A stretch of DNA of 37,011 nucleotides from IMG/VR virus record IMGVR_UViG_3300021197_000448, positions 1-37,011 of that record; one strand, 5' to 3'. The position numbers were made by a program, and so were the translations under genes. Positions 1-37,011 of the stretch are shown here, one piece after another. Below the pieces are notes generated by a model. It had not been told where the DNA came from, did not search any database, and saw only the letters and a program-made list of their open reading frames with translations. Source of the DNA: a virus. Each line of letters starts with the position of its first letter. Position 1 is the first letter of the stretch.

Positions 1-1955
1 CCTTCAAAAATAAAATTACCAAAATCATCTTTATCAGTTATCTCGATTTTTTTAATATATCTTTGTATAGATTGTATAGCTTCCGTAGCAAAAGATTTTA
101 ATCTTTTTTCATCTATTTCAGGATATGTATCTATTAAAAATGGTAATAATCTTTTAGCGGTTAACTTTATATCAGCTTTTATTAACTTATTTTTTAATTG
201 ATTTGCTTTACTTTTTACAATATTAGCCTCATTAGCACTTAGCGATTTACTAAATTTAGCATTACCTCTTTCTGTTTGTTTAGCAACTTCTGCTATATAG
301 TTATCTAACAATTCAACGCCTTTTAGCGTTTGGTTTTGCTCAAAAGCTTTGCTTATATCGCTATTTTCATTCTGTAATTCACTATTAAATATTTCTAAAG
401 ATATTTCTTCAGCCATAGCTTTAGCAAGTGATTCTTTCCTACCTCTAATAAGTTTATTGTCAGCAATAAAATAACTTAAGAATTCTGCATCAGGCATAGA
501 TGCTACATTTGGTTTTCTTCGTGTTATTTCTGCGCCAGAAGTTCTGCCTGCATTATCTGTTCCAACAGTTTCTCTATCAATTTTTTGGCCTTTCCAATTA
601 GATATAAACTTTCCATTAACTTGCTTTTGTACAGCACTCGGAATGGCACCCATTAACCATGTAGTGGTCATGTTTTCTAATATAGCTTTTTTATTTTTAG
701 TAAGAAACTTTTGTATGGCATTATTTTTTACACCACCCATAGCTTTCTTTAAATCAATATCAGCCTGCTTGCCCATTTCTTTTTTAATCTCAGCAATTAA
801 AGGCGTAACGGTTCTATTATTAGAAATTTTTTCGTTTAATTTAGATTTAAGCGTTCGTATTATTGTTAATACTTTTGAATTTATATTTGCTATAGCCTCG
901 CTAGATAGTACATTGCTTTTTAATAAATTTTTATATTGTGGTTTTGCTTTTTGAGTAACAGGTTTATCCTCTACTACTACAGCCGCCGCTTTTTCTAATT
1001 GCTCAAATTGATTATTATCAATATTTTCTAAATAAGATTGATCACCTCTTAAAGCGTCAAGTATTCTTTTAGCAATACGACCGTTTATAAAGCCATATAA
1101 GCTACCTCTACCATCCCATTTTGTAGTTTCCTGTGCTTTATATATTCTTTCAATTACATCATCTCTAAGATCCTGTTTTACTTGTGGTCTTAAATTAAAT
1201 CTATTACCAATCTGAGTATCTACCATGTTAAATAGCTCACTAGCTATTGCATTTTGGGCTGCTCCTGATTGGAAATTAGATTCTAATTCTTTAAACTTAG
1301 CTTTTGTTTTTTCAAGTTGCGCTTGAGATTTACTTAGCTTAGCTTTGCCTTTTTCTTTATCTTCAATACCGCCTAATTGTTTTCCACCAATAGCTTTTTT
1401 TGTCCAAGAATTAACAAAACCAAATACGTTTTCTGGTTTATTAAATCTAAAATACATTTCCGCATCGCCATTTGCCCTCTTCATTAAATTACTAACAAAG
1501 TTTTTAATTTCAAAAACAGTATTAAAAGAACTTCTTGGTAATATACCTAAATTAGTAAAGTCTCCGATAAGTTGTATTAGTTCATCTGCATTTACTTGGC
1601 CTGTATTAGCATCAATATACTGAGCCATTCTATCTTGAAATAATTTATAATCCTCAGTTGATATTTTTCTTTGATTAAATAAATTAGCAACCTCTTGTTT
1701 TACGCCATTTATCATAGCGTTTGCGTCTCCAACAAATTTTTCGTCTTTTATTATTCCTGCTTTGACAGTTTGGATATGACCAAGCTCATGTAAAGGCGAC
1801 ATCGCTGCTATTTGCCCAACTCTTAAATTACCAGTATTAATATCATTATACACAGACTCTTGGTTTGTATATATATTATTACCGATATTTAGTCCTCCCC
1901 ATTGTCCGCTTTCAAAATCTTTTTTATCTTGATCATTTAAATCAGCAAACCATTT
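1..1955 (-). CDS. C-terminal part of giant internal virion protein, HELGH metallopeptidase-like; follows an in-frame TAA; runs off the left edge
   Basis: The frame is open from the codon right after the TAA at 1956-1958 to the left edge, about 651 codons with no stop. It is in the same frame as the 984-residue gene upstream, so it looks like the rest of one protein. There is no start codon near the TAA. The first ATG (1800-1802) lies only four residues before HELGH, a zinc metallopeptidase HExxH motif (codons 1776-1790, residues 1041-1045 of the joined frame). The remainder is lysine- and glutamate-rich and mostly helical in appearance. Giant internal proteins made after the tail genes are typical of crAss-like phages and are thought to be ejected with the DNA. 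Whether the peptidase is active, and whether this part is made without readthrough, is unknown. The 3' end is outside the window. Confidence 0.75.
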
Positions 1956-1958
1956 TTA
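1956..1958 (-). other. In-frame TAA interrupting the giant internal virion protein
   Basis: On the minus strand the context reads GAA AAT CAT TAA AAA TGG. Upstream residues end FIKENH and the next in-phase residues are KWFADLNDQD, with no frame change and no start codon nearby. One base change from AAA, GAA or CAA would create it. TAA is the usual stop in this window, so this is a readthrough site, a nonsense variant or a sequence error. Confidence 0.8.
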
Positions 1959-4910
1959 ATGATTTTCTTTAATAAATTTTATAGCATCTGCACTTGTGGT
2001 AAAATTTTGACTTTTTGTACCTTTATTATTTTTAATTATATTTTTAGCAAAATTAAATAACTGAGCAGAATATTGTTTGTTTACATTTAATTCGCCATCG
2101 CTATCAAATAACTTATCTGTTTCATTTTTTTGCCTTTCAAGTATAGCTTCTCTCTGAGATATTAAATCTTTATATTTAGATTTCAAATTTTTTAATTCAT
2201 TTAAGGCATAACCAGAAACGTCTCCCCCGGCTCCTAACTGTGAGGCTTCGTTTTCTAAAGCTCTCATTTCTCTATTAATTTCGGTTACATTTTCAAACTC
2301 TTGAGCAGTCATATCGTTTATTTTTAATACAGCTTCTGTATTTTGTAAACCTAATTCTGTCATTAGTTCGTATTTCTTTCTCCTTGCTCTCTTTCTTTCT
2401 TCCGCAGTAAGTTTATCTCCATTTATACTATTTTGTAAACCTAATATTTCGTCTCTAAGTTTAGACTCTTCTCTTGCTTCCCTTCTAGATATTACTTCTG
2501 ACTTTACAATAGAATATATATTTTGAGAAGCTTGAGGGCCGGATATAGCCATACTTGTAGCTAATGTGTTCGCAATAAAATCTTTGTCTAATCCCTCAAA
2601 TATATTTTTATCTTCTTTTAGTATAGCGACATCTGATATGTTTTGGCCGATTAAAGTAAAACCTTCTTCTAGCAGTTCTATTCCTCCCCCCATTCCAACA
2701 CCAGCAATTGTTCCGGTTGTTTTAGCTAATGTTCTAGCCATGCCATCACCCACTAACTTTTTAAACTGGTTAGCCCCAATAGCTCTAGAATATTTTTGAA
2801 AATTATTTATAAAATTTAATGTACCAAACCGTTCTGCTACAGCAGCTGTACCTCCGTATACTAAGCTGCTTAATGATTTTTGCCATTGAGATAAATTTAA
2901 TATATCTTTTTGCTCTTGAATTTGTCTTTGTATTTCTCTTTTTTCAGAATCACCTACTGCTGTTTTTAACTCTTCATTTAAAGACAATATTATTTCATCT
3001 GCATTTCTTTGCGCTATTTCCAACCCTGACATTTGGCCTCCGGCTTCCATAACAAAAAATATACCTGTGCCAACATTCGTAGCCGCCTTTACCGATAAAA
3101 TACCAGCGGAGCTTGCTCCTAATGTACCCATAGCAGTTAATATAGAGGGGGAATTTTCAACTAGCATAGTGCTTACGTAATCACCCCACCCGGCCTCTTT
3201 ATCGTCCCACTCAATTCGCGAAGGCAAATAATTTTCTCTTCTTTTTTGGAGTCTTTCATTATAGTCAACAGCCGCCATTTTCATATCTTTCATGTCCCTA
3301 TAAAAGCTATTCTGCATTGCCTCGTCTTCTGTTTGGCCTATAGTTGCAATATTACCAATTAATTTAAAAACAGACCCTCCCAACATAGCAGAAGTTCCTA
3401 AAAAACTTTCTTCCATTACTTGAGCAAACTGATCTCCTAATTCATAGCTTTTGCCAATTGCGCCAGCACCTATATTTAAATCATTAAGTTGTTTAGCTCT
3501 TAATGTCAAAGCGTCACTTCTTTCTTTTAATTCAGCTCTAGAGGTAGTTAAGTCTTTCCATTGGGACTGCATAGCTTCAGAGTTAGCTAAGGACAAAATG
3601 TTATTATACCTTGTTACTAATGAATTTCTAATACTTATTTCCTCTGGGGAGGAATAATTACCTGTTGAATAGTTCTTTATTTGATTTTCTAAATCAATTA
3701 ATTCGTTTTCATATTTGGATCTTACTTGTGTAAAATCATTTTGTGCAGATATAAATTTTTTAGCGTCAATATTTATTGCTTCAAAATCAGTTTTTAAAGT
3801 TGCGTTTTCTCTTGCTATGATATTGTCGAACATGTTTTCATTCGCTGCAAGTGAATAAGGTTTATAAGTTCTACCTTGTAATGTTTCTTCTCTTACTAAA
3901 GTTCTACCAAATTTATTTTCAAAATCAATTTCATCTTGTTTTCTTTTGGCAACCTCTTCTCGCATAGCTGCTTTAGTCTTTGAGCTATAAGGCAGGTTCA
4001 TTAACATTTTTTCCTGCTCAGTTTCAGATAAATCATTATCGTATATAAATAATTCCGAAGCTTTATTCTTAGCAGAATTTACAACTTCAGACTTGGTAGC
4101 ATTATCTATTTTAGCTAAATCTATAAATTCAGCAATATTTTCTTTAGTTATTACTGTATCTCCCGCTGCTTTTAATATAGCTTGCCATTGATTGTATTTA
4201 GTTTCGCCTAGTTCATTTTTAAAATCTGTATCAATATCATTAACATATTCTGAATACCCTGATTTTCTTCCACCAGGAAGAGTTTTAAATCGCTGCTCTC
4301 TTTTAAATTTAGGTTCAAGTTTTCCAATACCATTATACTCATCAGTAAGGTTAAAGTAATTAATACCTATTTCACCCTTTAAGGTTATTTCATTTTTGCT
4401 ATCAATTGTTTGAACGTATTTAATTGCATTATCTTGCGCTTTTTTTACTTCAGGGCTAAGCTTTCCCTCAACTACAACTTCTTCTAGCTCTACATTAGAC
4501 GGGGAAGGTGTAATAGGTTTTGTTTTAAATTTTGCGGCATAATCATCAAAGCTGGCTGGAAATCTTTCAGTACCGGCATATTTATCTAAATATTCATCTT
4601 CATAAACTACAGCTCCGCTTTTGAATTTTATATAACGAACATTATCAATTGGCCTTGCTTCTTCAGTATTTGACGTATCCAAAGAATCTTGATCCCAATT
4701 GGATCCCGTATCTACTCCCTTTTGATTGAGCGCTTGATTGTTGTCTGGAGTCGCAGACGCACCCGTCTCCGCAACCCCGTTTTTCTTTACTGGCTTTAAA
4801 CCTGCAAATTCTAAGTAAGTTTGTAAATCAGTAAACTCGACTATAGCCATATCCTGAGCAACCTGTTCTTCTGAAACAACATTACCATTTGAATCTGTAT
4901 ATTTTTGCAT
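1956..4910 (-). CDS. Giant internal virion protein, N-terminal part (984 residues before an in-frame TAA)
   Basis: A large protein starting at an ATG eleven bases after the preceding gene. Residues 1-140 are polar and low in complexity. A short ELEEVVVEGK segment follows at 141-150, then a long charged helical region. Roughly residues 490-790 hold several Gly/Ala-rich, weakly hydrophobic stretches that could insert into membranes, as in ejected internal proteins of short-tailed phages. The C-terminus is again a charged coiled-coil-like region. The frame ends at TAA 1956-1958 but continues open in phase for at least 651 codons, so the real product may exceed 1635 residues. Its place after the tail and internal-protein genes suggests a virion cargo or ejection protein. 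This role is inferred; I do not recognise a precise family. Confidence 0.85.
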   Translation of the reverse strand: MQKYTDSNGNVVSEEQVAQDMAIVEFTDLQTYLEFAGLKPVKKNGVAETGASATPDNNQALNQKGVDTGSNWDQDSLDTSNTEEARPIDNVRYIKFKSGAVVYEDEYLDKYAGTERFPASFDDYAAKFKTKPITPSPSNVELEEVVVEGKLSPEVKKAQDNAIKYVQTIDSKNEITLKGEIGINYFNLTDEYNGIGKLEPKFKREQRFKTLPGGRKSGYSEYVNDIDTDFKNELGETKYNQWQAILKAAGDTVITKENIAEFIDLAKIDNATKSEVVNSAKNKASELFIYDNDLSETEQEKMLMNLPYSSKTKAAMREEVAKRKQDEIDFENKFGRTLVREETLQGRTYKPYSLAANENMFDNIIARENATLKTDFEAINIDAKKFISAQNDFTQVRSKYENELIDLENQIKNYSTGNYSSPEEISIRNSLVTRYNNILSLANSEAMQSQWKDLTTSRAELKERSDALTLRAKQLNDLNIGAGAIGKSYELGDQFAQVMEESFLGTSAMLGGSVFKLIGNIATIGQTEDEAMQNSFYRDMKDMKMAAVDYNERLQKRRENYLPSRIEWDDKEAGWGDYVSTMLVENSPSILTAMGTLGASSAGILSVKAATNVGTGIFFVMEAGGQMSGLEIAQRNADEIILSLNEELKTAVGDSEKREIQRQIQEQKDILNLSQWQKSLSSLVYGGTAAVAERFGTLNFINNFQKYSRAIGANQFKKLVGDGMARTLAKTTGTIAGVGMGGGIELLEEGFTLIGQNISDVAILKEDKNIFEGLDKDFIANTLATSMAISGPQASQNIYSIVKSEVISRREAREESKLRDEILGLQNSINGDKLTAEERKRARRKKYELMTELGLQNTEAVLKINDMTAQEFENVTEINREMRALENEASQLGAGGDVSGYALNELKNLKSKYKDLISQREAILERQKNETDKLFDSDGELNVNKQYSAQLFNFAKNIIKNNKGTKSQNFTTSADAIKFIKENH

Positions 4911-4921
4911 AATATTATATT

Positions 4922-6139
4922 TTATTTTAAATCTATATTAAACATTTCTTTTGCTAATTCTGGGCTTAAGGCTTCTGGTCTTCCATTGCTTATTAAGAAA
5001 TATCTTCCATCAGCAGTTTTGCTTATTTCATATGCTCGCTGAGTTGTTGTTGCTCTTGACTTAGGTGATCTTACAATATAATTAAACTTCTTAGGTCCAG
5101 TTATAGTTGTGTCGCTGGCCCATGCATTTAATATTTCAGTGTTTTCGTTATTAGATGCAATTTGACTTGCGCTTAAATTAAAGCCCTCTGAACCTAACTC
5201 TTCTTGCTTTTTATCATACGCAGCTTTGCCAGTATTATAAGCGTCTTGTCTAGTTTTAAGTAATCTTTGTCTGACTAAATCTCTAGCTGTTGATAAATCT
5301 ATAACGCCATTGTCTAGATTATTCCCAATATCCGACATAGGCGCTTCAGCGTTAAAATCGTATATAATAGATCTCAATGTATTTTCATTTTGTAAAGCAT
5401 CACTTATTTGCTGACTATAAGAATCTTGGCTGTATGGATTATCAGCATTACCGTTTAATCCTGAATTGTATGCATTTTCAGAAGTTTTATTTAAACTATT
5501 TAAGAACTTAGTATCTTTTAAAAATGGCTCTTCCATATTATTGTAAGCTATTTCTTGACCATCTACATCAAAAGCAATATTACCTCCTGGTTGAATTTTA
5601 AAAGGTGCATTATATCTTTCATCACTTCTTCCATCGCCATCTTTATCTAAAAACCCATATATAGTCGCTGCTTCTTTAGTTTTTGATGGTTGATTACCAT
5701 CCGAATATAATCCTTCCTGCATAGCAGAAGCATATTCAATTTTACTTTTCTTATATGCTTTAAGTTGTGCTGCTAAATTTGTAAAGCTATTGTTAACATT
5801 TTGCATTTGATCAACATATAGCATGTAATCTGGATCCGTTGTGTCATCAAACGCAGCGGCATTTTTAGCGGCTTCTGCATATATTGATCTTTGACCAAGC
5901 AAAAAACTTCTCATAGTTGCTGTTTCTTCTGGTGTAAAGCTAGTGAAGTCCATGTCGGTTTTCATGTTCCTCATGTAATTATTAACCTTAGCTTGCACGG
6001 CTTTATTCTCATCTACTCTAGCAGGCGTCTGTCTGCTAAAACTTCCTGAGTCAACAAGCCCTTGCTTAACTGCTCCAGCAACATCTAAAAATTTCTTACT
6101 TGTTAAAGCAGCACCCTGTATTAATGCGTTATTTGCCAT
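4922..6139 (-). CDS. Internal virion or tail-associated structural protein with EF-hand-like loop
   Basis: A 405-residue soluble protein, rich in Ala, Asn and Gln and mainly helical in appearance, with no signal peptide. At residues 165-174 it carries DKDGDGRSDE, which fits the Ca2+-binding loop of EF-hand/dockerin-type motifs. The surrounding residues (YGFL before, RYNAPF after) resemble a single calcium loop rather than a helix-loop-helix pair. The gene starts at an ATG six bases after the lipoprotein stop and is followed within twelve bases by the giant internal protein. Position among internal virion genes suggests a structural or ejected protein. I do not recognise a named family. The calcium site is read from sequence and its function is unproven. 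Confidence 0.8.
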   Translation of the reverse strand: MANNALIQGAALTSKKFLDVAGAVKQGLVDSGSFSRQTPARVDENKAVQAKVNNYMRNMKTDMDFTSFTPEETATMRSFLLGQRSIYAEAAKNAAAFDDTTDPDYMLYVDQMQNVNNSFTNLAAQLKAYKKSKIEYASAMQEGLYSDGNQPSKTKEAATIYGFLDKDGDGRSDERYNAPFKIQPGGNIAFDVDGQEIAYNNMEEPFLKDTKFLNSLNKTSENAYNSGLNGNADNPYSQDSYSQQISDALQNENTLRSIIYDFNAEAPMSDIGNNLDNGVIDLSTARDLVRQRLLKTRQDAYNTGKAAYDKKQEELGSEGFNLSASQIASNNENTEILNAWASDTTITGPKKFNYIVRSPKSRATTTQRAYEISKTADGRYFLISNGRPEALSPELAKEMFNIDLK

Positions 6140-6145
6140 ATTATT

Positions 6146-6556
6146 TTAATTATTTTTTCTTACCTCAACCTTAGTAGAATTAACTTCTGGCCTGCCTATG
6201 TTAGGTTTTATTGGCATTGAGTTTTCTATTGGTTTAACCGCTCTTGGTTTCGTATAGTTGGGTTTTATAGAGCTGGGCCTACTAAAATTAGGTCTTTGAT
6301 TTGTGCGAGGAATAGGGTACACGTTATAATTCCATCTCCAGTCTTGTCTATACTGATATCTAAACGCATTACGATCTATTAATTCTTCTATTCTTCTATC
6401 AAGCACCCTAAATTTAAAATCCCTAACAGGTACAGCTAATGTATCACCAGCTTCCGTTATTGTTAATATACTCTTAATTTTATAACTTGATAAATTGTAT
6501 TTGCTTCCGCAAGATGTAAGTATTAACGCTAACGTTATGATTATTATTTTTTTCAT
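6146..6556 (-). CDS. Phage-encoded lipoprotein
   Basis: A 136-residue protein with a classical lipoprotein signal: MKK, a hydrophobic stretch of Ile and Leu, then LTSC with the lipidated Cys at position 16 followed by GS. The mature part is basic, Pro/Asn/Arg-rich and low in complexity after residue about 80, as in a flexible periplasmic linker. It lacks the run of acidic residues after Cys that marks surface-exported lipoproteins of Bacteroidota, so it probably faces the periplasm. It sits between two internal virion protein genes with gaps of 6 and 17 bases, so it should be made late. Possible roles are an outer-membrane spanin, superinfection exclusion, or a factor acting on the envelope at release. 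None can be chosen from sequence alone. Confidence 0.8.
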   Translation of the reverse strand: MKKIIIITLALILTSCGSKYNLSSYKIKSILTITEAGDTLAVPVRDFKFRVLDRRIEELIDRNAFRYQYRQDWRWNYNVYPIPRTNQRPNFSRPSSIKPNYTKPRAVKPIENSMPIKPNIGRPEVNSTKVEVRKNN

Positions 6557-6573
6557 AATTAAATTTTATTATA

Positions 6574-7218
6574 TTATTTACCCCCTAGTAAATTCCCGAT
6601 AAAACTTCCCTCGCCTGCTTGGTCTGCTATGCCTGGTAAACTTGGAACAACGGAACCGGCAATGCCAGCTACTCCTCCAATTATAGAACTAGTCGCTGCA
6701 TCTCTGGCTGCGTTCGCTGCACTTAATCTTTGTTGGGACATACCTAACAGAGTTTCTGTTTTATCTTTTTCAGCAGCTCTAGACTCGTAAGCGCCTTGAA
6801 GCTCCTGGCTTTGTAATTGTGAGGCCATTTGTCTTTCAGCCATTTGGTTCGAAGCTTCTTGTTGTCCAATACTTGCGGATGCAGATTGTGCATTTGCAGT
6901 TTGTTGTTGGGCAAGTGATTGTGCTAGTGCAGCTATGCCAGATCCACCAGCAGCACCAGATAGCTTATCCATAGTACTCGCCATGCCAGCTTGTTGTTGT
7001 TGATTAATAAAGTCTGACTGCTGTGTGTTAACCGTTAGGTCTTCCATAGTATTTTCTTGGTTAACCGCTAGATTAGATGTGTCTAAGCCTTCCATACGTG
7101 CTTTGTTCTTATCAAATTCTCTCTGAGCTTCTCTTTGTTCTCGTTTTCTTTTACCGCTTCCTATGATCCCCCCGGCTATCCCCGCGAGACCTTGTACGGC
7201 ACCTAACATTGGTATCAT
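6574..7218 (-). CDS. Internal virion protein, Ala/Gln-rich (small ejection-type protein)
   Basis: A 214-residue protein beginning with a Gly/Ala-rich hydrophobic segment (residues 4-21, GAVQGLAGIAGGIIGSG), then the basic cluster KRKREQREAQRE. The middle carries MEDLTVNTQQ and a Gln/Ala/Ser-rich helical stretch including GIAALAQSLAQQ. A second Gly/Ala hydrophobic segment lies near residues 178-195. This layout recurs in many marine and crAss-like podophages beside the tail genes and resembles internal ejection proteins such as T7 gp14 in size and composition. It follows the tail accessory genes and precedes the lipoprotein and the large internal proteins. The likely role is formation of an ejection channel in the host envelope; the family resemblance is from memory. 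Confidence 0.8.
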   Translation of the reverse strand: MIPMLGAVQGLAGIAGGIIGSGKRKREQREAQREFDKNKARMEGLDTSNLAVNQENTMEDLTVNTQQSDFINQQQQAGMASTMDKLSGAAGGSGIAALAQSLAQQQTANAQSASASIGQQEASNQMAERQMASQLQSQELQGAYESRAAEKDKTETLLGMSQQRLSAANAARDAATSSIIGGVAGIAGSVVPSLPGIADQAGEGSFIGNLLGGK

Positions 7219-7240
7219 ATGTATTGAATTGTTTTATAAG

Positions 7241-7258
7241 TTATTATTACGTATTATT
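7241..7258 (-). repeat. 18-bp repeat overlapping a stop codon, copy 1
   Basis: AATAATACGTAATAATAA (minus strand) occurs here and, identically, at 32448-32465. In both places the first TAA inside it is the stop codon of a small tail gene (stop at 7254-7256 here), followed by the palindrome TACGTA and further TAA triplets. It could be a 3' regulatory or processing signal, or leftover homology from gene shuffling. Confidence 0.5.
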
Positions 7259-7592
7259 TACTACTTTCAAATATTTCAGAACCAACTAAAAACAACTCTG
7301 CGTAATCCAAGGAATCGTTTTTTAATTGCATTTCCGCATAGTAGCCCTTTAATCCGCTTGTATTTACGTTTGCTGTTTTACTAAACAATATAAAGCTAGT
7401 AACAGTTGGTCTTGTTTGTGTGCTTAATATATTACAAACTATTGAATTAGCATTAGGTATAGCTGTTATTTCACCTATTAAAACAATATCTTTTCCATTT
7501 ATATCGTTAGTGTAATATGCTGTATCTCCCACTTGAACGGAAACATTCAATGGTTGAGGAAATGTTAATGTTATAGAATCTATTGCCGCCAT
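7254..7592 (-). CDS. Small tail structural protein, beta-rich
   Basis: A 112-residue protein predicted by eye to be mostly beta strands: alternating hydrophobic residues with VQVGDTAYY near the start, a VLIGEI strand in the middle, and GLKGYYAEMQLKN followed by AELFLVGSEIFESSK at the C-terminus. The YYAE and ESSK ending is a pattern I have seen in small structural proteins of marine podophages, always near tail genes. It lies after the Cys-rich tail proteins with an 11-base gap and before the ejection-type protein. The likely role is a tail or appendage component. The stop codon lies within the 18-bp repeat described separately. Confidence 0.8.
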   Translation of the reverse strand: MAAIDSITLTFPQPLNVSVQVGDTAYYTNDINGKDIVLIGEITAIPNANSIVCNILSTQTRPTVTSFILFSKTANVNTSGLKGYYAEMQLKNDSLDYAELFLVGSEIFESSK

Positions 7593-7603
7593 AAGTTTAT
7601 TTA

Positions 7604-7942
7604 TTAAGGTGTGCTGCAGCTAGAGCATTGACTATAAGGCCCGTTGCCGCCGTTACCAGCTTCATCAATTTTGTAATTTGAGGGTGTTGATGATTGCGCT
7701 AAAATTTCTGCACAAATGATTGATCCATTTGCAGAAGATTTAATCCAAACAACATCTCCAACAGAATAGTTATATTGCAATACTATTGAAGAACCACCGT
7801 TAAAACCGCTAACAGGGTCTAAGTAATATAAAGCAACTTGCCCGCACGCTTGAGCTCTCCAAGATGTAAAACAAGATGGGCAATTCTGGCTAAGCTCCAA
7901 TGTTCCACCAGAAGCTGTTGTTAATTGTCTATATGTTGCCAT
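7604..7942 (-). CDS. Small Cys-rich tail accessory protein with CPSC and CSSC motifs
   Basis: A 112-residue protein starting MATYRQLTTASGGTLELSQN, then CPSC, and ending CSSCSTP. The N-terminus matches that of the neighbouring 85-residue protein (MANYRQQTGGTLGSSQTCPTC), so the two share an N-terminal module. The middle is beta-rich (QVALYYLDP, SVGDVVWIKSS). The two C-x-x-C pairs at opposite ends could bind zinc or form disulphides. It is the second of two short genes downstream of a 489-residue beta-rich protein and is separated from the next gene by 11 bases. The likely role is a tail appendage or receptor-contact protein, inferred from position and composition. I recognise no named family. 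Confidence 0.75.
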   Translation of the reverse strand: MATYRQLTTASGGTLELSQNCPSCFTSWRAQACGQVALYYLDPVSGFNGGSSIVLQYNYSVGDVVWIKSSANGSIICAEILAQSSTPSNYKIDEAGNGGNGPYSQCSSCSTP

Positions 7943-7953
7943 ATTAATTTATA

Positions 7954-8211
7954 TTAAGGTGTTGTACAAGTGCCAGCGTCATTACTGTAATATCCTGCTG
8001 CTGCTATTGTTGTTAGAGCCGCGTCAGAATAAAGCAATGTTGCTGTAGCGAAAGTAGCACCTGCTGCCACATACACTGTAGCTGTAGTAGATGTGCCACA
8101 ACACACTGTGTTTGCTGTAGTAGCATAACACAAGATTAATTGAGTTGAGCAAGTTGGGCATGTCTGCGACGAGCCTAATGTTCCTCCTGTTTGTTGTCTG
8201 TAATTTGCCAT
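7954..8211 (-). CDS. Small Cys-rich tail accessory protein, paralogue of the C-terminus of the 489-residue protein
   Basis: An 85-residue protein with CPTC at residues 18-21, a CC pair near 37-38, and a GTCTTP ending. Its second half (ANTVCCGTSTTATVYVAAG, then TATLLYSDAALTTIAAAGYY) is clearly related to the last 45 or so residues of the gene upstream (ANAACCSVSSGTYFVASG, then TATSVLDASGNPAADGFY). The N-terminus is shared with the next gene downstream. It begins in the same frame as the upstream gene, separated by TAA and two codons. The set looks like a shuffled family of small tail modules. Function is inferred as tail tip or appendage. Confidence 0.75.
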   Translation of the reverse strand: MANYRQQTGGTLGSSQTCPTCSTQLILCYATTANTVCCGTSTTATVYVAAGATFATATLLYSDAALTTIAAAGYYSNDAGTCTTP

Positions 8212-8217
8212 GTTTAT

Positions 8218-9687
8218 TTATTGTTTATAAAATCCATCAGCCGCAGGGTTACCTGAAGCGTCCAGTACTGATGTTGCTGTTAAAAATGTTTGTCCACTTG
8301 CCACAAAGTAGGTTCCGCTTGATACTGAGCAGCAAGCCGCATTAGCTGTTGAACCAAAACTTAGTTGAACCGGAACTAAAGCACCTTGTATATGCTTATC
8401 TAAATCTAAAATACTTAACAAACTGGGTGTGCCTGTTCCGTATATTGTAACGTCAAGTACAGCGGTTAATGTTTTAGTTGCTGGTACGTTGTCTATTGTT
8501 ATTGCTTGTGAGTTTACATTAAATTCATAATTAGGAAACACAGAAGCTTGATTTGTCCAATTTTGAACATTTATAGGATTAGAAATAACAAAGTTGGCAG
8601 TGGATGTGGCTGCTACTGTATATGTAAAATCCTGATTGAATGTTTCGTTACCTGGAATAAAAGTATTAGAATCAGAAACACCAACAGTTACGTTTGAATT
8701 TGTACTTGTAAACCCAAAAGATAAAGATGTATCTATATATTGATTAACTACAATTGTTGATGATTGCCCGTTTGGTGTATTAAATGTGCTGGATAAATTA
8801 CCGGTTAAGACAAAAGTATATGTTTGATTTATAGTAGTTGACGGAAATATGACGTTAACTAAAGCTTGCCCAGTTGAATCTATTGTACCGGAGGTATTAA
8901 CTATGTTAGTGTTGCCCGGTGTCGCTGTGCAAACTAAAGCCCAATTAGCCCCAGTTATTCCATTGATTGTAAATGTTCTAGTTGCTCCACCAACATTAAC
9001 ATTACTAGTATTAAAAACCCAAGATTGTATTTCAACCGGAGGGCTATATATATCAATAGCGTTAGCCGTTAAACAAAATTCATCTCCGGTAACATTGTTG
9101 ACTGGAAAAGTATAAGTCACAGTAAACACTATACTTATTAATTGATTACTGCTATTGTATGTTTTAGAACTAGTAATAGAGTAATTATTTATATTACCTA
9201 TTGTCAATGCTAATATAGGTTCTACCTCAAAATAGTAACCCGTGCTTGCTATAACACTTTGCGTTAATACTGTTGCCGTTGTATTAAATTCCCCTGACCC
9301 ACTATAGTTAGCTGGTAACTGTCCTGCTTTTGGAAAAGATATATTAGATGTGCCGCAAGCTTTTATTGCACCTGCTAAAGTTACAGGTGTTTGCTCAGCG
9401 TATCCCGAAGCGCATATATCAATCAACACGTCATTTGCTGGCATTACACTTGGTGAAATATAATTAACAACACAATTTATATTAGCCCCGTCTTGCGAAA
9501 AAGTAACGCTACTGACATAACTAGGTAATGGTGTTGTGGCTGAAAAATTACTAGCAGTTACAGTATACCCAGGATCTGGTGTTATTAAAAGTACAACAGA
9601 TGGATTATCTTGCGTCCAATCAACCCCAACTACCTCTGGAAAACTTACTATAGTTACTGAAAAGTTATTTATATTTATTGATGCCAT
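8218..9687 (-). CDS. Beta-rich tail or appendage protein, 489 residues
   Basis: A 489-residue protein of Ser/Thr/Asn/Val-rich strands with almost no helix-forming stretches, starting MASININNFSVTIVSFPEVVG. The composition resembles stacked Ig-like or beta-sandwich domains. The last 45 or so residues form a small module with a CC pair that is repeated in the next gene. The ATG comes two bases after the stop of the muzzle-like gene, so the two are probably co-translated and may act together at the tail tip. Candidate roles are tail spike, needle or receptor-binding protein. I cannot name a family. The TAA stop is followed in phase by the next gene. Confidence 0.8.
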   Translation of the reverse strand: MASININNFSVTIVSFPEVVGVDWTQDNPSVVLLITPDPGYTVTASNFSATTPLPSYVSSVTFSQDGANINCVVNYISPSVMPANDVLIDICASGYAEQTPVTLAGAIKACGTSNISFPKAGQLPANYSGSGEFNTTATVLTQSVIASTGYYFEVEPILALTIGNINNYSITSSKTYNSSNQLISIVFTVTYTFPVNNVTGDEFCLTANAIDIYSPPVEIQSWVFNTSNVNVGGATRTFTINGITGANWALVCTATPGNTNIVNTSGTIDSTGQALVNVIFPSTTINQTYTFVLTGNLSSTFNTPNGQSSTIVVNQYIDTSLSFGFTSTNSNVTVGVSDSNTFIPGNETFNQDFTYTVAATSTANFVISNPINVQNWTNQASVFPNYEFNVNSQAITIDNVPATKTLTAVLDVTIYGTGTPSLLSILDLDKHIQGALVPVQLSFGSTANAACCSVSSGTYFVASGQTFLTATSVLDASGNPAADGFYKQ

Positions 9688-9689
9688 GC

Positions 9690-12600
9690 TTATATTATTT
9701 CTCCTGTTAATACGTTTATGGTTACCGCACTATTGTTTGGTTGTCTTTGTGAATATATTTCAACACCAGATTTAAATACCTGTAAGTAAACCCCATCCCC
9801 ATGCGTATTCAATACTCCACCCGCATTAAATGTATCCGCTATTAATCCAAAAGAAACAATCTCAGGATTTGGCCCTGTTGTATTAGCAACTATATTATTA
9901 GCAGTCGCTTGATCTATAGTTATTAAATTATACCTATCTTTAATACTGAATGAATCTGTGCTTAATATGTATTTTTGATAAGGTGCAGATGAGCGTAATT
10001 CTGTGCTTGTAACTCCTTGAGCTACTGCCGAAGGAATTGTCGCTGCTCCTTGAACATCACCCGTTGGGCTATCAGCAAAACCATTTGCGTCTAAAGTATA
10101 TGTGTCATATAATCCCGTAACACCTAAATTATTACCTACATACGCTCTAGCGATATCTGTAGTATTACCAACTATCCTGTATGTACCTCTATTACAAGCA
10201 TGATTAGCTGAAACAGTATTTGCCATCGCGGTTACCTGACCTGTTACTGGGTCTGTATAACTTCTAGCAATTTGAGATCCTCTTGTTGTAACTAAAAATT
10301 CTAAGTCTAATAAAGCCGCCTCAATCGTGTTTCCAGTTACTTGTTGAGTACCTGTGTTGCCGTCAGGATCAACTACAGTCATTGTGAAGTCAATAGCCCC
10401 CGCTCCTCCTGAAACCGTGCTTGAAGGTATATACCAATTTCCACTACCATCATTCAATGGAGCAGGTTGATTCATCCAAGATGGCATATTAGTTTGCGGT
10501 AGAGCTATGAATAATTGTGATGGTGTGTGGTCGGGATCATCAATACCTATAGGATTATATGTCCAAACATCACCATCAACCAATCCTGTTAAAGCTGGAT
10601 GATTTGTTGTAAAGTAAGGATTTTCTGCTACGGGTAAAATATTTATAGATATAGTTGCCGGGTCACTACAAACTCCTGCACAACAAACCTCTACTGTAAA
10701 CGATCCAGCGTCACCATAAAAGTTTAAACTAGGATTGAAAGTGAATGAGCCGCTGCTCTGTAAAACCAGTGTTCCGCTGTTTGTTGCATCATTTATTAAA
10801 TTAAATGTAGCACCAGTAGCACAAGTATTTGTATCAGCTATTTGGAATGTCCCTAATGTATCTTCAATTCCAGTAAAAGATTGATCATTGAGTAATGGGG
10901 GTATGGTTGCTGTAAAGCAAGCATCATCTAAGGATGTTGTTACAGTAAAACTAGTAGGAGTAACATCCCCTGTAATAGAATTAGCTCGCCCTATACCTTG
11001 TACATTGAATTCGTGGGAATCTACATTATTATCACAGTTTGTATTAAAAAATGTGTCTAGACCCTTTATGTAATTAAAATACTTACCCTCTTTGTCTACA
11101 AATTCTTTAACTTGCCCTTCTTGTAGGTCTGTAATAATAGAATTAGTATACCAACCTTTTGTTGAAGAAAAATCATTAGGTGTTAATTGTTGTGCTTGTA
11201 CTTGGGCTAATGAATAAGTTTTTTGACTTGGAAGTACTTTATAAATATATTCTTTAGAATTAGTTCCGCTATAATTTAATGTTTTAAACCCTTTAACTGA
11301 AGCTGGGTTTTCGTTAAATATAACATTGAATGAACTTTCATAGTAATCACCTAAAGTTTCATCACTAGGTCCTATATTATAAAAGTTATTGTGCGAAGTA
11401 TTAGTGTTATGCTCCCACAGTCTGCCGTCTTTAAATGTATAATACTTACTATTTAAAAATACACTAGCCTCCGGTATATATGTTTTTCTAGAAGTCCAAC
11501 CGTTAACTGGCGCTTCTTTAAAAGATATAGTTGTACTAGTTGTAGGTTTTGTGTTTAAAAATTGATTACAAGTGAGATCTGGGTTTGTTCTATCAAACTC
11601 ACCAGCACCTAAAGTTTGTTGCCAATACGGAGAAAGCGTTGAAAGCGAAACATCATAGTTCCTTCTGTCTGCATCCCATCCACCAATAATTTTATTATTT
11701 AACTTTAAATTGTCCGCAAAAAAGCCATGCATCCCATAATCAGATATCTCAGTTATTCCGTCTGCAGATAATCTTATTACAGTACCTCTATTTGCATCAG
11801 TATAATACATTCTAAAACCAAACTCTGCAAAAGATTCTGGATTAGTTGCAATACCAAATTCTCCAGAAAAAGTTATAGTTTGCCCTAGTACAGCTTGATT
11901 AGATGTAACATTTGCACTGCCATCAGCGTTAAATAAAGCATCCTTATTAGCTAGGATCTTCATGGACTTATTTTCACATAAAGTAACTAAGTTGGTGTCT
12001 CTAGAGAATAGTTTTTGTATGCTGCCGTATTCAGGATTAACGTCTTTAGTTATAGATTCAGCTTGTATAAATTGGTTTAAACCATTAACACCAGATGTTG
12101 AATTGTATATTTGAGAAAATATTAACCCATTACCCCTATGCTCTTCATTATACGGCTCATCTAATGTAGCCGAAGCTTTAACACCGTTTTCAATAACAGG
12201 CTGATTAAAGTCATCTCTTATACGATCCGACTCTACACCATTTGCAAAAGAATAACAGTTAAAAAAGTTTAATGTATGCTCAACACCATGCTGTGTCGCT
12301 GTTTCATACGAGCCTGGTACTTCGTAATATATATCAAGTTCGGCTGCTTCTTTTGGTTCTGTTTCAAATATAGCTGGATTAGCCGAAGTAAAACCTTTGT
12401 CTTCTGGGTTTAAAGTTAAAAACTCAATACCAACATAATTGCTGTTATTAGAACAAGTATAGCTTGTTAAACCGCCGTCAACTACTGGGTCCCATTGTAA
12501 CCCACCTGTTCCTTCAACTGGTTTTATAGTAAGTTTATATCTTCTTAAAGTATTTAAGCTGTCACCATACATTGTGTTACTACTATTGCAAGCGTATGTT

Positions 12601-14915
12601 CTGATCACTGGGTGTTGATCTATAGCTGTAATTCTGTATATAGTGCCATTAGGATCACCATTTTCCTGTTGACTGCTTAAACTACCGCCCGCATCTATAA
12701 ATCGAAATAAAGAACCAACGGAATTTAGAGCATCGTGCAAAGCAGGATATTTAACCTCCATAGATCGACCACCCCCGTAAGCGCCCGCTCCGGTCCAACT
12801 AATTTCAATAGTGCCTTCTGTTGCGCCTAACGTTGTTCCTTGTCCTTTTCTAGCGCAGTCAGTTTTTACTCTATCAATAAAAAGCCTACTGTCATTTCCT
12901 TGTGCATCATCGCACAGCCAATTATGGGAACTACGATGCCAATCCCTTCTCCTATCTTTAGTAGCATCTAAATAATAACAAAACCCTAAAGCTTTTCTTA
13001 TATATTGATCATCAGTAGCTCTTGCCGCTAATATATTTTCAGTAAGCACTACATCCTGATTCACTTTAACAAAAAATCTACCTGTAAATTCCGGCTTATT
13101 TTGAATTTCAATTTCAGCTATTTCTAATTGTAATCCGTCTACAGCGTATGTCCAGCCATAAGGATCTGTTGACGTGAAGTTCATATCCGCTCCAAAAACT
13201 GAAGAAGAAGTTAATGTATATTTCTCGCCGCTAATATTAATTTTACCAATAGATCCTATTTTGTACCAATTACTAATATTAAAGCCATCTGTAATTCTCA
13301 TAACTAAACCAGAAGTTGAAGCAGTCTCTACGCCAAATGTTTGTTCAAAACCTGGGTGATCAGAATTATTATCTGAAGCATCTACAGCAATCTCAACACC
13401 TCCTTCTATAGGGAAATAACCATTAGGAAATAATAATTGGGAGTTGCCATCGGATCTTGTCATAGCACCTTTTGATAACTTTGTTTCCTTTAGATACTGA
13501 GGTGCTTCATTTTCAATAGCTATAATTTTATATCTAGCTTTTTCTGTTACAGGTTCATCGCTGTCATGCTCTTTTTTGAGTATAATAAAAGTTTCTTCAT
13601 CTACCTTATTTCTTTCTGCTGAAGGAAAAGATAACCAAACATTCCCATCTTCTGCGTCATAGTATCGATCTAAACATAGGTTATAGTATTCTTGGGATGT
13701 TTCTTTTATGTAATACTTAAAATTAGGAAATTGTGTTTGCTGATCGTAGTAGGGAATAGCGCTTGCAATTCTCGCTTTAATTTTATTTGATTTTTGTGCG
13801 TCCGGCTTTTCAATAACAGCAGTCGCTTCTTTACTTGTAAATACCGGAGTTGTTCTACCGTATTTATCCATGTACGCAACCCCTACTTGATAAGTTCTAA
13901 TAGATTTAACAGATTCAGCTACTGTGCTATTCCCAATCGTTACGCTTGAAATTGGCGCACCATCTGGGCTTAATATGTCCAAAGAGTCTGTAGCTACATC
14001 AATAATTGTTTGTGTAGGATTGCCTAATGAATCAATTAAATTAAAATTCTGTGTATAATTTCCGTATATTAATCTATTGGCTGATATTTCTTGAGCTAGC
14101 GCTGTTCTAGGCACATTATCATATGGCCTTAGCAATTGGTTAGCGTTTACAACCGAAGTTATAATTTCTGTTTTAATATTGAAAGAGTTGGAAAGCCACT
14201 CGTCATCTGTGTTAGTGAAAGAATCAACAACGTAAACATTAGCATTGTTGGTGGCTTTATATAATATGTCTACCTCAACTACATCAATGGGTACATTGGA
14301 TGGTATAAAATTAGATATCGTTAGCTGTCTAATATTATTAACCATTGCTAAATTATAGCCTTCTTGAGGGGAGTAATTAAAATCTCCAGGTATAAAAGCA
14401 GGATTACTAAAAGGCGAGAAAGCAGAAATTTCATTATTCTCGTACTTGTATCTATAACCAAATCTAGCGAACCTCATCTCAAAAAATGGAGTTTCTTGCT
14501 CTAATACTACGTCATATAATTTAGGAAGTGTTGTTTGATTTTCTATACCAACCCCAACAGAATTAACAATTACTACAGCACCTGTTTGATTTTGCCCACT
14601 GCCTATTATGGATTGAACAGTACATCGCGAGATTGCATCGTTGTCCAAGGGATCATTTTCTGACCACGAAAAAAGCAAGACGTCGTCAACTTTAAAATAA
14701 GGTGGTGTATTTCCAAGCCAAGTAAGTGTTTGTGGTCCGCTTTCGCTGTTCAGCGGAACAACTTCACCGTCAATAGTTTCTGCAAAAGAAAATAATGTTT
14801 GAGTTTCTACAGTTGCAATTTCAGGCGGGTTTGTACCGTCTATAGTTCTATCTGTAGAATATGCTTCTATAGTTGGCGGCTGTAACGGATATTTTTTTAT
14901 TACAATTAAATTAGA
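9690..14915 (-). CDS. Muzzle-like giant tail protein, main body after an in-frame TAA; Ig/cadherin-like C-terminal region
   Basis: The frame is open from the codon after TAA 14916-14918 to TAA 9690-9692. It is in phase with the 181-residue gene upstream, so together they form about 1922 residues, typical of the giant muzzle/tail-tube proteins of crAss-like phages. The residues just after the TAA, LIVIKKYPLQPPT, match a segment I recall as conserved inside single-chain homologues. The only early start candidate is a TTG at 14678, about 80 codons in; the first ATG is later still. Most of the body is beta-rich with many aromatic residues (RFGYRYKYENNEISAFSPFS). Roughly 1240-1470 residues after the TTG lie cadherin/tandem-95-like Ig domains (EDTLGTFQIAD, FNPSLNFYGDAGSFTVEVC). 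A distinct 180-residue C-terminal domain follows. Confidence 0.85.
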   Translation of the reverse strand, partial: SNLIVIKKYPLQPPTIEAYSTDRTIDGTNPPEIATVETQTLFSFAETIDGEVVPLNSESGPQTLTWLGNTPPYFKVDDVLLFSWSENDPLDNDAISRCTVQSIIGSGQNQTGAVVIVNSVGVGIENQTTLPKLYDVVLEQETPFFEMRFARFGYRYKYENNEISAFSPFSNPAFIPGDFNYSPQEGYNLAMVNNIRQLTISNFIPSNVPIDVVEVDILYKATNNANVYVVDSFTNTDDEWLSNSFNIKTEIITSVVNANQLLRPYDNVPRTALAQEISANRLIYGNYTQNFNLIDSLGNPTQTIIDVATDSLDILSPDGAPISSVTIGNSTVAESVKSIRTYQVGVAYMDKYGRTTPVFTSKEATAVIEKPDAQKSNKIKARIASAIPYYDQQTQFPNFKYYIKETSQEYYNLCLDRYYDAEDGNVWLSFPSAERNKVDEETFIILKKEHDSDEPVTEKARYKIIAIENEAPQYLKETKLSKGAMTRSDGNSQLLFPNGYFPIEGGVEIAVDASDNNSDHPGFEQTFGVETASTSGLVMRITDGFNISNWYKIGSIGKINISGEKYTLTSSSVFGADMNFTSTDPYGWTYAVDGLQLEIAEIEIQNKPEFTGRFFVKVNQDVVLTENILAARATDDQYIRKALGFCYYLDATKDRRRDWHRSSHNWLCDDAQGNDSRLFIDRVKTDCARKGQGTTLGATEGTIEISWTGAGAYGGGRSMEVKYPALHDALNSVGSLFRFIDAGGSLSSQQENGDPNGTIYRITAIDQHPVIRTYACNSSNTMYGDSLNTLRRYKLTIKPVEGTGGLQWDPVVDGGLTSYTCSNNSNYVGIEFLTLNPEDKGFTSANPAIFETEPKEAAELDIYYEVPGSYETATQHGVEHTLNFFNCYSFANGVESDRIRDDFNQPVIENGVKASATLDEPYNEEHRGNGLIFSQIYNSTSGVNGLNQFIQAESITKDVNPEYGSIQKLFSRDTNLVTLCENKSMKILANKDALFNADGSANVTSNQAVLGQTITFSGEFGIATNPESFAEFGFRMYYTDANRGTVIRLSADGITEISDYGMHGFFADNLKLNNKIIGGWDADRRNYDVSLSTLSPYWQQTLGAGEFDRTNPDLTCNQFLNTKPTTSTTISFKEAPVNGWTSRKTYIPEASVFLNSKYYTFKDGRLWEHNTNTSHNNFYNIGPSDETLGDYYESSFNVIFNENPASVKGFKTLNYSGTNSKEYIYKVLPSQKTYSLAQVQAQQLTPNDFSSTKGWYTNSIITDLQEGQVKEFVDKEGKYFNYIKGLDTFFNTNCDNNVDSHEFNVQGIGRANSITGDVTPTSFTVTTSLDDACFTATIPPLLNDQSFTGIEDTLGTFQIADTNTCATGATFNLINDATNSGTLVLQSSGSFTFNPSLNFYGDAGSFTVEVCCAGVCSDPATISINILPVAENPYFTTNHPALTGLVDGDVWTYNPIGIDDPDHTPSQLFIALPQTNMPSWMNQPAPLNDGSGNWYIPSSTVSGGAGAIDFTMTVVDPDGNTGTQQVTGNTIEAALLDLEFLVTTRGSQIARSYTDPVTGQVTAMANTVSANHACNRGTYRIVGNTTDIARAYVGNNLGVTGLYDTYTLDANGFADSPTGDVQGAATIPSAVAQGVTSTELRSSAPYQKYILSTDSFSIKDRYNLITIDQATANNIVANTTGPNPEIVSFGLIADTFNAGGVLNTHGDGVYLQVFKSGVEIYSQRQPNNSAVTINVLTGEII

Positions 14916-14918
14916 TTA
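14916..14918 (-). other. In-frame TAA interrupting the muzzle-like tail protein
   Basis: The minus-strand context is GAT TTT ATA TAA TCT AAT TTA. The upstream and downstream frames are identical, so no frameshift is involved, and no ATG or GTG restart exists for more than 80 codons. Codon 182 of about 1923 is affected. A single substitution from AAA, GAA or CAA would explain it. Confidence 0.85.
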
Positions 14919-15461
14919 TATAAAATCTCTAACGTATATTTTGGAATGAGTTAAAAAGTTTACTTGAGGAACCCAGTCTTTTATAATTATTTTTTTAGGT
15001 TCAGTTTGATTATCTGTCCATATTAACATACCATCAAGCACATTAACACCTGTTATTAAATAGTCTTTACTAAACTTTAAAATATTTTGTGTATCTACAA
15101 CTAACGGCAAAGTAACCGTTGTTACAGAATTATAAGAAGCAATAACACTAATATTATCTGAAGCTATGAACCAATATATTTCATCTGAATTTTCATCAGA
15201 CACAGCACCAATACAAATTGGATTACTCAAATCACTTATATAATCACTAGTCCACGAAGTAAGCTTACCTGTAGTTTCATTTAAGTATTTAGATTTCTTT
15301 TCTCTATTACCTTTTATATTTTGAAACGAACCAACCTGTGAGTTATCAGAGGAAGCTATCTCTAAATTTAAAGCATCGCGATATTCACCGTTAGGAACTA
15401 ATCTCTCATCGAGATCTTTATTCATTTTCCCATTGGTAAATGTATGTATTAGTTCTGCCAT
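14916..15461 (-). CDS. Muzzle-like tail protein, N-terminal 181 residues before an in-frame TAA
   Basis: It starts at an ATG six bases after the ring protein gene. The opening carries FTNGKMNKDLDERL followed by VPNGEYRDALNLEI, a signature I associate with the N-terminus of the giant tail (muzzle or stabilisation) protein of crAss-like and marine podophages. The end (NVLDGMLIWTDNQTEPKKII) is also a standard segment of that family, where the chain normally continues without a break. Here it ends with RDFI and TAA at 14916-14918, and the same frame then continues with SNLIVIKKYPLQPP. I read this as the first tenth of one protein. As a free 181-residue product it would lack most of the fold. Confidence 0.85.
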   Translation of the reverse strand: MAELIHTFTNGKMNKDLDERLVPNGEYRDALNLEIASSDNSQVGSFQNIKGNREKKSKYLNETTGKLTSWTSDYISDLSNPICIGAVSDENSDEIYWFIASDNISVIASYNSVTTVTLPLVVDTQNILKFSKDYLITGVNVLDGMLIWTDNQTEPKKIIIKDWVPQVNFLTHSKIYVRDFI

Positions 15462-15467
15462 TCAGTT

Positions 15468-16391
15468 TTACGATTTAATCCATTTGGATTGATTTCTCAT
15501 TACTTGTGCTATTAGATCTGATTTTAATTCTGATAAACGAATTTTAGCATTTCTTCTAGCTGCCACCATTTCTTTTTTAAACCTTTGGATAGCGTATTCT
15601 TGCGTGTTGGCTCTTACTGATAATATAGCGTGGGCTATGTATTTATATATTGCATCAATAGCAAATTTATGCACAGTCATATCTTCTTCACTACCTAATC
15701 CATCACTTATATATTTTAAAGTTACGATTTTTCCAACTAAATTTGAGCTGAATCTTATCATGCCTTTCTTTTGGTCTATATAAAATACACCATTTGATTG
15801 TGTTTGTTCTGGGTTTATTCCATATCTTCCGCCGTAAGCATAAAGATTTAATAAATCTGGATTATTTTGCCAAGCATTCCATCCATTCTCAGAGTCACCC
15901 AAGGGGTATCTACTATTTTCTTGCCATCTTCTTAAGGTTTCAGACGGCTGTGGGTATGCAACCTCACCGTTTTCATCAAATATATATTCATAATTACCGT
16001 CTTGCGCATAAGGCAATGGATTACTAGTTAGATCTGTTCTGTATATTATTCTTTCAATACCTTTATTATCTACCCAAGATAATTTAGTATAGTTAACATA
16101 ATCCTGAGGCATAACCATATATAAGCCAGGAGGACACTCGATTTCCACAGACTTTTCTTGTGGCAAAGTATCAAAACTAAATTCTTGTATAGCTTGTTGA
16201 GCATGGAATGCAACATCTGTTCTTTTAACTTTTGTAATTATTTTTTCTTGACCAACATAAATAACCATAAAATTATTTATAATATCTGATATGCTTACAA
16301 ATTGATAGCCACCATAGTTTTCGTCATTACTGTCCCAAACACCGTCTGGTCCTAAATAATATTCTTCCTGTGTTTTATTTATTAATGCCAT
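15468..16391 (-). CDS. Ring/adaptor (tail connector) protein 2
   Basis: A 307-residue protein with an alpha/beta N-terminus (ISDIINNFMVIYVG, then VKRTDVAFHAQQAIQEFSFD), a middle region IECPPGLYMVMPQDYVNYTK, and a long helical C-terminus rich in Arg and Lys (EYAIQRFKKEMVAARRNAKI). This sequence pattern and position, between another connector gene and the muzzle-like gene, fit the second ring or tail-stabilisation protein that sits under the portal in crAss-like phages. The ATG is four bases after the upstream stop. It would join the portal-adaptor stack to the tail. The assignment rests on gene order and remembered family features, with no search. Confidence 0.8.
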   Translation of the reverse strand: MALINKTQEEYYLGPDGVWDSNDENYGGYQFVSISDIINNFMVIYVGQEKIITKVKRTDVAFHAQQAIQEFSFDTLPQEKSVEIECPPGLYMVMPQDYVNYTKLSWVDNKGIERIIYRTDLTSNPLPYAQDGNYEYIFDENGEVAYPQPSETLRRWQENSRYPLGDSENGWNAWQNNPDLLNLYAYGGRYGINPEQTQSNGVFYIDQKKGMIRFSSNLVGKIVTLKYISDGLGSEEDMTVHKFAIDAIYKYIAHAILSVRANTQEYAIQRFKKEMVAARRNAKIRLSELKSDLIAQVMRNQSKWIKS

Positions 16392-16394
16392 CTA

Positions 16395-17147
16395 TTATTG
16401 TTTTTCTTGTTGTGTAGTTTGTGCCTCTATGCTATTAGCTACTTGGTATATTTCTATTTGCTTAGTTGATAATCCTGCAAAAGCTAATATTTTAATAACT
16501 AGTTCAGTTTCTTCAGATTCGTGTAATTCAAAGTTAACAGCAGTAGTGGCATCATATAAAGCTTCTCCATATACCATTTGATATCCCCACGCTGCCTCTG
16601 ACGGCACTTTTATATAATTACATGTTACACCAGTAGTTAACTCCCCAGCTGAGCCGTATACTTTATAGCCAGCATCGCTAGCCACAAAAACAGGTCTTGC
16701 GTTAGTAGGTTTTAAATACTCGGATTGATTAATCATTAAGTATTCATTGTAGTTTGTACGTTCCGCCTCAACAAGAGTCGTTGTATTTACTACAGTATTT
16801 GGTGTTGGATATAATGAAAGGGAGGATACTATGTTTGCATAAACAATAGTACCTAATCTATATAGATCAGCAGGCGCTGTCCAATAGTTTTGAGCACTAT
16901 AAGTCATAGGCCCATTTTTTTCGAATATGTTAATCTTTTCATTAAGGATGTTAAGCATATCGGAAAACTCGGTATCATTACCAGGCACTCTTCCAAACTG
17001 ATTAATATCATAAAAGTATTGTTCGAATATATCTAGTTGAGCTTGATTAGCAAATAGATTAAATTCCTGAGGAGTAACATACCCTCTTTGCTCTTTATTA
17101 AGTATTGCTAATACTCTTTGATATACAGTATCTACGCTTACAGCCAT
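16395..17147 (-). CDS. Ring/adaptor (head-tail connector) protein 1
   Basis: A 250-residue protein starting MAVSVDTVYQRVLAILNKEQ, with RGYVTPQEFNLFANQAQLDI and EQYFYD following. I associate this opening with a widespread connector/adaptor protein of crAss-like and marine podophages. The N-terminus is helical, the middle holds beta strands (YWTAPADLYRLGTIVYAN), and the C-terminus ends in a helix with a Gln-rich tail. It lies between the capsid-region gene and the second ring protein. The expected role is a ring directly beneath the portal. A 15-bp hairpin lies in the 64-base gap just upstream. Confidence 0.82.
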   Translation of the reverse strand: MAVSVDTVYQRVLAILNKEQRGYVTPQEFNLFANQAQLDIFEQYFYDINQFGRVPGNDTEFSDMLNILNEKINIFEKNGPMTYSAQNYWTAPADLYRLGTIVYANIVSSLSLYPTPNTVVNTTTLVEAERTNYNEYLMINQSEYLKPTNARPVFVASDAGYKVYGSAGELTTGVTCNYIKVPSEAAWGYQMVYGEALYDATTAVNFELHESEETELVIKILAFAGLSTKQIEIYQVANSIEAQTTQQEKQ

Positions 17148-17165
17148 AATTTATTTTTTATTATT

Positions 17166-17201
17166 ATAATAATAGGCCACCGTTTAGTAGCCTATTACTA
17201 T
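17166..17201 (-). terminator. 15-bp hairpin in the intergenic gap, terminator or processing hairpin
   Basis: In the minus-strand RNA, ATAGTAATAGGCTAC pairs with GTGGCCTATTATTAT across the six-base loop TAAACG. All 15 positions pair, two as G-U. It starts 10 bases after the stop of the 268-residue gene and 18 bases before the next start. It is followed by an A/U-rich run without a pure U tract, so partial termination or an RNA stability element are both possible. Confidence 0.65.
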
Positions 17202-17211
17202 AAGGTGACTA

Positions 17212-18018
17212 TTAAAGTCTTTTTTCAATTGCTTTGTATATTTCCATACCCTCATCTGTTTTAAAGAATGCTGATAGAGCTGAATAAGGATGCTCATCAA
17301 ATGGTACAGTCATTACTTTTCGACCATTTCCACCGTAAGTGAATGTTCTTTGGTCTTGTGATAAATTTAATATTCCTGCTTCAACAGCTTTAATACCAAA
17401 GTTTCTTAACTGAGTATTGTCGTCTGTTGCTAATTCAAGGAATAGTTGAGGATTTTTTCTAGCAAATATTAATACATCTCTTTTTAATTCAGACGATGAC
17501 AATGTATTTACTTGTTCTCCAACTTCTACACGCAATATAGCTTCAGCATCTTCTAAGGATAATCCTTTAGCCATATTTAATGCTTGTAATTCAAACTCAA
17601 TCCATTCCACTTCATTAGTGGCAACTTGTTGAGGTTTATATTCTTTATATATTAAACCCAAATCTGGGTGATATAATGATAGTAATTTTTGTAATGCAAC
17701 GTCTTCTTTTCCCACTGATAACTTACCATTTCTAAAAATGATTCTCCCCATTATAACTTGACCTTTTTGTTCGTCAACAAATGGTGATCTTTGGTTAGTT
17801 GCGTATCTTAATTCTCTTTGATACCCTTTTTCTTCATCAAACCAAAGTAGTGATTTAACTCTTGAATGTGCTGTTGCTATAGAATACACTAAAGGTTCTT
17901 TACCTGTAGCTAATTCATATAATCTATCTTTAATTACCCAAGTATCTTTTTTTACTTCAGGTATTTTTACTTTTTGAGGTGCAACCTCAATAGCTTCTGC
18001 TTGTGCTTTTTTAGCCAT
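17212..18018 (-). CDS. Conserved capsid/neck-region structural protein
   Basis: A 268-residue protein encoded right after the major capsid protein. It opens with a Lys/Ala-rich tail (MAKKAQAEAIEVAPQKVKIP), then KDTWVIKDRLYELATGKEPL and a patch SLLWFDEEKGYQRELRYATN. The middle contains EVEWIEFELQALNMAKGLS, and the C-terminus DEHPYSALSAFFKTDEGMEI. I recognise it as a type often found directly after the capsid gene in marine podophages, but I know no defined function. Capsid decoration, neck or packaging-related roles are possible. It is framed by strong hairpins on both sides, so its transcript level may be set separately from the genes around it. Confidence 0.78.
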   Translation of the reverse strand: MAKKAQAEAIEVAPQKVKIPEVKKDTWVIKDRLYELATGKEPLVYSIATAHSRVKSLLWFDEEKGYQRELRYATNQRSPFVDEQKGQVIMGRIIFRNGKLSVGKEDVALQKLLSLYHPDLGLIYKEYKPQQVATNEVEWIEFELQALNMAKGLSLEDAEAILRVEVGEQVNTLSSSELKRDVLIFARKNPQLFLELATDDNTQLRNFGIKAVEAGILNLSQDQRTFTYGGNGRKVMTVPFDEHPYSALSAFFKTDEGMEIYKAIEKRL

Positions 18019-18054
18019 GATATAATATAATATAAATGTTAATAAGAGTAATAA

Positions 18055-18081
18055 TTACCCCCGTAAATTCAACGAGGGTAA
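18055..18081 (-). terminator. 10-bp hairpin downstream of the major capsid gene
   Basis: In the minus-strand RNA, TTACCCTCGT pairs with ACGGGGGTAA around a seven-base loop (TGAATTT), with ten consecutive pairs, one of them G-U. It begins 19 bases after the capsid stop codon and is followed by TTATTACTCTTATT, which is only moderately U-rich. A partial terminator after the most highly expressed gene of the block is plausible. Confidence 0.6.
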
Positions 18082-18100
18082 CCACTACTTGATAGTCAGC

Positions 18101-19558
18101 CTAAGCTTTTAATAATACGAAGTTGTTCGCTGCTTGAGTACACATTGTTCTTTCTGATAAGAAATGCACATTCATAACATCCGTGTCGCTTGTATAGTTT
18201 CCGCCAACTGAACCAGTCACCCAAGATTTTAATCTTCTGTCATCAGCTTCAGAAGCTCTGTATCTGATGTGTAAGAAAGGTCTTGAAATGTTTTGTCCTA
18301 ATTGTTGGTCGTAAACTGTAGAAGTTCCAGCCGGTACAATAACACCTTTAATATCGTTAATTAATCCACGAGTTGTAGAATCATTTAAATATTTCCAGTC
18401 TGTTTTGTAGAAATCGTAAGCTCCTCTTCTGAATCCAGAGAATCCAAGGTTTAGTGCCATATCTTCAGAGTTGTCAAATACACCGTAAGATGTACCTCCA
18501 GCTCCGAAAGAATTTTGAGCAGCTAGCATGTCGTCAATACCTAGAGACGTAGCTCTATCTAAAAACATCATGTTCTCCTCAATAGCTCCCTGCTTGTCTA
18601 GCTCCTGTAAGATTTGATCAAATGCATCAATTCCTGTTCCTGCACCTACTGTTGCAAAATCAGTTCCTGACCATACTAATCCTCTTTCTTCTAGTGTAGA
18701 GAATAATCCTTGCATACCTGAAAGTGTAGCTCCTGCTGCATTCGTAAATGGAGTAGCTGCATTTTCTGCTTCAACCATACTCATTTCTAAGTAGTCTTCG
18801 AATCTAATTCTTGACTCATGCTCAGATTTTAAGTACCATAAGTATCCACCAGTTCCTATTTCAGTAGTAACTTCAACCCATCCAATTTGAGCAACGTCTG
18901 AACCGTTAACCTCATACTTGTCTCTTAAGATGATTGGTTTGTTACTGAAAGTTGTAAAAGATGCATCAACTGAATTACCAGCTAATGAAGATCCTTTTCC
19001 ATATTCAGAACCAAATACGAATAAGCTTAAGTTACCGTTACCATTTGTTGCTCCTTGTAAAGCCACTGTAAGGTTTCTGTTTGCGTTATCGTATACTTCA
19101 ATAGCGTAAGTCTGAACACCACCTGCTAAAGCCCCTACAGACTTAACAAATGCTTTGTTAGTTACATTACCTTTAGCAATAACGATAGTCATACCAGGTC
19201 CTAATAATGGAACTTTTCCGTCTGCTCCTGGAGAAGGTAAACCGATAGTTTGAGTACCAGCTGCTCCTGCAGGCGCGTTAGATACTCCCGTATCGTAAGC
19301 TATGTGTAATCTTCCTTGTTCTGACCAAACTACTTGATCTGATGCCATAGGCATCTCTGCTCCTACCATTCTTAAGAATCCAGTGATAGTACGGTTACCG
19401 TATCTCTCTACTTCTTTCTCGTAAACTTCAGGTAAAAATTGTTGAGTCCAGCTCATATCTGCTAAAGATAAATAGTTATCTCCAAACAGCCCCTTTACTG
19501 GTCTCGGTGTAAGGTGGTTTAAATTTGCCAACGTTGCTGGCGCTACATCAAATGCCAT
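18101..19558 (-). CDS. Major capsid protein (HK97-fold expected)
   Basis: A 485-residue protein directly after the scaffold-like gene and two genes after the portal, the usual place of the major capsid protein. It opens MAFDVAPATLANLNHLTPRP and has EYLEMSMVEA-like helical and beta-hinge features in the middle (SEHESRIRFEDYLEMSMVEA). The C-terminal third is rich in aromatic and Gly residues (LGFSGFRRGAYDFYKTDWKY) and ends with a strand-rich region (FLHIRYRASEADDRRLKSWV). Size and position match capsid proteins of crAss-like phages (about 490 residues). Codon choice looks cleaner and less AT-biased than its neighbours, as expected of a highly expressed gene. It ends in TAG, unlike most genes here. 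The HK97 fold is inferred from phage type. Confidence 0.88.
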   Translation of the reverse strand: MAFDVAPATLANLNHLTPRPVKGLFGDNYLSLADMSWTQQFLPEVYEKEVERYGNRTITGFLRMVGAEMPMASDQVVWSEQGRLHIAYDTGVSNAPAGAAGTQTIGLPSPGADGKVPLLGPGMTIVIAKGNVTNKAFVKSVGALAGGVQTYAIEVYDNANRNLTVALQGATNGNGNLSLFVFGSEYGKGSSLAGNSVDASFTTFSNKPIILRDKYEVNGSDVAQIGWVEVTTEIGTGGYLWYLKSEHESRIRFEDYLEMSMVEAENAATPFTNAAGATLSGMQGLFSTLEERGLVWSGTDFATVGAGTGIDAFDQILQELDKQGAIEENMMFLDRATSLGIDDMLAAQNSFGAGGTSYGVFDNSEDMALNLGFSGFRRGAYDFYKTDWKYLNDSTTRGLINDIKGVIVPAGTSTVYDQQLGQNISRPFLHIRYRASEADDRRLKSWVTGSVGGNYTSDTDVMNVHFLSERTMCTQAANNFVLLKA

Positions 19559-19564
19559 AATAAA

Positions 19565-20815
19565 TTATTTTAAATGTTTAAAAGTTTTAATTCGTAATTT
19601 TGAATCGGCACTTCCTGAATCGACTGATCTAACTGTAAACCCGTTGGCAGTTTTAACTTCTTGATGAACGCCTCTCGCGCCCATCTGTACGTTTTTACTT
19701 TTTGCCATACTATCTTTCATAGCGTCGGCTTTGCCTTGCTCATAAAAGTGATTTGCAATTGAGTCCGCATTCATAGCTGTGAATAATCCTTTGTGATAAC
19801 CTTTGGCATCTGACATTTCGTTTTTTTCATTCAAGAACTTCTTGACAAAATTGTTAATATCGCTTTGGTTTTCTTTAACGGAATTAGCGTCTTTAACTTT
19901 AAAACGGTATTTTTTGTCTCCAACTTGATAATCAAAACCTTTGAAATCATTACCGAAAACATTACTCGTTTTATTTAAAAACACTTCTGTTTGCTTCTCA
20001 GCTACTCGAGTTGCCTCTTCATTTTCTTTTGTATAGCGATTGAAAAAATCTACCGCTTTTTGTTGCTCAGGCGCTAATTTAGAACCCGATTTTATTTCTT
20101 TATAATATTTAGACTTTAAGCCGTCTAAATGGTTTTTAGCTTTAGCTAATTCTTCTCTTTGTGATATCTTCTTACGTCTTATTTCTCTTTCATCATCAAC
20201 TTCTTCGTCATAAGAAAATTTATCTTCCATAAGAAAATCAATGTCTTCTTTATCTAAATGAGGTCTAGTGTTTTCATAATACTCTCTTAGTAATTGATTC
20301 TCATTTAAAGAGCTATAGTCTTGATTAAGCTTTACATAATCCTCTAAACTTCCTCCGGTTTCTTGCATAAACTCTACAACTTTCTGTATGTTTTCTGGCA
20401 AAGGTTCCGCGGTGTCTTGTGATTGCTGAACAGCTTGTTCTATTTCTTCTTTTAACTCTTCTGTTTTTTCTTCAACCTCTTCGTCTGTTATTTCTTCAAG
20501 AACGGATTCTTCAGCTTGAACGGGCTCTGGTTGTTGTGGTACTTCTTTTTCCACTTCTTGTACAGGTTCGGCTTGTTGATCTGAAGCCACGTCTGTTGTT
20601 TCTTGCTCTGTATTGGCATCTTCTTGTGGTTTATTAAGTTGAGTTAAATCTAATTTAATACCGCCACTGTCTTCATCGATTGAAACCGGAGAATCCATTT
20701 TTGGTTGGGGTTCAGCTTTAACTTCCTCAGGAGCTTCTTTAACTTGTTCAGCTACTGGTTCTTTTTTTTCAGGGGCTTTAATCTTAAAGCTACCTTCTGT
20801 TTTAATTTCTGACAT
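19565..20815 (-). CDS. Scaffold-like head assembly protein, acidic
   Basis: A 416-residue protein between portal and major capsid genes. The first 170 residues are disordered and strongly acidic (Glu/Gln/Pro/Val repeats such as EVEKEVPQQPEPVQAEES). The rest is charged and helical, with a coiled-coil-like stretch around REIRRKKISQREELAKAKNH and a basic C-terminus (DSKLRIKTFKHLK). Acidic-to-helical proteins with a basic tail next to the capsid gene are characteristic of phage scaffolds. No protease motif is visible, and no prohead protease gene is seen in the window. The role is assigned from position and composition. Confidence 0.75.
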   Translation of the reverse strand: MSEIKTEGSFKIKAPEKKEPVAEQVKEAPEEVKAEPQPKMDSPVSIDEDSGGIKLDLTQLNKPQEDANTEQETTDVASDQQAEPVQEVEKEVPQQPEPVQAEESVLEEITDEEVEEKTEELKEEIEQAVQQSQDTAEPLPENIQKVVEFMQETGGSLEDYVKLNQDYSSLNENQLLREYYENTRPHLDKEDIDFLMEDKFSYDEEVDDEREIRRKKISQREELAKAKNHLDGLKSKYYKEIKSGSKLAPEQQKAVDFFNRYTKENEEATRVAEKQTEVFLNKTSNVFGNDFKGFDYQVGDKKYRFKVKDANSVKENQSDINNFVKKFLNEKNEMSDAKGYHKGLFTAMNADSIANHFYEQGKADAMKDSMAKSKNVQMGARGVHQEVKTANGFTVRSVDSGSADSKLRIKTFKHLK

Positions 20816-20847
20816 GATAAAATATTATATAATTGTTATTATTATTA

Positions 20848-23277
20848 TTACCTAGGATCAAAAGCACCTAAGCCAAATCCACCACCCATTGTGTCATTTC
20901 CTCCTGATTCGAAGTTAGTTGGTGGTGTATCGTTTTTTCTTTGTGCAATCATTTCACTTTGCTGTGTACCTTGTATTCTTGTACGTTGATCTTTTCGATC
21001 TTCTATTTCTTTTTCTTTGTCTTTAGCGTTCTGCACTTCCATACCTTTAAGTTGCATGTTATATTGAAACTCCAAAGCCATTAATTCTTTTTTAGCACCA
21101 ACTTCAACACCTATTCTTTGCTCTTCAATTTGGCCCTTTAATTGCTCTAATTGAGATTTAGTTTGAAATAATGCTTGATCTTTTTGTATTTCAGCCTGCG
21201 CTGCTACTTGTTGGGCTTGTGCGTTTGCTTGAGCTTGGGCCTGTATATTTGCTTGCTGTTCTTGCTGTAATCTTTCTTGACGTTTCTTTTGCCTAACTTT
21301 CAATAATTGATTAGCCAGTTTTATATTCTTAACCTCTCTTATATCTATGGCATCAGATAAATCAATTAACCCAGCTGATAATGCTTGTTGTACATTGTTT
21401 TCTAAAAGCTGTTGCTCTTCTTCATCAGGTGTTAATTCTAAGAATATACCAAAATCGTGTAAGTGCAAATCTTTTAATTCATCTAAAGTAGCTACATTAA
21501 ACCCACCTATTTTTTGAATGAATGATTCTTTTGCTGGATGGTATTCAAGTATATCAGATATTCTTAAAGATAAACATTCCGCTGTTTCTCTTGTTAAATA
21601 TAAACCTGCATCAAGTATATGTCTTGTCGCCGTGTTACTATTAGCTGCTGCTAATTTTTGAACACCCACTAAAGCTCTTGAATCTGGTGTACTGCCATCT
21701 CTTGCTTCATTTAATCCGGTTACATCTCTTATCATTTGTAAATAATAATTGTAAGTAGATATAAGCGTTTGCAGCTTTTGGCCTCCGCTTCCGGTTTGAA
21801 CTTCTTGTATTGGCACTTTGCCAGGGTTCATATCGCCCTCTTGTGTAAATGATCTACCTATTATAGATCCTGTTTGGAAAAACATATTAAGTGCTTCCTG
21901 GGGATTATAATTTGTGCCATTACCTAAATCAACTTCATTTATACCATCAGCATCTAAATAAACACCGTCTGGTATCATTCTTTGTAATACTTGTTGTAAT
22001 TTTAAATGTGTTAATTGTATCATATCAGCAAAAGCAGTACAACGACTTACTATTGATTCTATTCTACCTTGATACATTCTAGGAGCTGTTATAGCGTAAT
22101 TCATTTTAACTTTTGAACTATCACTTTTTGGTCGCATCATATTCTTAGCCATCTCCCATTTAAGTAATATATCAGTTCCCAATACCATTACACCTTCATA
22201 TAAGACTTCAAGTGACCTGGACATTTTACCAAATTGCTCCTCGTACATTTCAATAGGTGGATTGAATTGATCATCTCTTACTATTATTTTTGATGCACCT
22301 GTTGCAGTCTCTTTTACTTTATAAACTTCATTCATGTAAGTTTTATAATTAAAGTAAAGTATCTGAACTATGTTTTGATCTCTATTATTATTGTTTGTAT
22401 TACTTATGTTATTATTCCAAACTCCATAATTTTGTGATCCCTGCGATTGTATCTGGTCCATCTGCTCTTCAGACAGGTCCGGAAACTGCTTTTTAAGCTC
22501 GTTTAAGGGCACGAATTTAACTTCACCTGCATAATATATGTCTTGAAAATATGGGTCTTCTGTGTAAGAATAAATTAAATAAGCTGGATCAACATATTCT
22601 ACTGTTACACCTTCAGCTTCTGTAAAATTATTTTTAACTGCACCAATACCAAGTGTTGTTATATCGTAATAATATCTTTTCTTTGTTAAGTCATATCTAT
22701 TTTCATCAAACATAACATTCAAAGCCTCTTCTTCTGCTATTTCAATTCCCTGCTTATAGCTTAATTGCATATGCAAATCTAACTCCTCTTCAGAATCTGG
22801 TAATTTATCTGGATTGTTTTCAAATAAGTTTATACCAAAATTTTCCTGTGCAAATACGTTCAACTCTTCTGTTTGTAAATCTCTTATAATAGATTCCATA
22901 TACCTAGTTCTTTTACTAACTCCGTATGGATCTTGAGAATAAGCCGTAAGATCAAATGATCTATCTGATATACCGTTTACAACAATATCAACAAATTTTG
23001 ACAATATTGGTACTGGTTTCCAATCTAAATTAAGATAAGATAAATCGCCATTAATAGACATTTCATCTTTGTATTTTTGTATAGGCTGTTCACCTCTTGC
23101 ATATAGCCTTAAGCTATGGAATGTGTTTTGATTGCTTCTGAATCTAGTTACACCAGAGTTGTTCGAGAACCACTCATTTTGAATTGCTCTTCCAACTTGG
23201 AGTCCGTAGTCTCGCGACATCTTCTCAGAGTCACTTGCAACTTGACTTGGGAAAAAACTATTTACTACTCCTGCCAT
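20848..23277 (-). CDS. Portal protein, crAss-like
   Basis: An 809-residue protein immediately after TerL (four bases between stop and start). It shows segments I associate with crAss-like portals: the YARGEQPIQKYKDEM region, LNLDWKPVPILSKFVDIVVN, the PDSEEELDLHMQLSYKQGIE segment, and VEYVDPAYLIYSYTEDPYFQ. The last 150 residues are an Ala/Gln-rich coiled coil (QANIQAQAQANAQAQQVAAQ) leading to a Gly-rich end (DTMGGGFGLGAFDPR), longer than in minimal portals. It would form the dodecameric DNA channel and packaging motor dock. Identity is well supported by sequence pattern, size and neighbours. Confidence 0.92.
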   Translation of the reverse strand: MAGVVNSFFPSQVASDSEKMSRDYGLQVGRAIQNEWFSNNSGVTRFRSNQNTFHSLRLYARGEQPIQKYKDEMSINGDLSYLNLDWKPVPILSKFVDIVVNGISDRSFDLTAYSQDPYGVSKRTRYMESIIRDLQTEELNVFAQENFGINLFENNPDKLPDSEEELDLHMQLSYKQGIEIAEEEALNVMFDENRYDLTKKRYYYDITTLGIGAVKNNFTEAEGVTVEYVDPAYLIYSYTEDPYFQDIYYAGEVKFVPLNELKKQFPDLSEEQMDQIQSQGSQNYGVWNNNISNTNNNNRDQNIVQILYFNYKTYMNEVYKVKETATGASKIIVRDDQFNPPIEMYEEQFGKMSRSLEVLYEGVMVLGTDILLKWEMAKNMMRPKSDSSKVKMNYAITAPRMYQGRIESIVSRCTAFADMIQLTHLKLQQVLQRMIPDGVYLDADGINEVDLGNGTNYNPQEALNMFFQTGSIIGRSFTQEGDMNPGKVPIQEVQTGSGGQKLQTLISTYNYYLQMIRDVTGLNEARDGSTPDSRALVGVQKLAAANSNTATRHILDAGLYLTRETAECLSLRISDILEYHPAKESFIQKIGGFNVATLDELKDLHLHDFGIFLELTPDEEEQQLLENNVQQALSAGLIDLSDAIDIREVKNIKLANQLLKVRQKKRQERLQQEQQANIQAQAQANAQAQQVAAQAEIQKDQALFQTKSQLEQLKGQIEEQRIGVEVGAKKELMALEFQYNMQLKGMEVQNAKDKEKEIEDRKDQRTRIQGTQQSEMIAQRKNDTPPTNFESGGNDTMGGGFGLGAFDPR

Positions 23278-23281
23278 ATTA

Positions 23282-25492
23282 CTATTTTATTATTTTTGAT
23301 GTTGATCCTTCGATTTGATATTTAGCAAATCTTATATTAATTGGTGCTCTTTCCATTCTGATATTTGGTCTATATAAATCTTTATGACAAGCCATAATAG
23401 CAAGTCCTGAGCTAATAGCGGCATCAAATTTTGTTCTGTTATTTATATCGAATTTGGCCCAGTCTTGTAATGTTTCATTAAAATACATTGTTCCATATTC
23501 GTTTTGATCGTTCAAACCTACGTGCTTATCTATATACATTTCAATAGCAGCAGCATGAGCTTGCTTAATGTCTTCGCTTGAATTAGGTATTCCACCTATT
23601 TCTCTTTCAGTTACAGATAGCTTGTTCCACAGTTTATCAGGACGATTCATTGAGTAACCTCTATAACCTCTTCTTTTAAAATAATATAAAAGCCTTGGTT
23701 TGTTATTTTCACAAAGAAGCGGCATACCATAAAATACACAAGCCATCAATACGTCTTCAAAAAATATTTCAGCTGTTTGAGGCCTTGCCACATATTCTAA
23801 AAAAAATGTGCTTGGTGGAGCATCTTCCATGCTAAACTTAGTTAAGCCGTGTAAGGCACCTTTAGATCCTCTACCATCAGTTGTTCCTGATATATCATAG
23901 CTATCACAACCAAAAGCACCCATATGCTCATTACCAGGCCATTTAATACCATTCTTTGATATCTGCCTATTTTGTATATCGTAGTTAGGTATCCAGCTTA
24001 TTAAAAATCTTCCATTTGGATTTGGTGAAAAAATTACTTTTGAATCTTTAATACCATTTTCCCATTGGAAACTTCCTTTTGTTAAAACATTACTGTTACC
24101 CAAGTCTTCGTTATAATCTATTTGCTCGTATATTTTAGCTAAGTTAAATATACTGTTTTTAGTTTCATCTCTGAACGCATGCTCTTCTGTTCTTGGAAAC
24201 TGTCTATAAAATTCGTTTAAAGCATCTTGATCACCCTTTAAACCTTCAACTTCATTGTTCCAATGCTCTATTACGCCTTGATCTATTTCGTCCCCATGAG
24301 GCCCGACAGTTTTGTCTTTTGGTGTGTTGAATACAGGTAACCCATAAGAATCAATGAATCCCTCGTAGTTCCATTCCATAGGTATGAACAAACTATATAA
24401 TCCCGAGCGAGTCTGTCCATTGGCGTTTCTTTTTGTAACATCTGAACTATTATATAATTTTTTAAAATTGTCCCCCCCTTTATCTAAAGCATTTGATGTT
24501 GATCCCATCATACACTTACCGATAATTCTAGATCCTAACCTTAATGTTGTTTTAGTAACCCTCCAATTGTTGAGGATATTATTTGGTCTTTCCCATTTAC
24601 CGCTCTCATCGTGGACGAGTAGCTTAAGTTTTTCTCCGTCATAAGCATTGTCTCCTGTATTCTTCCAATCGATGGTTGTGTCCAGGCCAGCAAGTATTTC
24701 TCTGGATTCGTTGTTATCAAGTTTTCTTCTTGTAAATTTAGATGCGGGTACACGATAGGCAAGTTCAGTTTTTGGTCTGTCCATACCATCTTGTATTGGT
24801 TTAAAGAAAAACGGAAAGTTAACACTGATGGGCACAACCTTGTCGGTAAACATTTTTTTTGCATCAGAACCAGACTTGGATAATATACCGAATCTTGAGT
24901 CACTTGATATCGTAGCCATGTTAACCGTTTCCCCTGAGGCCATAAATGAGAACCCGCTACGTCTGTTTTTAAGGTAGGCCATACCGTAGCATCTTCTATC
25001 TGCTTTGCAAGCTTCCCAGAATATATAGAATAATCTGTTTGACTCTCTAAAATCTGGCTGCCCAACATCAATCTTGGACCACTGCAAGTACATAAAGTGA
25101 GTACCAGTAATGTAAGTATCCACACCCTTATTATTGAACCAGTGACCGTATTCTCTTTTATTGAAATTTTCATCTATATATTTCCCCCAAGTTTTTTTAA
25201 ATCCTTCAGGATAATCCCTCCAATCAAAAATACTTTTAATACCTTTTAATTGTTTAGGATATTCTTCAGGTGTCCATTTATCTGTAGCTTTACTAATTTT
25301 GCCAGGTGACTTGGGTAATGCTATTTTAAGATTTTGTATCTTATATACTTCACCTATTTGTCCTGTTTTACTTATAACAACTACATCGTGTTCTTTATTA
25401 TAACCGTATTCCCATTTTTTGCCTTTATTTAATCTAGATAAAGTAGTGCGCTTTATAGGTTCTATAATTTCGTATAAAGTTTGCTTATACAT
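23282..25492 (-). CDS. Terminase large subunit (TerL)
   Basis: A 736-residue packaging ATPase-nuclease. Residues 175-183 (KNRRSGFSF) fit the degenerate Walker A region of this terminase group. Residues 291-296 (LLVHDE) form the Walker B with its catalytic acid. A coupling-type segment MMGSTSNALDKGG follows. The nuclease half starts near GAFGCDSYDISGTTDGRG, whose Asp residues fit the first metal-binding site. YFEDV-like acidic positions appear later (EIFFEDVLMACVFYGMPLLC). Start: the ATG overlaps the upstream stop as TAATG. It also contains one SPGK motif near residue 62, like the small basic proteins upstream. It is followed by the portal. Confidence 0.93.
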   Translation of the reverse strand: MYKQTLYEIIEPIKRTTLSRLNKGKKWEYGYNKEHDVVVISKTGQIGEVYKIQNLKIALPKSPGKISKATDKWTPEEYPKQLKGIKSIFDWRDYPEGFKKTWGKYIDENFNKREYGHWFNNKGVDTYITGTHFMYLQWSKIDVGQPDFRESNRLFYIFWEACKADRRCYGMAYLKNRRSGFSFMASGETVNMATISSDSRFGILSKSGSDAKKMFTDKVVPISVNFPFFFKPIQDGMDRPKTELAYRVPASKFTRRKLDNNESREILAGLDTTIDWKNTGDNAYDGEKLKLLVHDESGKWERPNNILNNWRVTKTTLRLGSRIIGKCMMGSTSNALDKGGDNFKKLYNSSDVTKRNANGQTRSGLYSLFIPMEWNYEGFIDSYGLPVFNTPKDKTVGPHGDEIDQGVIEHWNNEVEGLKGDQDALNEFYRQFPRTEEHAFRDETKNSIFNLAKIYEQIDYNEDLGNSNVLTKGSFQWENGIKDSKVIFSPNPNGRFLISWIPNYDIQNRQISKNGIKWPGNEHMGAFGCDSYDISGTTDGRGSKGALHGLTKFSMEDAPPSTFFLEYVARPQTAEIFFEDVLMACVFYGMPLLCENNKPRLLYYFKRRGYRGYSMNRPDKLWNKLSVTEREIGGIPNSSEDIKQAHAAAIEMYIDKHVGLNDQNEYGTMYFNETLQDWAKFDINNRTKFDAAISSGLAIMACHKDLYRPNIRMERAPINIRFAKYQIEGSTSKIIK

Positions 25493-25767
25493 TACTTAGA
25501 TCTTTTTTCAGCAAACCCACCGAATGAAGTTGTTTCAACTTCTTTTTTAGGCTTATTATCTAATATTCTTTCTTCTTCCTCAATGCGGTTAAGTATTTCG
25601 AAAGCATCAAAAATTGCAAGCTTTTTAGTAGCTGCAGCATTTTTTAATCTATCAGCGGATATATCATCATCTGAATCAACAATATCTTCTTTAGCTACTT
25701 TAATAAGTTCCTCAACTGCTCTGTGCCCAGCCTGGATTATACTCTTCTTCGTTTCCTTGATGTTCAT
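25492..25767 (-). CDS. Small helical protein upstream of TerL, candidate small terminase subunit
   Basis: A 91-residue, highly charged, fully helical protein: AGHRAVEELIKVAKEDIV, then ISADRLKNAAATKKLAIFDA and FEILNRIEEEERILD. The conserved-looking SADRLKNAAATKKLAIFDAF block recurs, as I recall, in proteins placed just before TerL in related phages. It overlaps the end of the upstream gene by 56 bases and the start of TerL by TAATG, implying coupled translation. Size, charge and position fit a small terminase subunit, but no DNA-binding motif is evident. An alternative is a packaging accessory protein. Confidence 0.78.
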   Translation of the reverse strand: MNIKETKKSIIQAGHRAVEELIKVAKEDIVDSDDDISADRLKNAAATKKLAIFDAFEILNRIEEEERILDNKPKKEVETTSFGGFAEKRSK

Positions 25768-26305
25768 ATTTGATTGTAATTGAATTGACGGGTACTCGGT
25801 ATAACCTCTGCCCTTCTATTATAAATTCATATTCTGAATTCGGCCTAAACCCTATCAATTGCTCTTTTTCAAATTCACCATTCGAGTATTTTACAATACC
25901 AACTAATGGCCTTTCATCATTTACAGAAAACATTTTTGTTTCTTTTATAGGCATAACAAATACAAAGCCGTCTAAAGCTTTCCATTCGTTATTTCTTTTA
26001 TAAGCATACACTTGATCTGGTTGAACTAAATATACATTTTCACTTAAATAGTTTTTACTATCTTTCTCTTTACCTCTAACATCTCTAAATCTTCTAAATA
26101 CATTGTGATGTACAATAATATCATCGCCTTCTTTTAATTCCTTATATACTGTTACTAGTGGTAAACTTAATACAGTTCCTATTCTATTCACGTATTCGTG
26201 ATTTTGTAATTCTGTATTTAATAATAGCTCTTGTCCTTCTACTTCTTTTTTTCCAGTTGACCTACTGCCCTTCGGTTCAACTAGGTAATTGAATACACTG
26301 TGCAT
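25712..26305 (-). CDS. Conserved phage protein, beta-rich, possibly two GroES-like barrels
   Basis: A 197-residue protein whose ATG follows the previous stop directly. The sequence is strand-rich: RIGTVLSLPLVTVYKELKEG then DDIIVHHNVFRRFRD, and later PLVGIVKYSN with LIGFRPNSEYEFIIEGQRLY. The pattern of a G-T/I-V strand, a hydrophobic segment, a GD turn and an I-V-h-h strand recalls the GroES barrel, and a weaker second copy may follow. A true co-chaperonin gene is already present at 30204-30461, so the resemblance could be fold-level only. It precedes the small terminase candidate. I am sure it is a gene and unsure of its function. Confidence 0.8.
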   Translation of the reverse strand: MHSVFNYLVEPKGSRSTGKKEVEGQELLLNTELQNHEYVNRIGTVLSLPLVTVYKELKEGDDIIVHHNVFRRFRDVRGKEKDSKNYLSENVYLVQPDQVYAYKRNNEWKALDGFVFVMPIKETKMFSVNDERPLVGIVKYSNGEFEKEQLIGFRPNSEYEFIIEGQRLYRVPVNSITIKYEHQGNEEEYNPGWAQSS

Positions 26306-26530
26306 TTACCATGAAAGATCATATTCCACGGATATAGACATGTTTTTGTTAAAATCTTTCCAGGGCATTAACATATCTTTTTTTGTAATGTAGATAGAGT
26401 ACTTTTCTTCTTCCTCTACAATATGGGCTATAGTATGACCGCCATACACTTCCTGTCCAACAGCATAGTGCATAGCGTCATTCTTATAGTCTTTTCCAAC
26501 ACTGATTTTTCTAATTACTTGCTGGGACAT
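26306..26530 (-). CDS. Small conserved phage protein, 74 residues
   Basis: I place the start at the ATG at 26528-26530, giving MSQQVIRKISVGKDYKNDAM. A GTG three codons earlier is possible but would lengthen the overlap with the previous gene. The pattern IRKISVGKDYKNDAMHYAVG, GQEVYGGHTI and FNKNMSISVEYDLSW resembles a small beta-rich protein I recall before the terminase in aquatic Bacteroidota phages. It overlaps the coiled-coil gene upstream, and its stop is immediately followed by the next ATG. Function is unknown; co-transcription with packaging genes is clear. Confidence 0.75.
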   Translation of the reverse strand: MSQQVIRKISVGKDYKNDAMHYAVGQEVYGGHTIAHIVEEEEKYSIYITKKDMLMPWKDFNKNMSISVEYDLSW

Positions 26531-26789
26531 CTTGTTCACTAATTTCCCCCGTAGTTAAATCAATATTTACTGGTCCGTGCTCTTTTTCTAAGTCGGCTTG
26601 CAGTTTTTGTAATTCACCAACTACTTCTTGTAATTGAGATATCAATCCAGCTTTATGCCCTTCAATACCACCAATCTGCATTTGTATTTGGTTTTGTTTA
26701 TTTACTGTTTCTTGCAATGATTTTAATTGCTCTTCAGAAATTGACTTTACTTCTTTGTGATCTACGTCTACTGTTTTTAATTTACTCAT
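26511..26789 (-). CDS. Small coiled-coil protein
   Basis: A 92-residue protein. After a short N-terminal tail (MSKLKTVDVDHKEVKSI) it forms a continuous heptad-like helix (QLKSLQETVNKQNQIQMQIG, then GLISQLQEVVGELQKLQADL) and ends with a small strand segment VNIDLTTGEISEQD. This helix-then-INLxTGEI layout is common in short phage proteins placed before packaging genes. It overlaps the next gene's start. It could act as an assembly or tethering factor. No catalytic residues are seen. Confidence 0.78.
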   Translation of the reverse strand: MSKLKTVDVDHKEVKSISEEQLKSLQETVNKQNQIQMQIGGIEGHKAGLISQLQEVVGELQKLQADLEKEHGPVNIDLTTGEISEQDVPASN

Positions 26790-26800
26790 AATGATTTAAT

Positions 26801-26956
26801 TTAATTGTTTGGTTTTTGTTTATAAGGAAATGCTTTATTTAACATTTCTTTTCTATTTGCGCACCCGCAATCGCCAGGTAGTTTATCTACTAGCTTCTTT
26901 ATTCCGGTTGCTTTGGTTATTTTTTCTATGGTATCCCCTAATCCTTTTGATTTCAT
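26801..26956 (-). CDS. Mini-protein with DCGC motif, 51 residues
   Basis: A short gene of 51 residues, found by translating the gap between two larger genes. It starts at ATG 26954-26956, one base after the stop of the DUF6321-like gene, and stops at TAA 26801-26803. The protein begins MKSKGLGDTIEKITKATGIK, continues with a GDCGC motif and ends NKAFPYKQKPNN. A helix followed by DCGCxxRKExLNxxFPY is a pattern I recall in many aquatic phage genomes. The CxC pair and nearby basic residues suggest metal or redox binding, but no role is known to me. Tight spacing on both sides supports it being real. Confidence 0.8.
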   Translation of the reverse strand: MKSKGLGDTIEKITKATGIKKLVDKLPGDCGCANRKEMLNKAFPYKQKPNN

Positions 26957-27316
26957 TTAGCAATTCCATTTACGTCTTGCTGCTTTACCTCTTTCGCCAG
27001 TCCAACCTCTGGATCTTGCGCAGAATGATTTACGTCTTTTAGCCGCTTTGCTATCCGGATCTAGTTTTGATGGAGGAGTTGTTACTGCGGTTTTTAAATT
27101 ACCACCAGTTTTTTTATTGTAATTAGCAACACCTTTAGCTGTCATTCCGCCTCCAGCATCTTTACCAGTACCTCCGCCTTTTTTTACTTCAGCGTAGTTA
27201 CCAGATTTTTTATTACGCTTAGGTGCGTATGATTTTGATTTTGCCTTTTTAAGAGGACTTGCGTATCTCTCAGTCGTCATTAAAGCTGGAGAACAAGGTT
27301 TCATTTTAAATGCCAT
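26957..27316 (-). CDS. DUF6321-like small basic protein
   Basis: A 119-residue, very basic protein. The C-terminal half carries GGGMTAKGVANYNKKTGG, then LKTAVTTPPSKLDPDSKAA, KRRKSFCARSRGW and a final RKWNC. This pattern fits the family I know as DUF6321, found in aquatic phages and some large algal viruses. The N-terminus is different: MAFKMKPCSPALMTTERYAS followed by PLKKAKSKS, which shares the MAFKM start and SP motifs with other proteins of this cluster. The ATG overlaps the upstream stop as TAATG. DNA or RNA binding is plausible from charge; the family has no function I know of. Confidence 0.85.
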   Translation of the reverse strand: MAFKMKPCSPALMTTERYASPLKKAKSKSYAPKRNKKSGNYAEVKKGGGTGKDAGGGMTAKGVANYNKKTGGNLKTAVTTPPSKLDPDSKAAKRRKSFCARSRGWTGERGKAARRKWNC

Positions 27317-28236
27317 TATTTAAAGTAGTTTTTCTTCATTGGTGACTTTGATTTAAAAAAGTTTGGAGAACTTTTTTTGCCGGTTCCTTTAACCCCTCCG
27401 GCCTCAATAACAGTTTTTTGGCCTTCGTAAGTTTTAGATGCATCATACAATTCCATATCTCTAGAGGCGCTATCAAATGTTCCAGTTTTTAATGGATCCT
27501 TACTCATTTCAACTTGTCTAGTTCGAGCTGTCATGTTTTTATTAAAAGCATCTAACTCTGCGTAATTTTCTTCTACTTTAGCTTTTTTCCTAGCATTTCT
27601 AACTGCTTCCCTGCGCTTTTTACCTTTAAGCTTTTCTGTTTTTTGAAAATTACCATCTTTGTCTATTCTACCACCACCACTAGCCGCTAGTTTAGCCGCT
27701 TTTATTTTAGCCTGACGGACATCCTTACCAGATTTTTTAATTGACCTACTCTGTTGCCTAACTCTCCAAGGCGACATTGCATCCATTTTATCTCTTGTTT
27801 GGGTTGCGGTAAATTTTTCTTTTTCATCACCTGGTATTACTTCATCTGGTTCACTTTGCCCAGTGTCTACCTGATCTCTTGGCACATTAGGATTATCCTT
27901 AGCCCATTGTTTCATTTCATCCGTAACTATAATTCCTTCTGCTTCTAAATCTGCAAATGTTTTATTTCTAGTTATTTTTTTCCCTTTAACAATTTTATCC
28001 CCGGTTGACTCTGATTCTAATACACCTACTTTCTGCTTTATTGGCGACTCAGTTTTTTTTTTCATTGAGTAACCTCTTAGCTTACTTGGCGATGGAATGT
28101 CTCTAGTTTGATTATCCCCATGCACACCAGCTGGGCCTACATTTAATAAAGGTTCTTTTACGCCTTTCTTTTGATTAAATAAACCAGATTCCACTCTTGC
28201 GGTAATTGGTATGTTCTTTTTTCCTTTTGTTCCCAT
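27316..28236 (-). CDS. Basic, low-complexity SPxK-motif protein, 306 residues
   Basis: A 306-residue protein with Lys-rich composition and no clear globular core. SPxK motifs occur as PSPSK, ESPIK and KSPMK, with variants MSPWR and SSPNFFK. A strongly basic stretch KLKGKKRREAVRNARKKAKV lies near residues 205-225. The extreme C-terminus (FFKSKSPMKKNYFK) combines SP motifs with aromatic residues. It lies in a run of six genes sharing the SPxK motif. Possible roles are DNA condensation in the virion, a linker or cargo protein, or a substrate of assembly proteases. None is established. The protein would be intrinsically disordered for much of its length. Confidence 0.78.
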   Translation of the reverse strand: MGTKGKKNIPITARVESGLFNQKKGVKEPLLNVGPAGVHGDNQTRDIPSPSKLRGYSMKKKTESPIKQKVGVLESESTGDKIVKGKKITRNKTFADLEAEGIIVTDEMKQWAKDNPNVPRDQVDTGQSEPDEVIPGDEKEKFTATQTRDKMDAMSPWRVRQQSRSIKKSGKDVRQAKIKAAKLAASGGGRIDKDGNFQKTEKLKGKKRREAVRNARKKAKVEENYAELDAFNKNMTARTRQVEMSKDPLKTGTFDSASRDMELYDASKTYEGQKTVIEAGGVKGTGKKSSPNFFKSKSPMKKNYFK

Positions 28237-28241
28237 TATAG

Positions 28242-28670
28242 TTAGTTATTTTTGTTGTCAGTTAAATCAGCCGCTTTAGGTTCTGGTTTTAAATTTTTAA
28301 AAGCTTTGCCAACTTCAGCACCTGCATCAACAAACTTTTTACCAGTAACAGCTGCTCCTGCTACTAAAGTTTCATTTATTTTGAAAGGTGATGATTTTGA
28401 TTTTTGTGTTATTGGATTCATTTTAGTAGGACTAGCTAAATCGCCACCGTATCCATCTTGAAAATAAGCTTCTCCGCCGTAAAAGTTTTTCTTTTTGCCA
28501 GGTGATGAAAGTCTTTCTTGAAAAGATGCTTTAGCTTGCTTCAAAGAAACTTCTTCTCCTCCGACACCTTGTCTTGGTCCTGGATCAGATTTTTCTTGAA
28601 AACCACTCGCGTTTTGTTTAGACTCTATTTTATTAAGCCTACTTGCTTGTCCTCTATATGTAATTGCCAT
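28242..28670 (-). CDS. SPxK-motif protein, 142 residues
   Basis: A 142-residue polar protein with SSPGK, ASPTK and SSPFK motifs. The N-terminus reads MAITYRGQASRLNKIESKQN. The C-terminal half contains the most structured part, INETLVAGAAVTGKKFVDAG and AEVGKAFKNLKPEP, with a short Ala/Gly/Val helix. A very similar helix (GAALTSKKFLDVAGAVKQGL) opens the internal virion protein at 4922-6139, which hints that this protein also ends up inside the particle. The gene is separated from its neighbours by five and two bases. I recognise no named family. Confidence 0.75.
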   Translation of the reverse strand: MAITYRGQASRLNKIESKQNASGFQEKSDPGPRQGVGGEEVSLKQAKASFQERLSSPGKKKNFYGGEAYFQDGYGGDLASPTKMNPITQKSKSSPFKINETLVAGAAVTGKKFVDAGAEVGKAFKNLKPEPKAADLTDNKNN

Positions 28671-28672
28671 AA

Positions 28673-29026
28673 TTATGATTGTTTATATGCTTCGTCCTCC
28701 CATTCAAAATCAGGATGCCCCTCGTTCATTTCAGACCGTTTGTATACTTTCATAGGAGATTTAGTGTCTCTTTTCCAAGTTACAGAATCTTCTGTGTATT
28801 GTAATCTACCGGTAGCTAGTTGATCTAAATGAACTTTTTCGTGAGCAACAGCTTTTTCTATCTTTTTATCAGATAATTTTGAACTAACAAAAATAGTTCC
28901 ATCTCTATTAGCTTCAGCTTCAACCCCTTCTTCCAAATCATCTTTTAAAATGACAGGAGTACCAAACTGGGATGTTTTTTCATGTATCCCAAATACTTCT
29001 GAATGAGGTTTTAACTTAAATGCCAT
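28673..29026 (-). CDS. Mini metallopeptidase-like protein with HEKVH motif, 117 residues
   Basis: A 117-residue protein with HEKVH at residues 62-66 inside the helix AVAHEKVHLDQLATG, a good fit to the HExxH zinc site of metallopeptidases. It is preceded by the strand GTIFVSSKLSDKK. A later acidic segment, EWEDEAY at 108-114, could give the third zinc ligand. It is much shorter than cellular M-type peptidases and looks like a minimal catalytic core. It starts MAFKLKPHSE, like two neighbours, and has one SPxK motif (KSPMK). Its place among SPxK proteins suggests they might be its substrates, which is speculation. The ATG overlaps the upstream stop. Confidence 0.78.
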   Translation of the reverse strand: MAFKLKPHSEVFGIHEKTSQFGTPVILKDDLEEGVEAEANRDGTIFVSSKLSDKKIEKAVAHEKVHLDQLATGRLQYTEDSVTWKRDTKSPMKVYKRSEMNEGHPDFEWEDEAYKQS

Positions 29027-29430
29027 TATCCTTTATATCCAGATTTAGAAGCTGCTTGTGCATTTTCCGCGTAATGCTTTCTTGCTTTAGCACTTAATTT
29101 TTGGTTTGAAGCTTCTTTAATATCATACTTCATTCCTTTATTCATTTTAGCTGGCGATTTACCTTGTTTAGCAGCAATTGCATCTACTATTTGTTTTGGT
29201 AAATTCTTTTTTTGCTTAGCTGTTTGCTTAGCAGGTGATTCGTAATCTCTTTTTGATTTGCTTTCGTCACCTTTTTTACCGCCATACATTTTTGCAGGTG
29301 ATTCGTAATCTAATTTACTTTTAGATTCATCTCCTTTTTTACCGCCATACATTTTAGCAGGTGATGCAGCTCCACCTTTTCTTGCTCCAATTTTGTTTGG
29401 ACCAATACCTTTAAATCCTGAATATCCCAT
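29026..29430 (-). CDS. SPAK-repeat basic protein, 134 residues
   Basis: A 134-residue Lys/Gly/Ser-rich protein with four SPAK motifs. Two tandem 21-residue units contain SPAKMYGGKKGDESKSK followed by L or R and DYE; a third begins with SPAKQ. The remainder is basic (KQKKNLPKQIVDAIAAKQGK) and ends in a helix rich in Ala and Lys. The DNA of the two units differs at synonymous positions while the protein is nearly identical, so the unit appears to be kept by selection. It lies second in the SPxK cluster. Function is unknown; nucleic acid binding or display of a repeated docking motif are options. Confidence 0.8.
   Translation of the reverse strand: MGYSGFKGIGPNKIGARKGGAASPAKMYGGKKGDESKSKLDYESPAKMYGGKKGDESKSKRDYESPAKQTAKQKKNLPKQIVDAIAAKQGKSPAKMNKGMKYDIKEASNQKLSAKARKHYAENAQAASKSGYKG
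29231..29356 (-). repeat. Two tandem 63-bp units inside the SPAK-repeat gene
   Basis: Units span 29231-29293 and 29294-29356, each encoding 21 residues that start with SPA in the plus-strand landmark gcaggtgattcg. A third partial unit starts at 29357. The units differ mainly at third codon positions and one K/L-R site, so the duplication is not recent. Confidence 0.8.
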
Positions 29431-29440
29431 TTTTAATTAT

Positions 29441-29764
29441 TTATTTGTTAGTTTTTTTTGTTTCTACTTTTTTAGGCATATAACATTTCTTTTTTCTATA
29501 TTTTCCACCTGCTTTTTTACAAGCTACCCTTTCTTTACTTGATAAAGTTATATTACCTAATTTCTTACCAATATCTTTAACTTTCGACACTACCTTGTCT
29601 TTTACTTCATCTGCTTTTTCTGCTACAACTTTAGGCAAATCTTTAACTTTAACTTGCTTAGCTGGTGAAGATGGAGATGATGATACCACAGGCTTTATTG
29701 CTTGAGGTGTTTGATGTCCTATTGATTTTAACAACGGAGATTTGGGGTTCATTTTAAATGCCAT
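29441..29764 (-). CDS. SPxK-motif basic protein, 107 residues
   Basis: A 107-residue protein starting MAFKMNPKSPLLKSIGHQTP, with a second motif SSPSSPAK near residue 34. A charged amphipathic helix follows (VVAEKADEVKDKVVSKVKDI), then a compact basic C-terminus with two Cys (RVACKKAGGKYRKKKCYMPK). The start MAFKM plus an early SP is shared with the DUF6321-like protein, and the DNA of the two starts is identical over 17 bases (ATGGCATTTAAAATGAA). It is the first gene of the SPxK cluster, two bases after the stop of the 146-residue gene. Function is unknown. Confidence 0.78.
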   Translation of the reverse strand: MAFKMNPKSPLLKSIGHQTPQAIKPVVSSSPSSPAKQVKVKDLPKVVAEKADEVKDKVVSKVKDIGKKLGNITLSSKERVACKKAGGKYRKKKCYMPKKVETKKTNK

Positions 29765-29766
29765 AA

Positions 29767-30207
29767 TTATCTTTCTTTATCTTTTATCATATCGTCAATA
29801 GCTTTATTGTAAACTTTGTCCGTATATGTTTTGTTTTTATAAAACTTACTTCTTGAAGATGTTGGTAAATCTTCTTCTGCTAATAGTATTCTGTATATCC
29901 TATTAATTAAATTTTTACATTTAAAAGATGTTGTATATACAGTGAACTTTTTTGTTGTTCTGTTTCTTTGACTCCATACATCGATCCAACCTCCAGTTCT
30001 TAATCTTTCCCATCTAGCTTTATCCCAAGAGTATGTGTACACACCTTCTATAAAATCATTACGTGTAAAATGCTTTTTACAATCTAAATAAAATAGCAAT
30101 TCAAGATCTGCATCTTTTATGTCATAAGTTTTACAAGCCCATTTTCTAACAAGCCTGTAATACTTAAACAAATTCATTTCTCGCAGATCTTTTGAAGTTA
30201 ATCTCAT
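29767..30207 (-). CDS. Possible winged-helix-type small protein
   Basis: A 146-residue basic protein. The segment DIKDADLELLFYLDCKKHFT, then RNDFIEGVYTYSWDKARWER and LRTGGWIDVWSQRN, looks like a helix-turn-helix followed by a beta wing, as in MarR/PadR-like winged helices. The end holds KCKNLINRIYRILLAEEDLP. I recall similar proteins in aquatic podophages near the structural genes. The start overlaps the groES stop as ATGA. A regulator of late genes or a structural DNA-binding protein are both possible. The fold assignment is by eye and uncertain. Confidence 0.75.
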   Translation of the reverse strand: MRLTSKDLREMNLFKYYRLVRKWACKTYDIKDADLELLFYLDCKKHFTRNDFIEGVYTYSWDKARWERLRTGGWIDVWSQRNRTTKKFTVYTTSFKCKNLINRIYRILLAEEDLPTSSRSKFYKNKTYTDKVYNKAIDDMIKDKER

Positions 30208-30461
30208 TCTACTAAAACAACATCATTGATGGTAATAACGTGGTACATCTTATCACCCCATTCAATACCATGACCTGCATGTTTATCGTATCTTATAATG
30301 CTATCTTTTTTTATATAATCTACTTTATCACCAGAACTTATAACTTTTGCCTTTAAGTACCTAATGTCTTTATTTTGACTTTCAGTTAATTCAAGACCAC
30401 CTACTGTCTTCGGCGCTTCTTTTATTTTATCAATAACGATGTAATAATTAATTGCTTTCAA
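30204..30461 (-). CDS. groES: Co-chaperonin, GroES-like
   Basis: An 85-residue protein with the GroES pattern: an N-terminal strand (INYYIVIDKI), the mobile loop with KTVGGLELTES in place of the usual GGIVL, then the strand block YLKAKVISSGDK, KKDSIIRYDKHAGHGIEWGD and MYHVITINDVVLVE. The loop's hydrophobic tripeptide, which contacts GroEL, is L-E-L. It is shorter than cellular GroES (about 97 residues). The only fitting start is a TTG (30459-30461), inside the end of groEL, so the two genes overlap by 14 bases and translation is probably coupled. Order is groEL then groES, opposite to the usual bacterial operon. It should cap the phage GroEL. Confidence 0.88.
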   Translation of the reverse strand: MKAINYYIVIDKIKEAPKTVGGLELTESQNKDIRYLKAKVISSGDKVDYIKKDSIIRYDKHAGHGIEWGDKMYHVITINDVVLVE

Positions 30462-32052
30462 GAGTTCTTACGTTTGAGATTATACAATCAGCCGATACAA
30501 TAGTTGTCGCTACACTTATCGCATTCTTTAAAGCCGCTTTAGTTACTAATACTGGATCTATAATTCCACTATCAATCATATTCTTATAACACCCACAAGT
30601 AGCATCAATACCAACGCCCGCCCAGTCTCTATCATTTATGTCTTTATTACTTTCAACATACTCTTTAGGATTTAAAGCATCATCAAAACCAGCATTCTTT
30701 AATATAGTATGGTAAGGTGCTGTTATAGCGCTTAATAATATATCATAGCCTTCGTTTTGTTTTACTATGGTTTGCGAAGCGTTAAGTAAAGCAACACCAC
30801 CACCTGGCACAATGCCTTCTGCTAATGCAGCTTTAGTCGCATGCAAAGCATCATCAACTCTATCTTTCTTTTCTTTAAGCTCAACTTCTGAATCTGCGCC
30901 AATATAGATTACTCCAACCTTTCCAGTTAGCATTGATAATCTTTCTTGTAGCTTCTTTTTAATCCAGCCGTTTTTTTCTTTTTCTATTTTTCTCTCTACG
31001 TCTTTAATTCTTTCAGCTACAGGTTCTGTAACTTCATTAATTTGCAGTGTAGTGTTTTTATCGTCTGTAACGGACTTAACAACCTCGCCTAATACATTTA
31101 CATCTATTAAGTCTAAATCATCGCCTAACTCCTCATTAACAGACGTGGCACCCGTTAGAATAGCTAAATCTTCTATAGCATCTTCTTTAGTTGGCCCAAA
31201 TCCAGGTAAATCTACAATATTTACTTTTATATTGCCTTTAACTTTATTAGCGAGCAATGTAGCATACGGTTGTTGATCTACTGGGGCAACAATCAATAAA
31301 GAACGTTTGTTTTTTATAACGTGTTCCAATATGCCTTGTATTCTTCTTACATTAGGTATTGCTGAGCTTACTATTAACACATAAGGATTTTCTAATACTG
31401 CTGTGCCTTTTTCTTTATCTGTTATTAAGTGTGGTGATTTAATACCTGAATTAAATTGTGTACCCTCAACAAACTCAACATAAGTTTCATTTGTAGGGGA
31501 GTCTTCCATTAATACAACTCCGTTTCTTCCAACTTTTTCATAAGCTTCTCCAATCTTGTCTCCAAGCTCTTGGTCATTGTTACAACTAATATATGCAACT
31601 TGACTAAGCATTTCACCTTTAACCTCAGTGGAGGTAGTATCAAGATAGTCCATAATCTCTTTAGCACATCCTGCAACTCCTTCTTTAATATATCTAATTG
31701 ATTCTTCGCCATTGTATTCGTTTAGTTTATTTAATAGTGATTGAGCAAGGACGATAGCCGTAGTGGTACCGTCACCTGCTTCTTTCACTGTATTGCTAGC
31801 AGCTTCTTTTATTAAAGTAGCTCCTATATTTTCGACCGGGTCCATTAAGACTACGCTTTCCGCAACGGTTACACCATCTTTTGTGATTACCGGCCTGCCC
31901 ATAGCGTCTTCGTATATAACGCATTTTCCAGAAGCACCTAATGTAGACTTCACTGCGTCGGATAATTTAGAAACACCGGACATAATTTTATTTCGTGCAT
32001 CATCGCCGAAATTCAGATCTTTAACAATCTGACTAGGTAAATTGAATTCCAT
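30448..32052 (-). CDS. groEL: Chaperonin GroEL, phage-encoded
   Basis: A full-length 534-residue group I chaperonin. ATP-site signatures are present: TLGASGKCV at 37-45, ITKDGVTVAE with Asp59, GDGTTTA at 93-99 with Asp94, and the DALHATKAALAEG segment with Asp401 followed by GGG at 417-419. The equatorial end NMIDSGIIDPVLVTKAALKN is intact. All three catalytic Asp equivalents are kept, so it should hydrolyse ATP. The C-terminal Gly-Gly-Met tail typical of bacterial GroEL is missing, and the N-terminus is about seven residues longer. Apical-domain positions differ from E. coli (see finding). It is placed 29 bases after the preceding gene and overlaps groES. It likely folds capsid or giant tail proteins during infection. 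Confidence 0.95.
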   Translation of the reverse strand: MEFNLPSQIVKDLNFGDDARNKIMSGVSKLSDAVKSTLGASGKCVIYEDAMGRPVITKDGVTVAESVVLMDPVENIGATLIKEAASNTVKEAGDGTTTAIVLAQSLLNKLNEYNGEESIRYIKEGVAGCAKEIMDYLDTTSTEVKGEMLSQVAYISCNNDQELGDKIGEAYEKVGRNGVVLMEDSPTNETYVEFVEGTQFNSGIKSPHLITDKEKGTAVLENPYVLIVSSAIPNVRRIQGILEHVIKNKRSLLIVAPVDQQPYATLLANKVKGNIKVNIVDLPGFGPTKEDAIEDLAILTGATSVNEELGDDLDLIDVNVLGEVVKSVTDDKNTTLQINEVTEPVAERIKDVERKIEKEKNGWIKKKLQERLSMLTGKVGVIYIGADSEVELKEKKDRVDDALHATKAALAEGIVPGGGVALLNASQTIVKQNEGYDILLSAITAPYHTILKNAGFDDALNPKEYVESNKDINDRDWAGVGIDATCGCYKNMIDSGIIDPVLVTKAALKNAISVATTIVSADCIISNVRTLESN

Positions 32053-32081
32053 TTGATTAAATTTTAGTTAAGTATAATATA

Positions 32082-32399
32082 TTATTTAAATGTTTTTACC
32101 ACTTTCGGTCCAGATATATAATCTAGTTTTCTTTGGTAATGATCGACAGACCCATCAATAGCGCTTTCAGCACCGTCAAGAGTTTCTCGCCTGGTTACAT
32201 CTATCCACTTTTCACAGCAAGTGTCTTTCTCTGGATCACAAGCACAATTTATGTCTTTGATTTCTGTTTGAAAAAATCCGTTTGGTAATTGTGTGATTCT
32301 CCAGTTTTTCTTCTCTGCTGCATGCTTCCAAGATTCGATGGTTTTTTCTGTTGGTTGTGGCTGACTACTCCACGTACTAGTCTGGTAAAATAGTGTCAT
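32082..32399 (-). CDS. Unknown protein with CxC and CC motifs, 105 residues
   Basis: A 105-residue protein beginning MTLFYQTSTWSSQPQPTEKT. The middle has NGFFQTEIKDINCACDPEKD followed by TCCEKW, so CxC and CC pairs lie close together. The end contains TRRETLDGAESAIDGSVDHY and QRKLDYISGPKVVKTFK. The four Cys in eleven positions suggest metal binding. The sequence looks like a compact alpha/beta protein. It sits between the tail accessory genes and groEL. I recognise no family. Its 61-base upstream gap contains a weak hairpin, making this a possible boundary between transcription units. Confidence 0.72.
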   Translation of the reverse strand: MTLFYQTSTWSSQPQPTEKTIESWKHAAEKKNWRITQLPNGFFQTEIKDINCACDPEKDTCCEKWIDVTRRETLDGAESAIDGSVDHYQRKLDYISGPKVVKTFK

Positions 32400-32427
32400 T
32401 GGTTTTGGTTTTAATTGACATTGGTTT

Positions 32428-32444
32428 CATACCTCTCTGGTATG
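32428..32444 (-). promoter_or_regulatory. Small hairpin between the tail gene block and the groEL block
   Basis: In the minus-strand RNA, CATACC pairs with GGTATG around a five-base loop (AGAGA). It lies about 17 bases after the stop of the DUF7936-like gene and about 29 bases before the next ATG, in one of the longer gaps of the window. Six pairs only; it may be a weak terminator or chance. Confidence 0.35.
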
Positions 32445-32447
32445 GGT

Positions 32448-32465
32448 TTATTATTACGTATTATT
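32448..32465 (-). repeat. 18-bp repeat overlapping a stop codon, copy 2
   Basis: Identical to 7241-7258 (AATAATACGTAATAATAA on the minus strand). The stop codon of the DUF7936-like gene (32461-32463) lies inside it at the same position as in copy 1. Confidence 0.5.
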
Positions 32466-32853
32466 CTTCGTCGTTAACTTCTTCTTCCTCGTCTACAGGT
32501 GGTACTGGGGGAGTAGGATTTTGCCATGTAAAATATAAGTCTTCGTTCACTGGGGTGATTTGAGATTCTATGCTTGCAGCTATGCTAGCTTGCATTGCAG
32601 ATACATCTAAAGAATCTACTAGCCATCCGATAACTACGTTTTCAAAAGCCTCTGTATTTTCGTAAGGCACAAAAGGATCTCCGGCTGTGTAAGTATAGCT
32701 TTGTGTTCCAATATTAGTTGATGAGTAAGTTTTTCCTCCAGATTCTTCAGAACCTGTATACCTGTAATGTACTGTGTATATTACATTATCTTCACCTTCT
32801 GCTTGAATGTGAGCATTCATTTGTGGGATATCCCATTTGTAAGTAATTGCCAT
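32461..32853 (-). CDS. DUF7936-like small phage protein
   Basis: A 130-residue protein starting MAITYKWDIPQMNAHIQAEG, with NVIYTVHYRYTGSEESGG, then a strand region and the helix ENVVIGWLVDSLDVSAMQAS followed by ASIESQITP and a Trp-containing end (FTWQNPTPPVPP). This matches my memory of a small family seen in cyanophages and other marine phages (DUF7936), whose role is not known to me. It ends in an acidic tail (DEEEEVNDEE). Position next to fibre and tail accessory genes suggests a virion or adhesion role. The upstream 33-base gap holds five TTTA copies. Confidence 0.78.
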   Translation of the reverse strand: MAITYKWDIPQMNAHIQAEGEDNVIYTVHYRYTGSEESGGKTYSSTNIGTQSYTYTAGDPFVPYENTEAFENVVIGWLVDSLDVSAMQASIAASIESQITPVNEDLYFTWQNPTPPVPPVDEEEEVNDEE

Positions 32854-32869
32854 TTTTTAATTTTAAAGA

Positions 32870-32889
32870 TTTATTTATTTATTTATTTA
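32870..32889 (-). repeat. Five TTTA copies at a gene end
   Basis: TTTA repeated five times on the plus strand (TAAA on the minus strand). It includes the stop of the 98-residue gene and puts stops in all three frames before the next gene. This would block readthrough into the DUF7936-like gene. It may also be simple AT-rich drift. Confidence 0.6.
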
Positions 32890-33183
32890 ACATATGCTAA
32901 TACTTGTGACTACACCATTTAAATTAGCGAATGTATAATAAGAAAGAGATATTCTTATATATCTATTTGTCTGAACTGTTGTACCAGTAGAATTAGTATA
33001 TACCGTGTCACCTACAACAGGTAGTGATCCGCTTCCATTATGCCAATAACTTGTGGCTATTGTCTGTGTACATATAAACTTAATACCCATTTGTCCGGCG
33101 GAACCAGAAAATTGAGTTACAGTACTACAGTCTTTATCATAACCGTACCAGTCTGAAAATTTATATGGATAAGCTATAGGCAT
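32887..33183 (-). CDS. Small beta-rich tail accessory protein ending in Cys
   Basis: A 98-residue protein of strand-forming segments (MPIAYPYKFSDWYGYDKDCS, GSLPVVGDTVYTNSTGTTVQ, RYIRISLSYYTFANLNGVV) ending SISIC. The VGDTVYTNSTGTT part recalls short tail-appendage domains repeated in aquatic phages. It follows the 148-residue protein with an 11-base gap and precedes the DUF7936-like gene. Likely a small tail component. Function is inferred only from position and composition. Confidence 0.75.
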   Translation of the reverse strand: MPIAYPYKFSDWYGYDKDCSTVTQFSGSAGQMGIKFICTQTIATSYWHNGSGSLPVVGDTVYTNSTGTTVQTNRYIRISLSYYTFANLNGVVTSISIC

Positions 33184-33194
33184 AATTTATACTT

Positions 33195-33641
33195 TTATGG
33201 GCAGCTACAGCTAGTTGCTGTTACTGCTCCTGTTGTTGTGTTTGTTGATATTGCAGGACAATTACAAGGGCCTCCAAACCAAGTTGTTCCTGATGGTCCC
33301 TGAATAAATCCACCACCACCCGTATAAATAGCTCCGCTTACACTGCTATATATAATAGTTCCTGTTGTTACCGCTGATAGAGCAACTGTTGTGTATAGTG
33401 TCGTTACGTTACCTCCACCGCTATAAATAGTAAAAGAGTTATATGTACCTCTATCTGCTGGATTTGGTGTGCAACTAGTGTTTACTGTTGGATAACTAAC
33501 CGTTGACCCATGCGAGTTACCACCATTTACCATGTCATACAAAGATATAGTACCCATGCTTTGACTACCATTGTAATCACCGTGTTTTGCTTCTCTTGCC
33601 ATCTTAAGCATCGATAACTGACCGCTAGTTGGTATTGCCAT
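33195..33641 (-). CDS. Small tail accessory protein with C-terminal CSCP, 148 residues
   Basis: A 148-residue protein. The N-terminus (MAIPTSGQLSMLKMAREAKH, then SQSMGTISLYDMVNGG) is a module I recall at the start of many short tail or appendage proteins in marine phages. The rest is Gly/Ser/Thr-rich and beta-like (TTLYTTVALSAVTTGTIIYS). It contains PCNCP and ends TSCSCP, so CxC pairs recur. The ATG overlaps the fibre gene's stop as TAATG, indicating coupling to the fibre. It could be a fibre partner or baseplate-like component. Confidence 0.78.
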   Translation of the reverse strand: MAIPTSGQLSMLKMAREAKHGDYNGSQSMGTISLYDMVNGGNSHGSTVSYPTVNTSCTPNPADRGTYNSFTIYSGGGNVTTLYTTVALSAVTTGTIIYSSVSGAIYTGGGGFIQGPSGTTWFGGPCNCPAISTNTTTGAVTATSCSCP

Positions 33642-36600
33642 TACTTATTACAATTACAGTTATTTAACTTTAATTCCTCTATTTCAGCTTTTAATTCTTT
33701 TATAGCTTCTAATAATATAGGTGTTATACCTTGATATCTTAAAGATAAATTACCTTTACCATTATCTCTAACGAGTTCTGGTAACACTTCTTGAACATCT
33801 TGAGCTATAAAACCTATATCTTCTTTTATTTCTAATATACTTTCACTGTCTTTCCAATCAAAAGTAACCCCTTGAAGTTGCATTGCTTTATCTAAAGCAC
33901 TTTCAATTGGTTTAATGTTTTCTTTATATTTTTTATCAGAAGGAGATCCATATGCTATCACATCTCCTTTTACTGTTAAATCTCCACCGCCTGTGGTACT
34001 CGTGTCTAAATCCATGTAAGCAGTTTCAGCTGTACCCGATGCATCATTACTCCATCTAAAGTTGTAACCGTTTCCAGCCGTTACTTTAAATTGACCAGAT
34101 TTACTACTTGTTGCATTTGGCTTTAAGTGTAGAACAGCATTTCCAGCTGTACTAGATTCAATTACAACGTGAGGATTAATAGCACTAAACTTAGCAATTT
34201 GGCCACTTATACTTCCTTTTCTAACTTCAAGTAAAGCAGAAGGGTTATTAATTCCAATACCAACATTACCACCAGATTTTATACGCATGTACTCTGCAAC
34301 ACCAGCAGTGCTTTTTCCAACAAATGCTAGATCACTAGCATCACTACCTGATCTTATAGCTACTATTCTACTTACGGAATTATTATTAGTACCTACGGTA
34401 AAAAGCAGTTGTGAAAAATTGTTAGTATTACCGGATGTATTTGTATTATTTATTGTAGTACCTACAGAAGCTTGACCACCTGTATCAGTAGAACTATAAA
34501 CTGTGGCTTGACTTCCTAGAACATGAAGCTTATTCGTAGGATTAGTCGTGCCGATCCCCACGTTGCCTTTTTGAGAACCTCCACCAATAGTCATAACTAT
34601 ACTACTTGCAGAAGTATTTGATCCTGTAATAAAGTTTATATTACCCGCGCTGATACCACCTACACCTCTATTGATTATATTAGTATCTTGATATGTTCCA
34701 AAACTTCCATTTCCTCCACTTGTGACTTGTTCTATTTGTGTAACAGCAGCAGAATTAGTACCGGCAGATATTTTAAACAAAGCACTACCATAATTATTAA
34801 CAGGATTGTAGTCTAAATGTAGCATTTGCTTAATAGTACCAGTATTTTCTGCAAACTCTATTTCTAACGGAGAATCAGGCCCAGTCGTCCCGATCCCGAC
34901 GTTTCCAGAACTTTTTATACGCATTTTTTCTGAACTACCAGTTTCAAACTTTATATCAGTTGAGCCATTAGATGCATTTATATTAAAGTCGCTTGTTCCA
35001 TAATGAATTAAATCAGTTAGTACATATGCGCTTGCTCTAGCTATTATATTTCCATTAACATCTAATTTGAAACCACTTTGTGCAGTTCCTCCAATTCCTA
35101 CGTTTCCAGAACTGTCAATACGCATACGCTCCATATTATTTGAAGTGCCCGCTACGTTAAAAGTCATCGCATTGCTTCCACCACTAGTAGATGTTACTAT
35201 ATAATTTATAGAACCTTTAATTCCTGCGCCTTGACCCGAACCATCTTCTCCAAAGAAATTTACACCACCAATTCTATCTCCAACAGTCCAACTTGAATCA
35301 TTTTTTGAACATTTTAAAGTTATTATAGAAGTATTCGCTAAAGGGCTTTTTAAACTTAAAAGCGTGCCAGGCGCGTCTTCGCCTATTCCTACGTTGCCAC
35401 CGGTAGGATTTAATAATAAATTTCTTAAAGTTGCACCCTCTGCAGCTTGAATCCAACCATAACTATTTTCTACAACACCTAAAAGTAATTTAGATCCTCC
35501 AGTCGTGTTAGTCACAGAAATTATTTCATTTCCATCTGCAGGCGTAGCGCTAGCACCCTTAACCTCTAATTTTGCTTGAGGATCAGTAACCCCGATCCCA
35601 ACATTGCCAGGCTGTGTAAGTATCATGGTCGTTTCGTTGACAGACGTTGAGCTTCTAGTACTTCTTAAAAAAGCTAAATCAGAACCAAAAGGCTCGTTTG
35701 ATGCGGTAGCAGGTGCCGTAACCATAGCTATATCCCACTTGTATATATCTTCGTTATTAACTCCTGTTTGACTAGTCTTAAAAGTTAATGCAGATCTTTT
35801 AGTACCTATAGCTTGAGAGCTAACAGCGTTCCAACCCACTGTTATATCATAATTACTACCATCATCTAATCCACCAACTTGTAAAGCTGTGCCCGGACTA
35901 GTCGTTCCAATACCTACGTTACCTCCAGAAGTAATACGCATATATTCAGTCGCGGCATCATTACCCGAGAATAGAATAGCTGCGTTTGCTGTTGAATGTT
36001 GAGAATCTATTCTTAAATAATTACCACTAGAATCCCATTTTATAGTACCGCTTGAATTATGCCAATCACCTATTAAAACGCTTGGATCAGCACCTTGACC
36101 TCCTTGTAATAAAACTCCATAGTATTCAGTAGTAGCGTTGTTAACTGCTAGTTGACCTACAACGTGGAGTTTTCTTAAAGGATTTGTAGCACCAATCCCG
36201 ACATTGCCGTTATGTAAAACAGTAACAGCAACTCCTCCAGCTGTACTTGTTCCATTGTCGTTAAGAGGTTTTATTGTATACTTAGTATCGTCTACACTTG
36301 TAGCAAAAACCCTTTGATTAGCGGTTGCTCCATTATCAGATAATACAATTCCCGCAAAAGAATCTCCTTCAATTATCATTTGTCCTCTATCGGTTCCACC
36401 GTCTACATGTAGCCTTGTAGTTCCATAAGATGCACCGTGTAAAGTTCCCGGATTAGTTGTTCCGATTCCTAAGTTGCCGGATGAATTTAACACCATCTTA
36501 ATAACATCAGAAACTCCAAATTGAATACCTCCTTCACCTCTAAGCCCTAAATTATCAACTGTTCCTCCTGTTAGCATATTTGGAGCATCACCAACAAATC

Positions 36601-37011
36601 CAATAAACCCATCAGAAGTATCTTGAAATGTAATATATGCTCTTGTTTCTCCTTTTATGTGTAATAATGATTCAGGCGAAGTCGTTCCGATTCCTACTCT
36701 TTGATCAGAATCTATACTTACTGCTTCTGTTCCATTTGAAACCAAGGATAATCTACCTGTATTAGCAGTATAAGTGTAGTTTGATAAATCGTGAAATCCA
36801 TAACCTCTAGTATTTGTGTGCCCTGCTAGTACTTTACCATCTTGAACTACAAGCTTTTCAGTAGGATTAGTCGTTCCTATACCGACGTTGCCTGAACTAT
36901 TAATACGCATTTTTTCTGAACCTTGAATTAAGAATCTATGGTAACCATTTGTATTGTAACCCATATAACCCCAAAATCCTCCACCAAATATTTCATAATT
37001 AGCATTAGCAG
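33641..37011 (-). CDS. Tail fibre with C-terminal S74 intramolecular chaperone, 5' end outside the window
   Basis: At least 1122 residues. The frame stays open upstream of the ATG at 36964 to the window edge, adding NYEIFGGGFWGY-like sequence that fits the fibre, so the gene very likely starts outside. The body carries eleven copies of a G-N-V-G-I-G-x-T-x-P-x-x-x-L-x-V motif, spaced roughly 50-140 residues apart, typical of trimeric fibres. Residues from about 1009 onward form an S74 (endosialidase-type) chaperone domain: SDKKYKENIKPI, then DIGFIAQDVQEVLPEL and LLEAIKELKAEIEELKL. The Ser and Lys of SDKKYK fit the self-cleavage pair. It ends CNCNK. The fibre should recognise the host surface. 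Confidence 0.93.
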   Translation of the reverse strand, partial: ANANYEIFGGGFWGYMGYNTNGYHRFLIQGSEKMRINSSGNVGIGTTNPTEKLVVQDGKVLAGHTNTRGYGFHDLSNYTYTANTGRLSLVSNGTEAVSIDSDQRVGIGTTSPESLLHIKGETRAYITFQDTSDGFIGFVGDAPNMLTGGTVDNLGLRGEGGIQFGVSDVIKMVLNSSGNLGIGTTNPGTLHGASYGTTRLHVDGGTDRGQMIIEGDSFAGIVLSDNGATANQRVFATSVDDTKYTIKPLNDNGTSTAGGVAVTVLHNGNVGIGATNPLRKLHVVGQLAVNNATTEYYGVLLQGGQGADPSVLIGDWHNSSGTIKWDSSGNYLRIDSQHSTANAAILFSGNDAATEYMRITSGGNVGIGTTSPGTALQVGGLDDGSNYDITVGWNAVSSQAIGTKRSALTFKTSQTGVNNEDIYKWDIAMVTAPATASNEPFGSDLAFLRSTRSSTSVNETTMILTQPGNVGIGVTDPQAKLEVKGASATPADGNEIISVTNTTGGSKLLLGVVENSYGWIQAAEGATLRNLLLNPTGGNVGIGEDAPGTLLSLKSPLANTSIITLKCSKNDSSWTVGDRIGGVNFFGEDGSGQGAGIKGSINYIVTSTSGGSNAMTFNVAGTSNNMERMRIDSSGNVGIGGTAQSGFKLDVNGNIIARASAYVLTDLIHYGTSDFNINASNGSTDIKFETGSSEKMRIKSSGNVGIGTTGPDSPLEIEFAENTGTIKQMLHLDYNPVNNYGSALFKISAGTNSAAVTQIEQVTSGGNGSFGTYQDTNIINRGVGGISAGNINFITGSNTSASSIVMTIGGGSQKGNVGIGTTNPTNKLHVLGSQATVYSSTDTGGQASVGTTINNTNTSGNTNNFSQLLFTVGTNNNSVSRIVAIRSGSDASDLAFVGKSTAGVAEYMRIKSGGNVGIGINNPSALLEVRKGSISGQIAKFSAINPHVVIESSTAGNAVLHLKPNATSSKSGQFKVTAGNGYNFRWSNDASGTAETAYMDLDTSTTGGGDLTVKGDVIAYGSPSDKKYKENIKPIESALDKAMQLQGVTFDWKDSESILEIKEDIGFIAQDVQEVLPELVRDNGKGNLSLRYQGITPILLEAIKELKAEIEELKLNNCNCNK

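Follow-up and report, generated by a model that had tools for sequence, protein, structure and literature searches.

A recurrent SPxK motif on six adjacent small proteins of an aquatic phage lineage, a candidate capsid-loading tag comparable to the T4 signal

Background

The internal proteins IPI, IPII and IPIII of phage T4, together with Alt, are small, mostly basic and mutually unrelated proteins that share one short tag (PMC9026906, PMC7697877). Within this signal, residues 4 and 7 serve targeting and residues 8 and 10 processing (PMC9026906), and the T4 capsid-targeting sequence can load nearly any protein fused to it (PMC9026906, PMC7697877). Storage of many viral proteins in the virion is also described for the short-tailed Bacteroidota phage crAss001, whose capsid and tail cargo includes gp45, gp46 and RNA polymerase subunits (PMC10172136); the likeness to the locus reported here is one of description, and differs in that the crAss001 cargo proteins are large and that the portions of that account drawn on here note no common short motif among them.

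A further point of comparison is T4-GC 119 of the Kyanoviridae, which is encoded near gp16/gp17 and is labelled structural in S-E7. It contains the same modules as the proteins described below, yet these are strung together in one long chain by acidic xxE linkers, and none of the eight chains that we read contains SPxK. A literature search on capsid targeting together with cyanophages returned a single T4 review; searches on SPxK gave nothing relevant, and DUF6321, a domain carried by one of the proteins below, is mentioned in no paper found.

The window and its phage group

The stretch of DNA analysed here (the window) is a virus record of 37 kb. Profile searches match its TerL, portal and MCP to phrog_6681, phrog_6547 and phrog_13704, and place it in the phrog_6681 phage group (TerL E 1.7e-162, portal E 3.7e-149). 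Six genes (26957-29764), which we call carriers, lie on the minus strand in the same direction as TerL and the head genes, abutting or overlapping one another (Table 1); they are flanked by GroEL, GroES and p146 on one side, and by p92, p77, a GroES-like gene, p91 and TerL on the other.

Table 1 Positions of the carriers and other features in the window, with the motif copies located in each
Feature	Position	Strand	Remarks
Phage GroEL	30448..32052	-	Context, upstream of the block
p146, basic neighbour gene	29767-30207		SPxK-free
p107, Lys-rich	29441..29764	-	N-terminus MAFKMNPKSPLLK; SPAK 29657-29668
p134, repeat protein	29026..29430	-	SPAK x4: 29353-29364, 29290-29301, 29227-29238, 29146-29157; ASNQKLSAKARKHYAENAQAA module
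p117, predicted small zincin	28673..29026	-	N-terminus MAFKLK; SPMK 28748-28759 on predicted beta-hairpin
p142	28242..28670	-	SPGK 28494-28505, SPTK 28422-28433, SPFK 28380-28391; PITQK
p306	27316..28236	-	SPSK 28081-28092, SPIK 28036-28047, SPMK 27334-27345; PITAR
p119	26957..27316	-	N-terminus MAFKMKPCSP, SPLK 27248-27259, then DUF6321 residues 51-108
TerL (phrog_6681), phage-group marker	23282..25492	-	SPGK at residue 62
Likely scaffold	19565..20815	-	Acidic, between portal and MCP; N-terminus MSEIKTEGSFKIK
Tail-module protein	6574-7218

One environmental genome encodes a TerL 63% identical to that of the window, and the nearest cultured relatives by this protein (32-45% identity) are Elemovirus, Maribacter phage Panino, and Pachyviridae and Pervagoviridae phages of Flavobacteriaceae. 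Pachyviridae, Pervagoviridae and Elemovirus (phi18:3, phi38:1 and the elemo phages) share a homologous TerL, portal and head module with the window, as well as a GroES-like gene adjoining TerL, but they contain 0-2 scattered SPxK and no SPxK block; virion proteomics exists for two of these block-free phages, phi18:3 and phi38:1. A collection of 50,697 cultured phage records yielded no match to p117, p306, p134 or p142. The cultured relatives, and about half of the titles of the MAGs with such contigs, point to Bacteroidota as probable hosts.

SPxK is enriched and conserved in the carriers

SPxK is a real, conserved and clustered motif that occurs throughout the lineage. The 13 exact copies reported in the earlier note are where it placed them, with one each in p107, p117 and p119, three each in p142 and p306, and four in p134; its observation that TerL holds the single copy outside the block is also correct, the other 29 ORFs having none. 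That TerL copy is absent in two relatives (L006 and L007), so that TerL probably does not count as a carrier like the six. SPxK is also missing from the window MCP and scaffold, and copies found in the portal of some relatives (near residue 577 or 783) were set aside, the portal of the window having none.

Shuffling residues within each of the six carriers yields a mean of 0.67 copies and never more than 5 (4000 trials), where 13 are observed, while the other 30 ORFs of the window contain one where 1.6 are expected by shuffling. Across related loci we counted 480 SPxK in the six families, 6-32 times the number in composition-matched shuffles (observed versus shuffled mean: p107 family 28 versus 1.4, p134 74 versus 3.1, p117 15 versus 2.5, p142 135 versus 4.2, p306 169 versus 10.6, p119 59 versus 6.7). 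Per 1000 aa, the six families contain 1.7-16.8 copies and other ORFs 0.24. The neighbour p146, which is likewise basic, has no SPxK in relatives, which, with the shuffles, rules out a composition rich in Lys, Ser and Pro as the source of the motif. Density is lowest in the p117 family because its members mostly carry SPxR instead (42 SPxR, mainly SPAR, beside 15 SPxK and 4 TPxR). Conservation of the motif residues S, P and K in the p306 family stands at 0.88, against 0.37 for S, P and K elsewhere, and its three SPxK islands are conserved, in contrast to the middle of the protein.

Of the 480 copies, 439 have A, L, F, S or M at the variable position and 417 have K, Q, M or I following the lysine, giving a refined core S-P-[AFLSM]-K-[KQMI], to which MAFK[ML] or PITx[KR] is often added at the N-terminus. 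The full motif extends a little beyond SPxK: besides the SPAR of the p117 family it includes SPxxK, an extension recognised after the fact and represented in p107 by SPLLK. Loci at about 75-80% TerL identity that seemed to have no SPxK near TerL had raised the suspicion that the motif is restricted to close relatives of the window, a reading that we rejected because the tagged genes of such genomes lie partly elsewhere.

The carriers are exchangeable small domains

The region between GroEL and TerL encodes small domains that are exchangeable, and five of the six carriers are basic (pI 9.6-10.6), p117 being acidic (pI 5.5). Composition suggests that the Lys-rich p134, p107, p142 and p306 are disordered; they contain segments common to one another's relatives, and modules and linkers have been shuffled among the carriers, with SPAKQTAKQKKNLP and KNMNKGYGPAK recurring in different families. 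Membership of p119 in DUF6321 is clear (53.6 bits against a Pfam gathering score of 28.5), although the predicted model of this domain is poor (pLDDT 58).

For p117, the HExxH motif is kept in 64/65 homologues (HEKVH in the window, with WExEAY further on), and E110 and E112 are invariant. Its model (pLDDT 82) places the SPxK copy on a hairpin joining strands 81-84 and 93-96, and this hairpin is missing in untagged homologues. PprI/IrrE-type domains are the best structural neighbours (for PprI a modest Z of 6.3 over 82 residues, rmsd 3.1), with weak Foldseek matches (E 0.2 or worse). We predict that p117 is a small zincin and a candidate gluzincin-like metallopeptidase.

In other phages the putative cargo domains bear a T4-type signal

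A T4-type signal on homologues of the cargo was predicted in advance of the DUF6321 comparison. The first target of this prediction, the T4-GC 119 chains, has no N-terminal T4-type signal, and none was found on the zincin-like protein of Melnitz. DUF6321 itself is present in many marine phages, and we sampled 41 contigs on which a DUF6321 ORF could be read, 32 of them without a phrog_6681 TerL and nine with one, under a strict definition of the signal (F or Y at position 4, an aromatic residue at 7, an aliphatic one at 8 and an acidic one at 10). A DUF6321 copy beginning with such a signal (e.g. MKTFLEFLEEA, MKSFKEFLEEA, MQNFKQWLEEA) occurs on 22/32 contigs of the former kind and 0/9 of the latter (Fisher p=2.6e-4; 16/25 against 0/9, p=0.001, with duplicates removed), p-values that overstate the case, since homology and sampling make the counts non-independent and ancestry is a confounder for both the tag and the phage group. 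Background frequencies of the signal are 13/522 for other ORFs of the same contigs (2.5%) and 1/2520 for ORFs in phrog_6681 loci, and none of the six carrier N-termini (MAFKMK, MGTKGK, MAITYR, MAFKLK, MGYSGF, MAFKMN) fits it.

The nine DUF6321 ORFs on phrog_6681 contigs instead begin with MAY.Q.(N/D)SPF.KK, PITxK or similar, although exact SPxK is present in one of them, most having SPFxK, SPLxK or NPF variants. Among 139 unique DUF6321 ORFs, SPx(x)K is present in 63 and the T4-type signal in 17, with no ORF bearing the two together, and pooling five cargo modules (201 ORFs under 400 aa) gives 88 tagged ORFs, 19 with the T4-type signal and again none with both. The two tags are thus mutually exclusive in these sequences. 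The remaining 59 DUF6321 ORFs have neither, among them stand-alone copies in pelagiphage HTVC033P and the T7-like S-TIP28, which indicates that DUF6321 can occur with no need of a tag. SPx(x)K precedes the DUF6321 core in 82 copies and lies outside that core throughout (0 in 9262 aa); the idea that SPxK is a property of DUF6321 was discarded on this ground, and because the DUF6321 ORFs of the 32 other contigs contain none. In the phrog_6681 group, the basic neighbours of DUF6321 ORFs hold 14 SPxK in 4101 aa; for DUF6321 ORFs on the other contigs the corresponding figure is 1 in 7568 aa.

We label the 32 contigs 'T4-like' on the strength of the signal and of six among them that carry gp23 and gp21 (6/32), the rest being fragments. 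Neither gp23 nor gp21 (PF03420), the type of prohead protease that removes the T4 signal, was found on the nine phrog_6681 contigs, which are incomplete.

Interpretation

We lean, somewhat beyond an even balance, towards the view that SPxK, together with FK[ML]K, serves as a tag by which virion cargo is loaded into the capsid, T4-like in its action and unrelated to the T4 signal in sequence. Like the T4 set, the block consists of several small, mainly basic proteins of unrelated sequence under one common tag, and the cargo domains of this group (DUF6321, CWxGY, WPSAYASG and others) bear a T4-type N-terminus in other phages; the simplest account would be that both short tags bring the same cargo into the head. 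Under this hypothesis, the large and mostly uncultured phrog_6681 group of aquatic phages would put a short linear tag on exchangeable small domains, and the tag would be captured by a partner in the growing procapsid, be it scaffold, portal or inner shell. The tagged proteins would then enter the head along with the phage DNA and reach the host cell on delivery, in the way that the T4 internal proteins do by means of their capsid-targeting sequence. The earlier note had proposed that one tag links these proteins to the same partner, with capsid loading as one option and a virion-cargo system as its outcome. The finding that the same cargo carries either tag and never both favours this proposal; virion location, dependence on the tag, partner and host delivery are what we infer from it. 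The system most likely works like the T4 type without being a member of it, judging from the sequences compared. On a more specific claim our opinion is evenly divided, namely that SPxK and FK[ML]K form a second, independently evolved capsid-loading code, which tags domains that T4-like marine phages load with a tag of their own, and which may copy the scaffold N-terminus EG[SEDT]FK[IVL]K. SPxK differs from the T4 signal in that there are several copies per protein, at internal and C-terminal positions, which counts against the likeness; the block adjoins the terminase, as T4-GC 119 lies near gp16/gp17, which counts for the cargo reading, as do the association of MAFKM[KN] proteins with a phrog_6681 TerL and the SPxK on homologues of the tail-module protein (both given below).

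The strongest competitor, also foreseen by the earlier note and in our judgement unlikely, holds that SPxK marks cleavage junctions at which the carriers are cleaved to release small active fragments, by a protease of the phage that may be the HExxH protein p117. The motif often stands directly before a module (SPAK/KTAAWTRK, SPAK/GKKDACYHKV, SPMK/CWKGYERV), where the cyanophage chains have acidic linkers that may likewise be cut, and a zincin-like gene lies inside the block. A cleavage site on a hairpin within the predicted fold of p117 is nevertheless a poor fit, the last copy of p306 lies nine residues from its C-terminus (SPMKKNYFK), many carriers end a few residues past a copy, and the window MCP and scaffold are free of the motif. 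Processing may, however, belong to the same function as loading, given that the T4 signal unites targeting and cleavage.

A relic of duplication and domain shuffling in a Lys-rich gene family, in which SPxK is linker sequence with no binding partner, would account for the modules and linkers shuffled between carriers. We think this improbable, as motif residues in the p306 family are conserved well above other S, P and K, and untagged p117 homologues lack the hairpin that bears the motif. Less probable still is the minor-groove binding that the earlier note had suggested on the model of histone H1. SPxK resembles the short Ser-Pro-x-Lys repeats of the H1 S/TPKK element (S/T-P-K/R-K/R) in basic proteins, five of the six carriers are basic, and the proteins would on this reading condense phage or host DNA with no need of a capsid tag. 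Against it, x is K or R in 3/480 copies and mostly hydrophobic or Ser, Thr variants are rare (34 TPxK), the acidic p117 carries the motif too, and the motif follows the phage group and not the basic domain.

If capsid loading by SPxK is correct, a second sequence code for bringing proteins into phage heads would exist, used not by the T4 lineage but by an uncultured group of phages that is widespread in aquatic habitats. Dozens of small 'hypothetical' genes could then be read as virion cargo, first through the tag and then through the host role of the domain, and sequence would allow prediction of the cargo that a phage carries, such as zincin-like, PAP2-like and DUF6321 domains among others. 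The tag, as a short transferable peptide, could also be of use for packaging. Moreover, the cyanophage chain with its acidic linkers suggests a head polyprotein in phages that are in culture.

Tagged proteins beyond the block

A DNA scan for MAFKM[KN] recovered 108 proteins of many kinds, 36 of them with SPxK, and a phrog_6681 TerL is present on 33/43 tested contigs with such proteins. N-terminal [FY]K[ML][KN] and SPxK coincide in 78 ORFs against 16 expected, over the 5720 unique short ORFs of all loci, which were sampled non-randomly. Scaffold homologues have FK[ILMV][KRA] near the N-terminus in 18/90 unique sequences, against 26/1238 other ORFs, a post hoc comparison; the scaffold is a possible partner, or a possible model mimicked by the MAFK[ML]K peptide. 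On large contigs from this group, tagged genes surround GroEL and occupy the interval from GroEL to TerL, with others at a second site, and the tail-module protein of the window has homologues with an N-terminal SPxK in two related genomes.

Short motifs and modules in the window and compared phages

FK[ILMV][KRA] occurs within the first 45 residues of 18 of 90 unique homologues of the likely scaffold, the acidic ORF between portal and MCP, against 26 of 1238 other ORFs in this post hoc comparison, and at the sequence level the element resembles MAFK[ML]K, the N-terminal peptide often accompanying SPxK on putative cargo proteins. A second short motif, PITx[KR], lies at residue 10 of p306 (27316-28236) and residue 86 of p142 (28242-28670); several tagged relatives carry it N-terminally. 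One homologue of the predicted small zincin p117 (L010:2800-3174; L-numbers denote loci of compared phages) has EEDNH in place of HExxH while retaining SPAR, so the motif can outlast the putative catalytic site.

In Kyanoviridae (L441, L443, L445, L446, L447, L448, L449, L451), the T4-GC 119 protein near gp16/gp17 chains small modules with acidic xxE linkers between them; it may be a head polyprotein that gp21 cleaves.

Phages with MAFKM/SPxK carry further repeated modules of unknown function, e.g. GPKGKFVNYTKDDGTKIKYYYK, SPSSAFQM and KYASDAQRKAIYASKAE. Tagged genes of the second site include a PAP2-phosphatase-like protein (RPRPKV...PSYPSGHS...AHY.SD, a likeness read by eye). The window itself encodes a phage GroEL and two GroES-like genes.

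Coordinates of features in the window and compared loci
Feature	Position	Remark
Likely scaffold	19565-20815	N-terminus MSEIKTEGSFKIK
GroES-like gene, 197 aa	25712-26305	Overlaps 91-aa ORF 25492-25767 upstream of TerL
GroES-like gene	30204-30461	
Phage GroEL	30448-32052	
PAP2-phosphatase-like protein	L304:8312-8839, L307:6962-7504, L317:8180-8707	Sequence read by eye
Repeated modules, MAFKM/SPxK phages	L424:7338-7775, L436:3466-3843, L328:5079-5453
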